DNA of 64,000 bases from Parvularculaceae bacterium. GTDB taxonomy: Bacteria; Pseudomonadota; Alphaproteobacteria; Caulobacterales; Parvularculaceae. The number at the start of each line of letters is the position of its first letter. The first letter of the stretch is position 1. Under the pieces are notes generated by a model, which worked only from the letters and a program-made list of their open reading frames with translations, had not been told where the DNA came from and did no database searches. Below, in pieces: positions 1 to 64,000 of the stretch. The position numbers and the translations under genes were made by a program. The stretch lies in assembly GCA_021776475.1 (NCBI GenBank), contig JAJFFV010000005.1:372001-436000 (forward strand), read 5' to 3'.

Positions 1-471
1 AATGCCCGGTTTGATGACGATAACGGTGTCGTTTATCGTTACGGCGGGTCGCATCTCGGGATCGCGACGCAAACACCGAACGGTCTGATCGTACCAGTAA
101 TCCGGCATGCCGAAGCCAATGATCTGTGGACCAATGCACTGGAAATGAAACGTCTCGCCGATGCCGCGCGTGACGGGACGGCCAAGCGAGACGAGCTTGC
201 CGGTTCAACGATCACCATCACCAGCCTTGGGGCCATGGGTGGCATTGTCACCACGCCGGTGATCAACCATCCGGAAGTCGCCATCATCGGCGTCAACAAA
301 ATCATGACCCGCCCGGTTTACAATAGTGAAGGCCAATTAGTGCCGCGCAAGATGATGAACCTATCTTCGTCGTTTGATCACCGCGTCGTCGATGGCTGGG
401 ACGCGGCTGAGTTCATTCAGACAATCAAAGCCTATCTGGAATTCCCGGCAACGATGTTTATGGACAACTGA
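1..471 (+). CDS. bkdB: Branched-chain 2-oxoacid dehydrogenase E2, C-terminal part
   Basis: The frame is open from the first base, so only the last 156 residues are present. They form the C-terminal half of a 2-oxoacid dehydrogenase acyltransferase (E2) catalytic domain, which moves an acyl group from lipoamide to CoA. The active-site motif DHRVVDG is present within SSSFDHRVVDGWDAAEFIQ, and the SLGAMGG and PVINHPEVAI segments are typical. The FDHRVVDGWDAAEF wording resembles branched-chain E2 more than pyruvate or 2-oxoglutarate E2; that assignment is inference. The lipoyl and subunit-binding domains lie outside the window. The gene is followed at once by an E3 gene, as in bkd operons. Confidence 0.85.
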   Translation, partial: NARFDDDNGVVYRYGGSHLGIATQTPNGLIVPVIRHAEANDLWTNALEMKRLADAARDGTAKRDELAGSTITITSLGAMGGIVTTPVINHPEVAIIGVNKIMTRPVYNSEGQLVPRKMMNLSSSFDHRVVDGWDAAEFIQTIKAYLEFPATMFMDN

Positions 472-484
472 TAAGGATTAATCA

Positions 485-1876
485 GTGAACGACATTACTT
501 GTAAAGTTCTTGTGCTGGGCGGTGGACCTGGCGGCTACGTCGCGGGTATCCGCGCCGGACAACTTGGCTTGGACACGGTGCTTATAGAAGGCCAAAAGCT
601 TGGCGGCTGCTGCCTCAATGTCGGCTGCATCCCGTCCAAGGCGTTCATCCACGCCGCTAACGAAGTCGATAAAGTGAACCATTTCGCCAACGGCTCGGCC
701 CTAGGCATCAAGGTCTCAAATCCTGAATTCACCCTTTCCAAAACCGTCGAATGGAAAGATGGGATCGTCAGCCGCCTCAACACCGGCGTCGCAGGCTTGC
801 TCAAAAAAAATAAAGTCAAAATCATCGAGGGCTGGGGCGAGATGCAGGACGGCAAGACCTGCCTTGTCAAAACCGATGACGGCGAAGTTTTGATCCGCGC
901 AGAGCACGTCATCCTAGCCACCGGCTCGATCTCGACGGCGCTGCCCAACCTACCCTTCGGTGATAAAATTGTATCATCGTCGGACATTCTTTCGCTCAAT
1001 GAAGTGCCCGCCAAACTGGCCGTCATTGGCGGCGGCTATATCGGTCTCGAACTTGGCATCGCCATGCGCAAGATGGGCAGTGATGTCACCATCGTTGAGG
1101 CAACTCCGTCGATCCTGCCGCAATATGACAAGTCGCTCACCAAACCGGTGATGAAACGAATGGACGAGCTTGGCATGACGGTAATGCTCAATGCCGTGGC
1201 CGACGGCCTTAACAACAAGGGCGACCTCACCATCCTCGACAAGGAAGGCAAAAAGCAGGTCATCAAGGCTGACAAAATCCTTGTCACCGTCGGTCGCTCA
1301 CCGCGCACTGAAGGCTGGGGTATCGAAAACCTGGCTCTCGATTTGGATGGACGCTTCCTCAAGATTGATGACCAGTGCTCGACTTCGATGAAAAGTGTCT
1401 GGGCAATTGGCGATGTCACCGGCGAGCCGATGCTGGCCCATCGCGCTATGGCACAAGGCGAAATGGTTGCGGAAATTATCGCAGGCCACAACCGCCGTTG
1501 GGACAAGCGCGCGATCCCGGCAATCTGCTTTACCGATCCTGAAGTCGTCAGTGTGGGTCTTTCTGAAACACAGGCAAAAGAACAAGGCCACGAGATTATG
1601 AAAGCCGAGTTCCCGTTCATGGCCAATGGTCGGGCCATGACGCAGGAAGATGAAACCGGCTTCGTCCGCATCATCGCCCGTAAAGACAATCACCTAATCC
1701 TCGGCGTTGAAGCCGTTGGTGGCGAAGTTTCCGAACTGTCAGCCGAGTTCGCACTGGCGATTGAAATGGGTGCGACCTTGGAAGACATCGCGGGCACCAT
1801 CCACGCACACCCGACCAAGAGTGAAGCCGTTCTGGAATCTGGGTTGCGGGCTTTGGGTCAGGCGTTGCATATTTAG
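485..1876 (+). CDS. lpdA: Dihydrolipoyl dehydrogenase (E3)
   Basis: This flavoprotein reoxidises the dihydrolipoamide of the preceding E2 and reduces NAD+. The 463-residue length is normal. Visible motifs are the FAD-binding GGGPGG (12-17), the redox disulfide C43-LNVG-C48 followed by IPSK, the NAD-binding GGGYIGLELG, the second FAD motif AIGDVTGEPMLAHRA, and the catalytic HAHPTKSE with H442 and E447. HPTKSE has Lys where many E3 proteins have Leu. Translation starts at a GTG 13 bp after the E2 stop, preceded by TAAGGATT as ribosome-binding site, so the two genes are probably cotranscribed. It probably serves the branched-chain complex rather than being the only E3 of the cell, but this cannot be proved here. 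Confidence 0.95.
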   Translation: MNDITCKVLVLGGGPGGYVAGIRAGQLGLDTVLIEGQKLGGCCLNVGCIPSKAFIHAANEVDKVNHFANGSALGIKVSNPEFTLSKTVEWKDGIVSRLNTGVAGLLKKNKVKIIEGWGEMQDGKTCLVKTDDGEVLIRAEHVILATGSISTALPNLPFGDKIVSSSDILSLNEVPAKLAVIGGGYIGLELGIAMRKMGSDVTIVEATPSILPQYDKSLTKPVMKRMDELGMTVMLNAVADGLNNKGDLTILDKEGKKQVIKADKILVTVGRSPRTEGWGIENLALDLDGRFLKIDDQCSTSMKSVWAIGDVTGEPMLAHRAMAQGEMVAEIIAGHNRRWDKRAIPAICFTDPEVVSVGLSETQAKEQGHEIMKAEFPFMANGRAMTQEDETGFVRIIARKDNHLILGVEAVGGEVSELSAEFALAIEMGATLEDIAGTIHAHPTKSEAVLESGLRALGQALHI

Positions 1877-1885
1877 CGGTGGTGA

Positions 1886-2233
1886 CTATTTTCCAGATCG
1901 CTGCGTCAGGGCAATAATCACCCCACTGACATAAAGAATTCCACCGACCAACACCACATTGAGCGCCCAGCTTTCGGGCAACAAATAAATGTCACGCGCC
2001 CACCCCGTCTCAATCTCGCGCAGGCCTCGCGCCCATGATTGAAGAATACATTCTTCGCCATTCAACAACCGCCCGGTACAAAGAAGTGGAGGAAAAGCGA
2101 CCGCCGCCCAGAACAGGATCGATCGCTCGCCGCGGATCGCCTGCCAAGCGATAAAAGGTCCGGCCGCAAAAACCAGCAACACAATGAGCGTATGCACCGC
2201 CATCAATCCATGAAGAGTCAAATAATCCGACAC
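1886..2233 (-). CDS. Small integral membrane protein
   Basis: A 115-residue protein with about three hydrophobic segments (roughly residues 10-30, 38-52 and 88-108). The middle part has a polar stretch with one Cys (GEECILQ) ahead of a Trp-rich loop. That layout resembles the DUF2784 type of small membrane protein, but the match is weak and no function is claimed. The start is a GTG at 2233; no strong ribosome-binding site was seen. It converges on lpdA with only 9 bp between the stops, and is divergent from divL across a 411-bp gap. Confidence 0.6.
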   Translation of the reverse strand: MSDYLTLHGLMAVHTLIVLLVFAAGPFIAWQAIRGERSILFWAAVAFPPLLCTGRLLNGEECILQSWARGLREIETGWARDIYLLPESWALNVVLVGGILYVSGVIIALTQRSGK

Positions 2234-2644
2234 CCTGCTTCACCACATTACAGTAACCGGTTGATATTCTACCGGTTTTTCAGATCTTTGTCTTTTCCGT
2301 TATTTTTTTTGCGATTCATTCTCATTTGTGTTGCAAACCGGATCATCTCTTTGAATGATTACCATACTGCCGATCACCGCAGTCGTCCGACCAGACTATT
2401 TGCAAAAAGCGGCGGCAGGCTTTGGCCATCAAAAAGTGGCGTTTTGAGCCCAATTCGAGGGCCACGGGATGTCCAACATGTGGGTTTTCATAAGCGACAA
2501 CCAGTCCGCCGAATTAGGTCTCAAAAAACTGTGCATTTTTCCCACAGGCCCCTTTCGTCGAACAGCGAATTGGTCCCTATATGGTGTCCGTTTAGAAAAA
2601 ATTAACTAAATATTGACGATTTTTTCGTCGACTCAGGGTTTGGG
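2234..2644. other. Gene-poor divergent intergenic region
   Basis: About 410 bp between a leftward small membrane-protein gene and divL. No convincing coding frame was seen; one open frame crossing it has low-complexity, basic composition. It holds the presumed divL promoter, with a CtrA-like box at 2602-2616 and a GACTC (GANTC) site at 2630-2634, both described separately. A 19-bp stretch at 2434-2452 is nearly identical to one at 18732-18750. The AT-rich run at 2260-2330 could hold the promoter of the leftward gene. Confidence 0.5.
2602..2617 (+). promoter_or_regulatory. CtrA-like box upstream of divL
   Basis: TTAA at 2602-2605 and TTGAC at 2613-2617 are separated by seven bases. The CtrA recognition sequence of Caulobacter-type bacteria is TTAA-N7-TTAAC, so this is one mismatch away. 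It ends 27 bp before the divL start codon. Function is inferred from the motif and the identity of the gene it precedes. Confidence 0.4.
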
Positions 2645-5320
2645 ATGGGCGCTATAAAAACAACAATCCTGGGGGGATTAAGGCGGCTGCCGACCGTGTT
2701 AGCGGGCTCAGCATGCCTTTTACCCACATCCGCACTGGCACAGGGGGCCGAGACCTCCACCAATGCTCTTGTCTCGGGCATGAATTCGACTGTCATCGTC
2801 ATGGGTGGCGCCATTATGTTAGCCGTTGGGGCAGTGACCTACGCCCTTCGCTTGGCGAACTCATCCCGCTCTATGTCCCTCACCTGGTCACATAAACTCG
2901 CGGACATGGAAGCACGGCTCGACAAATCTGAATCTGTGCTCGCCGCTCATCCGGGCCTGGTGCTGGTCTGGCACGATTCCTACAATGACATCGATACTGG
3001 CTGGGGCAGGCCGCGCGTCCTTGGCGGACCAGCAGCCCTTGCTTCCATTCTCACCTTTGCCGACGATGCTGCTGCTGCGCTCGATAATCCGGCCGCCGCA
3101 CTTTTGAACAAGCTCGGCGAATTACCACTGGAAGAAGAAGTCGCACCCGAAGATGTCCGTAAGCTGAAAGAGCGCATTCGAGAATTACGTGCGCACGGCG
3201 TTGCCTTTTCCGGGGCGGTCGTCACTGATGAGGGCCGCTCGATCGATGTTGATGGCCGGGTTGCTGGTGATCAGGTGACACTCTGGCTGACCGATCCGGC
3301 GGTACGTCTGGCGGAAGATGGCGGCGTAATCGGTAAAGCGCGAGACCGCGCCGCAGATTTGCACGGTGCCCTCAATCACCTTGATCGCCTGCCCATGGCT
3401 TCGTGGCGCCGTGGCCCTGACCTCAAGCTCGAATGGACAAATAACGCCTATATCGAGATGGTCGAAGCCATTAATCTCGAAGAAGTCATCGAAAACCAGA
3501 TCGAGATCGACCCTGCGTTCAGAAAGCTGGCGGCGCGCGCGCAGGAAGAATTTTCCCGTTCCTCCGGTCGGAGGATCATAGATGACATCGTCGTCGTCAA
3601 TATTCGTGGCATGCGCCGTGTACTGCGCATCATGGAACAGCCAATGCACGGCGCTGGCGATGCTGGTCTTGGCGGTATCGCGATCGATATCACCAAGCTA
3701 GACAAGGCCCAGGAAGATCTCAAACGTCACCAGAACGCTTACCGCAAAACACTTGATCAGATGCCATCTGCGGTCGCCGTTTTCGGCGCCACACAACAGC
3801 TTGACTACCACAACCAAGCATTCCTCGAATTGTGGAAACTGGATGATGCAGAACTGCGCACACGCCCTTATCACGGCGAGCTGCTCGACAAGCTGCATCA
3901 CAAGGGCCGCCTGCCCGCCTACGCTGATTACAGCAAATGGAAAGAAAATCAGCTCACCCTTTATACGGAAAGCCAGCTCGACGAGCGCTCGATTGACGGG
4001 GCTGCACCAGACGAAATCTGGAGCCTGCCGAACGGCAAGACGCTGCGCGTCGCCCGCCAGCGCCATCCGCTTGGTGGCGTCGTCCTGATTTTTGAGGACA
4101 TTACCGAAAATCTCCGCCTAGAGACCGACTTTAACACACAAATCAGCGTTCAACGCGCCACACTCAACAATTTGGCCGAAGGTGTTGCCGTTTTCGCCTC
4201 CGACGGTAAATTGAGGCTTTATAACAGCGCCTTTCAGAAAATGTGGCAATTCGATGCAACGGCGCTATCAGAACAGCCTGACTTCGACGTCCTTGCGAAA
4301 CAGTTTGACCGCCTTGCGACGGAACAAACCGCCGCCTGGAGCAATCTGAAGGGCCGGATCACATCTTTTGCACCGGAAGACCGGATACCGATTGAACATG
4401 CGGAAGTTGTACTGAAAGACAGCCGGACCTTTGCCTACGCCACCGCGCCCCTCCCCGATGGTGCCACGTTGTTGACGTTCCTTGATGTGACCGACAGCCG
4501 GGAGCGCGAAAAGGAACTTCAGGAACGTAATGAATGGCTTGAAACCGCAGATCGTATTAAGACGAAATTCGTCAACCACATTTCCTACAATCTGCGCAAT
4601 CCGCTAAACACGATCATCGGGTTTGCCGAAATGCTCGAAACCGAAATGTTCGGTACCCTGAATGATCGCCAGAAAGACTATGCTGCGAGCATCCTGTCCG
4701 CATCAAACCACCTTCTCGACCTGATCAACGACATCATCGATCTTGCAGCAATTGACGCAGGCAAACTGGATCTCGAAGTCGACGAGATGCAGGTTCGTAA
4801 AACGCTCGAAAATGCTGCCACTTACGCAGCGCTCAAGGCTGAAGATTCGGCAATTTCCCTCAAACTTGATATCTCGGAAGATGTCGGCGCAATTATGGCG
4901 GACGAAAAACGGATCAAACAGGTATTGTTTAATCTGCTCGCCAATGCGTTCTCATTCACAGACGAGGGCGGCCAGGTGACGCTCGGCGCTGACCGCGACG
5001 GCAACACTATTCGCATATGGGTCCAGGATACCGGCCGCGGCGTTTCTCCAGAAGATCAGGCAAAAGCCTTTGACCGGTTTGAGAGCAGGGGACCAGGCGC
5101 TGGTGCTGGCCTCGGATTGTCACTCGTCAAAAGCTTTGTTGAACTTCACGGCGGCTGGGTCCGGCTCTCGTCGCGAGAAGGTCGCGGCACCTTGATAAGT
5201 TGCCACCTGCCGACTGATGGCCCCGATACCGGCACCGTCATCAAAGACGCGGCCGGGTCTGGCGAAACACTGCTAGAGGCACCAGATTCTGAAGAAACAA
5301 CTACTTTCGCTGCTGAGTGA
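2645..5320 (+). CDS. divL: DivL-type cell-cycle pseudo-histidine kinase
   Basis: An 891-residue membrane sensor with an N-terminal signal-like segment ending near ALAQ (about residue 33), a transmembrane helix at about 50-70, PAS-like regions around 255-350, 370-490 and 505-620, then HisKA and HATPase domains. Where an ordinary kinase has SHELRTP, this protein reads ISYNLRNPLNTIIGF, so Tyr648 replaces the phospho-accepting His. That replacement is the hallmark of DivL, which in Caulobacter senses DivK~P and controls the CckA-CtrA phosphorelay at the cell pole. The ATPase boxes are recognisable (NLLANAFSFT, DTGRGV, AGLGLSLVKSFVELHGGW). It is longer than Caulobacter DivL, mainly through its N-terminal part. 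The ATG at 2645 follows a weak AGGG; no better start was seen. Confidence 0.9.
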   Translation: MGAIKTTILGGLRRLPTVLAGSACLLPTSALAQGAETSTNALVSGMNSTVIVMGGAIMLAVGAVTYALRLANSSRSMSLTWSHKLADMEARLDKSESVLAAHPGLVLVWHDSYNDIDTGWGRPRVLGGPAALASILTFADDAAAALDNPAAALLNKLGELPLEEEVAPEDVRKLKERIRELRAHGVAFSGAVVTDEGRSIDVDGRVAGDQVTLWLTDPAVRLAEDGGVIGKARDRAADLHGALNHLDRLPMASWRRGPDLKLEWTNNAYIEMVEAINLEEVIENQIEIDPAFRKLAARAQEEFSRSSGRRIIDDIVVVNIRGMRRVLRIMEQPMHGAGDAGLGGIAIDITKLDKAQEDLKRHQNAYRKTLDQMPSAVAVFGATQQLDYHNQAFLELWKLDDAELRTRPYHGELLDKLHHKGRLPAYADYSKWKENQLTLYTESQLDERSIDGAAPDEIWSLPNGKTLRVARQRHPLGGVVLIFEDITENLRLETDFNTQISVQRATLNNLAEGVAVFASDGKLRLYNSAFQKMWQFDATALSEQPDFDVLAKQFDRLATEQTAAWSNLKGRITSFAPEDRIPIEHAEVVLKDSRTFAYATAPLPDGATLLTFLDVTDSREREKELQERNEWLETADRIKTKFVNHISYNLRNPLNTIIGFAEMLETEMFGTLNDRQKDYAASILSASNHLLDLINDIIDLAAIDAGKLDLEVDEMQVRKTLENAATYAALKAEDSAISLKLDISEDVGAIMADEKRIKQVLFNLLANAFSFTDEGGQVTLGADRDGNTIRIWVQDTGRGVSPEDQAKAFDRFESRGPGAGAGLGLSLVKSFVELHGGWVRLSSREGRGTLISCHLPTDGPDTGTVIKDAAGSGETLLEAPDSEETTTFAAE

Positions 5321-5395
5321 TCGAGCCGGTAAATCTGACCACATCTTAACGATAGACTTGTTCGTGACGGGGCCTTTCCGGTGTAAGACAAGCGT

Positions 5396-6061
5396 ATGTG
5401 GAAAACTGTTCTATCAATTATATTACCGACGGCATTTTGCCTGGCGCCAGCCCTTGCCGATGAAACGGTGTTCGATCCCGACTATCAGACCTGCGTCAGG
5501 GAAGTTGATGCAAATCCCGAAACCGGTCGTTTTTATGCGCTGCGCTGGATGAGCGATGGCGGCGGCGACCCGGCGGTTTATTGTGCAGCGCTGGCAGACC
5601 TTGCGATGAATCTCCCGCGTCTTGCGGGCGGTCGGTTGCAACTGCTGGCGGAGAAAAACCGCAACAGAGATCCCTATCTGTCAGCCCGTTTGTACGCGCA
5701 GTCAGCACAGGCCTGGGTTGCTGGCGAGGAAGATGATCGGGCACTGGCGGCAATTGAGCAGGCGACCCGTATGGCGCCGGCGTCAGAAGAGGTAAAACTA
5801 CTCGCAGCGCCCGTCTACGCCGAGGCAGGTCGTTGGGGTCTTGTCAAACGCTCACTTGATGAGGCTGAACGAGACACTACTTTGAATGCGGCTGCCCTTG
5901 TTCTGCGCGGTCGGGCGAAAATGGAGCTAGCAGATCCCGAAGGTGCAGCGCGCGATCTCCAAAAAGCGCTTAATCTCGAACCGGATAACATCGACGGGCT
6001 TATTTTGCGTGGGGAATTGGCCCAAACCGGCTACGCGATTGATCCTTATACAGCGCGATAG
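5396..6061 (+). CDS. Exported tetratricopeptide-repeat protein
   Basis: A 221-residue protein with a signal peptide (ILPTAFCLAPALA, cleavage near residue 22). Helical repeats from about residue 85 to 215 match the TPR pattern, most clearly LRGRAKMELADPEGAARDLQ and KALNLEPDNIDGLILRGEL. Two cysteines (CVREVD and YCAALAD) lie near the start of the mature protein. TPR domains are protein-interaction scaffolds, so a periplasmic assembly or trafficking role is likely; the partner is unknown. It lies 75 bp after divL on the same strand and may share its transcript. Confidence 0.75.
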   Translation: MWKTVLSIILPTAFCLAPALADETVFDPDYQTCVREVDANPETGRFYALRWMSDGGGDPAVYCAALADLAMNLPRLAGGRLQLLAEKNRNRDPYLSARLYAQSAQAWVAGEEDDRALAAIEQATRMAPASEEVKLLAAPVYAEAGRWGLVKRSLDEAERDTTLNAAALVLRGRAKMELADPEGAARDLQKALNLEPDNIDGLILRGELAQTGYAIDPYTAR

Positions 6062-6127
6062 TTTGGCTGGACCCTGCAGACAAAACACCTGATACTTGTT
6101 CTTTATTGTGACATCAGTTCGGACGTT

Positions 6128-6979
6128 ATGGCTAACTATTGGGAAAATGAAAATTATGTCCGCGATCTGCAAGCTGCAGCAAAGCTTGATCGTAGCGAAC
6201 TGCCGGAAGATACGACGGCAACCGACGCGAATCTTGCAGGCTCGCGTGCCGCCATGTTGTCTCTCATTGATCGACTGGCTCGGCAGAGCGTTCCGCTCCT
6301 CAGCCTGATCGGCGTAAGCATTGCATCGATAGCAGGATTCTATACGTTGAGCTTGCCGGGGCTGAGTCTCGCTTTCGTTGGTCGCCTCAGCCTTTGGCTC
6401 GTGATCGTTCTGGCGTGTCTCACCTTCACAGCGCATCGGTTGTATTTGTTTCGACAAGGATTTGCCTATAGTGGTCATCCATTTACATGGCGGGCACACT
6501 ACACAGCAACATTATCTGTACTCAGTTCAGCCTTTGGCTCTGGCGCGGTGTTGTTAACACCGGCGAGCATACCAGCCAGTATCGCCATACTGATCTGTGG
6601 TGCAATACTCTTGACCGCGATTATTTTTGGTGTCGGACACCTAGCGCACCGGCCTGCAGCAGTGACCGCTTCATTGCCGGCTGCCGTTTTGGCCCTCACC
6701 GCCGCGTTGTTTCACATCCTGCCCCTTTCCCGGGAATTGCTTCAGCAGTTTCTTTTCCTCTGGGCTGGCGGTGTGGCGATAACGGTTGCCTGTGCGCTAT
6801 GGTCCAGTGCCCAGGCGGCGAAATTGGTTGCAGAAACCCTCCGCAATCATCCGCGGAACGAGATGTTACAAATCAGTGCGAGGCACAAGAAAGTCAGCGC
6901 CGCCTACAATCCGTTCCGGATCAAACTGCAGCAGAGCAAAGACCCACAGAGCGAGCGCTACAATCCAAGCGAACTGTAA
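6128..6979 (+). CDS. Unrecognised polytopic membrane protein
   Basis: A 283-residue protein I do not recognise. The first 50 residues are polar (MANYWENENYVRDLQAAAKL), then about six hydrophobic helices follow between residues 55 and 235, ending in a basic, polar tail (ARHKKVSAAYNPFRIKLQQ). No catalytic motif was seen. Its 3' end overlaps the convergent glutamate dehydrogenase gene by 22 bp. The start is the first ATG; only a weak ribosome-binding site precedes it. Confidence 0.6.
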   Translation: MANYWENENYVRDLQAAAKLDRSELPEDTTATDANLAGSRAAMLSLIDRLARQSVPLLSLIGVSIASIAGFYTLSLPGLSLAFVGRLSLWLVIVLACLTFTAHRLYLFRQGFAYSGHPFTWRAHYTATLSVLSSAFGSGAVLLTPASIPASIAILICGAILLTAIIFGVGHLAHRPAAVTASLPAAVLALTAALFHILPLSRELLQQFLFLWAGGVAITVACALWSSAQAAKLVAETLRNHPRNEMLQISARHKKVSAAYNPFRIKLQQSKDPQSERYNPSEL

Positions 6980-8379
6980 CTGGTCGCAATCGTGTTGATC
7001 GAAGCAATATAAGCCGCTGTGCGCAGATCTTTAACTGACGAGTTCTCGTCCATGATACTCCGCATCGCATTATAAGCATCGCGCATCGTGTCATCGAGGC
7101 CGGAACGAACCAGTGCCAGCTCGTCAGAACCGCGAACAAATTCCTGTTTGAACTTGTCATTGAGGGGTTTGCCGATCTCCCGTTCCAACTCGGCAATCAG
7201 CAAGTTCGCCTTATACTCTTCCTGTCGGCGCTGCATGCGACCGAAACGGATATGCGACAGGTTTTTTACCCATTCAAAATAGGAAACTGTCACCCCGCCC
7301 GCATTGGCGTACATGTCCGGCAGGATGGCAACTCCCTTGCGCAGCAGGACTGTATCGGCATTCGCCGTGACCGGCCCGTTCGCTGCTTCCACAATCAATT
7401 TAGTCTTTATACGGTCCACATTGGTGGAATTGATTGTTCCTTCGATGGCAGCGGGAATGAGAATATCACACTCAGTTTCGAGAACTTCAGACCCTTTTTC
7501 ATGATACGTGCCACCACCAAAGCCACGCACCCCGCCCGTTGCAGAAATGTAGCCCTTGAGATCCTCAATATCGAGACCTGCGTCATTAAGGATCGCACCA
7601 TCACGTTCAATAACTGCGATGATTTTGGCGCCATCCTCTTCCGAGAGGAATTTCGCCGCATGATATCCCACATTACCAAGGCCCTGAACGATAACGGTTT
7701 TCCCGTCAAGCGTGCCCTCCAAGCCGGCCGCCTTCACACCATCGGGATGCCGGAAGAAAGCCTGTGTACCGTACTGAACACCGCGGCCTGTTGCCTCGAC
7801 GCGCCCCGCAATTCCACCAATTGTCAATGGTTTACCGGTGACACAGGCAGCTGCATCAATGTCTGTGGAATTAAGGCGTTTATACTCATCCGCCATCCAC
7901 GCCATTTCCCGTTCCCCGGTCCCCATGTCAGGTGCCGGTACGTTCTGGGATGGGTGTATAAGGTTTCGTTTGCATAACTCAAAGGTAAAACGGCGCGTAA
8001 TCCGCTCAAGTTCAAAAACTTCCCAGTCGGAAGGGTTAATACACAAGCCGCCCTTGGATCCGCCGAATGGCGAGTCCACCAACGCACACTTATAAGTCAT
8101 CAGCGCCGCAAGCGCTTCAACTTCATCCTGATTGACCGACAAGGCGTAGCGAATACCACCCTTTACCGGCTCTCGATGCTCGGAGTGAACAGCACGATAC
8201 CCAACGAATGTGTGGATTTCTCCGCGCAGCCTTACACCGAAACGTACTGTATACGTAGAGTTACAAATCCGGATTTTCTCTTTGAGGCCTGGCGATATAT
8301 CGATATGGGCTGCTGCCCGCTCGAACATCATATCGACGCTTTCGCGGAAGGTCGTCTCGCGTCCCTCTTTCAGTGCCAT
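6958..8379 (-). CDS. Glu/Leu/Phe/Val-type (glutamate) dehydrogenase
   Basis: A 473-residue amino-acid dehydrogenase that interconverts glutamate and 2-oxoglutarate with NAD(P). Family motifs are MTYKCALVDSPFGGSKGG (substrate and catalytic lysines), VPAPDMGTGEREMAWM (catalytic Asp) and the dinucleotide fold GLGNVGYHAAKFL. An acidic Glu after the second beta strand (AVIERDG) suggests NAD preference, as inference. The frame stays open 24 bp upstream to a TTG, but GAGGAG lies eight bases before the ATG at 8379, so that ATG is taken as the start. It follows purH by 32 bp on the same strand and probably shares its transcript. Confidence 0.9.
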   Translation of the reverse strand: MALKEGRETTFRESVDMMFERAAAHIDISPGLKEKIRICNSTYTVRFGVRLRGEIHTFVGYRAVHSEHREPVKGGIRYALSVNQDEVEALAALMTYKCALVDSPFGGSKGGLCINPSDWEVFELERITRRFTFELCKRNLIHPSQNVPAPDMGTGEREMAWMADEYKRLNSTDIDAAACVTGKPLTIGGIAGRVEATGRGVQYGTQAFFRHPDGVKAAGLEGTLDGKTVIVQGLGNVGYHAAKFLSEEDGAKIIAVIERDGAILNDAGLDIEDLKGYISATGGVRGFGGGTYHEKGSEVLETECDILIPAAIEGTINSTNVDRIKTKLIVEAANGPVTANADTVLLRKGVAILPDMYANAGGVTVSYFEWVKNLSHIRFGRMQRRQEEYKANLLIAELEREIGKPLNDKFKQEFVRGSDELALVRSGLDDTMRDAYNAMRSIMDENSSVKDLRTAAYIASINTIATSYSSLGL

Positions 8380-8411
8380 CCCCGTAAGTCTCCTCTTTTT
8401 CAATAGTATAG

Positions 8412-10001
8412 CTAATGTCTGAAGTGCCGCATACCGGTAAACGCCATGGCAAGGCCTGCCTCGTCCGCTGCGGCGATAATTTCATCATCACGGATCGACC
8501 CACCCGGCTGGATCACAGCTGTTGCGCCTGCTTCTGCCGCCGCCAGCAGTCCGTCGGGAAACGGGAAAAAGGCGTCTGACGCCACGACCGATCCTCTGGC
8601 AAGAGACACGGACAAGCCGGCAGCATCAGCCGCTTCCTCGGATTTTCTGGCCGCGATCCTGCTCGAATCGAGACGGCTCATCTGCCCTGCACCAATCCCA
8701 ACTGTCGCGCCGTCCTTTACATAGACTATCGCATTTGACTTAACGTGTTTGGCGACACGGAAAGCAAAAAGCATGTCGCTCAGCTCTCGTTCAGATGGTT
8801 GACGTTTACTGACAACTTCAAGCGACTTTGCGGTGACGTTTCCGGTATCTTTCGTTTGCCAGAGAAAGCCACCAGCAATCGCTTTCAATAGATTTCCCGA
8901 TAGGTCAGGAACAGCCAGGCCATCTGTCAACAACAGCCGGAGGTTTTTCTTGGCCGAGAAAACCTCGATTGCCGCTTCTTCGGCATCCGGCGCAATCACT
9001 ACTTCAGTAAAAATCCTTGTGATTTCTTCAGCGGCTTCGGCGGTTAGTTTTTGGTTCAAGGCAACAATGCCGCCAAACGCCGAAACAGGATCGCAGCGCA
9101 GAGCAAGTTGGTAAGCCTTTGTCACACTCGCCGCAATTGCAACACCGCACGGATTAGCATGCTTGATGATGGCGACAGTAGGCGTTGATCCATCAAATTC
9201 AGCAACCAGTTCAAAAGCGGCATCAGTGTCGTTGATGTTATTGTAGGATAAGTCTTTACCCTGAATCTGGCGCGCGGTTGCTACACCTGGACGGGCTTCT
9301 CCAGAACTGTAAAACGCTGCCGCCTGGTGCGGGTTCTCACCATATCTCAGTGTCTGACGCAATGTACCACTCATAGTCACGCGCCGGGGGTTTTTGATAT
9401 CGAGAAGCTCAGCGAACCAGGTTGAGATGGCACTGTCGTATGCGGCCGTACGGGCGTACGCCGTTGCGGCAAGATGCCGCCGCAGATTTTCACCGAGCCC
9501 CGCGTGATCTTTTAACTCCGTCAGTACCGTCTCGTAGTCTTCTATGTCAGTGACCACGCCAACATGGGCATGGTTTTTTGCGGCGGCACGGATCATTGCC
9601 GGTCCACCAACATCAATGTTTTCAATCACCGTGTCGTAATCGGCCCCGGCCGCAACAGTGCTCTCAAACGGGTAGAGATTGACCACCAGAAGATCAATTG
9701 GCTGAATACCGTGCGCCGACATCGCCGCCAAGTGTTCGTCATTGTCACGCAGAGCCAGCAAGCCGCCATGTACAAACGGGTGCAGCGTTTTGACGCGACC
9801 ATCCATCATTTCCGGAAAACCCGTCAGGTCGGATATATCAGCAACATTGAGGCCCTCTTCCCGCAGCAGCTTTGCTGTGCCACCGGTAGAGACAAGCTCA
9901 ATCCCAAGAGCGGACAAGCCATGACAAAATCCGGCGATACCTGTCTTGTCAGAAACAGAAACTAGGGCGCGGTGCACCGGCCGAAACGTGGAATTGGTCA
10001 T
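8412..10001 (-). CDS. purH: Bifunctional AICAR transformylase/IMP cyclohydrolase
   Basis: It performs the last two steps of de novo purine synthesis: formylation of AICAR with 10-formyl-THF, and ring closure to IMP. The N-terminal cyclohydrolase domain shows [11 protein letters not shown] and STGGTAKLL. The transformylase domain shows K280-H281 in [18 protein letters not shown] and [10 protein letters not shown]. The 529-residue length is normal. The gene has a good ribosome-binding site (AAGGAG six bases before the ATG). It sits after rpe and a heparinase-like gene, a familiar order in rhizobia, but with a nucleotide-sugar gene in between. Confidence 0.97.
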
Positions 10002-10093
10002 GAAGACTCCTTATGGGGCCTTTCCTAGAGAGAGGACACTCTCGATTCAAGCGTGAGTCTGCAATTCAGGAGAACTAATTAGAGGTCTACGAC

Positions 10094-11356
10094 TTACTCG
10101 GCCGCCGCCCTCGGCAGCGCCTGCTGTTTGGCACCAGGGGCTGCCCGGAATTCGGGCACAAGGTGATGCACGGCTTCACCAAGCCTTGCCTCATCACAGC
10201 TTTGGGCATAATTGATCACATCAGCAAGACGTGGATTGAGAAGTGGCAAATCGATCATTGTTGGCGACGCCAGCAAGACCCCGTCGGCGCCTGTTTTAAC
10301 GAGTTTCTCCGTATCAAGAAAAATCTCTTCAAACAGTTTCTCGCCGGGGCGCAGGCCGGTGAATTTGATCGCGATGTCCTCGCCGGGCTTCAGGCCATGC
10401 GCTTCGATCATCCGGTTGGCGAGTTCCACGATCCGAATGGGCTCACCCATATCCAGTACAAAGATGCGCCCGTCACGGGTCACGACACCGCGCTCACTAT
10501 GATCAAGACTGGCAGACTGTAAAACGAGCTGGACGGCCTCCCGTGTTGTCATGAAGTAACGGGAAATATCCCTATGTGTTATCGTTACCGGTCCGCCAGC
10601 AGCGATTTGCCGGTCAAACAACGGCACAACAGAGCCGGTAGACCCAAGCACATTGCCAAATCGGACGGTTACAAACCGTGTTTCAGTTTGAGCGATATCC
10701 AGCGCCTGGGCGTAAAGTTCCGCAATCCGTTTGGTTGCACCCATAAAACTGGTCGGATTGACCGCCTTGTCGGTCGAGATGAAAACAACAGCTTCAGATT
10801 TGAACTCGACGGCAGTATCAAAAACGTTCTTGGCCCCGAGCACATTGGTCAATGCTGCCGGGCACCGATTCTGTTCGACAATAGGTACATGCTTGAAAGC
10901 GGCTGCGTGGAGAATGATATCAGGCCGGGATTGCTCAAATATTTTTGCCAGGTGATTTCGGCGGCAGACATCAACCAGCCAGGGCTCGATCAAAACGTCA
11001 GTCCCCTGCTCCCGGACTTCCATATCAATTTGATAGAGATTGAATTCGGAATTATCGACGAGAATAATTGTTGCCGGATTGAACATCACGGCCTGGCGTA
11101 CCAATTCGGACCCTATAGTGCCGCCAGCACCCGTGATCATGATAGACTTGCCGTTCATTAATTTTCGCGCGGCGTTCAGGTCAATTGAACGCGACGGCCG
11201 GCGCAATAACCGTGCCGAGTCGAGCTGGTGGTCAGCGACGCCGCACGGCGCCGGTTTTGGACCAACCACGGGTTGCTTCTCTGTTTTGTTGAAGATTTTG
11301 TCTGTCAGGGAGGAAAACCAGCTCGATTCATTTTGCTGTTCCTTGCGTACCGACAT
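10094..11356 (-). CDS. Soluble CapD/FlaA1-type nucleotide-sugar dehydratase/epimerase
   Basis: A 420-residue extended SDR enzyme of the polysaccharide-biosynthesis group, whose members are UDP-HexNAc 4,6-dehydratases or C5-epimerases. It has the cofactor motif GAGGTIGS (76-83), DVCRRNHLAKIF, HAAAFKHVPIVE and STDKAVNPTSFMGATKR. In the last of these Met205 stands where classical SDR enzymes have the active-site Tyr and Lys209 is kept, as is usual in this group. The LLRRPSRSIDL lead-in matches the linker that follows the membrane domain in WbpM-type proteins, but here only about 50 polar residues precede it and no membrane helices are present. It lies between purH and a heparinase-like gene; a role in envelope or exopolysaccharide sugar synthesis is inferred. 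Confidence 0.85.
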   Translation of the reverse strand: MSVRKEQQNESSWFSSLTDKIFNKTEKQPVVGPKPAPCGVADHQLDSARLLRRPSRSIDLNAARKLMNGKSIMITGAGGTIGSELVRQAVMFNPATIILVDNSEFNLYQIDMEVREQGTDVLIEPWLVDVCRRNHLAKIFEQSRPDIILHAAAFKHVPIVEQNRCPAALTNVLGAKNVFDTAVEFKSEAVVFISTDKAVNPTSFMGATKRIAELYAQALDIAQTETRFVTVRFGNVLGSTGSVVPLFDRQIAAGGPVTITHRDISRYFMTTREAVQLVLQSASLDHSERGVVTRDGRIFVLDMGEPIRIVELANRMIEAHGLKPGEDIAIKFTGLRPGEKLFEEIFLDTEKLVKTGADGVLLASPTMIDLPLLNPRLADVINYAQSCDEARLGEAVHHLVPEFRAAPGAKQQALPRAAAE

Positions 11357-11447
11357 TTCCCACTCCTAACTCAAGGTTAGACATTACCAGACAATGACGC
11401 GTTGGCAACGCTTCCAATCCAGTCCACGGCAGAAGATCTCACAATAG

Positions 11448-13166
11448 TCACTTTTTTAAGGCCCATTTGACTTGGCGGATCGTCTCGCGGCCTTTGGCAG
11501 GTGTTACGACAATCTGTTCTGTTTTTTGAACTGGGCCAGAGATACCGCAATAGACACTACGTTTTAACTGGATCAGCGCATCCCCCGCGATAAATTTCCA
11601 GCCCTCGTTTTGCGGCGTCACCAAGAGGACCGAGCGACCATCGCGCGAAAGAGAAGCCTTTAAGGTGGGGTATAAATGGAACCGTAAACACCAGCTTGGT
11701 ACCGTCTCGCCAACCGGTGGGATCAAAATGTCTTCACCGCGCATGTCGTCTCCATCGATACTGAGGAATAGTCGCCGGCGATGGGTACATCCAGGTGCCC
11801 CAGTAACGCCAACTCTCTCCAGTTCCAGAAGCTGACCCTGACGGTCCTCCTCCAGATGATGATAGACTTGCTGTTCGTGGCGAGATTCTGAAGCGGATGC
11901 AACCGTGCCGCCCGGCTTCTCGACGCACAATGTTGAGTGGGCATCCGCCCCGGCAAGCGCCTCCCGCCATTCGTGATACTCCTGCAAGCTGAGGTCGGCC
12001 GCTGATGTTGCAAGCGCTTTTGCCGACCCGCAATTAACGACAATACGCTGTCGCCCTGACGAAAATTGTAGCGCGAACGAACCATCATAACGGCCCGGCG
12101 CTTGCTGACGATCCTTCATCTCACGGCGCAGCAATCCTGATGTGCCAGTGTCTACATAAAGAAAGGTTCGAGCGCCGGAAAGCCGCTGATATCCCGACTG
12201 CGAAGCAAAATCGATCCGGTTACGGCCAATACTGTCAAAAGAGAGCGCCGCTGTCACTGCCTTTGGATCATCTTCGATACCCTCGTTGAAGGTTGCAAGG
12301 CGGCCATCGCCACATCGAAAAAATTCAACCATATCGGTGGAACGGCCAACCGCATGATGAAGATAATTCGGCGCTGTCACGTCAAGACTTCTGTAACAGG
12401 TCAAAAGCGCCTGAAGATTGATTGCCAGTCTTAGCTGAAGTGATGGATTGCGGCTGATATGTCCCCCATCAGCCCGCAGTTGCAGACGTAGTTCGCGACG
12501 CAACAACGTGCTGCCTTGCTCTTCACATATTCTGTGATGCGGCAGACCAAGTCCCATCAGGATTAAGGTCATGGCCGAAAAAAGCCGTTCGACAGGTTCC
12601 TCGACACGCGAGATCGCCTTTGCCAGATGGCGGGTCTGGCGTGCCATCGAGGTCAAAAAGCGGCTGCGCCACATCGCATCTGCGCCTTCCATCAGCCAGT
12701 TACCATTGCGAGCAAGCTGCCAAAGTCTTTCGCTGACAAGCCAGGGCTCCCAGACGTCCGGGGCGTATCGGCCATGCAAAGTGATCCAGCCGTCCGTCAT
12801 CGCCTGCGCCACCGGCCTTGTACTTTCTCCACTGGCTGCAAACCCGGCAAGCCAGGAGAAAATCTGGAGCCGATGGAACTCGAGAGACTCCGGTTCGACC
12901 TGACGCCATGGGGTCAAAAATCCCTCCTGGTGACTGGCGAGGGATGAAATGTGCTCTTCTTCGGCCTGATACAGCGATAGAAATTCATCGATGCCTTGTT
13001 TGTCCGCCTTGTACGGATCATCGACCGTCACACACAGCCGATCCGGTGCCGGGCCGTTTAGCTGCAGCTCGTAGAACAGGCCATCATTCCAGCCACGGCG
13101 CTTGGCTGAGCGATACTTGGCCAACCCATCGGCACCGTCTTCTTTGTATCGCAGTTTACCAATCAT
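11448..13166 (-). CDS. Heparinase II/III-like protein
   Basis: A 572-residue protein with an N-terminal alpha-helical part ([19 protein letters not shown], about residues 130-160) and a C-terminal beta-rich part ([49 protein letters not shown]) characteristic of the heparinase II/III-like family. Known family members are polysaccharide lyases, but the version encoded beside rpe and purH in alphaproteobacteria has no established substrate. No signal peptide is visible, which is odd for a lyase of external polymers. Its ATG overlaps the rpe stop codon by four bases, indicating translational coupling. Confidence 0.85.
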
Positions 13167-13834
13167 TTTGCCCCAACCGCTTTTTGACGCAGGACAGCAA
13201 TATTTTCGGCATAGTCTTCAGGAGCGCCGGTGAACACAGCGCTACCGGCAACAAGCGCGGTCGCTCCAGCGGCAATTACACCGGGCGCGGTATCGGCATT
13301 TACACCCCCATCCACTTCCAGAATAATTTCCCTGCCGCTGCCATCGATAATCCCCCGTAAGGTTCTGATTTTCTGAAGCTGGCTCTGGATGAATTTTTGC
13401 CCACCAAAACCTGGATTGACACTCATCACCAAGACCAGATCCGCCAGATCAATCACTTCACGCACAACCTCTGCCGGCGTTGCCGGATTGAGCGCCACAC
13501 CTGCTCTTTTGCCGAGCGACTTGATCAGCTGAAGTGAGCGGTGCAGATGCGGGCCTGCTTCAGGATGCACTGTGATAATGTCAGCGCCAGCTTCGGCAAA
13601 AGCGGGGATGAAAAGGTCCACCGGGGAGATCATCAAATGAACGTCAAACGGTTTTGCTGTGTGAGGCCGTAGCGCCTTGATGACCGCTGGTCCAATTGTC
13701 AGGTTGGGGACGAAATGCCCATCCATGATATCGACATGGATCATGTCTGCACCGGCTGCATCAACGCGGCGGAGTTCTGCGCCGAGTTCAGCAAAATCGG
13801 CAGCAAGAATAGACGGGGACACGAGTACAGACAT
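13163..13834 (-). CDS. rpe: Ribulose-phosphate 3-epimerase
   Basis: It interconverts ribulose 5-phosphate and xylulose 5-phosphate in the pentose phosphate pathway. The TIM-barrel sequence is full length at 223 residues with the expected motifs: SPSILAADF at the start, [17 protein letters not shown] (metal ligands), [17 protein letters not shown] and EVDGGVN. It is the first gene of a leftward cluster and overlaps the next gene by four bases. Confidence 0.96.
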
Positions 13835-13902
13835 TGCATCTTATTATGCTGTGCCGCCCTACAGATGCAATCTTTGAAGCATCAGCAGTCGGTTTTTTGC
13901 AG

Positions 13903-13931
13903 AAAAAAAGCCCCCGCTAAGTGCGGGGGCT
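13903..13931 (-). terminator. Rho-independent terminator of the SlyB-like gene
   Basis: AGCCCCCGC (13909-13917) and GCGGGGGCT (13923-13931) form a 9-bp stem with a 5-base loop. On the minus strand it is followed by a run of seven T, giving a strong intrinsic terminator 47 bp after the stop of the glycine-zipper lipoprotein gene. Confidence 0.9.
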
Positions 13932-13977
13932 AAAAAGTCTAAGGGTGCAAGTTAAGTTTAAGTCGTCGTCGAATTCT

Positions 13978-14481
13978 TTAGTAACCGGCTGCCGGTAAAA
14001 CTTTTACCCGGGAGCCAAACTCCACGCGAACCCGGGAGCCTGGTGCCGCGACGGGTTGTGGATCAGCCTGGGCCACGGTCGTCAACCCTTCACCGTCAAT
14101 ATCAATTGTGTAGCGGAAACCCTGGGTTGTGCGTGCCCGGCGCTCGGTTACATTGCCGATGACACCACCAATAACTGCGCCGGCGACACCTGCAATGATC
14201 TGCTCATCGTCGCCGCCGCCAATTTGCGATCCTGCAACACCGCCGAGTACGGCACCGGTACCAGCACCAATACCTGTATTATCGCCCTGAATAACAATCG
14301 GCTCAACACTAACCAGCGTGCCTATTTTGACGCGGCTTGGAACACCTGCATCACGGGCACTATAGACGTTGCCCGCCGGCGAAACTGCACAAGCAACCAC
14401 GCTGAGGCTCAACAAGCCAAGCATTGCGCCGCGCAAAAGATTTTTTGCTGACAGGCTCGATAAGGTATTTATTTTTGTCAT
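13978..14481 (-). CDS. Glycine-zipper (SlyB-like) outer-membrane lipoprotein
   Basis: A lipoprotein of 167 residues with lipobox LSVVAC near residue 31 and a 2TM glycine-zipper segment rich in G/A (GTGAVLGGVAGSQIGGG, GVAGAVIGGVIGN). This architecture is that of SlyB/OsmB-type envelope proteins. An upstream in-frame ATG at 14499 exists, but AAGGAG lies nine bases before the ATG at 14481, which is preferred. The C-terminal half (FRYTIDIDGEGLTTVAQ, RVRVEFGSRVKVLP) is a small beta domain common in alphaproteobacterial members. A strong terminator follows. Confidence 0.85.
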   Translation of the reverse strand: MTKINTLSSLSAKNLLRGAMLGLLSLSVVACAVSPAGNVYSARDAGVPSRVKIGTLVSVEPIVIQGDNTGIGAGTGAVLGGVAGSQIGGGDDEQIIAGVAGAVIGGVIGNVTERRARTTQGFRYTIDIDGEGLTTVAQADPQPVAAPGSRVRVEFGSRVKVLPAAGY

Positions 14482-14598
14482 CTTCATAGGCTCCTTCATG
14501 GGATAGATTTAGGGCCAAATTAGGGCCGGTATCGGACAAGTTTGCCTAAATCGCTGTTTTTAGACACTAATTTTGTACTGTTTTGAAACAGTAACACC

Positions 14599-15225
14599 TC
14601 AACCGCGCGATGTATTGACTTCAGTCAACCCAAAACGGGCCTTTTTCATCAGATCTCGGACAGCATCGCGCGTACGATTAAATCCGTATGCCGCCGCGCC
14701 AGTGATCCCGGCACCGGTCAATAACCCGGCCGGCCACTCTAAATCTAACACCGCGATTCCCGTAAAAACAAAGATCGTCAGGCTGGTCGCGATCAAGAGC
14801 CAGCGACCAGATTTTCTTAAGGCATGGGTGCCGGCTTTGGTTGCCGCGCCGGCTGCTGCTTTGGCTGTCTTGAAAGACGCATCTGCCGCTGATTTTGCGC
14901 CTTTGCCAAACCATGATCCAAGATTAGCGACAAATTGCAAAATTCGATTTGCCCCAAAAACAGCCAACAAGCTTCCGATCAGACCGGACACTGTGGCAGC
15001 GGCAATCCAGCGATGGGAATTCTCTTTCACGACTTGCGTGGCGCCGGCAGGTGCCACGACCGTCTGAACCGCTGTATCGGTCGTGTTGATCGTCGGATGC
15101 GCCGGCTCATCTAGCGTTTCAGCAGCGACGGCCTGGCCGGGTGACATCGTCATAAAAGCCGCCGCCAAAGCAGCTACGGCACTGCTCGCAAGCATCTGCG
15201 CGCGCGATTTTTTTTTGCGTTGCAT
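14599..15225 (-). CDS. Unrecognised exported membrane protein
   Basis: A 208-residue protein with a signal-like N-terminus (ALAAAFMTMSPGQAVAAE), two hydrophobic stretches (about 75-95 and 143-180), and between them an Ala/Lys-rich amphipathic helix (FGKGAKSAADASFKTAKAAAGAATKAG). That helix resembles apolipoprotein- or KGG-like repeats, but no family was recognised. AGGAG nine bases before the ATG supports the start. It lies upstream of the SlyB-like lipoprotein on the same strand; an envelope role is a guess. Confidence 0.6.
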   Translation of the reverse strand: MQRKKKSRAQMLASSAVAALAAAFMTMSPGQAVAAETLDEPAHPTINTTDTAVQTVVAPAGATQVVKENSHRWIAAATVSGLIGSLLAVFGANRILQFVANLGSWFGKGAKSAADASFKTAKAAAGAATKAGTHALRKSGRWLLIATSLTIFVFTGIAVLDLEWPAGLLTGAGITGAAAYGFNRTRDAVRDLMKKARFGLTEVNTSRG

Positions 15226-15387
15226 TCGTCATCTCTCCTGATACCACTGAGATGTGGCTCCCAAAGGCCCTTCGCAAGGGCAATTCGCCCATTTTCCGAA
15301 CAAAACCCTTGAAGCTCGACTTCACGACAAAATCGTTGAACCTCAGGCGATTGCCGTCATATTGCGCACACCTGAAGGAGAGAGTTT

Positions 15388-16431
15388 ATGGAAATGCGCA
15401 AGTTGGGCCGGACTGATGTAGAGGTATCAGTGCTCTGTCTTGGCACGATGATGTACGGCGAACAGATTGCCCAGGACTCAGCTTTCGCACAGATGGATGC
15501 CTGCTACAGCCGAGGTATAAATTTTTTCGATACCGCCGAGATGTACACGATCCCGCCAAAGGAGGAGACCCAGGGCGACAGCGAGCGCATCGTCGGCAAA
15601 TGGATCAAGGAGCGCGGCCTGAGAGACAGGATTGTTCTGGCCAGCAAGATCAGTGGCCGTTCGGCGATGGCGTGGGTCAGGGATGGCGACTGGACACGTC
15701 TGACACGCGCGCAGATACTGAAGGCTTGTGACGACAGCCTCGCCCGTCTGCAAACAGATTATATCGACCTTTATCAGCTTCATTGGCCTGACCGAACAGT
15801 GCCGGTTTTTGGCAGCGATTTGTACGGCTACAGGCACTATGACGATGATCATGTTAGTTTTGAAGAAACCCTATCGGCACTCGGCGACTTGACCAGGGCT
15901 GGGAAGGTCAGACATGTCGGCCTTTCGAACGAAACCGCTTACGGCGCAATGCGTTTTCTTGATCTGGCTGAGCATAAAGACCTGCCGCGCATGGTCTCAA
16001 TCCAAAACGCCTACAATCTCACTAACCGGGCCTTTGAATATGGCCTTGCCGAAATAGCGATGGCGGAGCAACTCGGTCTGCTAGCCTATTCACCAATCGG
16101 ACAAGGTGCGCTCACGGGTAAGTATCTTGCTGGGCAAAAACCACCTAACACGCGTGGCACGCTTTTTGGCCGTCTGTCACGCTACGAAACACCGAATGCG
16201 GACGATGCCATTTGCGCTTATGTGAATCTGGCACGCGAGTTCGATCTTCACCCGGCCTCTCTCGCCATGCAGTTCGTCAGCAGCCGTCCCTGGGTCACCT
16301 CAAACATTTTTGGCGTTGCCTCGCTTGAACAACTGGACACTATCTTCCGGTCCCTCGACATTGAGTGGACAGATGAGCTCAACAATGCAGTCAACGAAAT
16401 TCATGTGCGCTACCCGACGCCGTGTCCGTAG
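15388..16431 (+). CDS. Aldo/keto reductase, Tas-like
   Basis: A 347-residue NADPH-dependent aldo/keto reductase. It matches the Tas branch well: MRKLGRTDVEVSVLCLGTM, FFDTAEMYTIPP, ETQGDSERIVGKWI, VLASKISGRS and LYQLHWPDR. The catalytic tetrad (Asp in FDTAEMY, Tyr of AEMY, Lys of ASK, His of QLHWPD) is present. GAAGGAG precedes the ATG. The physiological substrate is unknown. It converges on the oxygenase gene with 10 bp between stops. Confidence 0.9.
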   Translation: MEMRKLGRTDVEVSVLCLGTMMYGEQIAQDSAFAQMDACYSRGINFFDTAEMYTIPPKEETQGDSERIVGKWIKERGLRDRIVLASKISGRSAMAWVRDGDWTRLTRAQILKACDDSLARLQTDYIDLYQLHWPDRTVPVFGSDLYGYRHYDDDHVSFEETLSALGDLTRAGKVRHVGLSNETAYGAMRFLDLAEHKDLPRMVSIQNAYNLTNRAFEYGLAEIAMAEQLGLLAYSPIGQGALTGKYLAGQKPPNTRGTLFGRLSRYETPNADDAICAYVNLAREFDLHPASLAMQFVSSRPWVTSNIFGVASLEQLDTIFRSLDIEWTDELNNAVNEIHVRYPTPCP

Positions 16432-16441
16432 AGGTTGATTA

Positions 16442-17125
16442 TCAAATCCGAAACCAGCCCGTAATTGAATGCCGCTTCGCTGCTGCATAGGGCGCTACGT
16501 AGGTCACGGAATGAATATGGCGGACATCAAATATTGCCAGCGCATTAAAAGCCGGCGCCCAGGAATCGCGCGGCGTACCGTCATTCTCAAAAAATTGTAA
16601 GAGGCCGCCCCAGTCGGGGTGCCACTGACGGGTAAAACTGAAGACATAGGCGAATTTCCGGCTTTGGCCGTCAATATCGTCCTTGTGCCGTGTCAGATAG
16701 TGGCCAGGAAGGTATTGCGTCGCCTGACCATCAGCATATCTCAGATTTTTCATGCCGGTGATCCGGCGTATCAAGTCGAGCGCCGCATCAGAATTTACAA
16801 AATCGAGGAACGCCCTTAATCGCGGGTTCTTACTCTCTTTAATCTGATGTCCATTATACAAGAAACCAATACCTTTGGATGCCTCATTGAGCATCGTTTC
16901 CTGCAAGTTTTGCAATTGCTCGCGTGACAGCGCTGCGAAATCAGCTGGCATCATGATCTGGTTTTGACCGTTTACATGCAACAGTGTCGCATATCCTGTT
17001 TCTTCTTCCAAAAGGCTTGCGATGTCTTCTGCGAATTGTGGCTCCAAAACATCAGCAATGCGCAGGCGATCATCTTGACTGAACAGTTCAGCAAGTTTTT
17101 CAGGTTGAAGATTTTTATTAAACAT
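16442..17125 (-). CDS. 2-oxoglutarate/Fe(II) oxygenase (prolyl hydroxylase-like)
   Basis: A 227-residue dioxygenase of the prolyl 4-hydroxylase/Tpa1 group. The iron triad is visible as H147-x-D149 in TRHKDD and H205 in VRHIHSVTYV, with Arg218 in KRHSITGWFR as likely 2-oxoglutarate ligand. It is full length for the single-domain bacterial type. Relatives hydroxylate proline in proteins such as ribosomal proteins or EF-Tu, but the target here is unknown. It lies 11 bp after folD on the same strand and may be cotranscribed with it. Confidence 0.85.
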   Translation of the reverse strand: MFNKNLQPEKLAELFSQDDRLRIADVLEPQFAEDIASLLEEETGYATLLHVNGQNQIMMPADFAALSREQLQNLQETMLNEASKGIGFLYNGHQIKESKNPRLRAFLDFVNSDAALDLIRRITGMKNLRYADGQATQYLPGHYLTRHKDDIDGQSRKFAYVFSFTRQWHPDWGGLLQFFENDGTPRDSWAPAFNALAIFDVRHIHSVTYVAPYAAAKRHSITGWFRI

Positions 17126-17136
17126 TAGTCTTTTGC

Positions 17137-18033
17137 CTAAAGGCCCTTCGGGTCTGCGATATCTCGGCGCCGAGCTGCCGCCAGAACTGTATTGCGCAGG
17201 AGGCAGGCAATCGTCATCGGACCAACACCGCCCGGAACGGGGGTAATCGCTGAAGCATGGGCCAATGCTTCATCATAGGCAACATCGCCGACAAGCCGGG
17301 TCTTTCCCGCACCACGTTCTGGTGCATCGATCCTATTAATACCGACATCAATAACGACGGTGCCATCGCTCACCCAGTTACCCTTGATCAGCTCCGGCAT
17401 GCCAACGGCGGCACACACAATGTCCGCTCCCCGGCAAACGCCTGCGAGGTCTTGTGTGCGCGAATGGGCAACTGTGACGGTGCAGTTCTCGGCAAGGAGA
17501 AGCAGCGCGAGTGGTTTGCCAACCAAAATGGAACGCCCCACAACGACGGCAGTTTTGCCGGAAAGTTCTGGCATCGCCTCTTTCAAAAGGATGATAGAGC
17601 CTTGCGGCGTACATGGTACCAGGCCCTTTTTACCTAGCATTAACCGGCCAGCATTTACCTCCGTCAGTCCGTCTACGTCTTTTTCCGGTGCGATTTCATT
17701 GATGACACGGTGTTCATCTATATGCGAGGGCAAGGGCAGCTGCACGAGAATGCCGTCAACACGGTCATCAGCATTCAGATCACGGACCCGCGCAACAACA
17801 TCTACTTCAGGCGTATCGGCCGGCAGCTGATGCATAATGGACACCATACCGGCAGCTTCGGTCGCTTTGTGTTTGTTCCGCACATAAACTTGACTGGCCG
17901 GATCTTCTCCGACCAGAACGACTGCCAGACCTGGCGTTACGTCGTGCGCAGATTTCAAGCGACTGACCGCTGCAGCGACTTTTTCCCGGACATGGCCAGC
18001 GATTTTCTTTCCATCAATAACCGCAGCCGTCAT
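17137..18033 (-). CDS. folD: Methylenetetrahydrofolate dehydrogenase/cyclohydrolase
   Basis: It converts 5,10-methylene-THF to 10-formyl-THF, the one-carbon donor that PurH uses. The 298-residue sequence has the catalytic Y50xxxK54 (SQVYVRNK), [23 protein letters not shown], the NADP loop [16 protein letters not shown] and [11 protein letters not shown]. All family boxes are intact. It is downstream of yggT on the minus strand. Confidence 0.97.
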
Positions 18034-18147
18034 TCATCTTCCCTTCGGTCGCGCATCGCTCAGCGTGAGCGTGATATAGATCAGGGTCGACGAAGACGCG
18101 GGACGGGGCCTCGGCCGACACATTTGGGGTCACTTTCAGACCGGCGC

Positions 18148-18453
18148 CTATGGCACGCCGGCGCGGATTAACGGCTCGAAAATGTAAGTGTTCACAGCAA
18201 ATCGGAACGCACCGACGCCAATGAAAAGAACAATAAACGAAAGATCAAGTCCGCCAACCGGGGGCACGAAGCGCCGGATCGGGCGCAGCAACGGCTCGGT
18301 CAGCGCGTGGGTGATGCGATGAATGATCGCGACGACTTGATTGTACTGATTTACCACGCCGAACGCGATCAACCAGCTCAAGACCACCGCGGCGATCAGC
18401 ACAAATGTGTAAAGACCGATCACCTGATTGAACAAATAGTAAAGCAGCTGCAA
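18148..18453 (-). CDS. yggT: YggT family membrane protein
   Basis: A 101-residue protein with two hydrophobic hairpins (VIGLYTFVLIAAVVLSWLI and DLSFIVLFIGVGAFRFAVN) joined by the conserved loop EPLLRPIRRFVPPVGGLDLS. This is the usual YggT/Ycf19 pattern; family members are linked to osmotic tolerance and membrane protein distribution. It precedes folD by 114 bp. In many relatives a DUF167 (yggU) gene stands in this gap; no intact copy is present here. Confidence 0.9.
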   Translation of the reverse strand: MQLLYYLFNQVIGLYTFVLIAAVVLSWLIAFGVVNQYNQVVAIIHRITHALTEPLLRPIRRFVPPVGGLDLSFIVLFIGVGAFRFAVNTYIFEPLIRAGVP

Positions 18454-18876
18454 AGCCTGATCTCCTGTTACATCTTCATTTATCTAGAGGTGGTCGCTGG
18501 TGACCGCAAGAAGCGCCGACGACATGAGGCGTCGCTGGTATGACAATGAGGCGATGCGCCAGAAATAACAAAGCGGCGCACTTTCCGGTGCGCCGCCCCG
18601 TCCCCTCAACCGTCGTCTGACTGGTTTTTCAGACGCAGTATCCTCATCTTTCACTGGCTTGAAATGCCCCCATAACCACCAGCAAATCTCCCGCCCCTAA
18701 ACAGCATTTTGTGGCGCTCGTGTCAGCTTCTAAGTGGCATTTTGAGGCCAGTTGGCGCCCGAGTGTGGTTAAAAAGCCACCATAAAAGCCGGCACGGACA
18801 TTTCCTGACAAATCGCCTATATGCAGCAAGCAACGGTTCAAAGAGATCCCGTTGAAAGATATGGCAGTAGGAGAAT
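18454..18876. other. Long intergenic region between yggT and the racemase gene
   Basis: About 420 bp without a convincing gene. It contains two hairpins with a weak minus-strand terminator character (18566-18635, listed separately). It also holds a 19-bp stretch at 18732-18750 nearly identical to one in the divL upstream region. The end carries the racemase ribosome-binding site, AGGAG six bases before the GTG at 18877. A minus-strand open frame at 18644-18895 has no plausible protein features and runs into the racemase start. Confidence 0.5.
18566..18635 (-). ncRNA. Possible structured small RNA or terminator
   Basis: Read on the minus strand, a hairpin CGTCTGA/TCAGACG (18614-18635, loop 8) is followed by a GC-rich hairpin GCGGCGCAC/GTGCGCCGC (18573-18596, loop 6) and then TTTGTTATTT. 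This is the layout of a small RNA 3' end or a stand-alone terminator. No RNA family was recognised, and the 5' end, if any, is not defined. Confidence 0.3.
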
Positions 18877-19605
18877 GTGGTGCAAAAACGGCCATTAAAT
18901 CAAAAACTTATTGGCATTTTGGGGGGAAGCAGCAATGTCGCGACAGAACTATACTACCGGTATCTGAACGAGACCGCCAACGCGCGTCTTGGTGGTTGGG
19001 ACATCGCTGAAACAATGATCGCCGGCATGAATTTCGGGAATATCGAAGGGTTCTTGAGCGCCGACGATTGGGCGGGGCTCGAGACCTATATGGAAGGCAA
19101 GGTCGACCGGCTGATCGCCGCCGGGATCGACGTGCTCTTGTGCGTTTCCAACACCTTGCATAAACCGCTTGAATCGATCCTCGCGAGCCGGGGTGTCGGC
19201 TTCATTCATATTGCCGATCCAACCGGAGAGGCGATCCGCACGGCGGGTCTAGCGCGCCTGGCCCTGTTCGGCACCAGACAAGTCATGCAGCTAAAATATC
19301 AACGGCAACGGTATGAGGAAAAATTCGGTCTGGAGATCATCGTGCCCGATCCGGCAGAGCAGGACGATATCAATCGAATAATTTTCGATGAGCTTGTCCG
19401 TAGGGATGTCCGGGACACTTCGCGGGATCGGTACCTGGAAATCGCCGCCCGTCTCCAGCGAGACGAAGGTGTCGAAGGGCTGATTTTCGGCTGCACCGAA
19501 ATCCCCTTATTGATCGATCAACCTGACCTCACTGACTTGCCGATGTTCAACACGACCAGACTGCACTGCCAAGCGGCAGTCGAGTTTGCATTGTCAGCTG
19601 ACTGA
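18877..19605 (+). CDS. Aspartate/glutamate racemase family protein
   Basis: A 242-residue protein of the RacD/YgeA family, cofactor-independent racemases using two cysteines. C88 lies in LLCVSNTLHK and C206 in IFGCTEIPLL; both are present, so activity is plausible. LIGILGGSSNVATELYYRYLNE is the family start. GTG is the likely start, with AGGAG six bases before it. Substrate (aspartate, glutamate or hydantoin-like) cannot be told from sequence. Confidence 0.88.
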   Translation: MVQKRPLNQKLIGILGGSSNVATELYYRYLNETANARLGGWDIAETMIAGMNFGNIEGFLSADDWAGLETYMEGKVDRLIAAGIDVLLCVSNTLHKPLESILASRGVGFIHIADPTGEAIRTAGLARLALFGTRQVMQLKYQRQRYEEKFGLEIIVPDPAEQDDINRIIFDELVRRDVRDTSRDRYLEIAARLQRDEGVEGLIFGCTEIPLLIDQPDLTDLPMFNTTRLHCQAAVEFALSAD

Positions 19606-19618
19606 GTTTACATTTGTC

Positions 19619-19990
19619 TCAGACGTGCTGATCAACAAGGATCGGGTTCCCGTCCGGATCGACGAGCACAAAACTTGCTGGGCCTGTTGTCGTTTCATCG
19701 GCTTCTGTCTGAAATTCAACACCGTCAGCTTTCAATTGTTTTTGGAGGTCACGCACATCGTCGAAGGACGGTAGGGGCCTAGCCTCAGCATCCCAGCCCG
19801 GATTGAACGTCAGAGAGTTTTTTTCGAACATCCCCTGGAACAATCCGATGGTCGTAGAGCCGTTTCTGAGGATCAGCCAATTCTGCGCTTGATCACCAGC
19901 GACCTGTTCAAAGCCCAGCTTGCTGTAAAAAACGCGAGATACCTCAATGTCTTTCACAGTTAAGCTGATCGAAAATGCACCAAGTTTCAT
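19619..19990 (-). CDS. Glyoxalase/bleomycin-resistance (VOC) family protein
   Basis: A 123-residue single-module VOC protein. [20 protein letters not shown] and the end [17 protein letters not shown] match the beta-alpha-beta-beta-beta repeat. The final metal-ligand Glu common in glyoxalases is not obvious, so function may be binding rather than catalysis. It converges on the racemase gene with 13 bp between stops. Confidence 0.85.
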
Positions 19991-20103
19991 CTACCCTCTC
20001 CTTATGAAGTTGCTGATCTCAAAATACCCACATCAAACCGGATATGGCGATCACCCAAAAGGGTGAGCTTGGCCCTATCACCCGTTTTTCGGGGCCGCCA
20101 GGT

Positions 20104-20406
20104 TCAAGTTGCAAGGGAATTGCCGTTCAATTCATAGACATCTGTTTGCTGGTCATCCCCGAGCACGTTCAGCGCCAACAGGCCCTCGACAGTCTGTCGA
20201 TACTCAGGATCGCCCGCAAGATCATCGATCGATTGCTGATCCTCCCAGAGTGTCATGGTCGTCCACTGGTCCCCCTCGGAATAAAAGAATACACCGCAAT
20301 TGCCGGCGCGGGATGAAAGGACTGGCAGGGATATGTTGTTGGCGTATTCTACAAGGCGCTGTTTTTGCGTCAGCTTGAAAGAAGTTCGCCACAATCGAAT
20401 AAGCAT
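20104..20406 (-). CDS. ABM/dimeric alpha-beta-barrel domain protein
   Basis: A protein of about 100 residues with the pattern MLIRLWRTSFK..RLVEYANN and VFFYSEGDQWTTMTLWEDQQSIDDLAGDPEYRQ (shown in parts), resembling antibiotic-biosynthesis-monooxygenase-like dimeric barrels. Function is unknown. An in-frame TTG at 20424 would overlap the stop of the upstream desaturase-like gene and is an alternative start. Neither start has a clear ribosome-binding site. It is the last gene of a three-gene leftward operon. Confidence 0.6.
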   Translation of the reverse strand: MLIRLWRTSFKLTQKQRLVEYANNISLPVLSSRAGNCGVFFYSEGDQWTTMTLWEDQQSIDDLAGDPEYRQTVEGLLALNVLGDDQQTDVYELNGNSLAT

Positions 20407-20420
20407 GCTGTTCGGGCCCG

Positions 20421-21434
20421 TCAAAATTCGAACTGGGAGCCGGCAGGCACGTCAACCTTGGCCCTCACCGGTGGCAGGCCCGGCTTGCCCGCGAGCTCCG
20501 GATGTTTTTGAACAAACTCCGCTTTCAAAATGCGCGAGCCTTTGCGGCTGCCATCATGGCTCCATCCAGGCGGTGCCAGAACATAAAAAAGCCGCTGCTT
20601 CAGCGTCAATCCTTTGCGAAAAATATCTCGCGCGATCGCGACATATTCATGGGTCGCCACGCGGAGCGGATTAAACGTGCCAAGGTTTTTGATAATCCCG
20701 TAGCGCACCGGCTCGCTTTCTTCTTCGGGCACAAAAGTGCCGAACATGCGATCCCAGATGATCAAGACACCCGCATAATTAGCATCAAGATAACGCGGGT
20801 TGCGGCCATGATGGACCCGGTGATGGGACGGCGTATTGAAAACCCCCTCGATCCACGGATGGAGCTTACCGACTGTCTCTGTATGGATGAAAAACTGGTA
20901 GACCAGATTTACCGAGCCAGCAAAAGCAATCATGCCCGGATGAAAACCGAGCAGGGTCAGCGGAATGGCCAGGAAAAACATCCCGTTCAGAAAACTGAAC
21001 CAGGGCTGCCGCAATGCCGTGGACAGATTATAATGCTGGCTTGAGTGATGAACGACGTGGCTTGCCCAGCCCCAGCGAATCGTATGCCGGAACCGGTGCG
21101 ACCAGTAATATTTCAGATCATCCAGAACGAAGCAGGCAAGGAATGCCCAGATCGAGAATTCCCACTTCACCGGCGCAAATTGATAAAACCAGAACAGGAT
21201 CGCATAGATCCCGCTAACAAAGAACCCGCCAACCAGCACTGGCATGATCACACTGCCGAGCCCCATCAACACGCTGGTCGATGCGTCCCGCGTTTCATAA
21301 ACTCCCCTGGCACGGCGCATGCTGATCAGCGCGATTTCAATCAGAATGAACAACACATAGAGCGGCGCTGCATAGTCGGACACTGGGGGGAATTCAGGCA
21401 TTTCAGGCATGGGCCGCCGATCCTTTTCGGTCAT
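20421..21434 (-). CDS. Sterol desaturase/fatty acid hydroxylase family membrane protein
   Basis: A di-iron membrane oxygenase of about 337 residues. The His clusters are HRFRH, HVVHHSSQHYN and HRVHHGRN, spaced as in the fatty-acid hydroxylase superfamily. About four to five hydrophobic segments flank them (YVLFILIEIALI, VLVGGFFVSGIYAILFWFY, GMFFLAIPLTLLGF). The open frame reaches to 21632, but the extra N-terminus looks non-coding and overlaps the upstream gene, so MTEKDRRPMPEMPEF at 21434 is preferred; ATG at 21410 is another option. Substrates in this family range from sterols to lipids and carotenoids; none is assigned. Confidence 0.85.
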   Translation of the reverse strand: MTEKDRRPMPEMPEFPPVSDYAAPLYVLFILIEIALISMRRARGVYETRDASTSVLMGLGSVIMPVLVGGFFVSGIYAILFWFYQFAPVKWEFSIWAFLACFVLDDLKYYWSHRFRHTIRWGWASHVVHHSSQHYNLSTALRQPWFSFLNGMFFLAIPLTLLGFHPGMIAFAGSVNLVYQFFIHTETVGKLHPWIEGVFNTPSHHRVHHGRNPRYLDANYAGVLIIWDRMFGTFVPEEESEPVRYGIIKNLGTFNPLRVATHEYVAIARDIFRKGLTLKQRLFYVLAPPGWSHDGSRKGSRILKAEFVQKHPELAGKPGLPPVRAKVDVPAGSQFEF

Positions 21435-21834
21435 CAAAAAGCGCCGCCCAGTTACAGGCCTCGCCTTCTGTGACGAATGTAATCTGAAATGCCGGGTCGG
21501 CGAAATCCCTGAATTGCAATAACAAGGTACGGCCCGTGAGACTGCACGATCCGATATCGGTCGGTGAGACCGTTTTAGCGACAGAGAATTTACCCATCGC
21601 GCGAAGAACACCCACAGCAGGCGTATTGGCAAGGGTCAAAAGCGCTGAGCGCCGATCTGCCGCAAGTGAGACTTCATCAACCTCAAGCTCAGGAAATTCT
21701 AACGAAAAAGCAGCGGTAACCGCTTCTTCATCGCTGAAGATCGTAGCGGCAGAATGGCCAAGACGGTGTAACAGCAGCGCGACCCCGCCAATAGCGGCAA
21801 GCGAAAAAACAACCAAAATAATCAGCGGTGACAT
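21403..21834 (-). CDS. Unrecognised membrane-anchored protein
   Basis: A 143-residue protein with one N-terminal helix (LIILVVFSLAAIGGVALLL) and a globular domain rich in beta strands (VDEVSLAADRRSALLTL, GRTLLLQFRDFADPAFQITFV). No family was recognised. Its end overlaps the start of the desaturase-like gene by 32 bp, which suggests translational coupling in one operon. Confidence 0.6.
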   Translation of the reverse strand: MSPLIILVVFSLAAIGGVALLLHRLGHSAATIFSDEEAVTAAFSLEFPELEVDEVSLAADRRSALLTLANTPAVGVLRAMGKFSVAKTVSPTDIGSCSLTGRTLLLQFRDFADPAFQITFVTEGEACNWAALFDDRKGSAAHA

Positions 21835-21978
21835 TGATATTAGGCTCCGACCGGTTACCGACTTTAAGCTGCGCGCCAGCGTTTTGCATCAGCTGTGATC
21901 AGTTAAGTGGATAAACATGCTCACTCATGCTGCGCGGGAGCCGTGACCCATGGTGCAAGTCATTTTGCCACCATGCGG

Positions 21979-22015
21979 TTGACAAGGGTGCATTTTAATA
22001 TAACATTATTGTTAT
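21979..22015 (+). promoter_or_regulatory. Leaderless arsR promoter with palindromic operator
   Basis: TTGACA at 21979-21984 and TAACAT at 22001-22006 form a -35/-10 pair with 16-bp spacing, which places transcription initiation at about the ATG at 22014. A perfect palindrome, ATAACATTATTGTTAT (22000-22015), covers the -10 element and reaches into the start codon. No ribosome-binding site precedes the ATG. An ArsR dimer could block initiation here; this is inference. Confidence 0.55.
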
Positions 22016-22385
22016 GGAACAAATCGGTTATGAAAGCGTACAACCAAATCTGAACGCCGTTTTTGGGGCATTAGCTGACCCGACGCGGCGGGCAATCCTG
22101 TCACGGCTTGCCGATGGTCAGGCATCAGTAAATGAGATTGCTGCGCCATTTGAAATAAGCCAGCCAGCAGTATCGCGGCATTTGAGGGTGCTGGAGAGGG
22201 CCGGACTGATTGAAAGAGATGTTGTCGAGCAACGCCGTCCGGCAAGGTTAAAGGCTGAGACAATGGCAGCAGCCGTCGACTGGCTTGCCGAGTTTAAGGC
22301 TTTTTGGGGGACGAGCTTTGATCAGCTGGATGACGTCCTTGTACGAATGAAACAAACAGAACAAGAGGTCGAAGATCATGAGTGA
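22014..22385 (+). CDS. ArsR-family regulator of an AHSA1 gene
   Basis: A 123-residue winged-helix regulator: FGALADPTRRAILSRLADG, INEIAAPFEISQPAVSRHLRVLERAGLI (given in parts of the recognition region) and a C-terminal helical tail. It lacks the Cys metal sites of arsenic sensors and belongs to the subgroup that is usually paired with an AHSA1/SRPBCC gene. Its last 8 bp overlap that gene. It probably represses its own operon through the palindrome on its start codon. Confidence 0.9.
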   Translation: MEQIGYESVQPNLNAVFGALADPTRRAILSRLADGQASVNEIAAPFEISQPAVSRHLRVLERAGLIERDVVEQRRPARLKAETMAAAVDWLAEFKAFWGTSFDQLDDVLVRMKQTEQEVEDHE

Positions 22386-22878
22386 TTTACCAGAATATGT
22401 ACTTGACCGCGTTTTCGCGGCGCCCCGTGAACTGGTTTGGCAAGCCTGGACTGATCCCGAATTGCTCGCGCGTTGGTACGGTCCCGGCGTCGAGACAATC
22501 ATCCACAAGTTTGACTTGAAGCCCGGCGGATCCTGGCTAAACGAAATGAAATGGGGCGAAAACTCCATGCTGAGCAAAGTTATTTTCACAGAAGTAGCAG
22601 CGCCCGAACGTCTTGTCTGGCATCACCACTCATCGACAGATGCAAAATGGAACACGATTTCAAATCCAAAGATGCCAGACTGGCCGCGTGTTCTTCTAAC
22701 GACCGTGACGTTCGATGATGACGGTGGCAAGACCAAAGTACGGCTTACCTGGGTACCGTTCGAGGCAACTGAGGCCGAGATTGCCTGTTTTGCTGGCTCC
22801 GTTGAAAATATGGGCAAGGGCTGGGAAAGCGGCTACGCAATCATCGACGAAATGCTCGCCGAGTTGCGGGCCCAATAA
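22378..22878 (+). CDS. AHSA1/SRPBCC domain protein
   Basis: A 166-residue START-like protein with the family pattern LDRVFAAPRELVWQAWTDPE, LARWYGPG, GGSWLNEMKW and TRVRLTW-type strands near the C-terminus. It forms a hydrophobic ligand-binding pocket; the ligand is unknown. Its ATG lies inside the end of the ArsR gene, so the two are translationally coupled and the repressor may respond to the ligand or its effects. Confidence 0.88.
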   Translation: MSDLPEYVLDRVFAAPRELVWQAWTDPELLARWYGPGVETIIHKFDLKPGGSWLNEMKWGENSMLSKVIFTEVAAPERLVWHHHSSTDAKWNTISNPKMPDWPRVLLTTVTFDDDGGKTKVRLTWVPFEATEAEIACFAGSVENMGKGWESGYAIIDEMLAELRAQ

Positions 22879-22908
22879 AGGTCGGTCTTCGGACACGACA
22901 CCTCAATC

Positions 22909-22934
22909 CCGAGAGCGGTGCCCGCCCCTCTCGG
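22909..22934. terminator. Hairpin between convergent genes
   Basis: CCGAGAG (22909-22915) and CTCTCGG (22928-22934) can pair over a 12-base loop, with flanking GACAC/GTGTC able to extend the stem across a bulge. It lies between the stops of the AHSA1 and nitrilase genes. No T-run is present, so it is at best a weak terminator. Confidence 0.3.
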
Positions 22935-23008
22935 TGTCGATTTGCGGATCCATCCTACCGACAAGGCCCATTCATTCCGTACAGGACTTTTTTGATCCAA
23001 ACGAGGAC

Positions 23009-23998
23009 CTAGTCCTTAAATTGAACTGTCGCCTGACGCTGCCGGTTAACCAAGAGCTCTGTTACATCTGGCCGTGAATAGTGACCCGCGACATCGAGAT
23101 TTTGCCGCTCGCGGCGCACTTGCTGGTGATCGATTTCGGCCACCAAAAGCACTTCTTCACCCAACACTGGCTCGATGACCCAGGAACCGTCGGGCGCTGC
23201 AATAGCGGAGCCGCCATTGGCCATGAAGTCACCGGCATTGGCGCGAATTGTCTCAGCGTGTGGAAAATCTGCTGGAATATCTGTCGCGCGCATCAAGCCC
23301 GATACGGCAATGACATAAGAGCGCCCCTCTTTGGCGATAAACCGCGGCAAGTCCTCAGTATTGTGAAGACCACCCGGCCAGGCCGTGACGTGAAGGTCTT
23401 CACCCTGAGCATAAAAAGAAGCACGCGCTAGGGGCAACCAATTCTCCCAGCAATTGAGGCCGCCAACTGTAAAGGCACCCAAAGAATGCACCCGTAGGCC
23501 ATGACCGTCACCCGGTCCCCAGACCAGCCGTTCATCATAGGTTGGTTGCAGCTTGCGATGCACTGAGCCGACCTGACCTTCTTTCGAGATATAAACCAGG
23601 CTCGCATAAAGCGTATGACCACCACGATCCGGCGCCCGCTCCATAATCCCGAGATAGATGGCTATAGTGCGAGCTTTTGCCAGATCACACAGGGGCTTCA
23701 GATCACCGCGTTCAATGACGACCCCTTGATCGAGATAAAGAGCGTAGAATTCCTTCTGGCGGTCATCGTTAAACTTTGCCCCTTCCGTGCGCTCGACCCA
23801 AAACGGGTAGCCGGGCACCAGTGCCTCGCCAAATGTCACCAGGTCGCAGCCTGCGTCAGCGGCACTGGCAACCGCCGCACAGACTTTCTTAAGGCTTGCC
23901 GTCCGGTCAAGCCAAACCGGCGCGATCTGCGCTAGGGCTACCTTCAAAGCATCATCGCTTGCGCGTACCGGATCAGTTTTAGCAGTAATAACCCTCAT
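23009..23998 (-). CDS. Nitrilase-family carbon-nitrogen hydrolase
   Basis: A 329-residue amidohydrolase with the Glu-Lys-Cys triad visible: Glu in VTFGEALVPGYPFW, Lys in HRKLQPTYDERLVWG and Cys in GLNCWENWLPLARASFY. The CWEN..PLAR form and GDGHGL are typical of branch-1 nitrilases acting on nitriles, rather than of amidases. An in-frame start 60 bp upstream exists, but AAGGG before the ATG at 23998 and the sequence MRVITAKTD fit better. The substrate is unknown. Confidence 0.9.
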   Translation of the reverse strand: MRVITAKTDPVRASDDALKVALAQIAPVWLDRTASLKKVCAAVASAADAGCDLVTFGEALVPGYPFWVERTEGAKFNDDRQKEFYALYLDQGVVIERGDLKPLCDLAKARTIAIYLGIMERAPDRGGHTLYASLVYISKEGQVGSVHRKLQPTYDERLVWGPGDGHGLRVHSLGAFTVGGLNCWENWLPLARASFYAQGEDLHVTAWPGGLHNTEDLPRFIAKEGRSYVIAVSGLMRATDIPADFPHAETIRANAGDFMANGGSAIAAPDGSWVIEPVLGEEVLLVAEIDHQQVRRERQNLDVAGHYSRPDVTELLVNRQRQATVQFKD

Positions 23999-24141
23999 GA
24001 CATCCCTTTTTGATCCTTCTTCTACCCGTTGAAAAATGCCATGCAAGTCCTCGTTCAACGGCTGCTGTTGCTAAACGTGATTAACGGTTCCACCCATTGA
24101 TATTTGCGATATAGTCACGCTGAGTGAGGGGAACGGTTGTC

Positions 24142-27100
24142 ATGCACCAGAAATGGCAAGACGAATTCAGGGACACGATCCCGGCAAGTAATATTATTGC
24201 CGCCGCCGCTGTGCTCCTCATTTTGACATTTCTTGGCGCCCGGTTTTTCGTGACGCCAAATCCTGAGAATGCCCCGGTGGTGGATCGTGGCAAAATATCG
24301 CTTGCCGCATGGGACTTCGCAGACGGTCCTATTCAGTTGGTCGGCGATTGGGAATTTTACTGGCAAGAGTATCTGGGCGCGGACAATGTCCCACCGGCGT
24401 TGGACCCAATTTATACAAGTATTCCCAGTTTATGGCACAACATCGAAATTCCGGGCAAAAAAAATCTCGATGAAGATCGAGGTTATGCGACTTATCGGCT
24501 TATTGCTGACGGCCTTGCGCCTGGAAACTATGCCTTTTTTATTCCGATCCTATATGCCCCGAGCCGGATCTGGATTAACGGCATTGTGGCTTCTCAGAAT
24601 GGTGCATTGACCAAAGCCCCCGAAGGCGAAGTGCCCGTTTGGAAGGGACACTATGTTGGCTTTATCAGTGAGGGCGGCCAGGTCGAAATTCTTGTTGAAG
24701 TGTCGGACCACATCCACGGCAACGGCCGCTTTATCGAACCGGCTGTTCTCGGCTCGTCCGCAGCGATTAGTGATTTCCAGACTTTATACAATGTACAAGA
24801 CCTCCTCATCCAAGGCATCGCGACCGTTCTGTTTATTTTTGGCTTGGTCCTGTTTCTGTTTCGCCGACAGGATCTGGCGTCCCTTTATTTCGCTCTCTTC
24901 AGTCTCTTTTTCGGGACGGTTCTGTCCTATCTCGGTATCAATATTTCAGAACTTGTCATTCCCCAGATGGATTTTTGGACAAAGCTGAACATATTCTATG
25001 CCGCCGAAACAGGAACAATTATTCTCTTAACCTTGTATGTAGCTGCTCTCTACCCGGATGAACGATTCCCGATCATAGAATACGTGATTTATGCCGTATC
25101 CGTTGTTGCAATAGCGCACACTACTTTTTTTCTGGGCCTGAAACCCGAAATGATCGAGACACCGCTTTTTTCATACTACGTCAATTACTTCTCCATATTG
25201 GTAGCGCTTTACGTTCTGATCACGGTCATCCGGGCCTGCATAAAAAATCGCGACGGCGCCTGGGTTTTTCTGATCGGTATGAGCATCTTACTGTATTGCG
25301 TTCTCGGAGAGATAGCCGTGACAAATGGTGTAGTGACCTCGATACCCGCAATTGGTCTTGGCACCGGGATGACCAGCCTCGGCTTTTTGGTTTTCCTGAT
25401 TTCCCAGGTGATCATTCTCGCGCAGCGCTGGACCCATACACTGCAGGCTTCGGAACGTATGACAACCGACCTCAGTCGGTTGATCGAGGTCACCTCCGCG
25501 ATCTCGTCGGAGATTCGCCTAGAATCCCTCCTTCAGCGCATTGTTCATGGTGCAACTGAGTTTATTCACGCAGAACGCGGCACGCTTTATCTGTATGACG
25601 ATAGAACGGACGAACTGTGGTCGCTGGTGGCAGAAGGTTTGGAGAATAAAGAAATCCGGATGCCAGCCGACTCAGGCCTGGCAGGTGCCTGTTTCCAGAC
25701 CGGTGACACGATCAACGTTGAAGATGCCTACGCTGATAAACGCTTCAATCGGCATTTTGACGAAGCAAACAATTTCCGTACCAAGACCATTCTCACTATG
25801 CCGGTGCAGAGCAAGGGCGGTAACCGGATTGGTGTCATGCAGGTTTTGAATAAAATCGGCCGGCGGTTCGTCACGCTTGATGAAGAGCGATTGCACGCCT
25901 TTGCGGCGCAGGCAGCGATTGCCATCGAAAATGCTGAGCTTTTCGGCGAGGTCAATCAGGCCCGAAATTACAACGAAAGCATTCTCGGCTCGATGTCGAA
26001 CGGGGTTGTCACCATCAACGCTTATGGAGACATTGAGAAGGTCAACAAGGCCGCGCTGACCATTCTCGAAACCGAGCAAGACAACTTGATGAATCAACCG
26101 ATTAATCAGTGGCTATCCGGCGACAATGAATGGTTGGCAGAAGAGCTGGTTGCTGTGCGCAAAGAAGCGGCGCCGCGAACATTTCTCGATGTCGATGTCG
26201 CCAATTTTAATACCACCGTTAAAGCGCTAAATCTGTCCGTGATCCCTCTGATCGGAGAGGAAGGTGAAGATAACGGCATTTTGATGCTGCTTGAAGACAT
26301 CACCGGCGAGAAACGTCTGCGTGGCACGATGAGCCGGTTCATGACAAAAGAAGTCGCTGACAGAATTCTTGAGCAAGGCGAGGACACCCTCGCTGGTTCG
26401 ACAGTGAATGCCAGCGTGTTGTTCCTCGATATGCGCAATTTCACTGGTCTGTCGGAAAGGCTGGGAGCCCGTGAAACCGTTGCGATGCTGAACGAATTCT
26501 TTAGCGACATGACGGAAGCAATCTTCAACTGGAAAGGCGTTCTCGACAAATTTATCGGCGATTCCATCATGGCGGTGTTCGGCGCTCCACTAGAAGGTGA
26601 GCGGGACGCGGACAATGCGCTCGCCAGCGCCATCGAGATGATGCAAATTCTGCGGGGCCTCAACCGCCGCCGTGTTGACCGCGGAGACGTACCGATCGAT
26701 GTCAGCATCGGTATTGCAACCGGAGAAGTCATTGCTGGCACCATCGGTTCAGCAAAGCGGGTCGATTACACCGTTGTCGGTGACAGCGTCAATCTTGCCG
26801 CCCGGCTTGAAAATATCACGCGCTACTATGGCGCCGACATTATTGTCAGTGAAGAAACCATCACGGAAGCTAAAGTTTCTGTTCAACACCGTGAGCTCGA
26901 TTTGATCCGGGTTCGCGGTAGAGAAACGCCGTCGGTCATCTATCAAATTCTGGGTCACCACACCGAACAGACATTCCCGAATATGGAGACCGTTATGTAT
27001 TTCTATCAAGAAGGTCTCGAAGCGTACCGGGATCGCAATTGGGACCGTGCTATAAATGCTTTCACCCAGGCCTTGAGCGCCAACCGCGATGACCGTCCTT

Positions 27101-27192
27101 CAAGCATATATCTAGACCGGGCAACCCTGTTCAAAGAAAACCCGCCATTGCCCGACTGGGACGGGGTATGGACCATGAGCGAGAAAAAGTGA
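24142..27192 (+). CDS. Seven-helix receptor adenylate cyclase with GAF and PAS domains
   Basis: A 1016-residue class III cyclase. Domain order is an N-terminal anchor helix (about 17-37), an extracellular beta-rich domain (WDFADGPIQLVGDWEFYW, about 50-220) of 7TMR-DISM type, about seven membrane helices (225-430), a GAF domain (about 460-620), a PAS-like domain (about 625-725), the cyclase domain (about 755-930) and a short TPR-like tail ending DWDGVW. Metal ligands D763 and D807, substrate-specifying K803 and T877, and transition-state N884 and R888 are all present, so it should make cAMP. GAGGGGA precedes the ATG at 24142; an upstream in-frame GTG at 24124 is less likely. Confidence 0.88.
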   Translation: MHQKWQDEFRDTIPASNIIAAAAVLLILTFLGARFFVTPNPENAPVVDRGKISLAAWDFADGPIQLVGDWEFYWQEYLGADNVPPALDPIYTSIPSLWHNIEIPGKKNLDEDRGYATYRLIADGLAPGNYAFFIPILYAPSRIWINGIVASQNGALTKAPEGEVPVWKGHYVGFISEGGQVEILVEVSDHIHGNGRFIEPAVLGSSAAISDFQTLYNVQDLLIQGIATVLFIFGLVLFLFRRQDLASLYFALFSLFFGTVLSYLGINISELVIPQMDFWTKLNIFYAAETGTIILLTLYVAALYPDERFPIIEYVIYAVSVVAIAHTTFFLGLKPEMIETPLFSYYVNYFSILVALYVLITVIRACIKNRDGAWVFLIGMSILLYCVLGEIAVTNGVVTSIPAIGLGTGMTSLGFLVFLISQVIILAQRWTHTLQASERMTTDLSRLIEVTSAISSEIRLESLLQRIVHGATEFIHAERGTLYLYDDRTDELWSLVAEGLENKEIRMPADSGLAGACFQTGDTINVEDAYADKRFNRHFDEANNFRTKTILTMPVQSKGGNRIGVMQVLNKIGRRFVTLDEERLHAFAAQAAIAIENAELFGEVNQARNYNESILGSMSNGVVTINAYGDIEKVNKAALTILETEQDNLMNQPINQWLSGDNEWLAEELVAVRKEAAPRTFLDVDVANFNTTVKALNLSVIPLIGEEGEDNGILMLLEDITGEKRLRGTMSRFMTKEVADRILEQGEDTLAGSTVNASVLFLDMRNFTGLSERLGARETVAMLNEFFSDMTEAIFNWKGVLDKFIGDSIMAVFGAPLEGERDADNALASAIEMMQILRGLNRRRVDRGDVPIDVSIGIATGEVIAGTIGSAKRVDYTVVGDSVNLAARLENITRYYGADIIVSEETITEAKVSVQHRELDLIRVRGRETPSVIYQILGHHTEQTFPNMETVMYFYQEGLEAYRDRNWDRAINAFTQALSANRDDRPSSIYLDRATLFKENPPLPDWDGVWTMSEKK

Positions 27193-27198
27193 CCGGGA

Positions 27199-27291
27199 CC
27201 CGCTGTTGAAAATGCAGGCAAAGCCCAGATCCGACCAGCTACCTTATCGCAAATGCGATATCTTCCAACGACACTCGCCCGCAACAGCGGG
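27199..27291. repeat. Long-range inverted repeat downstream of the cyclase gene
   Basis: CCCGCTGTTG (27199-27208) and CAACAGCGGG (27282-27291) are perfect 10-bp arms 73 bases apart. The enclosed sequence has its own hairpin TATCGC/GCGATA (27245-27260). It begins 7 bp after the cyclase stop. It could be a 3' structural element; no known family was recognised. Confidence 0.45.
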
Positions 27292-27484
27292 CATGCGCGA
27301 TGGGAGCAATAATGATTTCTTCAACTAACTGCGGGTACGAAATGTCGTAGCGTTAACTGTCCCCGGCCGGGAAATATTATTCCCAGGTCGGGCGCTGGCG
27401 CCATCGCCCCTACTGCATAAGCTGATAGGCCTCGCCATGCCGCCGGGCTAAACTGATAACCAAGGAACCAAAGGAAATGACGCG

Positions 27485-28777
27485 ATGAAAGCACTGGCGC
27501 ACCTTTTGCTGTTTGTCTTATTCTCTGTTGCAGCCTGCAGCGACGAGGCCACCACGACCACACCAATTTCTCCTGCAACGCCTCAACCCGGCATTTCACC
27601 CGAACGCCTGAAGCTGATCGACGCACAACTTCAGACAGAAGTTGACGCCGGGGTTCGGGCCGGTTTTGTGGTGATGATCGGTCATGATGGCGAGACAATT
27701 TACAGCAGCGCGATTGGCATGGCCGATATCGAGGCAAAAAAGCCGATGACACCAGAGACCAAGTTCCGCATCGCCAGCATGTCGAAACCGTTGACCACGC
27801 TTGCCATCATGATGCTCGTCGAACGCGGAGAGTTACTGCTTTCTGATCATGTTGCCCGCTACATCCCTTCCTTCACGAATCTGAAAGTCGCCACCTCGCC
27901 CAATGCTGATGCGAGCGGTAATATCCCGACGGAAGCACTAAAAAAACCGATGACAGTTCACAGTCTCCTCACTCACACATCCGGCCTTGGATACATCTTT
28001 GATAGCGATACGGATCTTGGACGCGATATGATAGAGAACAGTCTTTATACGATGAAAGGTGACCTTGCCGCCCGCATTAACGCGCTGGCCGCTTGGCCAC
28101 TTTACGCCCAACCAGAAACAGAGCGGCGGTATTCTTACGCGACAGACGTCGCTGGATATATTGTCGAAGTCGTCTCCGGGCTGCCCCTCGAAACCTTCAT
28201 GGAAGACGAGATTTTCAAACCCCTCGGCATGACCAGTACTGGTTTTTATCTAGACGATCCGGATTTTTCGGACCTCGCGATGGTCTACGTGTTTAATGAA
28301 AATGGTGACATGGTTCTGCCGGGACGGCGGGGCGACAATCCCGATCCAAACGCGGATGTGCCGGAATGGGCGTCGGGCGGCGGCGGCCTCGTTTCCACAG
28401 CGGGCGATTATATGCGTTTCATGCAGATGCTGCTGAATGAAGGAGAGTTGGGCGGTGTGCGGATTGTTTCTCCGGCAACGGTCAGGTTAATGCTCTCGCC
28501 TCATGTCGAGGGCGAAAAACTGACAGAAAACTTCTTTAATCCGGGCGCAACATTCGGCCTTGGTGGTTGGGTTGCGACACAACCAGGCCTATCCGGCCGG
28601 ATCCTAGCGAAGGGCCAGTATGGCTGGGGCGGATACTATGATACCGGCTTTTCCATCAGTCCTGAAGATAAACTGGCAATTGTGGTGATGGCACAGCGTG
28701 AGCCTGGGCCCTATGCACCTCCATCCCGCGCGCGGGACGTTGTTACCTCAATCGCCTTTGGTGCATTAGAGAGGTAA
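27485..28777 (+). CDS. Serine hydrolase of the beta-lactamase/EstB type, lipoprotein
   Basis: A 430-residue exported protein with lipobox SVAAC (C18). The catalytic S98-xx-K101 (ASMSKPL) is present; the second motif is YSYATDVAGY and the third is GWGGYYDTG. The absence of a KTG box and the YSxATD form are usual in esterase-like (EstB, class VIII carboxylesterase) members rather than true class C beta-lactamases. A periplasmic or outer-membrane ester- or peptide-hydrolysing role is likely. Downstream genes are on the opposite strand. Confidence 0.88.
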   Translation: MKALAHLLLFVLFSVAACSDEATTTTPISPATPQPGISPERLKLIDAQLQTEVDAGVRAGFVVMIGHDGETIYSSAIGMADIEAKKPMTPETKFRIASMSKPLTTLAIMMLVERGELLLSDHVARYIPSFTNLKVATSPNADASGNIPTEALKKPMTVHSLLTHTSGLGYIFDSDTDLGRDMIENSLYTMKGDLAARINALAAWPLYAQPETERRYSYATDVAGYIVEVVSGLPLETFMEDEIFKPLGMTSTGFYLDDPDFSDLAMVYVFNENGDMVLPGRRGDNPDPNADVPEWASGGGGLVSTAGDYMRFMQMLLNEGELGGVRIVSPATVRLMLSPHVEGEKLTENFFNPGATFGLGGWVATQPGLSGRILAKGQYGWGGYYDTGFSISPEDKLAIVVMAQREPGPYAPPSRARDVVTSIAFGALER

Positions 28778-28953
28778 CACGGCGCGGAAAAAATGGGCCT
28801 TCCAGCCAAGCATGAACGGGTCTGCCAAGTTCAATAACAAAAACACATTGTGTGAGGCGCTTGTGGTTCTGGAGCAATGGCAACGAGGTTTCTGCAACCG
28901 CTCCGGGCCGCAAGACAAATGACGGGCGGATTGTGACCCGGGAGCGCCGGCGT

Positions 28954-29973
28954 TTATTGGTTTTGAACAGCTGCCCAGGCAAGCCGCGCTGCATGCGCTG
29001 CGTCAGGAAAATCCGTAAACACTCCATCGACGCCAAGCTCGAAGAATAAATCGAATTCCTGCTGTGCTGTTGCAAACTGTTCTGGCAATTGATCTGTACG
29101 GAATGTCCACGGATGAACCTTAAGGGCAGCAGCATGTGCCTGCTCAATCAGGCCGCTGGATCTGCCGGCGTCGCTCACAAGGAGCTTTTTATAGGGACCG
29201 ATACCTGCCGCAAATTGAGCGATTTCAAGCATCGTCAGATTGGGTATGTCAGCGATCAGATAGATCAATGGTACTTCTGTTCTCTTATACAGTTCTTGCA
29301 GCACCGGCACTTCAAACGACTGAATGAAAACGGCTGCGTCTGGCCGGTTCCATCCGGCTTTATCGAGCGCAGTAAGCACAGCCGTCGGATAATCATATCC
29401 CAGTTCAGCAAAATATCCCGGCAACTTTGTCTCGGGGTAGACGCCAATATTTCTGCCAAGCCCTCGCGCCTCAGCCTGCGCCAACGCGATTACTTCACCA
29501 AAGGTCGGGATTTCAAACATGCCGTTTGCCGCCATGCTCCGCTTCGGCATCGACTGCACCGCACGCAAGGTTTTGATCTCCGCCAGCGTAAAATCCTCGG
29601 TAAACCAATCGGCACCCTCGTGACCCGGCTTTTCTGTCTTGCGATCGGCGAATTCAGGGTGGCTCGCGACATCCGTCGTCGTCGACAAATAATGATCGTG
29701 GCGAGCGATCAACTGCCCGTCCTTGGTAAAAACCAGATCGGGCTCCAGATAGTCGGCCCCAAGAATAGCGCCGAGACGATAGGCTGGAAGTGTGTGTTCC
29801 GGCAGATAACCGCACGCCCCACGATGGGCAATCACCAGCGGAGAAGAAGCAAAATTAGCGAGATTCACCCCCGATCTGCCCCCGTTGTACTGCGAACCGG
29901 AACAACCAGCCACCACGCCTGCCCCGATGCTGCCAGCTGCGACTTTTATGAAGTGACGTCGATGTGAATCCAT
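28954..29973 (-). CDS. glpQ: Exported glycerophosphodiester phosphodiesterase
   Basis: A 339-residue enzyme that hydrolyses glycerophosphodiesters to glycerol 3-phosphate and an alcohol. The GDPD motifs are IAHRGACGYLPEHTLPAY, ADYLEPDLVFTKDG and ARHDHYLSTTT. The N-terminus carries a twin-arginine motif (RRHFIK) and a lipobox (VVAGC), so it is probably a Tat-exported lipoprotein. It is divergent from the glycerol-type ABC transporter across 158 bp, suggesting joint use of glycerol-containing substrates. The symbol follows the family, not a proven orthology. Confidence 0.92.
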   Translation of the reverse strand: MDSHRRHFIKVAAGSIGAGVVAGCSGSQYNGGRSGVNLANFASSPLVIAHRGACGYLPEHTLPAYRLGAILGADYLEPDLVFTKDGQLIARHDHYLSTTTDVASHPEFADRKTEKPGHEGADWFTEDFTLAEIKTLRAVQSMPKRSMAANGMFEIPTFGEVIALAQAEARGLGRNIGVYPETKLPGYFAELGYDYPTAVLTALDKAGWNRPDAAVFIQSFEVPVLQELYKRTEVPLIYLIADIPNLTMLEIAQFAAGIGPYKKLLVSDAGRSSGLIEQAHAAALKVHPWTFRTDQLPEQFATAQQEFDLFFELGVDGVFTDFPDAAHAARLAWAAVQNQ

Positions 29974-30131
29974 TCTGCTGTCCGCCCATTTTTTCTGCCG
30001 TTGTGAACAGGCTTACCGCGGAATTGCAACCACCTCCAGCGACGCTACCAGCAGCTTGCGGTCAACTCTGATCCCGGTACTATGGGCGGTTGAACGAGAG
30101 GCCGGGCGACGATGCAGAATTCGGATAACAA

Positions 30132-31199
30132 ATGCTGGAGCTGAGATCTGTCAGCAAGCGTGAACGGGGTGTGGTCTACATTGATGACCTCAGCCTCTGC
30201 CTTGCCAGAGGTGATTTGCATGTTCTGCTCGGCCCGACGCTATCCGGCAAAACATCGCTGATGCGATTGATGGCCGGTCTCGATTTGCCCGATAGCGGCA
30301 CCCTACACATGGACGGCGAAGATGTGACAGGGCTCTCTGTGCGTCGGCGCGATTGCGCTGTGGTCTACCAACAGTTTGTCAATTATCCGTCCCTTAGTGT
30401 ATATGAAAACATTGCCTCGCCGTTGCGCGTGCGCGGCGCGCGCAACGCTGAAATCGACCAGGAGGTGGAACAAGCTGCTGAACTGCTCGGCCTGCGCCCT
30501 TACCTGTCCCGGCGTCCCGCCGATCTTTCCGGCGGGCAACAACAGCGCGTTGCACTCGCCCGTGCCCTCGTAAAAAAAGCTTCGCTGGTTTTACTCGATG
30601 AACCGCTCGCCAATCTTGATTACAAATTGCGGGAAGAGCTTCGGGCTGAGTTGCCGAAGATTTTCAAAGGCTCCGATGCTGTCGTCGTTTACACAACATC
30701 TGCACCTGAAGAAGCGATGTTAATTGGCGATACTGTTACCTGCCTTCACGAGGGGCAGGTCACGAATTCCGGTAAGCCGCGCGCCCTATATAACCGGCCC
30801 GCTAAACTCATTACAGCACAAATACTAAGTGATCCGCCGCTTAATGTCCTACGGGTCCGAAAGAACGGCGCGGATCTGGAATTTGCTGACAACGAACGTG
30901 TTTCTGGCGGGGAGCGAATTGCATCCCTTGCCGACGGCGCGTACAAAATAGGTCTGCGTGCGCATCATCTTGATGTGCGCAAACCAGGTGAAGGAGGCAT
31001 TCAGGCAGAAGTCAAAATTACCGAAGTCACCGGCTCCGAAACCATCGTTCATGCCGAATTGGGTAGTGTGCGCTGGACCGCCTTGTTGCACGGCGTCACG
31101 CCGATGGATGCTGGCACGCGCGTTTCTCTCATCCCTGATCCGGCAAAGCTCTTTGTCTTTGACATGGACGGTGCTCTTGTTTCAGCGCCGACGGAGTAA
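30132..31199 (+). CDS. glpS: Glycerol ABC transporter ATPase, GlpS-like
   Basis: A 355-residue MalK/UgpC-type ATPase. Walker A GPTLSGKTS (34-42), signature LSGGQ (132-136) and Walker B LVLLDEP (152-158) are intact. The H-loop reads VYTTSAPEEA, so the switch His is replaced by Ser190. The GPTLSGKTSLMRLMAGLD form is typical of the GlpS subunit of the rhizobial glycerol transporter. The C-terminal part has a TOBE-like domain (GLRAHHLDVR). It is first in a six-gene operon. Confidence 0.88.
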   Translation: MLELRSVSKRERGVVYIDDLSLCLARGDLHVLLGPTLSGKTSLMRLMAGLDLPDSGTLHMDGEDVTGLSVRRRDCAVVYQQFVNYPSLSVYENIASPLRVRGARNAEIDQEVEQAAELLGLRPYLSRRPADLSGGQQQRVALARALVKKASLVLLDEPLANLDYKLREELRAELPKIFKGSDAVVVYTTSAPEEAMLIGDTVTCLHEGQVTNSGKPRALYNRPAKLITAQILSDPPLNVLRVRKNGADLEFADNERVSGGERIASLADGAYKIGLRAHHLDVRKPGEGGIQAEVKITEVTGSETIVHAELGSVRWTALLHGVTPMDAGTRVSLIPDPAKLFVFDMDGALVSAPTE

Positions 31200-31202
31200 G
31201 CG

Positions 31203-32285
31203 ATGGCACGAATTGATCTTAAAAATATTTCCCACTCATATGTCGCTGCCCCGAACACAGAAAACAACTTTGCCTTAAAAACGCTCAATATGAGCTGGCA
31301 GGACGGCGGCGCCTATGCGTTGCTTGGGCCTTCCGGATGCGGAAAAACAACTCTGCTGAACATCATTTCAGGCCTGCTGCATCCAACGCATGGGGCTGTG
31401 CTGTTCGACGGCGATGATATCACCAACCGGCCGCCGGAAAAGCGCAACATCGCCCAGGTTTTTCAGTTTCCGGTCGTTTACGATACGATGACGGTGTTTC
31501 AAAATCTGGCCTTTCCGCTGAGGAACAGAAATGTTCCCGGAAAAGAAATAAAGCAGCGCGTTAACCGAATCGCTGAAATGTTGGAGTTGACAGAAAGTCT
31601 ACCGAGACGGGCACGCGACTTGTCCGCTGACGCCAAGCAAAAAATTTCACTCGGGCGCGGCCTGGTTCGAACGGATGTCGCTGCGATTTTGTTTGATGAA
31701 CCGCTCACTGTGATTGATCCGCAGTTAAAATGGTCTCTCAGGTCTCAACTAAAACATCTCCATGCTGAGTTTAGGCATACGATGATATATGTAACCCATG
31801 ATCAAACCGAAGCGCTGACCTTCGCCGATCAGGTGATTGTTATGTCGGAAGGCGAAGTCGTTCAGGCATCCTCACCACAAGCGTTGTACGAACGCCCAGT
31901 CCACACATTCGTTGGCCGTTTTATTGGATCGCCCGGCATGAACATCTTACCGTGTGAAATCGATGGTGCTTTTTTAATTCTCGCAGATCATCGGATTCCA
32001 ATGGATCATATCGAGCCAGCAGCGCCGGAAACTGCGCGCCTTGAATTTGGTGTGCGTCCGGAATTTGTCCATTTCAGCGATGAAGACGACGCGTTGCCCG
32101 TGTCGGTTAGTGCAATTGAGGACGCAGGCAGATATAAAATCGCCCGCCTTTTATTTAAGGAATTGCCAATTGCGGCGATCCTCCCTGAGGATGCACCACC
32201 GCTTTCCGCAACTCCCAAGATTAAATTTGATCCGGAAAATTCTCATATTTACGCCGATGGGTATTTGATGGAAAAGGGAGAATAA
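31203..32285 (+). CDS. glpT: Glycerol ABC transporter ATPase, GlpT-like
   Basis: A 360-residue partner ATPase. Walker A GPSGCGKTT (42-50), Walker B AILFDEP (161-167) and the H-loop His199 (YVTHDQTEA) are intact, but the signature is LSADAKQ (140-146) instead of LSGGQKQ. The defect is complementary to that of the upstream ATPase. The TOBE-like C-terminus (LEFGVRPEFVHFS) is present. It starts 3 bp after the preceding stop. Confidence 0.88.
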   Translation: MARIDLKNISHSYVAAPNTENNFALKTLNMSWQDGGAYALLGPSGCGKTTLLNIISGLLHPTHGAVLFDGDDITNRPPEKRNIAQVFQFPVVYDTMTVFQNLAFPLRNRNVPGKEIKQRVNRIAEMLELTESLPRRARDLSADAKQKISLGRGLVRTDVAAILFDEPLTVIDPQLKWSLRSQLKHLHAEFRHTMIYVTHDQTEALTFADQVIVMSEGEVVQASSPQALYERPVHTFVGRFIGSPGMNILPCEIDGAFLILADHRIPMDHIEPAAPETARLEFGVRPEFVHFSDEDDALPVSVSAIEDAGRYKIARLLFKELPIAAILPEDAPPLSATPKIKFDPENSHIYADGYLMEKGE

Positions 32286-32291
32286 AAGCGC

Positions 32292-33173
32292 ATGAGAAAG
32301 ACTCTCAACCACAAGGCATTATGGCTAGCCTCCCCAGCTTTGCTCTTGGTTGCCTTCACAGCTCTTATTCCGCTACTGACAGTTGTTAATTATTCCGTTC
32401 AAGATACATTTGGCGACAACAAATTCTTTTGGGTTGGTGCGGAGTGGTATAAGGAGATTTTGCTGTCCGAGCGTTTCCACGCAGCATTTTTCAGGCAAGT
32501 CGCGTTTTCGGCAGCTATTCTGGCGATCGAAATTCCACTCGGCTTGGCGATCGCGCTCGCGATGCCCAAAAAAGGTTGGGGTGTGTCAGTTTGCCTCGTT
32601 TTGATGGCCCTGCCACTTCTTATTCCTTGGAATGTCGTTGGTACGATTTGGCAGATTTTTGCACGGGTTGATATTGGTCTTCTTGGGCACACGCTTGCAG
32701 GCTTCGGTTTTGACTACAATTATACGCAAGACCCCGTTGCCGCCTGGATAACGTTGATCGTCATGGATGTCTGGCACTGGACCAGCCTTGTGGTTCTCCT
32801 TTGTTACGCCGGCCTCGTTGCCATCCCACAAGCCTACTATCAAGCAGCGCGCATAGATGGCGCCTCGCGCTGGGCCGTATTCCGTCATATCGAACTACCA
32901 AAGTTAAACCGTGTCTTGTTGATCGCCGTGCTGCTGCGCTTCATGGACAGTTTTATGATCTACACAGAACCATTTGTTGTCACCGGCGGCGGCCCTGGAA
33001 ACACAACAACATTTCTTTCAGTCGACCTGGTGCAAATGGCAATCGGGCAGTTCGACCTTGGGCCGGCAGCGGCGATGTCTGTTGTCTATTTCCTGATCAT
33101 ATTGGGCCTATCTTGGCTGTTTTATACGGTGATGACCCGTGAAGACACGGACGCTGAAGGCAGATTGCCATGA
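32292..33173 (+). CDS. glpP: Glycerol ABC transporter permease, GlpP-like
   Basis: A 293-residue MalF-type permease with about six membrane helices. The EAA loop that contacts the ATPase reads YYQAARIDGASRWAVFRHIE. The VTGGGPGNTTTFLS segment is typical of sugar/polyol permeases. It overlaps the next permease by four bases (ATGA). Confidence 0.9.
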   Translation: MRKTLNHKALWLASPALLLVAFTALIPLLTVVNYSVQDTFGDNKFFWVGAEWYKEILLSERFHAAFFRQVAFSAAILAIEIPLGLAIALAMPKKGWGVSVCLVLMALPLLIPWNVVGTIWQIFARVDIGLLGHTLAGFGFDYNYTQDPVAAWITLIVMDVWHWTSLVVLLCYAGLVAIPQAYYQAARIDGASRWAVFRHIELPKLNRVLLIAVLLRFMDSFMIYTEPFVVTGGGPGNTTTFLSVDLVQMAIGQFDLGPAAAMSVVYFLIILGLSWLFYTVMTREDTDAEGRLP

Positions 33174-33988
33174 CCCAACCAGGCACAACATCCCGTCTGA
33201 AGTACCTCACACCGGCTCTGTACATCCTGTTTCTTTTGACACCTATTTACTGGCTTTTGACGATGAGTCTCAAAACCAATCAGGAGATATTGTCTACTTT
33301 CTCGCTTTGGCCCGTAAATCCGACCTTCGAGAACTACATGGTCATCTTCACTGATGCTGCTTGGTATTCCGGATACATCAACTCGATGATCTACGTCTCT
33401 ATGAACACCGTTATCTCTGTTTTAGCGGCACTCCCGGCAGCCTACGCATTTTCGCGCTATCGATTTCTGGGCGACAAACACATCTTTTTCTGGCTACTGA
33501 CAAACAGAATGGCACCACCGGCGGTGTTCGCGCTGCCATTTTTCCAGCTCTACTCTTCCGTCGGCCTGTTCGATACTCATATCGCCGTGGCATTGGCGCA
33601 TTGCCTGTTTAACATTCCTCTTGCCATCTGGATTTTGGAAGGATTCATGTCCGGTGTGCCGCGTGAAATTGACGAAACTGCGTATATAGATGGCTATAGC
33701 TTTCCAAGATTCTTTACCAAAATATTTCTGCCCCTGATCGCCAGCGGCGTCGGGGTTGCTGCATTTTTCTGCTTCATGTTTTCATGGGTTGAATTGCTCA
33801 TCGCGCGCACCTTGACCTCGGTCGCAGCAAAACCAATCGCGGCCGTGATGACCCGCACGGTATCCGCATCGGGGCTCGATTGGGGCGTTCTCGCAGCAGC
33901 GGGCGTGCTAACAATCATACCGGGCGCATTGGTTATCTGGTTTGTTCGGCACCACATTGCGCGCGGCTTTGCGCTCGGACGGGTGTAA
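33170..33988 (+). CDS. Glycerol ABC transporter permease, GlpQ-like
   Basis: A 272-residue MalG-type permease with about six membrane helices. The EAA loop reads IDETAYIDGYSFPRFFTKIF, and the LLTNRMAPPAVFALPFFQLY segment fits the carbohydrate permease group. Gene symbol is left empty because glpQ is also used for the phosphodiesterase. Its stop is 2 bp before the downstream small gene region. Confidence 0.9.
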   Translation: MTQPGTTSRLKYLTPALYILFLLTPIYWLLTMSLKTNQEILSTFSLWPVNPTFENYMVIFTDAAWYSGYINSMIYVSMNTVISVLAALPAAYAFSRYRFLGDKHIFFWLLTNRMAPPAVFALPFFQLYSSVGLFDTHIAVALAHCLFNIPLAIWILEGFMSGVPREIDETAYIDGYSFPRFFTKIFLPLIASGVGVAAFFCFMFSWVELLIARTLTSVAAKPIAAVMTRTVSASGLDWGVLAAAGVLTIIPGALVIWFVRHHIARGFALGRV

Positions 33989-34002
33989 TAATGGAGGGGG
34001 CT

Positions 34003-34293
34003 GTGATCGATATGTCGTGGATGGCCTGGACCCCGCCAACAGGCCTGTTTTTTGCCCTCATTGGTCTGACGCTGCTGCTCATGGCGCGTCTGCACTTTAT
34101 GCGGCCCGGCGGTGATCAGGCCAGGCCAGGACTGTTGTTTGGACTTGCCACGACCCGCGGCGACCGGTTGTTTATCGTACTGCTCGGCAGCGCTTATATT
34201 CATCTGGCATGGCTTGCCCTCACCGACTATGCTTTGCCATGGGCAGGCGCGCTTTCGATCGTTTATGCAGCGGTGATATTTCGGTGGGGATAA
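34003..34293 (+). CDS. DUF2160 small membrane protein of the glycerol transporter
   Basis: A protein of about 96 residues with two to three hydrophobic segments (PTGLFFALIGLTLLLMARL, FIVLLGSAYIHLAWLAL, GALSIVYAAVIFRW). MSWMAWTPPTGLFF and the RPGLLFGLATTRGDRLFI loop match the small protein regularly encoded between permease and binding protein in glycerol ABC operons. The GTG at 34003 is chosen because GGAGG lies five bases upstream; ATG codons at 33991 and 34012 are alternatives. Its role in transport is not established. Confidence 0.8.
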   Translation: MIDMSWMAWTPPTGLFFALIGLTLLLMARLHFMRPGGDQARPGLLFGLATTRGDRLFIVLLGSAYIHLAWLALTDYALPWAGALSIVYAAVIFRWG

Positions 34294-34364
34294 GGATATC
34301 TGCAGGCTGCCCGATTTTTAGAATTCTGGACCGGACGATTGAAACTTATTGAGGAGATAAAGAG

Positions 34365-36083
34365 ATGAAATTGAGATCAGCGACAAAGTCGATGGCGAGC
34401 GCACTGGCACTACTCACACTCTCCTCTACTGCAGCGTATGCGGATACCGATAGTGCGCGGAAATGGATCAGTGAAGAGTTTCAACCATCGACCTTAAGCC
34501 AGGACGAACAGTTTGCCGAAATGCAATGGTTCATTCAAGCAGCAGAACCCTACAAGGGCATGGAAATAAACGTTGTGTCGGAAACCATCACAACACACGA
34601 ATATGAAGCAAAGACCCTTGCCAAAGCATTCTTTGAAATCACTGGCATCAAGGTCAATCATGACCTGATTGGCGAAGGTGACGTTGTCGAAAAATTGCAA
34701 ACCCAGATGCAGACCGGGCGCAACATCTATGATGCGTATGTCAATGACTCTGATTTAATCGGCACGCATTACAGATACAAACAGGTTGTGCCCCTGTCAG
34801 ACTGGATGGTAGGCGATGGCAAAGCTGTTACCTCTCCAACGCTTGATATTGACGACTTTATCGGCAAGTCATTTACCACAGGCCCAGACGGCAAGCTCTA
34901 CCAGCTACCGGACCAACAATTCGCAAATCTGTACTGGTTCCGCTACGACTGGTTTACCGATCCGGGGCTCAAGGCACAGTTCAAAACAAAATACGGATAC
35001 GACCTTGGCGTGCCTGTGAACTGGTCTGCCTACGAAGACATCGCGAACTTCTTTACCAACGACGTTAGTGAAATCGACGGTGTGACCGTATACGGACATA
35101 TGGATTATGGCAAAAAAGATCCCTCCCTCGGCTGGCGATTTACCGATGCCTGGCTGTCAATGGCGGGCGCCGGCGATGCCGGTATTCCAAACGGCCTGCC
35201 CGTCGATGAATGGGGTATTCGCGTTGATGGCTGTAGACCGGTCGGTTCCTCCGTTGAGCGCGGCGGCGCAACCAACGGGCCCGCGGCGGTATACGCAGTC
35301 CAAAAATACGTAGACTGGCTAAAGGAGTACGCACCCCCACAGGCGGCAGGGATGGTGTTCTCCGAAGCAGGGCCGGTCCCTGCACAAGGTGCGATCGCGC
35401 AGCAGATATTCTGGTATACAGCGTTTACGGCAGACATGGTGAAAGAAGGCTTGCCTGTCGTCGATGAAGACGGCCTGCCAAAATGGCGGATGGCCCCGTC
35501 ACCTCACGGCGCCTATTGGCAGGAGGGCCAGAAGCTCGGCTATCAGGACGCCGGCTCATGGACCTTGATGGCGTCGACCCCGGTTGATCGCCGGCAAGCG
35601 GCATGGCTTTACGCACAATTTGTCGTTTCAAAAACGGTGTCGCTCAAGAAGAGCCATGTCGGTCTCACCTTTGTTCGCGAGTCAGATATTCAACATGAGA
35701 CGTTTACAGAGCGAATGGCTGAATTGGGTGGTCTGGTGGAATTCTACCGGTCACCGGCGCGGTTACAATGGTCGCCAACGGGAACGAACGTACCTGATTA
35801 CCCGAAGCTCGCACAACTTTGGTGGCAAAACATCGGCGATGCGGCCTCCGGTGCAAAAACCGCTCAGCAGGCAATGGACGCTCTCGCCGCGGCGCAGGAC
35901 AAAGTCCTGTCGCGCCTTGAGCGGGCCGGCGTCCACGGCGAGTGTGGACCCAAGCTCAACAAACCGACAGATCCTGCGGCCTGGCTGGCAAAAGACGGCG
36001 CACCAAAAGCAAAACTCGATAACGAACGCCCGAGGCCTGAAACCATCGACTACGACACGCTGGTACAAAGCTGGAATGAGTAG
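34365..36083 (+). CDS. glpV: Glycerol ABC transporter substrate-binding protein, GlpV-like
   Basis: A 572-residue periplasmic binding protein with a signal peptide (LALLTLSSTAAYAD, cleavage near residue 28). The length and the features KGMEINVVSETITTHEYEAKTLAKAF (in parts), GRNIYDAYVNDSDLIG and YQLPDQQFANLYWFRYDWF fit the large glycerol-binding proteins of alphaproteobacteria. GAGGAG precedes the ATG. Substrate is inferred from operon similarity and not from visible ligand residues. No glpK or glpD follows. Confidence 0.85.
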   Translation: MKLRSATKSMASALALLTLSSTAAYADTDSARKWISEEFQPSTLSQDEQFAEMQWFIQAAEPYKGMEINVVSETITTHEYEAKTLAKAFFEITGIKVNHDLIGEGDVVEKLQTQMQTGRNIYDAYVNDSDLIGTHYRYKQVVPLSDWMVGDGKAVTSPTLDIDDFIGKSFTTGPDGKLYQLPDQQFANLYWFRYDWFTDPGLKAQFKTKYGYDLGVPVNWSAYEDIANFFTNDVSEIDGVTVYGHMDYGKKDPSLGWRFTDAWLSMAGAGDAGIPNGLPVDEWGIRVDGCRPVGSSVERGGATNGPAAVYAVQKYVDWLKEYAPPQAAGMVFSEAGPVPAQGAIAQQIFWYTAFTADMVKEGLPVVDEDGLPKWRMAPSPHGAYWQEGQKLGYQDAGSWTLMASTPVDRRQAAWLYAQFVVSKTVSLKKSHVGLTFVRESDIQHETFTERMAELGGLVEFYRSPARLQWSPTGTNVPDYPKLAQLWWQNIGDAASGAKTAQQAMDALAAAQDKVLSRLERAGVHGECGPKLNKPTDPAAWLAKDGAPKAKLDNERPRPETIDYDTLVQSWNE

Positions 36084-36306
36084 CGTTGATGCAAGTGAAC
36101 AAATAACTGACCAGGTCGATAATACCTATCGAGCCAGTTGAAGTGAGTGGCGCCCAGACCATCACGGTTCCCCGGCGCGGTGAAGCGCGCGGAGAAAATC
36201 GCGCTGCTTTTTGCGACGTGAGCAAAATGAGGTGGGCGCGGTGATTTGTAGCAGCGACAGCGGGTGCGGATTGACGGGGATCAGATTCAGATAAATTCTT
36301 GAAAAT

Positions 36307-36354
36307 GTAACCTTCGTGGAGCATATTCACCAATAATTGCTACGCGAAGGTCAC
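36307..36354 (+). promoter_or_regulatory. Inverted-repeat operator of hipBA
   Basis: The arms GTAACCTTCGTGGAGC (36307-36322) and GCTACGCGAAGGTCAC (36339-36354) are inverted with 13 of 16 positions matching, separated by 16 AT-rich bases. The right arm also contains the GAAGG ribosome-binding site of hipB. HipB-type proteins bind inverted repeats before their own operon, so this is a likely autoregulatory site. Confidence 0.65.
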
Positions 36355-36358
36355 AAAA

Positions 36359-36667
36359 ATGCCTACACCCCATACCCCACCTCTGGCGGTTCGCCGGGCG
36401 CTGGAAAAGCTCGGCGATGACATTTTTGACGCCCGCAAACGGCGGAAACTCTCGGCTCAAGTGGTCGCGGAACGCGCCCACACCTCACGCAATACGTTGA
36501 AGCGGATTGAACAGGGCGACCCGGCCGTCAGCTTCGGCATCTATGCCTCGGTGCTCAACGCGCTCGGCTTCCTAAATAGCGTCGGCGATCTTGCCGATCC
36601 GGCCCGCGATAGGTTGGGGCTCGAACTGACGAGCCCTTCAGCGAAACGTCGCAGGGAGCCTAAGTGA
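36359..36667 (+). CDS. hipB: HipB-like antitoxin/repressor
   Basis: A 102-residue Xre-type DNA-binding protein. The helix-turn-helix is clear in LSAQVVAERAHTSRNTLKRIE, followed by GDPAVSFGIYASVLNALGF as in HipB relatives. The basic tail (SPSAKRRREPK) probably contacts DNA or the toxin. GAAGG is eight bases upstream of the ATG. Its stop overlaps the toxin start (TGATG), so the pair is coupled. Confidence 0.88.
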   Translation: MPTPHTPPLAVRRALEKLGDDIFDARKRRKLSAQVVAERAHTSRNTLKRIEQGDPAVSFGIYASVLNALGFLNSVGDLADPARDRLGLELTSPSAKRRREPK

Positions 36668-37923
36668 TGGCCGATCCGGTGGAAGTTCATATCAACCTGC
36701 CGAGCGGCACGCATCGGGTCGGGACGCTCTATCGCTTACCGTCTCGCGACCGCGAGACGGTAAGCTTCGAATATTACGAAGGCTGGCTCGGCCACAAGGA
36801 GCGCTTCGCACTTGAACCGGCGCTTGCCGTCGGTAAAGGCCGGTTTTACCCGGATCAGGGACGGGCGATGTTCGGGGCGATCGGCGATTCCGCTCCTGAC
36901 ACATGGGGCCGTCAGCTGATGCGCCAACGCGAGCGGCGGCACTCAGAAGCTGAGGGCCGCCCTGTCCGCACGCTTCATGAGACTGACTTTCTCTTGGGCG
37001 TTACGGACATCTCGCGGCTCGGGGCGTTGCGCCTTAGACGCGAAAGCGAGGAAGCTTTCCAAGCGCCGAGCGAAGCAGGCGTGCCGGGCCTTGTGATGCT
37101 TGGCCGCTTGCTCGAAAGCACGAACAGGATCGAACGCGGCGAGGAAACGGATGAAGATCTTCAGATGATCTTCGCGCCAGGCTCATCTTTGGGTGGAGCG
37201 CGCCCAAAGGCATCGGTGAAGGCCAACCAAGGACGACTCGCCATCGCCAAGTTTCCAAAGGAAAATGATGAATACAGTATCGAGGCTTGGGAGCATATCG
37301 CACTTACATTGGCAGATGAAGCAGGGATTCAGTGTCCGGACCATGACCTTGTCCCAGTGGACAATCGGTCAGTGCTGCTTTCCTGGAGATTTGATCGGGA
37401 AGAAGACAGGCGCGTTCCATTCCTGTCTGCGCTGTCGATGCTACAACTGAAAGACGGCGACCGTTCCAGCTATCCAGAGATTATGGACGAACTGGTCCGC
37501 ATCGGGGCCGGTGTGAAGAGCGATGCGGCCGAATTATTTCGGCGAATGGCGTTCAACATCCTGATCTCCAATGTCGACGATCATTTGCGCAATCACGGAT
37601 TCCTGTTTCGAGGAAGGGAAGGTTGGACGCTTTCGCCCGCCTATGATTTAAACCCCACGCCGCAGGACTTGAAGGCGCGGGTGCTCACGACAAGCATCAG
37701 TCCCGATGACGGAACGTGCTCTGTCGGACTTGCGATCGAACAGGCCGGGTATTTTGGGCTCAAAGCCGATCAGGCAGCCAAAATCGTCGGTGAGGTCGGG
37801 GAAGCTGTCAGCCATTGGCGAGCGGTCGCTGCCAGCGTCGGTCAGACAAAAGCACAGATCGATCGTATGCAGAGCGCTTTCGACCATGAGGATCTTGCGA
37901 GCGCGAAGGCGCTTTCGAGTTAA
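36667..37923 (+). CDS. hipA: HipA-like serine/threonine kinase toxin
   Basis: A 418-residue HipA kinase. The nucleotide loop is G172-SSLGGARPKASV, the catalytic loop ISNVDDHLRNHG has D304/D305, and the metal motif SPAYDLNP has D327. All kinase residues expected of an active HipA are present. E. coli HipA phosphorylates glutamyl-tRNA synthetase and promotes persistence; the target here is unknown. AGGGAG precedes the ATG at 36667; a GTG one codon upstream is possible. The gene ends 67 bp before tRNA-Ser. Confidence 0.9.
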   Translation: MADPVEVHINLPSGTHRVGTLYRLPSRDRETVSFEYYEGWLGHKERFALEPALAVGKGRFYPDQGRAMFGAIGDSAPDTWGRQLMRQRERRHSEAEGRPVRTLHETDFLLGVTDISRLGALRLRRESEEAFQAPSEAGVPGLVMLGRLLESTNRIERGEETDEDLQMIFAPGSSLGGARPKASVKANQGRLAIAKFPKENDEYSIEAWEHIALTLADEAGIQCPDHDLVPVDNRSVLLSWRFDREEDRRVPFLSALSMLQLKDGDRSSYPEIMDELVRIGAGVKSDAAELFRRMAFNILISNVDDHLRNHGFLFRGREGWTLSPAYDLNPTPQDLKARVLTTSISPDDGTCSVGLAIEQAGYFGLKADQAAKIVGEVGEAVSHWRAVAASVGQTKAQIDRMQSAFDHEDLASAKALSS

Positions 37924-37990
37924 TGTTTTCGGCAGACGAGTAAATACCCAAAATAGTAATACAAAATAGCGATCAGGAAGTAATAGGTAA

Positions 37991-38080
37991 TGGCGGACAG
38001 AGTGGGATTCGAACCCACGAGACGCTTGCACGCCTACACGCTTTCCAAGCGTGCGCCTTCGACCACTCGGCCACCTGTCC
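37991..38080 (-). tRNA. tRNA-Ser (GGA)
   Basis: A 90-base class II tRNA read on the minus strand. The acceptor stem GGACAGG pairs with TCTGTCC followed by GCCA, so CCA is encoded. The anticodon loop TTGGAAA gives anticodon GGA, closed by CACGC/GCGTG. A long variable arm and the T-loop TTCGAATC are present. The hipBA pair abuts its 3' end. Confidence 0.97.
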
Positions 38081-38261
38081 AGTCCAGAAAGTGGCGGGAC
38101 TATAGCCGCACCGCCCGGCAAGACAAGGCTAAATCTCCCCTGCGGCAGTGTGGTTGCAGGACGTCTTCATTTTAGATAAGCTGAAGGCCCACACTGTGGG
38201 TATGGCGGGAGACCTGGCGGGGGCCGCCTACCGCAAAGACGCGTATTATGGGGCAGTAAAC

Positions 38262-38528
38262 ATGGGTTTTTTTCGTCTTCTAGCATGGATTTTCGTTGCA
38301 TCGGGCCTGGCGCTGCTTGGCGCAGACGGTATTTCTACAATCGAAGCGGGCGAGCCCGTCATCCGTACCACCTCCGAGGTTATGAACCTGTTCGGGATTG
38401 GTATTTCATCGCTTGAAAGCGACGGCGCGGCTGCCGGCGTGGCGAATTTCTTCCTCAATGCGCCTTTATGGGCAGTGGTTGGTATTCTCGGCATTATTAT
38501 GACGTTGGTTTTTCGGCCGCTCGACTAA
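38262..38528 (+). CDS. Small unrecognised membrane protein
   Basis: An 88-residue protein with two hydrophobic segments (FFRLLAWIFVASGLALLGAD and APLWAVVGILGIIMTLVF) and a short exposed loop. No family was recognised. The open frame starts earlier at 38148, but the extra residues look non-coding and the ATG at 38262 begins directly at the first helix. It converges on the terC-like gene. Confidence 0.55.
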   Translation: MGFFRLLAWIFVASGLALLGADGISTIEAGEPVIRTTSEVMNLFGIGISSLESDGAAAGVANFFLNAPLWAVVGILGIIMTLVFRPLD

Positions 38529-38544
38529 AGCTTCACCGGTCCCT

Positions 38545-39384
38545 TCAACCATCTGCATCAGCAGCAGGAAACGCTATCTCCGGTTCCATCGTTGGGACAC
38601 CATCACGCACGGAATGTTCCCGGGCTTTGAGTAATTTGTTGCGATAGTTGGATTGAACAACGGAGACGCAGACCATGACAAAGATGACGAAATAGAAGGT
38701 CGTCTTTGACATCGCTGTTACTTCATAGCCGTACAGCTCCAAATGAGCGAGATGACCCGATTCAGACAGAAGCAGAATGCCTACGATAAACAGAACGAAC
38801 AATCCGAGCACTTCATAGGCCCGGTTCTGCTCAAGGAAATTCGAGACATGGTCCGATAGCCAGACCATCATCACACCGCTGACAATAATCGCAACCGCCA
38901 TCACCGGAAAAACCTCGGTCAGCGCAATTGAAGACAGGATACTGTCAAACGAAAAAACCAGGTTCATAGTAACAATCCAGAAGATTGCCGAGGCCACAGA
39001 GCGTTTTCCAGCGCCATCTGCATGTTCGAGATGGTCCACCGAGAGAAGGTGGAAAATTTCTTTCATTGCGGTGTACAGAATGAATGCGCCACCAAAAAAT
39101 GTCACAACCGCGTGGAAGGTAAATTCACCGGCGATAAAACCCCAATCCACCGAAAAGAACGGTTTCGTTAATCCATTGATCGCTGACATCACAACAAAAA
39201 GCAAAATGAGGCGCAGAGCAATTGCCATGCCGATCCCGAGCTGCCGCACCTGGCGCTGCCTTTCGATCGGCACCCGCCTGCTTTCGATGGAAATATAAAG
39301 AAGGTTATCAAAACCCAATACCGCCTGCAGCAGGATCAGCATGAAAAGGGTAAACATGTTTTCCATCGTAAAAAGATCGGCCAT
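38545..39384 (-). CDS. TerC family membrane protein
   Basis: A 279-residue polytopic protein with TerC signature residues: acidic positions within helices in QAVLGFDNLLYISI and LVFSFDSILSSIALTEV. The family includes manganese exporters (Alx, MeeF-type) and tellurite-resistance proteins. Metal export is the favoured role but is not shown by context. Confidence 0.85.
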   Translation of the reverse strand: MADLFTMENMFTLFMLILLQAVLGFDNLLYISIESRRVPIERQRQVRQLGIGMAIALRLILLFVVMSAINGLTKPFFSVDWGFIAGEFTFHAVVTFFGGAFILYTAMKEIFHLLSVDHLEHADGAGKRSVASAIFWIVTMNLVFSFDSILSSIALTEVFPVMAVAIIVSGVMMVWLSDHVSNFLEQNRAYEVLGLFVLFIVGILLLSESGHLAHLELYGYEVTAMSKTTFYFVIFVMVCVSVVQSNYRNKLLKAREHSVRDGVPTMEPEIAFPAADADG

Positions 39385-39529
39385 GGTGGGGGTCCTTCGA
39401 ATTTGTTTTTTTGTCGGCTGGCTATCTCTGACAAGCTTCGTGGTATCGGAAAAGCTTTGGGTTGGTCGTGGCTCCAGGGATTATGTTTTTCCGCGCGCAC
39501 TTTGTGAAGCAGTTTTTGCTTGTTGTTTG

Positions 39530-40135
39530 CTAAAAAGGTCGGCGCGCTTTCATCGCAGCGGCAAGTGTGCCTTCATCGAGATAGTCAAGTTCGCCGCCGA
39601 CCGGTACACCCTGGGATAAGCGCGTTACGGCAACACTGGTACCGATGAGCCGTTCGGTTACATAATGCGCCGTGGTCTGACCATCAACGGTGGCGCTGGT
39701 CGCAAGGATAACTTCAGAAACATTGCCGGCGGACGCGCGCTGGGCAAGCGAGCCAATATTAAGGTCATCAGGTCCGACGCCATCAAGCGGTGAGATGACG
39801 CCGCCCAACACGTGATAGTGCCCCTTGTGCGCCCCGGCCCGCTCCAGCGCCCAAAGATCAGCGACTTCCTGAACGACGCATATGATGCCAGTGTCACGCT
39901 CATCGTTAGCACAAATGGCACACGGATCGACCGAATCCCAGTTGCCGCAGACAGAACACGCCGTCACTTTGTCCGCCGCCTCGACAAGCGCGGTACTAAG
40001 TGGCAGCATCAAGCCTTCGCGCTTTTTTAACAGATGCAGCGCTGCGCGTTTGGCTGAACGCGGCCCCAGCCCCGGCAATTTTGCCAGCAGCGAAATCAAT
40101 TGATCAAGTTCAGGGCCTGCGGGTGTTTTGGGCAT
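39530..40135 (-). CDS. recR: Recombination mediator RecR
   Basis: A 201-residue protein acting with RecO to load RecA at gaps. The helix-hairpin-helix ([20 protein letters not shown]), the zinc finger [16 protein letters not shown] and the Toprim domain ([33 protein letters not shown]) are complete. It is the last gene of the dnaX-ybaB-recR operon, 4 bp after ybaB. Confidence 0.97.
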
Positions 40136-40139
40136 GAAT

Positions 40140-40463
40140 TCAGAACGGCAACTTCATGCCGGGCGGCAATGGCAGGCCTTCGGTCAGGCCTTTCATTTCA
40201 TCCTGGGATTGGGTCTCTAGTTTCGACTTGGCATCGTTGATGGCAGCCGCGACCAAGTCTTCAACAACATCACTTTCCTCCGGGTTCAGAAGGTCTTTTT
40301 CAATGCTAACTTTACTGGCATAGCCTTTGCCATTGAGGATGACCCGCACCATGCCGCCGCCGGCGACACCTTCGGCTTCCATCGCTGCGATCTTTGCCTG
40401 CATTTCTTCCATTTTGCCTTGCAGGCTCGCTGCCTGTTTCATCATATCGCCAAAATTCTTCAT
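40140..40463 (-). CDS. ybaB: YbaB/EbfC nucleoid-associated protein
   Basis: A 107-residue protein that binds DNA as a dimer. [22 protein letters not shown] is the family helix, followed by a beta region ([20 protein letters not shown]) and the C-terminal [10 protein letters not shown]. It stands between dnaX and recR, separated from them by 0 and 4 bp, the standard bacterial arrangement. Confidence 0.96.
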
Positions 40464-42200
40464 TTACTCATCATCCTTGTTCAAAACATCATCGGCAGTC
40501 GCAACGTCGGTCATTTCTCGCACCCGCATATCTTTGTCCGGATCAATTTCCGGGAAAATCTCCAGCGCGGCCTTAATCATCGGATGCGACCGGATTTTCT
40601 CGTCACGTTTTGACCGGATGGTCTCGGCACCATCGATTTGCGAATTGATACTCACGATCCAGCGCTGGCCGGTCCAGGCCTTAAGTCGTCCAGCAAGCCG
40701 ACCAGATAGGTCTTGCGGCGCCCCCGGTGCCGGGTTGAATTCAATCATCCCGGGTTCAATGCTGACGAGCCGGACAAATTTCTCAATTTCCTCGCGTAAT
40801 TTTACATCGCGGTTTTCGCTGATCAGCGCGACAATATCTGCCAGCGTTTCGAGACGCACTTCGTTGGCCGCCTGCAATCTTGGCTCAGACGCACTCTTAG
40901 CCACTGGCCCGGATGAACCCGCAGCGCCGCCGGCACGTGCGACAGTTTTCGCCCCACCAGTGTTTCCGGAAGAACGGGGCGCGCTGCCTGCGGCAGATGC
41001 AGCGCCAGGACCGTTCAGCGATCGAATGGCTTCATCAAGTGTTGGCAAGTCAGCGGCGTAGCACAACCTGATCAGGGCGATCTCGGCAGAGGCCGCCGCA
41101 TCGGGCGCGCTCTGCGTTTCCTGTAACCCCTTCATCAAAAGCGACCAGGCCCGGGTCAATCCGTTAAGGGCATAGGCTTCAGACATCTCTTTTGCTCTGG
41201 CCGCATCAGCTGTCCCAGCAACACCATGGCTTGCGGCATCGTCTCCGGCCACCTTGACCCGCGTCAGCAAATGCACAAGCTCAAGCAAATCGCGCAGCAC
41301 AACCGACGGGTCCGCACCGCAATTATACTGACCACGATAAAGGCCGAGCGCGGTTGGTGCGTCGCCCTTGAGGCACGCATCCAGCATATTCCAGCTCACT
41401 GTCCGGTCGGCAAGACCTAACATCTCTTGCACTTCAGCAGCGGCGACAGCGTCTCCATTTGCAGATGAGTGATGCTGAATGATCGCCTGATCGAGCAGCG
41501 ATAAGGCGTCCCTGACCGATCCCTCCGCAGCCCGCGCAATCATCAAAAGGCCTTCCTTTTCGACCCGGGCGTTTTCTTTTTCGACAATGCCGCCCAGATA
41601 ATCTGCAAGAATGCTCTGATCAAACCGGCGCAAATCAAAACGCTGGCAGCGGGACAGTACCGTCACAGGCACCTTGCGAATCTCGGTTGTGGCAAAGATG
41701 AACTTCACATGCGGCGGCGGCTCTTCCAGCGTTTTCAATAGCGCATTAAAGGCACTGTTCGAGAGCATATGCACTTCGTCGATGATGTAGACTTTGTAGC
41801 GCGCCTGCACTGGGGCATAGCGCACGCTTTCAATCAGTTCGCGAATATCGCCGACACCAGTGCGGCTGGCCGCATCCATTTCGATAACATCCGGGTGCCG
41901 GCTTTCAGCGATGGCCCGGCAATGCACCCCTTCTTCAGTCATATCGATCGCCGGCGTATTCGCCCCACCTGCAATTTGATAGTTGAGGGCGCGGGCGAGA
42001 ATCCGTGCGGTTGTCGTTTTTCCAACCCCGCGGACACCTGTCAAAATCCAGGCATGCGCAATCCGGTCTGCCGCAAAAGCGTTGCGCAAGGTGCGCACCA
42101 TCGCTTCATGGCCCAACAGATCATCGAAAGACCGGGGCCGGTATTTGCGGGCCAGCACCTGATATGGCTGTTTGTCAGTTGTGGTCGAAGAATCGGTCAT
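40464..42200 (-). CDS. dnaX: DNA polymerase III subunits gamma/tau
   Basis: The 578-residue clamp-loader ATPase. Walker A is in TGVRGVGKTTTARILARAL, Walker B in VYIIDEVHMLS, the sensor/SRC motif in LSRCQRFDLRRF. The four-Cys zinc site of E. coli is largely absent (EEGVHCRAIAESRHPDVIEM), as often seen in alphaproteobacteria. A Pro/Ala/Ser/Gly-rich linker (about 400-450) leads to the C-terminal tau region. No convincing programmed-frameshift signal was seen. It is first of three coupled genes and lies downstream of the SRP RNA gene. Confidence 0.97.
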   Translation of the reverse strand: MTDSSTTTDKQPYQVLARKYRPRSFDDLLGHEAMVRTLRNAFAADRIAHAWILTGVRGVGKTTTARILARALNYQIAGGANTPAIDMTEEGVHCRAIAESRHPDVIEMDAASRTGVGDIRELIESVRYAPVQARYKVYIIDEVHMLSNSAFNALLKTLEEPPPHVKFIFATTEIRKVPVTVLSRCQRFDLRRFDQSILADYLGGIVEKENARVEKEGLLMIARAAEGSVRDALSLLDQAIIQHHSSANGDAVAAAEVQEMLGLADRTVSWNMLDACLKGDAPTALGLYRGQYNCGADPSVVLRDLLELVHLLTRVKVAGDDAASHGVAGTADAARAKEMSEAYALNGLTRAWSLLMKGLQETQSAPDAAASAEIALIRLCYAADLPTLDEAIRSLNGPGAASAAGSAPRSSGNTGGAKTVARAGGAAGSSGPVAKSASEPRLQAANEVRLETLADIVALISENRDVKLREEIEKFVRLVSIEPGMIEFNPAPGAPQDLSGRLAGRLKAWTGQRWIVSINSQIDGAETIRSKRDEKIRSHPMIKAALEIFPEIDPDKDMRVREMTDVATADDVLNKDDE

Positions 42201-42274
42201 CAGGACAGAGTATGGACCTTAAAAACGGAAGGCTCAAATCGACCTCATCAGCCTGTGGATAAGTGCCTGAAAGT

Positions 42275-42365
42275 GGAAGACTGAAACGACCCGAACCAAA
42301 ACTCGTTACGGCTGCTTCCTTCCGGACCTGACCGGGTTGGCGAGGAGCTCGTCCGCCAGCCTTCC
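42275..42365 (-). ncRNA. ffs: Signal recognition particle RNA (4.5S)
   Basis: The minus strand contains the SRP domain IV core: GTCAGGTCCGGAAGGAAGCA, with the GGAA tetraloop and asymmetric loop bases. The ends GGAAGGCTG and CAGTCTTCC pair to close the rod, giving about 91 bases. It lies between divergent nudC and dnaX, a frequent position for ffs. It scaffolds Ffh for cotranslational membrane targeting. Confidence 0.93.
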
Positions 42366-42485
42366 GAGGATTTATATCGCGCTTGAAGCCACAAAATACA
42401 AGACCCAAGAGACGTGAAACTGTGCTGTCCTCTATTCTCCCAAATCGGCCTATGCCACACTGGTAGGTGCACCAGAGGAGCCTTC

Positions 42486-43415
42486 ATGCCTGTTGCAAAT
42501 CCGAACTATTTCACGGGTAATCCCCTGGAGCGCCTCTCTGAAAAACGGGGCGATGCGGCTTGGGTTGAGGCGCAACTATCCACCGCTGGCGGCCGGTTGA
42601 TCCCCTTCTGGAAAGGCATGCCGCTGATCGAGATGCCTGCGGGCGACAGCGCAACCGGGCAACCCTTGTGGCTTAACCCGATGGCAACAAGTGAATTTGC
42701 TGGCGATGCACCACTGATCCTGCTCGGTCACAAAAACGGCACGCCTTATTTCGCTATTGATGGATCGGGAAATGGTTCTGCCCCGGACAGCGCCCCTTTT
42801 TCTGATATGGGAGACTATAAATCTTTACGTGAAATTGCCCACATTCTCGAGCGTGATGACCTTGCCATTCTCGGCCAGGCGTTGTGGCTTCTCGACTGGC
42901 ATCGGCGGCACAGGTTTTGTGCAAATTGCGGCGCGCCAACCGAAATGCGCGCAGCAGGTGCACTGCGCTACTGCGGGTCTTGTGAAACCGAACATTTTCC
43001 CCGAACCGACCCGGTGGCGATTGTGCTGCCGATCCATGATGATGCCTGCTTGCTTGGACGAGGGATAAACTTTCCAGCCAACTTATTTTCGGCTCTTGCC
43101 GGCTTCATGGAACCTGGAGAGACGCTTGAAGAATGCGCCGTGCGTGAAGTATATGAGGAAGCTGGTGTGCGGCTGACCGACATGCGCTACATTTTTAGCC
43201 AGCCCTGGCCATTTCCTTCATCTCTGATGGTTGGTTTTTTCGCCGCTGCAGCATCCCGCGAGCTGACGCTCGATCCGACGGAAATCGCGGCGGCGCGCTG
43301 GGTCCCGAAAGCTGAAATCAGCGCACTTCTCAATGGTGAGCGGCGTGACGATCTCTGGATTCCGCCCAAATTAGCCATCGCCCATCAGCTGTTGGCGGTA
43401 TGGGTCAACGAGTAA
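42486..43415 (+). CDS. nudC: NADH pyrophosphatase (Nudix hydrolase)
   Basis: A 309-residue NudC-type enzyme that hydrolyses NADH and can remove NAD caps from RNA. The zinc ribbon uses C145/C148 and C163/C166 (CANC and CGSC). The Nudix box at 206-228 starts GFMEPGETLEE and continues REVYEEAGV, and SQPWPFPSSLM is the NudC-specific SQPWPFPxS motif. GAGGAG precedes the ATG at 42486; an open extension upstream is not supported. It is divergent from ffs and dnaX. Confidence 0.95.
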   Translation: MPVANPNYFTGNPLERLSEKRGDAAWVEAQLSTAGGRLIPFWKGMPLIEMPAGDSATGQPLWLNPMATSEFAGDAPLILLGHKNGTPYFAIDGSGNGSAPDSAPFSDMGDYKSLREIAHILERDDLAILGQALWLLDWHRRHRFCANCGAPTEMRAAGALRYCGSCETEHFPRTDPVAIVLPIHDDACLLGRGINFPANLFSALAGFMEPGETLEECAVREVYEEAGVRLTDMRYIFSQPWPFPSSLMVGFFAAAASRELTLDPTEIAAARWVPKAEISALLNGERRDDLWIPPKLAIAHQLLAVWVNE

Positions 43416-43418
43416 GCA

Positions 43419-44936
43419 TCATTGTTTGACGGCTGAATACGCCGCCCAGTTGTCAGCCCACGGTTTTGCCTGCTCAAGTTCATAAGCAAGTTCGAGCAAG
43501 GTACGCTCGTTGCCTGACTTGGCCGCGAACTGACTGCCAATTGGCAGACCTGACGCGGATTGCCCGAGCGGCAGCGAAATCGCGCAGTTGCCGGCATAGT
43601 TGTAAGGACCGGTATAAACTGCGTAGTCCAGTGTCCCTTGGTACATTTCTTCAAACGGCAGGTCAGCGGAAAGTTCGCCGATCTTGAGCGGTGGTTTGCG
43701 CAGGACAGGGGTCAATACAACATCGACCTGCTCGAAATACTCCCTGTACTGTTGTTGAACTTCCGCGAGATAGGTAACCGCTCGCTCCAGCTGTCCCGGA
43801 TTTTCATTCTCGCGCTTTTCAAAATACTCCGCCAATCCAATCGTCCACGGCTCCAATACGTCATCAGGCGACACCCACCGCCATTGGCGTAGCCCAACGA
43901 GCCGGGTGTTCTTGACAACCTGCACAGCGATCGCTGACCACAGCGCCATGAAATGCTCTTCCATCTTACGCGCATCAAAAGGCGGGGCGGAGGCTATGAC
44001 TTCGTGACCAAGCCCGCGACAGAGTTCCGCCGTTTCTTCCAGAGTTGAGCGAACATCACTTTCTGCGTCTGTCCCAATACCAGTTTCGGTATAAAATCCG
44101 ATCTTCAGCCGGCGCGTCGATGCGGCATCGACAAAGCCGACTGCGCTGTGCGCGCCCGAGCCATCTTTTATCTCGCCGATGTTCAAAAGCTGGGCCGTAT
44201 CGCGCACCGAGCGAGAAAGACCCATGCGGACTGACAACGAGACCGGCAAAATGGAGGAGCCTTGCGTCTCATAAAGCCGGCCCCGGCTGACTTTGAGGCC
44301 GACAATGCCACATACAGATGCCGGAATGCGGATTGACCCGCCGCCATCGCCGCCATTGGCACAAGGCACCAGACCAGCTGCGACAGCTGCCGCAGCGCCG
44401 CCGCTGGACCCGCCAGTATGATACTCCGTATTCCACGGATTACGGGCGTTCCCCAAAAGCATAGATTCCGTCGTTGGCAACAAACCGAATTCCGGTGTGT
44501 TGGACTTACCGACCATGACGAAGCCGGCCTCTTTGGCCCGCTCTACATCGGCATCATCTTTTTTGGCCTTGTTTCGGGCAAACAGGCGTGACCCGTAGGT
44601 CAACGGCTCACCTTTCAGGCCCGAAAGGTCCTTGATCAGATACGGGACACCGCGGAAAGGCCCGCTGGGGATTGCCGCCGAGGCCGCTTGCTCACGCGCC
44701 TTTTCGAAGGTCTTGAACACAACCGCGTTGAGCTTCGGGTTCAGCCTTTCGATCCGGGCAATTGCCGCATCTACGAGCTCCAACGGCGTTACCTGGCCGG
44801 CCCGCACCAGACCTGCCTGCGCCATACCATCCAGCGCGGCAAACTCATCCAGTTTTGCAAATGCCGGCAGGCCAGCGCCGGTTATTGATACAGCTGCCGC
44901 TGCCGCTGTCCCTTTCAAGAAATCCCGCCTGTCCAT
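43419..44936 (-). CDS. Tat-exported amidase
   Basis: A 505-residue amidase-signature enzyme. The Ser-cisSer-Lys triad is K102 (IKDL), S177/S178 (GGSSGG) and S201 (GGSIRIPAS). The N-terminus [17 protein letters not shown] is a twin-arginine signal with cleavage near AFAK. GGGGGAG lies before the ATG at 44936; the open frame continues upstream, but without protein-like features. Substrates of this family range from small amides to peptides; none is assigned. The stop lies 3 bp from that of nudC on the opposite strand. Confidence 0.9.
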
Positions 44937-45280
44937 CTTAACTCCCCCTCTGCCTTCGTCTCGTGTGCCTACGTCCCGAGCATGGCAATTCCTATCATAT
45001 GCCCCCCAAGGAGTCCGCTGGGAATGACAGTTTGCGGACGCCGGCGGTCCGGTCTCTTGGTGCAGGCGTGAACTGCGCGACCATAGACACACTTCAGGTT
45101 GCTGAAACAACTGTTGCAATCATGTCTTGTATGACCGCCGCTGGCAGGCCGGCGTAGGATGAGGCGCTGGAGGAAAAAAGGCCCACCACGCCCTGCCCTT
45201 CACCTAACCTATTGTAATTTTGAGAGTTTCGACTTTTGTGCCATAGAGCATGACGGTCTAACTCACAGGGGAACACCACC

Positions 45281-47164
45281 ATGCGCAAAATCGCGTCCAT
45301 TTTGCTTGCCTCAACCATGCTCGTTGCTTGCGGGACACCCGAGGACACATCCACGACCACCAGACCAGCGGAGACAGCGATTGTCGTCAGCGCCGCCGAT
45401 ATTGAAGCGGAAACAGCGCGGCTCAACGAGTGGTTCGAGGTCAAATTTGAAGAGCAACTCGCAACCAGCCCGATCCAGCTGACTTTTCTCGGCCGCAAGA
45501 CCGACTACGACAAGATTGACGATTTCTCGATCGAGGAACAGGACCGGCAACTTGACTGGCAGCGCCAGAGCGTTGCCGATCTGAAAGCCAATTTCGACTA
45601 CGACAAGCTGACCGCTGAAGCCCAGATCTCCTATGATATCTGGGTCTATCAATTGGAACAGGCCGAAGCGGCATTACCGTTCCGGACCAATGGTTACGTG
45701 TTCAACCAGATGTTCGCCGTCCACAATTTCCTGCCGCAATTGCTGATCACATTTCACAAGGTCGATGATGCCAGCGACATGGATGCCTACATTTCGCGGA
45801 TCAGCGAAGTTGGCCGCGGGATGAACCAGCTGATTGAACTCTCCAAAATGAGCGCAGCGACCGGTGTTCGACCACCACGTTTTTCATTCGAGATCGTCAC
45901 TCAGCAAGCAAAAGGGATCATCTCAGGCGCGCCGTTTGATGACAGCGACAAGCCGAGCGACTTGTGGGCCGATGTCGAGACCGAGATCGCTGCCTTGCTT
46001 GAAAAAGCTGAGATCGACCAGGCAAGGGCCGACGAAATGACCGAAGCTGCCCGCAATGCTCTGGTGTCGGACTTTCTGCCGGCTTATCAGGCGCTGGTCG
46101 CATGGCAAGAAGAAGACATCGTCAATACGCCGGAAGTTGGTATGGGTGTCGGCGCATTACCAAACGGTGAAGCATACTATAATGAACGCCTTGCCAACCA
46201 GACGACGACCAATTTGACCGCGAACGAAATTCACGAGATCGGTCTTGCGGAAGTAGCGCGCCTGCGCGCTGAAATGGAAACGATCAAGGACGAATTCGGA
46301 TTTGACGGCGATCTGCCGGCATTTTTTGCATTCCTTCGTGATACAAAAGATGATGAACGGCTGTACTATCCGAATACGGACGAGGGCCGCCAGGGCTATA
46401 TCGACGATGCCACCGCGGCGATCGACAATCTTAAGGCCGTGTTGCCGGACTATTTCGGTATCCTTCCGAAAGCCGACCTCGAAGTAAAAAGGGTTGAGGC
46501 GTTTCGGGAACAAGATGGTGCGGCCCAGCATTATTTCGCCGGCACACCTGATGGCTCACGTGCAGGTATTTATTACGCCCATCTTTCCGACATGAACGCG
46601 ATGCCGAAACGCGAACTGGAAGTGATCGCCTATCATGAGGGCCTGCCGGGTCATCACATGCAGATATCCATCGCCCAGGAGCTTGAAAGCGTCCCCACCT
46701 TCAGGACACAGGCTGGCTTTACGGCGTATTCTGAAGGTTGGGGACTTTACTCGGAACTCCTCGCCAAGGAAATGCCCAACACCTATATAGACCCGCTGTC
46801 GGATTTCGGCCGTCTGGGTTCTGAAATCTGGCGGGCGATCCGTCTGGTTGTTGACACCGGCATTCACTCAAAAGGCTGGACGGAAGAAGAAGCAATTGCC
46901 TATTTCCAGGAGAACTCAGCCGTTACTGATGCGCAAGCAAGATCAGAAGTGCGCCGCTATATGGTGATCCCCGGACAAGCGACCAGCTACAAGGTTGGTA
47001 TGCTGAAAATCCTGGAACTGCGCGCGAAAGCAGAAGCTGAACTTGGCGATGATTTCGATATTCGTGGCTTCCACGACACCGTACTTGGCGGCGGCGCCAT
47101 GCCGTTGACCATCCTTGAGCGCCGTGTCGATCAGTGGATCGCAAGCGAAACAGAGAGTAGGTAG
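45281..47164 (+). CDS. DUF885 family lipoprotein, probable metallo-carboxypeptidase
   Basis: A 627-residue lipoprotein (lipobox MLVAC). The zinc-binding motif lies in YHEGLPGHHMQ, with H452-E453 and a second His pair. DUF885 proteins are related to M32-like metallopeptidases and often exported. A C-terminal signature RRYMVIPGQATSYKVGMLKI matches the family. It is probably a periplasmic or surface peptidase. A perfect palindrome follows the stop. Confidence 0.88.
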   Translation: MRKIASILLASTMLVACGTPEDTSTTTRPAETAIVVSAADIEAETARLNEWFEVKFEEQLATSPIQLTFLGRKTDYDKIDDFSIEEQDRQLDWQRQSVADLKANFDYDKLTAEAQISYDIWVYQLEQAEAALPFRTNGYVFNQMFAVHNFLPQLLITFHKVDDASDMDAYISRISEVGRGMNQLIELSKMSAATGVRPPRFSFEIVTQQAKGIISGAPFDDSDKPSDLWADVETEIAALLEKAEIDQARADEMTEAARNALVSDFLPAYQALVAWQEEDIVNTPEVGMGVGALPNGEAYYNERLANQTTTNLTANEIHEIGLAEVARLRAEMETIKDEFGFDGDLPAFFAFLRDTKDDERLYYPNTDEGRQGYIDDATAAIDNLKAVLPDYFGILPKADLEVKRVEAFREQDGAAQHYFAGTPDGSRAGIYYAHLSDMNAMPKRELEVIAYHEGLPGHHMQISIAQELESVPTFRTQAGFTAYSEGWGLYSELLAKEMPNTYIDPLSDFGRLGSEIWRAIRLVVDTGIHSKGWTEEEAIAYFQENSAVTDAQARSEVRRYMVIPGQATSYKVGMLKILELRAKAEAELGDDFDIRGFHDTVLGGGAMPLTILERRVDQWIASETESR

Positions 47165-47173
47165 ATCTCTCTT

Positions 47174-47207
47174 GCCATCCCGGATGCCGCGCGGCATCCG
47201 GGATGGC
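47174..47207. repeat. 34-bp perfect palindrome (possible bidirectional terminator)
   Basis: GCCATCCCGGATGCCGC (47174-47190) is followed directly by its exact reverse complement (47191-47207), with no spacer. It lies between the convergent DUF885 and methyltransferase genes. The CATCCCGGAT core is common in intergenic palindromic repeats of alphaproteobacteria. It may act as a terminator for both genes, but T-runs are weak. Confidence 0.75.
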
Positions 47208-47217
47208 ATTTCTATTT

Positions 47218-47781
47218 CTACCAGATAAAGCGCGGGACGCTCTTCTTGTAGTCCCGGTACGCATCTCCATATTCTCGCTCGAGCCAAGGTTCTTCGAGCA
47301 GCGGTGCAATCAGATACAAGAGCGCCCATAAAATGAGCAGGATTGAGACCCCTATTGAGTTCGCGATCAGGCCCCAACCAATCAGCCCGAGCCAAGTGAC
47401 AACGTAAATCGGATTACGGCTCCAGGCAAACCAGCCAGTTGTTCGCAGGCCTAACTTCTCACCAAACGCGTTGCGCCAGCCGAGACCAAAAGTGATGCGG
47501 AAAGCCAATCCAAACCCGGCACTCAACATGATCAGGCCGACCACAAATTGACCTATTGCCCGCACGCTCTCGACCACCTCAAATTCGACAACTGTCAGGG
47601 CAATCAGTGGATAGAGAAATCCCCGGAACAATATCAGAAAACTTTTGTGCTGCCAGGTATCTTTGCCGGGTGGTGGCCAGAACTGAAACTTGCCGGTGAT
47701 CGCTGACGCAAGCGAGATAAGAACAATAGCTATTCCGGAAATTGCACTCACTGAAAAAAATAGATGTGATAACATTGTCAT
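47218..47781 (-). CDS. Isoprenylcysteine/phospholipid methyltransferase-like membrane protein
   Basis: A protein of about 187 residues with four to five helices. The C-terminal signature RNPIYVVTWLGL..EEPWLEREYGDAYRDYKKSVPRF (shown in parts) is that of the ICMT/PEMT-type membrane methyltransferases, which bind S-adenosylmethionine. The natural substrate in bacteria is generally unknown. ATG at 47781 is preferred; GTG at 47790 or ATG at 47775 are options, none with a clear ribosome-binding site. Related palindromic repeats flank the gene. Confidence 0.75.
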   Translation of the reverse strand: MTMLSHLFFSVSAISGIAIVLISLASAITGKFQFWPPPGKDTWQHKSFLILFRGFLYPLIALTVVEFEVVESVRAIGQFVVGLIMLSAGFGLAFRITFGLGWRNAFGEKLGLRTTGWFAWSRNPIYVVTWLGLIGWGLIANSIGVSILLILWALLYLIAPLLEEPWLEREYGDAYRDYKKSVPRFIW

Positions 47782-47870
47782 TATCCGCACTAGTTATGTA
47801 CGGATAATATGCCGCAAGTCATCAGGCAACAATTACTTACCGCGATGCTACGTCCTCTTCGCGCATAGCA

Positions 47871-47898
47871 TCCCGGATGATGCGGACCAAGTCCGGGA
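47871..47898. repeat. Degenerate palindromic repeat
   Basis: TCCCGGA (47871-47877) and TCCGGGA (47892-47898) form 7-bp inverted arms around 14 bases. The sequence resembles the CCCGGACTTGGTCCG-type intergenic repeats of alphaproteobacteria. It shares the ATCCCGGAT core with the palindrome at 47174-47207 on the other side of the methyltransferase gene. Confidence 0.5.
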
Positions 47899-47908
47899 GA
47901 CATCCTGC

Positions 47909-48379
47909 TTAAACCGCCCTCACCACCATTGTGGTGCCGTTGACGGCCGTGACTTCCACCTCTGCGCCTTTGGCAATGGCAGCGCCTTCTTCGCTTTGTG
48001 CCAGCCACAATGTGTCAGCATAGCGGACCTTGCCCTTGCCGCTGACAAAGGCGGTCTCGACGATGGCCCGCTGGCCAACTTTTTGGGCACCGCGCTTGTT
48101 AAGGTTCTCATGATCAGTCTTCACCGAATGCAGCCATTTTTTTGCGTAGGGCGTCACGAAGATCGTGAACAGGACTGTCAGGGCCGCAAAAAGGAACAAC
48201 TGTAGCTCCCACTGTCCATCGAAAAACAGCATGTCGGCGATGCCAACGATAACAGCCGCGGCTGCAGGCCACAGGACATAGGTGGTACCCGTCATAATTT
48301 CGACGATCAACAATGTGACCGCAAGCACCCACCAGTACCAGAAAGGCATTGCCGCCAGGAAAGTGACAAGATCAGACAT
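47909..48379 (-). CDS. NfeD family membrane protein
   Basis: A 156-residue protein of the short NfeD1b type: three to four N-terminal helices, then an OB-fold domain (GQRAIVETAFVSGKGKVRYADTLW in parts, GAEVEVTAVNGTTMVVRAV). NfeD proteins work with the stomatin-like protein encoded next to them in membrane quality control. It follows the stomatin gene by 26 bp on the same strand. Confidence 0.9.
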   Translation of the reverse strand: MSDLVTFLAAMPFWYWWVLAVTLLIVEIMTGTTYVLWPAAAAVIVGIADMLFFDGQWELQLFLFAALTVLFTIFVTPYAKKWLHSVKTDHENLNKRGAQKVGQRAIVETAFVSGKGKVRYADTLWLAQSEEGAAIAKGAEVEVTAVNGTTMVVRAV

Positions 48380-48405
48380 AATGAGCCTCTCGTTTCTACT
48401 TTATG

Positions 48406-49368
48406 TTATATGCCGCGCGGCGAATTGGGAACCGAACCATTAGCGCGCGGGGCGTCTTTTTCCATGATGGTTTTGGTCAACTCACCAATCCCACCAAGCG
48501 AGCCGACAAGACCGGTCATTTCTGCAGGTACAATGACGAGTTTTTGCTGCGGTGAGAGCGCCAACTTTTCAAACGCCTCGACATATTTCTGGGCGACAAA
48601 GTAGTTGACCGCCTGCACATCGCCATTGGCAATGGCGTCTGACACGTCTCTTGTTGCCTGGGCCTCGGCCTGCGCCTCGCGCTCTCGTGCTTCAGCGTCA
48701 CGGAACGCAGCTTCACGGCGGCCCTCTGCTTCGAGGATCGCAGCCTGTTTCTCGCCCTCAGCTCGCAAAATGGCGGATTGTTTTTCGCCTTCCGCGGTCA
48801 GAATTTCGGCGCGTTTCAGGCGCTCTGCCTTCATCTGTCGGGCCATCGCCTCGTTGATATCAGCTGGCGGCGACAAATCCTTGATCTCAATACGCGTGAC
48901 CTTAACACCCCACGGGTTGGTCGCCGCATCAATGACGTGCAACAGGCGAGTGTTAATGTCGTCACGCTTTGACAGAACTTCATCAAGATCGAGCGAGCCG
49001 ATCACTGTCCGCACATTGGTCATGGCAAGGTTGCTGATGGCGCGTTCGAGATTGGAGACTTCGTATGCAGCCGCAGCGGCATCCATGACCTGGATGAAGG
49101 CGATTGCATCACACCGCACCATCACATTATCCTTGGTGATAACCTCCTGAGACGGAATATCGAGCACCTGTTCCATCATATTCATTTTGCGGCCGACGCC
49201 GTCAATGAATGGCACCAGCAGATGAAGGCCTGGTGAGATCGTTTTTTGATATTTGCCGAACCGCTCGACGGTGTATTCGTACCCCTGAGGCACGATTTTG
49301 ATCACCGAAAAAAGGATGAACAGCGATAGCACCACTAAGATGCCGACAAAAATTCCAACAGGTTCCAT
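48406..49368 (-). CDS. qmcA: SPFH/stomatin family protein, QmcA-like
   Basis: A 320-residue protein with an N-terminal helix ([17 protein letters not shown]), the SPFH/band 7 domain ([39 protein letters not shown]) and a long charged coiled coil (about 175-250, with [21 protein letters not shown]-type repeats). It forms membrane microdomain scaffolds and regulates proteases such as FtsH. It is upstream of nfeD, the usual pair. Confidence 0.93.
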
Positions 49369-49647
49369 GAAAAAGCCCTCGCAATTGTTTCTGTTACGTT
49401 CTGAAGTGGTGACTGGGAACCGGCGTTTCCAGACTTGAAAAAAGGCCTCTCAGCACCGTCCCTGTGAAAAAAACGGAGTTTATGGTGATTTTCTCAAGAT
49501 CGAAGATGTTTTTGGGGTTGCAAGAACCGGTTTTGGCGCATGAAATCCCCGTTATAGTGGTCGGCAACCCCTTAACGGATTAGGCGGTTGGCGCTACATT
49601 CCAGGAAACTGGATCTGTCAACGGGGGCCTAATTGGTGGTGTACAAG

Positions 49648-51546
49648 ATGAACAGTGCCGGGCGGCTCGTTACAGTTGCACTGGTTGTCGGGGCTCTTGG
49701 CCCGTCTGGCGCGCTCGCGCAACGGGATGACGCGTTTCCCCCCTTGATTATCCGCGGTATTTCTGACGACCCGGAGGCGCCAAATTATCTGAACCCGGCA
49801 GTACCACCGGAAGGTGTCAACTATATTGCCGAAGAGACCAGTGTTTACTCGACGCGTGATCCGCTGGAGTTTATCGAGCAGATCCCCGCTGCCCGGAACA
49901 AGGGCCGGGCCTGGAAGATTTACAAAACTGAATGGGACGATGCGGATGAGCGCGGTTACAGAGCGTTTGTGACGGGCATTGGACGCTCGCGCTGCTCGTC
50001 TCTTGATGATTGCCTGCGTCATCCGGCGAACCCATATCGCGACCTGCAAGATGATCAAATCTATCTCGGCGATTGCGCTGACATGGCCTATGTGCTGCGC
50101 GGCTATTATGCGTGGAAAAATGGCCTACCATGGTCATACCAAAATGCCATGCGCACGGCGGATGGGTCGCGCGACGATGTGCGCTATTCCAAAGCAGGCA
50201 ATGTGGTCGCTGGACGCCGGTCGATTGTGACACCGGCTGCTGGTCGGCCGGTGGACGGGCCAAGCCTGCTTAAAAGCATCGGCGGTGAAGTTTCAACCGC
50301 GATGTTCCGCACCCATCCGGAGACAGGTGCCAAGCGAACGCATGATGATTTCTATCCTGTGGCCATTGATCGGGAACATGTTGTGCCGGGTGCGATTGCC
50401 TATGACGTGTTCGGGCATGTCGGGCTTGTCTATGAAGTAGAAGACGACGGGCGGGTGATGATCATCGCCTCGCACCCTGATTTTTCTGTGACACGCTCCG
50501 TATACGGCGCCAATTTTATGCGCACAGGCCCGGATTTTGGTGGCGGCTTGAAGGCCTGGCGGCCAATTCGTCTTGCCGGCGCAACGGAACGCTCAGATGG
50601 CTCCTATACAAGCGGGCGGGTTGTCGCTGCATCGAATGAAGAAATTGAGGGTTTCTCTCTTGATCAGTATTTTGGCAACGTGCCCCATGCCTCTGGTGAC
50701 TGGACGCTGGGTGAGTTCCGCTTTGAGGACCGAACCCTTGACTATTACGACTTTGTCCGCCGCAAACTGGCGCTGCCTGGATATGCCTTCAATCCGATCA
50801 AAGAGATGCGCAATTCGATGAAGGCCATTTGTGGCGACCTCAAGTCGCGCAAGGCGGCGGTGGACCAGGCCGTGCGGGCCGGTATCCACAAACAGGATCA
50901 TCCGGGCATCTTACCCAAGAATATTTATGGTACGTATGGAACCTGGGAGGCTTATTCGACCCCATCGCGTGATGCGCGCCTGAAAACCGCGTTTATTGAG
51001 TTGCGCCGCACCACACAAGACCTTGTGACCAGACACATGAACGGAGAGCCCGGTGTCGACTATGACGGTGACAATCTTGCTGGCGACCTTTTGAACGCCT
51101 TCGACGATGAAAAACTGAATTGTCAGATCAGCTACAAGCGGATGGACAACACCATCGTTCTACTGAATACGGGCCATATCATGGACCGGCTGTTCGATAT
51201 GTCATTCGATCCATACCACTGCCCAGAGAGGCGTTGGGGTGCGAGCGGCTATGAACTTTCGAGCTGCAAAGAGAACCTTGCCAAAAAGGCCTGGTATGAA
51301 AAAGAACAATATCTGCGCAATCAGGCACAGCGGACTTATGATGTGACGATGAGTTTCCGGCTCAATGAACTGAAGGCGCCGGCGACGGCGCGGCCCGAAG
51401 ATGGCGGCATCGGCGTGCAGGAGGCAGCGGACGTACATATCAAAAAATATCTGGCTGGCGTGGTAACGCCGCACCGCTCCGAGGAAGGTGTGCTTGGCAA
51501 AGAGGTCGCCAAAGCAGGGGCAAAAAATCAGCGTGGGTCAGAGTAG
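49648..51546 (+). CDS. Unrecognised exported protein with Cys/His peptidase-like pattern
   Basis: A 632-residue protein with a signal peptide (VTVALVVGALGPSGALAQ). I do not recognise a family. C143 in GDCADMAYVLRGYYAW, H257 in PGAIAYDVFGHVGLVYEV and H276 in IASHPDF are arranged in the Cys-His-His order of NlpC/P60 or CHAP-type papain-fold hydrolases, and PGAIAYD..GHVGLVYE resembles their beta-strand core. The distance from Cys to His is longer than usual. Several further cysteines (RSRCSSLDDC, ERRWGASGYELSSCKE) suggest disulfides. ATG at 49648 is chosen; TTG/GTG codons just upstream are possible. It stands alone on its strand. Confidence 0.6.
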   Translation: MNSAGRLVTVALVVGALGPSGALAQRDDAFPPLIIRGISDDPEAPNYLNPAVPPEGVNYIAEETSVYSTRDPLEFIEQIPAARNKGRAWKIYKTEWDDADERGYRAFVTGIGRSRCSSLDDCLRHPANPYRDLQDDQIYLGDCADMAYVLRGYYAWKNGLPWSYQNAMRTADGSRDDVRYSKAGNVVAGRRSIVTPAAGRPVDGPSLLKSIGGEVSTAMFRTHPETGAKRTHDDFYPVAIDREHVVPGAIAYDVFGHVGLVYEVEDDGRVMIIASHPDFSVTRSVYGANFMRTGPDFGGGLKAWRPIRLAGATERSDGSYTSGRVVAASNEEIEGFSLDQYFGNVPHASGDWTLGEFRFEDRTLDYYDFVRRKLALPGYAFNPIKEMRNSMKAICGDLKSRKAAVDQAVRAGIHKQDHPGILPKNIYGTYGTWEAYSTPSRDARLKTAFIELRRTTQDLVTRHMNGEPGVDYDGDNLAGDLLNAFDDEKLNCQISYKRMDNTIVLLNTGHIMDRLFDMSFDPYHCPERRWGASGYELSSCKENLAKKAWYEKEQYLRNQAQRTYDVTMSFRLNELKAPATARPEDGGIGVQEAADVHIKKYLAGVVTPHRSEEGVLGKEVAKAGAKNQRGSE

Positions 51547-51576
51547 GCGTACTGAAGGATACAACTTCCAGTCTAG

Positions 51577-52002
51577 TTAGACGCCAACAATCTCACGCAA
51601 TCCTTTCACACCAGCGATATACAAGCGCCGGACAACTTTTTCAGCCTCCTCGATGTCGCCTATCGGCTGAAAGGTGCTCTGCCAATCGACCTGACAGGTC
51701 CCAGGTCCGGTATCAGTGACTTTCGCCGTCGCCATGTAATCTTTCACCGGGAGCGGGCTTGGATCGACGATTGTGTAACTCATCCGATATCGGTCGTGAT
51801 CGATTATTTCGAGGCGTTCGTGAACTTCCGCGCCGTTCGGAAGAATAATTGTACGGATTGCGCCAACCTCGTTGCCATCTGCCGAGCAGCTTTTAATAAG
51901 CTTCGGGTCGGTCCATTTATCGAGACCACCAAAATCCGCGATAACGCGCCAGACCTGATCTGCTGATGTCGCGATCTGCTCTTGAACGTTTACACTCGCC
52001 AT
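51577..52002 (-). CDS. SRPBCC (polyketide cyclase-like) protein
   Basis: A 141-residue START-like protein: VQEQIATSADQVWRVIADFGGLDKW at the start (in parts) and VDWQSTFQPIGD with a C-terminal helix KVVRRLYIAGVKGLREIV. It resembles MxaD-like SRPBCC members. The ligand is unknown. AAGGGGAG before the ATG at 52002 decides the start against an open upstream extension. Confidence 0.85.
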   Translation of the reverse strand: MASVNVQEQIATSADQVWRVIADFGGLDKWTDPKLIKSCSADGNEVGAIRTIILPNGAEVHERLEIIDHDRYRMSYTIVDPSPLPVKDYMATAKVTDTGPGTCQVDWQSTFQPIGDIEEAEKVVRRLYIAGVKGLREIVGV

Positions 52003-52147
52003 CAATAATCTCCCCTTGGGCCCCAATCCGGCTTTGCACTGAGAATGCGAAGTCTGCAACCCTGTTTTCTGCAACAGACTTCCCGATCAGAGCTGCCGGT
52101 GCTAGAAGCGAGCATTAGTGGGAAGCCTTCAACAGGTGTGGCGGTAG

Positions 52148-52672
52148 ATGAAACCACAGGTCTTATTACGCAAGATCCATCATTGGGGATCACTCATTAT
52201 CATGCTGCAGGTCGGGCTGGTGATCTGCGCCGGATTGTTGCTGCTGGTGAAGAAGGAATTCGACTGGATTCAACCAGCGACCGTAAAAGGGGCGGATCTT
52301 GAAAATGTCCCAACACAGACGATGAAAGATCTGTTCGCCGCGGCGAAGACGATTCCCGAGCTCGATCTCAACACCTGGGAAGAACTTTCCCGAGTTGATT
52401 TCAAACCCGGCAAAGGTGTTGTGAAATTCGTTGCCCCCAACAACTGGGAAGCGCAGATTGATACCTCGACTGGCGAGGTTTTACAGGTAGCGTTTCGCAG
52501 GTCTGATATTATCGAAAGTCTGCATGACGGCACCTGGTTCGCGGACTGGTTCAAACTGTTTGTGTTCTTACCGTCTGGTCTGATTCTACTGACATTGTGG
52601 GGTACAGGGATTTACATGTTCTTTTTACCCCACTGGAAACGCGCGCAACGGGCAAAGGGGCGAAAGCCTTAA
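52148..52672 (+). CDS. PepSY-associated membrane protein
   Basis: A 174-residue protein with two helices at its ends (IIMLQVGLVICAGLLLLVKK and LFVFLPSGLILLTLWGTGIYMFFL) around a PepSY-like periplasmic domain (GVVKFVAPNNWEAQIDTSTGEVLQV). The N-terminal RKIHHWGSL matches PepSY_TM proteins, which often accompany iron-uptake or redox systems. Here neighbours give no such link. Confidence 0.8.
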   Translation: MKPQVLLRKIHHWGSLIIMLQVGLVICAGLLLLVKKEFDWIQPATVKGADLENVPTQTMKDLFAAAKTIPELDLNTWEELSRVDFKPGKGVVKFVAPNNWEAQIDTSTGEVLQVAFRRSDIIESLHDGTWFADWFKLFVFLPSGLILLTLWGTGIYMFFLPHWKRAQRAKGRKP

Positions 52673-52736
52673 GCCGTTCCCTCTTCCCGCATATTGTGTT
52701 AACCACTCCCTCAAAACAACCATAAGGGGTCGAGGG

Positions 52737-55700
52737 ATGAAACCGCTTCACATAATTGCTGCTCTTTTGATGGCGTCACTTTCAGCTTGCGCGCAGGCAC
52801 AAGATGAACAAGGCCCGATGTCCGCCGACACCTTCAAAGGGTTTGAACTGCGCAATATCGGGCCGGCGTTCATGGCAGGACGCATTGCCGACATCGCGAT
52901 TGTGCCTGATGATCCGGCGACCTGGTATGTCGCGGTCGGCTCTGGCGGCGTTTGGAAGACCAGCAATGCCGGCACCACCTGGACCCCGATTTTTGACGAG
53001 CAAACATCTTACTCGATTGGTGCTTTGGCGCTCGACCCGTCAAATCTGAATACACTCTGGGTTGGTACCGGCGAGAATGTCGGTGGGCGCCATACCGGCT
53101 TTGGTGATGGCATCTATCGCTCAGATAATGCCGGTACATCGTGGAAGAAGCTCGGTCTTGAAAACTCCGACCATATTTCAAAGATTATTGTGCATCCGGA
53201 GGATGCCAACACGGTCTGGGTCGCGGCCCAGGGACCATTGTGGTCCAAGGGCGGCGATCGCGGATTGTTCAAAACAACCGACGGCGGCGCGACCTGGGAC
53301 AATGTTTTGTCAGCAGGCGAATGGACTGGTGTGACTGATGTTGTTATTGACCCACGTGACCCAGACCGGCTTTACGCGGCAACATGGCAACACCACCGCA
53401 CGGTGGCAGCTTATGTCGGTGGCGGCCCTGAATCAGGTCTGCACCTCTCTGAAGATGGTGGTGAGACCTGGGTCGCACTCAGCAACGGCCTGCCCGACGG
53501 CAACATGGGCAAAATCGGTCTTGCGATTTCAACATTGCGGCCCGACATTGTTTACGCAGCGATTGAACTGGACCGGCGCAAAGGCGGCGTCTGGCGCTCT
53601 CCTGATCGCGGTGCCTCATGGGAGAAAGTGTCGGATGCAGTAGGCGGTGGCACAGGGCCGCATTACTATACGGAACTTTATGCCAGCCCGCATAAGTTCG
53701 ACCGGCTTTATCTGGTCAGCAACACGACACAGGTTTCAGAAGATGGCGGCAAAACCTGGCGCGGTATCAACAATGAATATAAGCACGTTGACGATCATGC
53801 GATCGCTTTCAGGCCAGATGATCCAGACTATATCGTGGTTGGATCCGATGGCGGACTTTATGAAAGTTATGACAACGAGAAATCCTGGCGCTTCATTGAC
53901 AACCTGCCGGTGACACAGTTTTACAAGGTTGCCGTAGACGATACTGAACCGTTTTATCTTGTTTATGGCGGGACACAGGACAATAACTCGCAAGGTGGGC
54001 CCTCGCGCACGGATAATCGTCATGGCATTCGCAATTCCGACTGGTTCATCACGTTGTTTGCTGACGGTCATCAGTCTGCGGTCGAACCCGGCAATCCAGA
54101 TATCATGTATGCCGAATGGCAAGAAGGCAACCTTGTGCGGGTTGACCGCACAACGGAAGAGATTGTCCATATTCAGCCGCAACCAGGCAAGGATGACCCG
54201 ACGGAACGGTTCAACTGGGATGCCCCGATTTATGTCAGTGCGCATGATCCGAAACGGATCTATTTCGCCTCTTACCGGTTGTGGCGTTCCGACAATCGCG
54301 GTGACGAGTGGCGCGCCCTCTCAGGTGATCTGACGCGAAATGAAGATCGGATGTTATTGCCCGTCATGGAGCGCCAATGGTCCTGGGATTCCGGTTGGGA
54401 TTTTCTCGCGATGTCGCAATACAACACGATCACCTCGATCGGGGAGTCGCCGATCGATGAAAACATCCTTTATGTCGGTACCGATGACGGGATTATTCAG
54501 ATCACGAGCGATGGCGGTGAAAACTGGCGCCGTGTTGAGGTTGGGAAGCTGCCCGGCGTGCCGGCCACGGCGTTTGTCAATGACATAAGAGCCGACTTAT
54601 ATGACGCTGACACGGTTTATGTCGCGCTTGATAACCACAAATATGGTGACTACAAACCATATCTTCTGAAGAGCACGAATCGCGGTCGCAGCTGGACCTC
54701 GATTGCAGGTGATCTGCCGGAACGCCATCTTGTCTGGCGCGTTGTGCAGGATCATGTCGATAAGGATCTTATGTTCACTGCAACCGAGTTTGGTCTTTTC
54801 TTCACAGTCGACGGCGGTGGCAAATGGATCGAGCTCACTGGCGGCAGCCCGACGATTTCGTTTCGGGACGTCACCATTCAACGGCGGGAAGAGGACGTCG
54901 TCGCAGCAACGTTTGGGCGTGGGTTCTTTATTCTTGATGATTATGCGCCGTTGCGCGACGTCGATGCAAAACAGCTTGAAAAAGAAGCCCTGTTATTTCC
55001 CGGTCGCCGAGCGTGGTGGTATATGGAAGGACACCCGCTCGCGTTTTCCGAAGGCGGCGCGCAAGGGCACGGCTACTACCGCGCACCGAACCCGCCTTTC
55101 GGCGCGGTGTTCACTTATTATTTAAGTGACGACATCAAGTCCCTTGCCGCAACCCGTCAGGAGGCGGAAAAAGACAAATTGAAGAACTGGGAGGACACGC
55201 CGTTCGCCGGCTTCGATGCCGCCGAAGAAGAACGTCGCGAAGTTGAGCCCGAAATCTGGCTGAGTGTTCGCGACAAAGACGGCAATGTTGTTCGGCGGAT
55301 CAGCGGTCCCACCAAGAAAGGCTTTCACCGCGTTGCCTGGGATCTGCGCTTCCCAGCAGTGGATGCTGTTGGATCTGGGCCTGACTATCCCAATGAAGAT
55401 GTGCAAGGTTTCCTGGCCGCACCCGGGACTTATACGGTGTCCTTGTCCAAACGCGTGCGCGGCGAGACAATAGAACTTGTCGGCCCTCAATCCTTTGAAG
55501 TTGAGCGGATGCGTGAAGGCGCTCTGCCCGGCGCCGAACCGGCGGCGGTGGTCGGGTTTTGGGATCGTCTGGCCAAACTCCAACGCGGTGTGACAGCAGC
55601 GTCTCAGTCAACCGGCCATCTGGAGAAGAAGGTTCAGGACCTTAAGATCGCGCTTGGGCGCAGCCGCGCCGCGCCATCAAACCTCGATGACCAATGGCTT

Positions 55701-56003
55701 GAGATTAAAACCGAGCTGCATGAGATCGTAGAACTTTTGAGCGGCAACCAGGCCATGAACGAAGTCGGCCAGGACACACCAGCGAATGTACAAAATCGTC
55801 TCGGCAAGGTGATGATCGGGACCGGCAACTCTACTTACGGCCCAACGCCGACACATCTGCGAACTCTTGGTTTTGCGGAAGCCGATTTCGAGGAGGTTCG
55901 AACGCGGATTAATACGCTGCAGCAAACAACCATACCGGCGTTTGAGGCGTCGCTGATTAGCGCTGGCGCCCCGTGGACACCGGGTGGACTGATCCCGGGG
56001 TAG
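52737..56003 (+). CDS. Large BNR/sortilin-like beta-propeller lipoprotein
   Basis: A 1088-residue exported protein with lipobox LSAC. BNR/Asp-box repeats (SNAGTTW, SDNAGTSWKKL, TDGGATWD, SEDGGETWV, SPDRGASWEKV, SEDGGKTWRG, SDGGENWRRV, STNRGRSWTSI) build one or two beta-propellers of VPS10/sortilin type over about residues 30-760. A beta-sandwich region follows (LSVRDKDGNVVRRISGPTKKGFHRVAWDLRFP in parts), then a helical tail. Such proteins are common in Bacteroidetes and some alphaproteobacteria and are annotated as glycosyl hydrolases without proof. Its 3' end overlaps the convergent TauE-like gene by 47 bp. Confidence 0.85.
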   Translation: MKPLHIIAALLMASLSACAQAQDEQGPMSADTFKGFELRNIGPAFMAGRIADIAIVPDDPATWYVAVGSGGVWKTSNAGTTWTPIFDEQTSYSIGALALDPSNLNTLWVGTGENVGGRHTGFGDGIYRSDNAGTSWKKLGLENSDHISKIIVHPEDANTVWVAAQGPLWSKGGDRGLFKTTDGGATWDNVLSAGEWTGVTDVVIDPRDPDRLYAATWQHHRTVAAYVGGGPESGLHLSEDGGETWVALSNGLPDGNMGKIGLAISTLRPDIVYAAIELDRRKGGVWRSPDRGASWEKVSDAVGGGTGPHYYTELYASPHKFDRLYLVSNTTQVSEDGGKTWRGINNEYKHVDDHAIAFRPDDPDYIVVGSDGGLYESYDNEKSWRFIDNLPVTQFYKVAVDDTEPFYLVYGGTQDNNSQGGPSRTDNRHGIRNSDWFITLFADGHQSAVEPGNPDIMYAEWQEGNLVRVDRTTEEIVHIQPQPGKDDPTERFNWDAPIYVSAHDPKRIYFASYRLWRSDNRGDEWRALSGDLTRNEDRMLLPVMERQWSWDSGWDFLAMSQYNTITSIGESPIDENILYVGTDDGIIQITSDGGENWRRVEVGKLPGVPATAFVNDIRADLYDADTVYVALDNHKYGDYKPYLLKSTNRGRSWTSIAGDLPERHLVWRVVQDHVDKDLMFTATEFGLFFTVDGGGKWIELTGGSPTISFRDVTIQRREEDVVAATFGRGFFILDDYAPLRDVDAKQLEKEALLFPGRRAWWYMEGHPLAFSEGGAQGHGYYRAPNPPFGAVFTYYLSDDIKSLAATRQEAEKDKLKNWEDTPFAGFDAAEEERREVEPEIWLSVRDKDGNVVRRISGPTKKGFHRVAWDLRFPAVDAVGSGPDYPNEDVQGFLAAPGTYTVSLSKRVRGETIELVGPQSFEVERMREGALPGAEPAAVVGFWDRLAKLQRGVTAASQSTGHLEKKVQDLKIALGRSRAAPSNLDDQWLEIKTELHEIVELLSGNQAMNEVGQDTPANVQNRLGKVMIGTGNSTYGPTPTHLRTLGFAEADFEEVRTRINTLQQTTIPAFEASLISAGAPWTPGGLIPG

Positions 56004-56823
56004 TAAAGCGGGCTGAATGTTGCGGTGAATCTGCTTTTGCCAGCGAGGACGCTGCATCCCAGCCAACATAAACGGCCACGATCAGGATCATTGCCGCAAA
56101 GGCCATACGTGCCAGGCCTATCCGCATCGCAAGAACCCGTGCGACAAAGATGCCAATGACACCACCGACGGCGCCGCCGATAAGAAGGAGCGCTGTCAGA
56201 CGTATGTCAACGAATCCGGAAAGGGCGTAATTCGCCGAGGTCGCTGCGCCGAAGATCGCCACCGAGACGAGCGAGGACGCGGTCGCATTGGCGATCGTCA
56301 TGCCGGCCGCCAGCATCAGACCGGGCACAATCAAAAAACCGCCACCGATCCCGAAGAATCCAGCCGCCAGGCCAGCGGCCAGACCAATAGGTATAATGCG
56401 GATCATGATAGTCCGGGTAATACGCACATCGGGGTCCCCCATGCTGACAGGCTTTCTAAACATGGACAGAGCGATCAGTGCCATGACGAGCGCAAAAGCA
56501 AGCAATAGCCAGCTACCCGGAATTACTTTTGCTAAACTTGACCCGATGATCGATCCCAGCAGACCGGCACCTGCAAATAGGGAGGCGCAGGGCCATTTGA
56601 CCCTGCCGCCTTGCCAATGACCCAAGAGACTAACCAGGGCTATTGCCGCAACAGCGGCAGCGGAAGTTCCAATCGCCGTGTGTGGATCAGGTATGCCGAC
56701 AACATACAATAGCAACGGCGCCGCTAATACCGAGCCGCCGCCACCAAAAGTACCAAGAAAAATGCCCACGATCATGCCACTGGCGAGCGCGGCGACAATC
56801 ACCTGCGATGTAATTTCCAGCAT
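55957..56823 (-). CDS. TauE/SafE family sulfite exporter-like protein
   Basis: A 288-residue protein with about eight helices, GTFGGGGSVLAAPLLLYVVG and GFFGIGGGFLIVPGLMLAAG as the two family repeats. TauE/SafE proteins export sulfite or organosulfonates. Downstream of a rhodanese and a BigR-like repressor it probably removes sulfite formed from persulfides. ATG at 56823 is the likely start, 2 bp after the rhodanese stop; an open extension into that gene is not favoured. Confidence 0.9.
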   Translation of the reverse strand: MLEITSQVIVAALASGMIVGIFLGTFGGGGSVLAAPLLLYVVGIPDPHTAIGTSAAAVAAIALVSLLGHWQGGRVKWPCASLFAGAGLLGSIIGSSLAKVIPGSWLLLAFALVMALIALSMFRKPVSMGDPDVRITRTIMIRIIPIGLAAGLAAGFFGIGGGFLIVPGLMLAAGMTIANATASSLVSVAIFGAATSANYALSGFVDIRLTALLLIGGAVGGVIGIFVARVLAMRIGLARMAFAAMILIVAVYVGWDAASSLAKADSPQHSARFTTPGSVHPVSTGRQR

Positions 56824-56825
56824 TG

Positions 56826-57359
56826 CTAGTGAGCAGCCGGGCGGCGATTCCAGGGCGCCATAGCCAGAATATGAGCCATCCCGCACCAGCCGCTGATACC
56901 CGCGAAGATTAACCCAGCCCCCACGATAGCAGACACGGCAGCGAAACCGGGATGAAGCGCCACGCTTGCCACAATACCGGACAGGATCAATGCGCCGGCC
57001 GTTATTTGAACCTGCCGGTTAATTTCTATGGGAACAGATGTGTTTATGGTTGTCGGCAAGCCCGTTTGTTTCCAAGCCTCAAGACCGCCATCCAGCACAA
57101 ACGCCTCACCATCAACATGAGCAGCCAGGCGGGCACAATTTGCGTCGGTACGCATGCCGGAGCGGCAATGGAAGACCGCATGCGCTCCCGCGTCAATCGT
57201 CAATTCGCCTTTGTCGAGTGCAGAAAGCGGGAAGGATACCGAGCCAGTGATATGCTCGCGGACATATTCATCACGTTCACGTATGTCGATCAACACCGCG
57301 TCCCCTTCTCTAAGTTTTTTTGCAATCGTTTTCGGATCTAGTTTTGTAAGTGTTGTCAT
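56826..57359 (-). CDS. Rhodanese with membrane domain
   Basis: A 177-residue sulfurtransferase. The rhodanese domain (about 1-105) has the active-site loop HCRSGMR with its Cys, and VLIDIRERDEYVREHI. The C-terminal 70 residues hold two helices (ITAGALILSGIVASVALH and VSAIVGAGLIFAGISGWCGM), a DUF2892-type tail. ATG at 57359 overlaps the repressor stop by four bases. It handles sulfane sulfur in the module. Confidence 0.92.
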   Translation of the reverse strand: MTTLTKLDPKTIAKKLREGDAVLIDIRERDEYVREHITGSVSFPLSALDKGELTIDAGAHAVFHCRSGMRTDANCARLAAHVDGEAFVLDGGLEAWKQTGLPTTINTSVPIEINRQVQITAGALILSGIVASVALHPGFAAVSAIVGAGLIFAGISGWCGMAHILAMAPWNRRPAAH

Positions 57360-57679
57360 GTCAGCATCTCCGGACAATAAATTGATATAAGCGCCTCAAT
57401 CACACGAACTGCCGCAGGATCTGCAATGCGGTAGAAGATGGTTTGGCCGTCACGGCGCGTCGTCACCAAACCTTCTTCACGCAACACCGCAAGATGTTGT
57501 GACAGGGCAGATTGAGATAGATCAAAATCAGATCCGAGCGCACTGACCGATCTCTCAGCGGCGCCAAGCCGGCACAAGATCATGAGCCGCCGCTCATTCG
57601 ACATGGCGCGTAATACTGTCGCCGCCTTTGTGGCTTTGTTTTCGAAAACGGCAGCGTCAAATGGCTCTGCATTGATCAT
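57356..57679 (-). CDS. bigR: BigR/SqrR-like persulfide-sensing ArsR repressor
   Basis: A 107-residue winged-helix protein with SQSALSQHLAVLREEGLVTTRRDG as DNA-binding part (in parts). C36 (LMILCRL) and C102 (SIYCPE) are 66 residues apart, as the redox pair of SqrR and BigR, which form a tetrasulfide bridge with persulfide and release DNA. It is the first gene of the rhodanese-TauE operon and is divergent from the dioxygenase gene, sharing a palindromic control region. Confidence 0.92.
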   Translation of the reverse strand: MINAEPFDAAVFENKATKAATVLRAMSNERRLMILCRLGAAERSVSALGSDFDLSQSALSQHLAVLREEGLVTTRRDGQTIFYRIADPAAVRVIEALISIYCPEMLT

Positions 57680-57685
57680 ATTTTA

Positions 57686-57726
57686 TATATATTAGGTATT
57701 GCTAATTTAGCAAGTCCTAATATATA
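57686..57726. promoter_or_regulatory. 41-bp concentric palindrome, BigR-type operator
   Basis: Outer arms TATATATTAGG (57686-57696) and CCTAATATATA (57716-57726) are perfect inverted repeats. A second perfect palindrome TTGCTAA-T-TTAGCAA (57699-57713) lies inside and shares the same centre, 57706. Only two base pairs of the 41-bp element break symmetry. It sits between the divergent repressor and dioxygenase genes and is likely bound by the repressor to control both. Confidence 0.85.
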
Positions 57727-57746
57727 AACCAACCAGGAGGCCCAGC

Positions 57747-58604
57747 ATGGTTCAGATTCAGACATTTTTTGATACTTCCACCGCGACATTTTCGTATCTC
57801 GTCTCGGACCTGAAAAGCCGAAAAGCGGCGATTATAGACCCGGTCCTTGATTACGATGCTAATGCAGGCGCGGTCAGTTCGACCTCGGCTGATGCCTTGC
57901 TGAGTGCGGCAAGCAACGAAGATCTCGAAATTGCCTTTGTGCTTGAAACCCATGCCCATGCCGATCACTTGTCCGCCGGCGATTATATTAGAAAAAAAAC
58001 CGGTGCAAAAATTGGCATCGGCTCGGGCATCACCAAAGTACAGGAAACCTTTAGCCCGCTTTTCAACGCCGGAGACGTTGTACCCGACGGCCGGGCATTT
58101 GATCGGCTATTCCAAGATGGTGACAGATTTGACCTCGGGGCGTCAACCGTCCGTGTAATGCACACTCCCGGGCATACGCCCGCCTGTGTTACATATATCA
58201 TAACTGACGCCGCTTTTGTCGGTGACACGATCTTTATGCCCGATTACGGCACGGCACGAACCGATTTTCCCGGCGGCAATGCGACAACTTTGTACCGTTC
58301 TATCCGGCGGCTACTGAAGTTGCCGCCCGCAACACGCATTTTTGTCGGCCATGATTACCCGCCCGCAGGCCGCGACCACCCGGCGTCGGAAACAACGGTT
58401 GCTGATCAGTGCACCAGTAACATTCACATCCACGATGGCGTGACTGAGACCGACTATGTCGTCCAGCGCGAAGCGCGTGATAGAACGCTGGCAACGCCAA
58501 GGCTGATTGTGCCAGCTTTGCAGGTGAACATCCGTGCTGGTGCCTTGCCACCAGCGGAAAATGACGGACATGTTTATCTAAAGGTACCGATTAACCGCCT
58601 TTAA
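57747..58604 (+). CDS. blh: ETHE1-like persulfide dioxygenase (Blh)
   Basis: A 285-residue metallo-beta-lactamase-fold protein. The iron-binding H69-x-H71-x-D73-H74 (ETHAHADHLSAG), MHTPGHTPACVTY, FVGDTIFMPDYGTARTDFPGG and VGHDYPP are those of sulfur dioxygenases that oxidise glutathione persulfide to sulfite. It is divergent from the BigR-like operon, the arrangement of bigR-blh loci in Rhizobium, Agrobacterium and Xylella. A good AGGAGG precedes the ATG. Confidence 0.93.
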   Translation: MVQIQTFFDTSTATFSYLVSDLKSRKAAIIDPVLDYDANAGAVSSTSADALLSAASNEDLEIAFVLETHAHADHLSAGDYIRKKTGAKIGIGSGITKVQETFSPLFNAGDVVPDGRAFDRLFQDGDRFDLGASTVRVMHTPGHTPACVTYIITDAAFVGDTIFMPDYGTARTDFPGGNATTLYRSIRRLLKLPPATRIFVGHDYPPAGRDHPASETTVADQCTSNIHIHDGVTETDYVVQREARDRTLATPRLIVPALQVNIRAGALPPAENDGHVYLKVPINRL

Positions 58605-58712
58605 ATCCCACCTTCAAGCCCAGAATATCGCTGACAAATTTGATCCAGTGGTAACAACATTCGACTTTTGGTACGCCAACGCCTATCTTTGCATCAGCTA
58701 CCAAAGAAGGCT

Positions 58713-58922
58713 GTGATGAGCGGATTTGTATTCTTTTTGATCCCGATTGTGATGTTGGGGGTGCTGGTCATTCTCGGAATGGGGATTTATTCGCTGGCAA
58801 AGGGCGGTACCTTTGCCAAGGAGAATTCTAACAAGCTGATGCGAATGCGGGTCGCTGCGCAGGCCGTTGCCATCGTTTTGTTGATGCTGTTCGTCTGGTT
58901 GTCGACCCAAGCTAATTCGTGA
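58713..58922 (+). CDS. HIG1-domain small membrane protein
   Basis: A 69-residue protein with two helices (LIPIVMLGVLVILGMGIYSL and AQAVAIVLLMLFVWL) and the HIG1 loop KENSNKLMRMRVAAQ. Mitochondrial HIG1 proteins tune cytochrome oxidase; bacterial ones are presumed similar. AGAAGG precedes the ATG at 58713. It lies between the sulfur dioxygenase and the cobalamin adenosyltransferase on the same strand. Confidence 0.85.
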   Translation: MMSGFVFFLIPIVMLGVLVILGMGIYSLAKGGTFAKENSNKLMRMRVAAQAVAIVLLMLFVWLSTQANS

Positions 58923-58935
58923 GCGGCAGGCAAGG

Positions 58936-59511
58936 ATGGTAAAGCTCACAAAAATCTACACACGGACCGGCGACAAGGGTGACACCGGGCTCGTCTCTGG
59001 CAAGCGCGTCTCCAAGACGGCCTCCCGTATTGAGGCGATCGGGGCTGTCGATGAGGTGAATGCCGCAATCGGGGTCGCATTGGCAGCACTGACCCCGGAT
59101 GATCCAATGACCCTTTTGCTCTCGCATATTCAAAATGATCTGTTTGATCTCGGTGCCGACCTGGCGACGCCAGAAAAGATCGACGGCGCGCTGCGGCTGT
59201 GGCCGGCGCAAACCGAATGGCTGGAAGCCCAGATCGACAAGATGAACGAAAATCTGCCACCGCTTACTTCTTTTATTTTACCAGCCGGCGGCGTTGCCAC
59301 TTCAAACCTGCACCTCGCCCGCGCGATCACACGGCGGGCTGAACGGGATGTCTGGCGGTTGATAGAGACCCTGCCAGATGGTGAAATTGTGTTTCCCGCG
59401 ATCCCAACCTATCTCAACCGGCTGTCCGACTTTTTGTTTGTCGCCGCCAGGAAAACGGCCCGCCGGCAAGGTGGTGAAGTGTTATGGCAGCCGGGTGGAA
59501 ATCGTCCTTGA
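58936..59511 (+). CDS. Cob(I)alamin adenosyltransferase, PduO type
   Basis: A 191-residue ATP:corrinoid adenosyltransferase that makes adenosylcobalamin. The ATP-binding N-terminus KIYTRTGDKGDTGLVSGKR and SRIEAIGAVDEVNAAIG, and the later AITRRAERDVWRL and PTYLNRLSDFLFVAAR, are all PduO/MMAB hallmarks. Adenosylcobalamin is used by methylmalonyl-CoA mutase in branched-chain and odd-chain acyl degradation, which fits the neighbouring ETF and acyl-CoA genes. Confidence 0.95.
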   Translation: MVKLTKIYTRTGDKGDTGLVSGKRVSKTASRIEAIGAVDEVNAAIGVALAALTPDDPMTLLLSHIQNDLFDLGADLATPEKIDGALRLWPAQTEWLEAQIDKMNENLPPLTSFILPAGGVATSNLHLARAITRRAERDVWRLIETLPDGEIVFPAIPTYLNRLSDFLFVAARKTARRQGGEVLWQPGGNRP

Positions 59512-59633
59512 GACCTCGCTTAAAAATGCTGTGAAACCGCGTTGAATTTGCCGGGTCGCACGCCTAGGGTGCGCGCACATTATCAGGTGCCGGACGCGGC
59601 ATCTCAAACTGCTTATCTGGAGAGAAAGACAAT

Positions 59634-60383
59634 ATGAAGGTACTTGTCCCCGTGAAACGCGTGATCGACTACAATGTGAAAGTTCGGGTGAAATCGGACC
59701 AATCAGATGTCGATCTTGCCAACGTGAAAATGGCGATGAACCCGTTTGATGAAATCGCGGTAGAAGAAGCAGTGCGCTTGAAAGAAAGCGGGATCGCCGA
59801 AGAGGTGATCGTCGTTACTATAGGACCAGAAAAAGCACAAGACCAGATCCGGCAGGGGCTCGCCATGGGCGCTGACCGCGGACTTTTGATCCACACGGAC
59901 GAAGAAGTCGAACCTTTGGCGGTTGCCAAACTGCTCCAGAAAGTCTGCGATGAGGAAGGGCCTCAGATTGTCCTGATGGGCAAGCAGGCGATCGACGACG
60001 ACAGCAATCAGACTGGTCAAATGCTTGGAGCGCTGACCGGATGGCCGCAAGGGACGTTTGCTTCCGAAATCAAAAAAGAAGGTGACAAGCTGCATGTCAC
60101 TCGCGAGATTGATGGTGGGCTGCAAACCGTAGCGCTCAACCTGCCAGCAGTCGTGACCACCGATCTTCGGCTCAATGAGCCGCGCTACGCGTCCCTACCG
60201 AACATCATGAAAGCCAAGAAAAAGCCGATCGACAAAAAGACGCCTGCGGATTACGGCGTGGACGTGACGCCGCGCCTGGCAAAACTGAAAGTGACCGAAC
60301 CACCAAAGCGCGAAGCCGGTGTCATCGTCGAGACCGTTGCCGAACTTATCGATAAGCTCAAAAACGAAGCGGGAGTTATCTAA
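59634..60383 (+). CDS. etfB: Electron transfer flavoprotein beta subunit
   Basis: A 249-residue ETF beta subunit carrying electrons from acyl-CoA dehydrogenases to ETF-ubiquinone oxidoreductase. [41 protein letters not shown] and the ETF signature [21 protein letters not shown] (in parts) are present. It starts after GGAGAG and is followed by etfA at 2 bp. Confidence 0.97.
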
Positions 60384-60385
60384 CC

Positions 60386-61318
60386 ATGGCTATTCTTGTG
60401 ATTGCTGAACATGATAATGCACACCTGTCTGATGCCACCGGCAAGACGGTGACAGCGGCGGCCGAGATCGGCGGTGACATTGATGTGCTGGTTGCAGGTG
60501 CCGGGTCTGCCGGTGTCGCAGAGGCCGCAGCCAAAATCGCCGGCGTGCGCAATGTGGTCCATGCAGACAATGCTGGCTATGAGAAACAACTGGCAGAAAA
60601 CTACGAAGCGCTGATAACGCAGCTAGCGAGCGAGTATGATGTGCTGATGACGCCAGCTGGTACGTCGGGCAAAAATTTCATGCCCCGCGTTGCGGCCAAG
60701 CTAGACGTGATGCAAATCTCCGAGATTACATCGGTCGTGAGCGCTGACACATTTGAACGGCCCATTTATGCTGGCAATGCAATGGCTACCGTAAAATCAT
60801 CAGATGCTAAGAAAGTGATCACTGTTCGTGCAACTTCCTTTGCCGCGCCTGAAATGAACGGCTCAGCGGTCGTGAAGCCTTACGACGGTGAGGTAGCGTT
60901 CCCGCTCATATCCGAAGTGACCGGCGAAGAGCTGACTGTTTCGGACCGTCCGGAACTGCAGGGTGCGAAGATCGTAATCTCTGGTGGACGTGCCCTTGCT
61001 TCAACCGAAAATTTCGAAAAATACATTTATCCGATTGCAGATAAACTCGGCGCTGCCATCGGCGCTTCTCGTGCGGCCGTCGATGCCGGGTATATGCCGA
61101 ATGACTATCAGGTTGGTCAGACCGGCAAAGTTGTTGCGCCGGAACTTTACATCGCAGTCGGTATTTCAGGGGCGATCCAGCATTTAGCGGGGATGAAGGA
61201 TTCCAAGGTCATTGTTGCGATCAACAAGGATGAGGAAGCACCAATCTTCCAGGTGGCAGATTATGGGCTGGTCGCGGACCTGTTCGATGTGCTGCCTGAA
61301 CTGGAAGCTGCGCTGTAG
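60386..61318 (+). CDS. etfA: Electron transfer flavoprotein alpha subunit
   Basis: A 310-residue ETF alpha subunit that binds FAD. The FAD-domain signature is clear: [59 protein letters not shown] and [20 protein letters not shown]. It forms the heterodimer with the preceding subunit. Confidence 0.97.
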
Positions 61319-61355
61319 CATTGTTGTAAAAACTTTGAACTCAAGGAGAAAAACC

Positions 61356-61730
61356 ATGCCAAACGTAAACGAAGTCGCAAACTACCTGGTTGAGTGCTGT
61401 AGGGAAAACAAAACGCAGGAATTGCTTAATGAGATGTATGCCGATAATGCCGTATCGATAGAGGCGTTCCCGATGCCAGGACAGGACAGCGGTGAGACAC
61501 AAGGTCTTGCTGGTATCAAAGGCAAACATGAATGGTGGTTTAACAACCATGAAGTCCATTCGCAGGAAGTCGAAGGGCCGTTCATGCATGGTGAAGACCG
61601 CTTCGGTGTTATCTTCAACATGGACGTGACCGACAAAACCTCAAATCAACGCATCCAGATGCAGGAGCTGGCGGTCTACACCGTGGATGGCGGTAAGATC
61701 GTCCGTGAGGAATTTTTCTACAATATGTAG
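61356..61730 (+). CDS. SnoaL/NTF2-like protein
   Basis: A 124-residue cone-fold protein: VANYLVECCRENKTQELLNEMYADNAVSIEA (in parts), GIKGKHEWWFNNHEVHSQEVEG and TVDGGKIVREEFFYN. SnoaL-like domains serve as isomerases, cyclases or ligand binders; the function here is unknown. AAGGAG is seven bases before the ATG at 61356. It follows etfA by 37 bp and ends before a strong terminator, so it is probably the last gene of that transcript. Confidence 0.85.
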   Translation: MPNVNEVANYLVECCRENKTQELLNEMYADNAVSIEAFPMPGQDSGETQGLAGIKGKHEWWFNNHEVHSQEVEGPFMHGEDRFGVIFNMDVTDKTSNQRIQMQELAVYTVDGGKIVREEFFYNM

Positions 61731-61752
61731 ATATGACAATTACCAGATACGG

Positions 61753-61784
61753 AAAGCGGCCTTGCAACGGGCCGCTTTTTTTGT
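61753..61784 (+). terminator. Rho-independent terminator after the etfBA operon
   Basis: AAAGCGGCC (61753-61761) pairs with GGCCGCTTT (61770-61778) over an 8-base loop and is followed by a run of T. It separates the etfBA-SnoaL unit from hbd. Confidence 0.9.
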
Positions 61785-61854
61785 GCAGATCCGTGTTGCT
61801 GCAGTGCAAAAAATGATACAGTTCAACAAAATCAATATCGGAGAGGCAAAACAG

Positions 61855-62733
61855 ATGGTGGATATTCGTAAAGTGGGGATTATCGGCGCTGGGCAGATGG
61901 GCAACGGTATCGCGCATGTTTTTGCACTGGCAGGTTTCAACGCGGTCCTCAACGACATCAACGATGAACAAATCGACAAGGCGTTTTCTGTTATTGAGCA
62001 GAACCTCGCCCGGCAAGTCGCTAAGGACAAAATCTCGGCGGAAGACGCCCAGGCGACACTCGGGCGCATCGGACGGTCCAATCAAATCAACGACCTCGCC
62101 GATTGCCACATGGTCATCGAAGCTGCGACAGAAAATATCGATTTGAAAAAGAAAATCCTGGCGGATCTGTGCATGGCGCTGAACAAGGATGCGCTGGTCG
62201 CCACTAATACGTCGTCGATTTCTATTACCGCTCTCGCCTCATCGACAGACCGGCCCGATAAGTTTATCGGCCTGCATTTCATGAACCCGGTGCCCGTGAT
62301 GCAACTGGTCGAAGTTATCCGCGGGATCGCCACCAGCCGAGAGACCTTTGAGACCGGCAAGGCCTTGGTCACCCAACTCGGCAAGACCATGGCCGTATCC
62401 GAAGATTTCCCGGCTTTTATTGTCAACCGGATCCTGATGCCGATGATCAACGAGGCAATCTTCACTTTGTACGAAGGGGTTGGCACCGTCTCCGCGATCG
62501 ATACCGGCATGAAGCTTGGCACAAACCATCCAATGGGGCCGCTCGAACTTGCGGACTTTATCGGTCTTGATACCTGCCTCTCGATTATGCAGGTTCTGTA
62601 TGAGGGACTATCAGATTCCAAATATCGCCCCTGCCCATTATTGATCAAATACGTCGAGGCTGGCTGGCTTGGCCGCAAGACTGGTCGTGGCTTTTATGAC
62701 TATGCCGGTGACGTGCCGGTCGCGACGCGGTAG
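61855..62733 (+). CDS. hbd: 3-hydroxybutyryl-CoA dehydrogenase
   Basis: A 292-residue enzyme that oxidises 3-hydroxyacyl-CoA with NAD(P). The dinucleotide motif GIIGAGQMGNGIAHVFALAGF, the catalytic His in GLHFMNPVPVMQLVEVI, and the C-terminal GTNHPMGPLELADFIGLDT and GRKTGRGFYDY are complete. The ATG at 61855 follows GAGAGG. It probably feeds the same acyl-CoA oxidation as the neighbouring ETF. Confidence 0.95.
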   Translation: MVDIRKVGIIGAGQMGNGIAHVFALAGFNAVLNDINDEQIDKAFSVIEQNLARQVAKDKISAEDAQATLGRIGRSNQINDLADCHMVIEAATENIDLKKKILADLCMALNKDALVATNTSSISITALASSTDRPDKFIGLHFMNPVPVMQLVEVIRGIATSRETFETGKALVTQLGKTMAVSEDFPAFIVNRILMPMINEAIFTLYEGVGTVSAIDTGMKLGTNHPMGPLELADFIGLDTCLSIMQVLYEGLSDSKYRPCPLLIKYVEAGWLGRKTGRGFYDYAGDVPVATR

Positions 62734-62830
62734 GCCTGCAACCTATGCGCTAATCCTTCCAACAGGTGTCCCTTGACTGGCCTCAGTCGGCGCGCTTTGC
62801 TTCTTTCTTGTCTACCCAAAGGAGAGATTT

Positions 62831-63031
62831 ATGGCCGTAGCACGCGTTACAGAAATTATCGCCTCATCCTCAAACAGTTTTGAAGATGCGGTTCGCAAAG
62901 GCGTCAAGCGCGCCTCCAAAACCTTGAAAAATGTTACAGGTGCGTGGGTCAAGGATCAAAGGGTCGTCGTCAAGAAAGGCGAGATCGATGAGTATCGGGT
63001 TGTCCTCAAAGTTACCTTCATCCTTGAATAG
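62831..63031 (+). CDS. Dodecin
   Basis: A 66-residue flavin-binding dodecin: VTEIIASSSNSFEDAVRKGV, ASKTLKNVTGAWVKDQ and a final beta strand YRVVLKVTFILE. The Trp in GAWVKDQ is the flavin-stacking residue. Dodecins store riboflavin or related flavins, or buffer them. AAAGGAGAG precedes the ATG. Confidence 0.95.
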   Translation: MAVARVTEIIASSSNSFEDAVRKGVKRASKTLKNVTGAWVKDQRVVVKKGEIDEYRVVLKVTFILE

Positions 63032-63056
63032 CAACTTTGCTTCTATCACAGAACAA

Positions 63057-63084
63057 AAAAGCCCGGCTGAAGTGCCGGGCTTTT
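63057..63084. terminator. Bidirectional rho-independent terminator
   Basis: AAAAGCCCGGC (63057-63067) and GCCGGGCTTTT (63074-63084) form an 11-bp stem over a 6-base loop. T-runs occur on both strands, so it can end both dodecin (plus) and the convergent gene (minus). Confidence 0.92.
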
Positions 63085-63103
63085 CTTGTGACAGTAAGCT
63101 GAT

Positions 63104-64000
63104 TTATTCAGAGTGCGTCACACTTAGTTTGAGAACATCAGGCAAGCTCTCTGGGGCGGTCTGCCCCTGCGCTGCTAGATCAGCAAAGCTGACTGGCGCA
63201 TCAGGATCAACGCTGATTTCCAGCGAACCACCCGAACTGATCCAGCTAGAAAGAGCATTCAAATATCCCGGGAACGCAGGGTTCATCTGTGCAAACTGGG
63301 CACCGCCCATATTGATCATCAGCGGGGCGCTCGCTCGTAATTGAACTGCATCCTGTCCGGTCTGCATAGCGGCGACACCAAAAGCAAGATCAAGCAGTTT
63401 CTCATCATCAATGCGCAGGTTGAAGCCATTTATGGCGATTTCCTGGAACGCGGCTCCGTCATCACCATTTGATGCTGCAGTGTGCAGTGTTTCCAGAACA
63501 GCGTTGGACGCTTTGAAGTTGAGATCAATATTCGCAAAGCCGGTCAGATCGACATCATAGTCAAGCTCAGCATCGCCCTTCTTCTCATCATAGGTCCACA
63601 ACACTTCGCCGTCACCGGTCAGATTATTGAGGCCGTTATCCTGAAACAGGCTCATCATTTCAGGCTGGTCATCTGGCACGTATGCCGTCAGATCCATTTT
63701 TGTATCTTTGGAATAACTCCGGATCCGGGTTGGCACGAGCCAGGCAAACTCAATCGGGTCAAGGGCTGAGTAACCAGTCGTAGATGCCTTTTTGCCATTG
63801 ACAAACACTTCGGAGTTTTTGGCTTCGATTTTACCAAAAGACAAAAGGTTTTTTGCATCAAGCGGCGGTTGTTCACCGCTCTCAAGATAAGGCAGCATGC
63901 CGGCAAAGCTCATGCCATCCCAACTTATGCTTTCGATACTCGCCTGCTGGTTCGCCGGCATAACGATGTTACCAAGCGGGCCGGACAAAAGTGCCGCCAA
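63104..64000 (-). CDS. Unrecognised protein, C-terminal part
   Basis: The frame is open to the right edge of the window, so the 5' end is missing; 298 residues are present. The sequence is rich in beta strands with repeated patterns such as AELDYDVDLTGFANIDLNFK and FNLRIDDEKLLDLAFG. It has no recognised motif, although the style is that of a periplasmic AsmA- or DUF-type beta-rich protein. It is terminated by the hairpin at 63057-63084. Confidence 0.5.
   Translation of the reverse strand: MAALLSGPLGNIVMPANQQASIESISWDGMSFAGMLPYLESGEQPPLDAKNLLSFGKIEAKNSEVFVNGKKASTTGYSALDPIEFAWLVPTRIRSYSKDTKMDLTAYVPDDQPEMMSLFQDNGLNNLTGDGEVLWTYDEKKGDAELDYDVDLTGFANIDLNFKASNAVLETLHTAASNGDDGAAFQEIAINGFNLRIDDEKLLDLAFGVAAMQTGQDAVQLRASAPLMINMGGAQFAQMNPAFPGYLNALSSWISSGGSLEISVDPDAPVSFADLAAQGQTAPESLPDVLKLSVTHSE

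Follow-up and report, generated by a model that had tools for sequence, protein, structure and literature searches.

How would a repressor read a palindrome of 41 bp that lies between its own gene and a divergently transcribed sulfur gene? The element at positions 57686-57726 of the window (the whole 64-kb stretch of DNA analysed here) reads TATATATTAGG TA TTGCTAA T TTAGCAA GT CCTAATATATA, or, in an alternative writing, TATATATTAGGTATTGCTAA-T-TTAGCAAGTCCTAATATATA. About its centre, base 57706, 18 of 20 positions pair, forming outer arms of 11 bp and an inner palindrome of 15 bp, the pairing being interrupted at ±8 and ±9. The original prediction had described these nested palindromes, which matched exactly on re-checking, and had assigned them to a divergent persulfide module, which is indeed where they lie, flanked on one side by a BigR-like gene and on the other by a persulfide dioxygenase gene that diverges from it. 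Its reading of the nested form as a cooperative switch is revised here: the element appears to be a functional-looking two-dimer operator merged with a pair of divergent promoters.

A palindrome beyond chance in a divergent sulfur locus

The 41-bp palindrome exists beyond chance and is strongly conserved. Two places in the 64-kb window have at least 18 of 20 pairs, centred on 57706 and 47190, and none of 200 dinucleotide shuffles of the window reached that number (14 reached at least 16). Shuffling the 92-bp intergenic stretch, or the 54-bp AT-rich site alone, 20,000 times each likewise never produced 18 pairs or more. The other 18/20 palindrome (47170-47210; ATGCCATCCCGGATGCCGCGCGGCATCCGGGATGGCAT) is GC-rich and resembles a strong terminator-type stem. 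For the 41-bp palindrome, an RNA hairpin or terminator was rejected, as its arms are AT-rich and it lies upstream of both predicted transcription starts.

The reverse strand at 57359-57679 encodes a 107-aa ArsR repressor of the BigR/SqrR/HlyU kind, whose closest solved relatives (PDB) are HlyU, SqrR, NolR, BigR and YgaV. Its score of 90.3 bits against the BigR equivalog model NF040642 was the best of all NCBIfam models, yet fell below the cut-off of 155 bits, and for this reason we call it BigR-like. It possesses the winged helix (PF01022) and the cysteines at α2 and the C-terminal α5 (Cys36 and Cys102) of dithiol ArsR sensors; both cysteines align with those of SqrR and HlyU and are kept in essentially all homologues examined. 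Behind it on the same strand are a rhodanese gene with a YgaP-like transmembrane domain (56826-57359; PF00581, PF11127), whose ATG overlaps the bigR stop codon (ATGA), and a TauE/SafE sulfite exporter gene (55957-56823; PF01925), which probably starts at an internal ATG. The forward strand at 57747-58604 encodes a 285-aa persulfide dioxygenase of the ETHE1/Blh dioxygenase-domain type (PF00753), which matched positions 143-423 of the Blh model NF040641 with 376 bits, below the cut-off of 625, the sulfurtransferase part being absent. The gene content of a bigR operon, with dioxygenase, rhodanese and TauE/SafE beside the repressor, was found here and in 50 relatives in a divergent arrangement: the dioxygenase gene diverged from bigR in 50 of 50, and rhodanese and TauE genes lay behind bigR in nearly all. 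At gammaproteobacterial-type loci L098, L101, L112, L079 and L083, which have the same kind of operator, the divergent gene seemed, on visual inspection of the sequence, to encode a sulfide:quinone-oxidoreductase-like flavoprotein in place of the dioxygenase.

Conservation and the repressor unit

We gathered 6 loci from the genus, 62 from the family and 80 from public genomes, which yielded 50 distinct alpha-type operators alignable on the centre; the relatives compared are phylogenetically non-independent. Bases -19 to -11, -7 to +7 and +11 to +19 were conserved, mostly at 1-2 bits, with weak or no conservation at ±8 to ±10 and +13, an intermediate value at -13, and nearly nothing conserved beyond ±20 except the bigR start codon. 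With bigR on the right, the consensus of the 50 was tATATATTAG-nnc-TTGCTAA-W-TTAGcaa-nnn-CTnATATAT-n7-ATG, a conserved block of 40 bp in which the 3-bp spacers between the arm sets are variable. Both broken pairs of the window palindrome fall within this poorly constrained spacer (±8 to ±10). As both arm sets are conserved in the 50 relatives, rather than a single one, the original prediction held in this respect. The outer half-sites are weaker than the inner ones (+13 is unconserved), and one dimer site may perhaps be occupied weakly.

One outer half-arm and the adjacent inner half-arm together form the unit W-TTAG-N6-CTAA-W, which has the size of one ArsR dimer site. The window contains two: predicted dimer site 1 at 57691-57706 (A-TTAG-GTATTG-CTAA-T), which fits the NolR consensus in both directions, and predicted dimer site 2 at 57706-57721 (T-TTAG-CAAGTC-CTAA-T), which also fits it and is conserved by column in the 50 relatives. 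They share base 57706 and their centres are 15 bp apart. A scan over every combination of intra-unit spacer (4-9) and junction (0-8), in which a match had at most 3 mismatches in 16, gave a single main peak at N6 and junction 1, the setting of both sites, with 67 of 119 loci compared to 0.2 in shuffles; the runner-up setting held 10 loci. Under strict best scoring, 71 loci had junction 1 (15 bp) and 6 had junction 2 (16 bp), the latter mostly Xanthomonadales-type plus E. coli ygaV, and of 21 perfect or near-perfect unit pairs, 19 had a distance of 15 bp. Judged by sequence (spacing scan and unit-distance counts), the element has the two adjacent dimer sites at fixed spacing expected of a two-dimer operator.

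The unit pair also persists where the common centre is lost. More distant relatives, including E. coli ygaV, have it at 15 or 16 bp without an overall palindrome, and in plasmid-borne relatives (Rhodobacterales, Sphingomonadales, Hyphomicrobiales, Rhodospirillales) the pair is mostly present and the global palindrome mostly absent; some of these have one clear unit only, the second being degenerate, and two (L132 and L139) have neither pair nor global palindrome. A paralogous locus in the same genome (L002, at G000:C5:1719901) has three TTAG/TAAG-N6-CTAA units at 15-bp steps. Its repressor is 60-62% identical to the one studied here, and the array (1837-1877 and flanks, in G000:C5:1719901-1720260) adjoins a LuxR-type regulator gene, not sulfur genes. 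Much of the concentric look arises because palindromic units placed in tandem necessarily form a larger palindrome around the point where they meet, and the 41 bp are better described as two side-by-side dimer sites than as concentric units. Thus the originally proposed symmetric operator retains its room for two dimers and its two conserved arm sets; what is lost is the nested form as a functional arrangement, since the conserved unit is TTAG-N6-CTAA placed side by side at 15 bp, and nested or concentric units were rejected because relatives keep the pair without them.

Recognition helix and half-site change together. Every listed recognition helix at loci with the CTAAWTTAG core reads SQSALSQHL, whereas same-family loci with ATTC-N8-GAAT have RQAT(V/I)SQHL, with identical half-site spacing. 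In a whole-genome search the exact half-operator was found at no site other than 57686-57726, and genome-wide matches with one mismatch were no commoner than in a reversed control. The repressor therefore looks local, and a wider regulon was unsupported. In same-family genomes, loci L021-L034, of a related ArsR subclade, carry a single ATTCG-N6-CGAAT palindrome over the aligned start of their own gene, which is a natural single-dimer counterpart.

Putative interlocked promoters and translation starts

We infer that two interlocked, outward-facing promoters overlie the unit pair. The predicted dioxygenase promoter (57699-57726, forward strand) comprises a -35-like TTGCTA at 57699-57704 and a -10-like TATAT(A) at 57721-57726, with TTG and TATAT conserved; the predicted bigR promoter interlocks with it on the reverse strand (57686-57713), with TTGCTA at 57713-57708 and TATAT(A) at 57691-57686. 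With each -35 lying beyond the centre and each -10 in an outer arm, the whole 41 bp would be palindromic, and its mirror symmetry is best explained by two such promoters laid over the unit pair. The TTG of the bigR promoter (-7 to -5) is invariant in the 50 loci and TATAT is near-invariant. The mirror CAA stands at +5 in 32 of the 50 loci and has slid by 2-3 bp, to +7 or +8, in 15, which come mostly from one clade; a T-to-A change at -13 accompanies it in 12 of the 15 slid loci compared to 2 of the 32 unslid ones, and TTAG is fixed throughout. Such sliding is the behaviour that would be expected of a -35 element holding its distance to the -10. At L012, TTGACT lies 17 bp before TATATA. A strict σ70 consensus scan called neither promoter of the window, as the -10 has no final T and the -35 only 4 of 6 matches, and we hold the promoter part of the model less firmly than the operator part on this account.

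Relative to the centre, 49 of 50 loci place the bigR start codon at +27 or +28 (27 bp in the window), 7-8 nt past the TATAT block; a Shine-Dalgarno motif precedes it in 3 of 50 and is absent in the window. Since the start is fixed at this distance without a Shine-Dalgarno, the bigR mRNA is predicted to be leaderless, beginning at its ATG. On the dioxygenase side the position of the start ranges between -39 and -61 from the centre, with a Shine-Dalgarno in 48 of 50 loci at variable distance from the palindrome (AGGAGG at 57735-57740 on the forward strand of the window).

Proposed mechanism and alternative readings

In all likelihood, the 41 bp are a double operator for the neighbouring BigR/SqrR/HlyU-type repressor, overlaid by two interlocked outward promoters, at which both gene sets would be silenced. 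Two dimers would bind side by side on (A/T)TTAG-N6-CTAA(A/T) sites that share the central base; with dyads 15 bp (~1.4 helical turns) apart they would lie on nearly opposite faces of the helix and so need not clash, and they may bind cooperatively. As each promoter would have its -35 (TTGCTA) across the centre and its -10 (TATAT) in an outer arm, reduced repressor on both sites would cover both, so that the dioxygenase gene and the repressor's own operon (bigR-rhodanese-tauE) fall silent at once. A per- or polysulfide link between Cys36 and Cys102 would then release the repressor, giving a bigR mRNA that starts at its ATG and a dioxygenase mRNA whose leader carries the Shine-Dalgarno. The DNA itself shows the units with their spacing and conservation, the promoter-like elements, the gene order and the cysteines of this scheme; the binding, two-dimer occupancy and transcription starts are what they would imply, and repression and persulfide release are proposed on the model of established work with SqrR, BigR, YgaV and HlyU.

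Could one dimer centred on 57706 suffice, with its recognition helices on TTGC and GCAA, its wings on the outer arms, and the outer arms conserved only as -10 elements? The inner 15 bp are the most conserved part, TTGC and GCAA are 11 bp apart, a possible major-groove spacing, and the outer arms do double as promoter elements. However, 18 of 50 loci have lost the CAA of GCAA or show it displaced, with TTAG still in place, and at L098, L128 and L138 two TTAG-N6-CTAA units are present although the TTGC/GCAA pair is missing. SqrR-like relatives, moreover, carry single palindromes sized as one unit. A single dimer on the inner core is further disfavoured by HlyU, which did not bind oligo O3, where CTAAATTAG is intact and the left half is missing (PMC4330345), and we regard this reading as unlikely. 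Less probable still is the nested switch of the original prediction, in which the inner palindrome would hold one dimer and the outer arms another dimer or a tetramer. Two conserved arm sets with one common centre in 50 loci would suit it, but across the centre ~25 bp separate the outer TTAG from the outer CTAA, more than one ArsR dimer could span, conservation tracks the side-by-side unit also in loci without concentric symmetry, and no arms are paired concentrically in the paralogue's array of three units.

It might also be argued that the symmetry stems from the two interlocked promoters only and that the repressor acts elsewhere, given that TTG and TATAT recur in mirror image with hardly any variation and that the Shine-Dalgarno motifs and starts fit. 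Yet the TTAG/CTAA bases, which a promoter does not need, are conserved, go with a particular recognition helix, match the geometry of NolR and SqrR, and persist where promoter elements differ; we give this reading the least credence of all. Beyond the double operator at this locus, it is conceivable, if still doubtful, that cooperative binding of dimers side by side is general among BigR/HlyU-type repressors, on TTAG-N6-CTAA arrays phased at 15-16 bp (two units as a rule, three in the paralogue), and that in the divergent version the 41 bp also accommodate two promoters that exclude each other, the repressor mRNA being leaderless. If so, the persulfide switch would be sharper than a single-dimer operator allows. 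The double operator of this locus already provides an exact, testable operator code (unit, spacing, junction and matching recognition helix) for a widespread family of sulfur sensors, for which the literature searched goes no further than an AT-rich palindrome or consensus sequences for single sites. It also illustrates how one 41-bp stretch can encode an operator plus two interlocked promoters, with a leaderless repressor mRNA as a prediction.

Comparison with known systems

The BigR box of Xylella and Agrobacterium is a palindromic AT-rich element. Like the locus described here, the Xylella/Agrobacterium system has an ArsR dithiol persulfide sensor (PMC5823870), adjoining dioxygenase, sulfurtransferase and exporter functions, and an AT-rich palindromic operator. 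Unlike it, the window has dioxygenase and repressor genes diverging from interlocked promoters, a dioxygenase without the sulfurtransferase part of Blh, and an operator that resolves into two dimer units. Searches of the literature on the BigR box, ArsR two-dimer operators and TATATTAG returned no description of the double site. The NolR operator consensus, (A/T)TTAG-N9-A(T/A) (PMC12445080), fits both halves of the 41 bp and of nearly every aligned alpha site, though in the window two sites abut with one base in common; NolR itself is without cysteines (PMC8960804). The SqrR operator consensus is ATTC-N8-GAAT (PMC9774250), and the window has ATTA-N8-TAAT, with equal spacing and different bases.

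In E. coli, the footprint of YgaV also covers the promoter (PMC9774250), as the predicted repressor site does in the window, but at ygaV the distance between units is 16 bp, not 15, and they form no global palindrome. Upstream of ygaV (L127) there are two TTAG-N6-CTTA units, at -37 and -21 relative to the ATG. They are close to the start site and footprint published for YgaV, in a region that its authors annotated with a site resembling ATTC-N8-GAAT. Vibrio cholerae HlyU (PMC4330345) has the same recognition helix, SQSALSQHLA, and a CTAAATTAG core with a TTAA-N6-CTAA unit; unlike the window repressor it activates from far upstream, and its 17-bp palindrome was drawn about another centre, the authors' dyad lying ~2.5 bp from the one proposed here. 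Loss of DNA binding on per- or polysulfide treatment has been published for relatives such as HlyU. Hyphomicrobium SoxR at soxXA-soxYZ, which has other target genes, is likewise a sulfane-sulfur-responsive ArsR repressor acting in a divergent intergenic region, where a pair of shifted bands was taken to mean two binding sites (PMC10451225).
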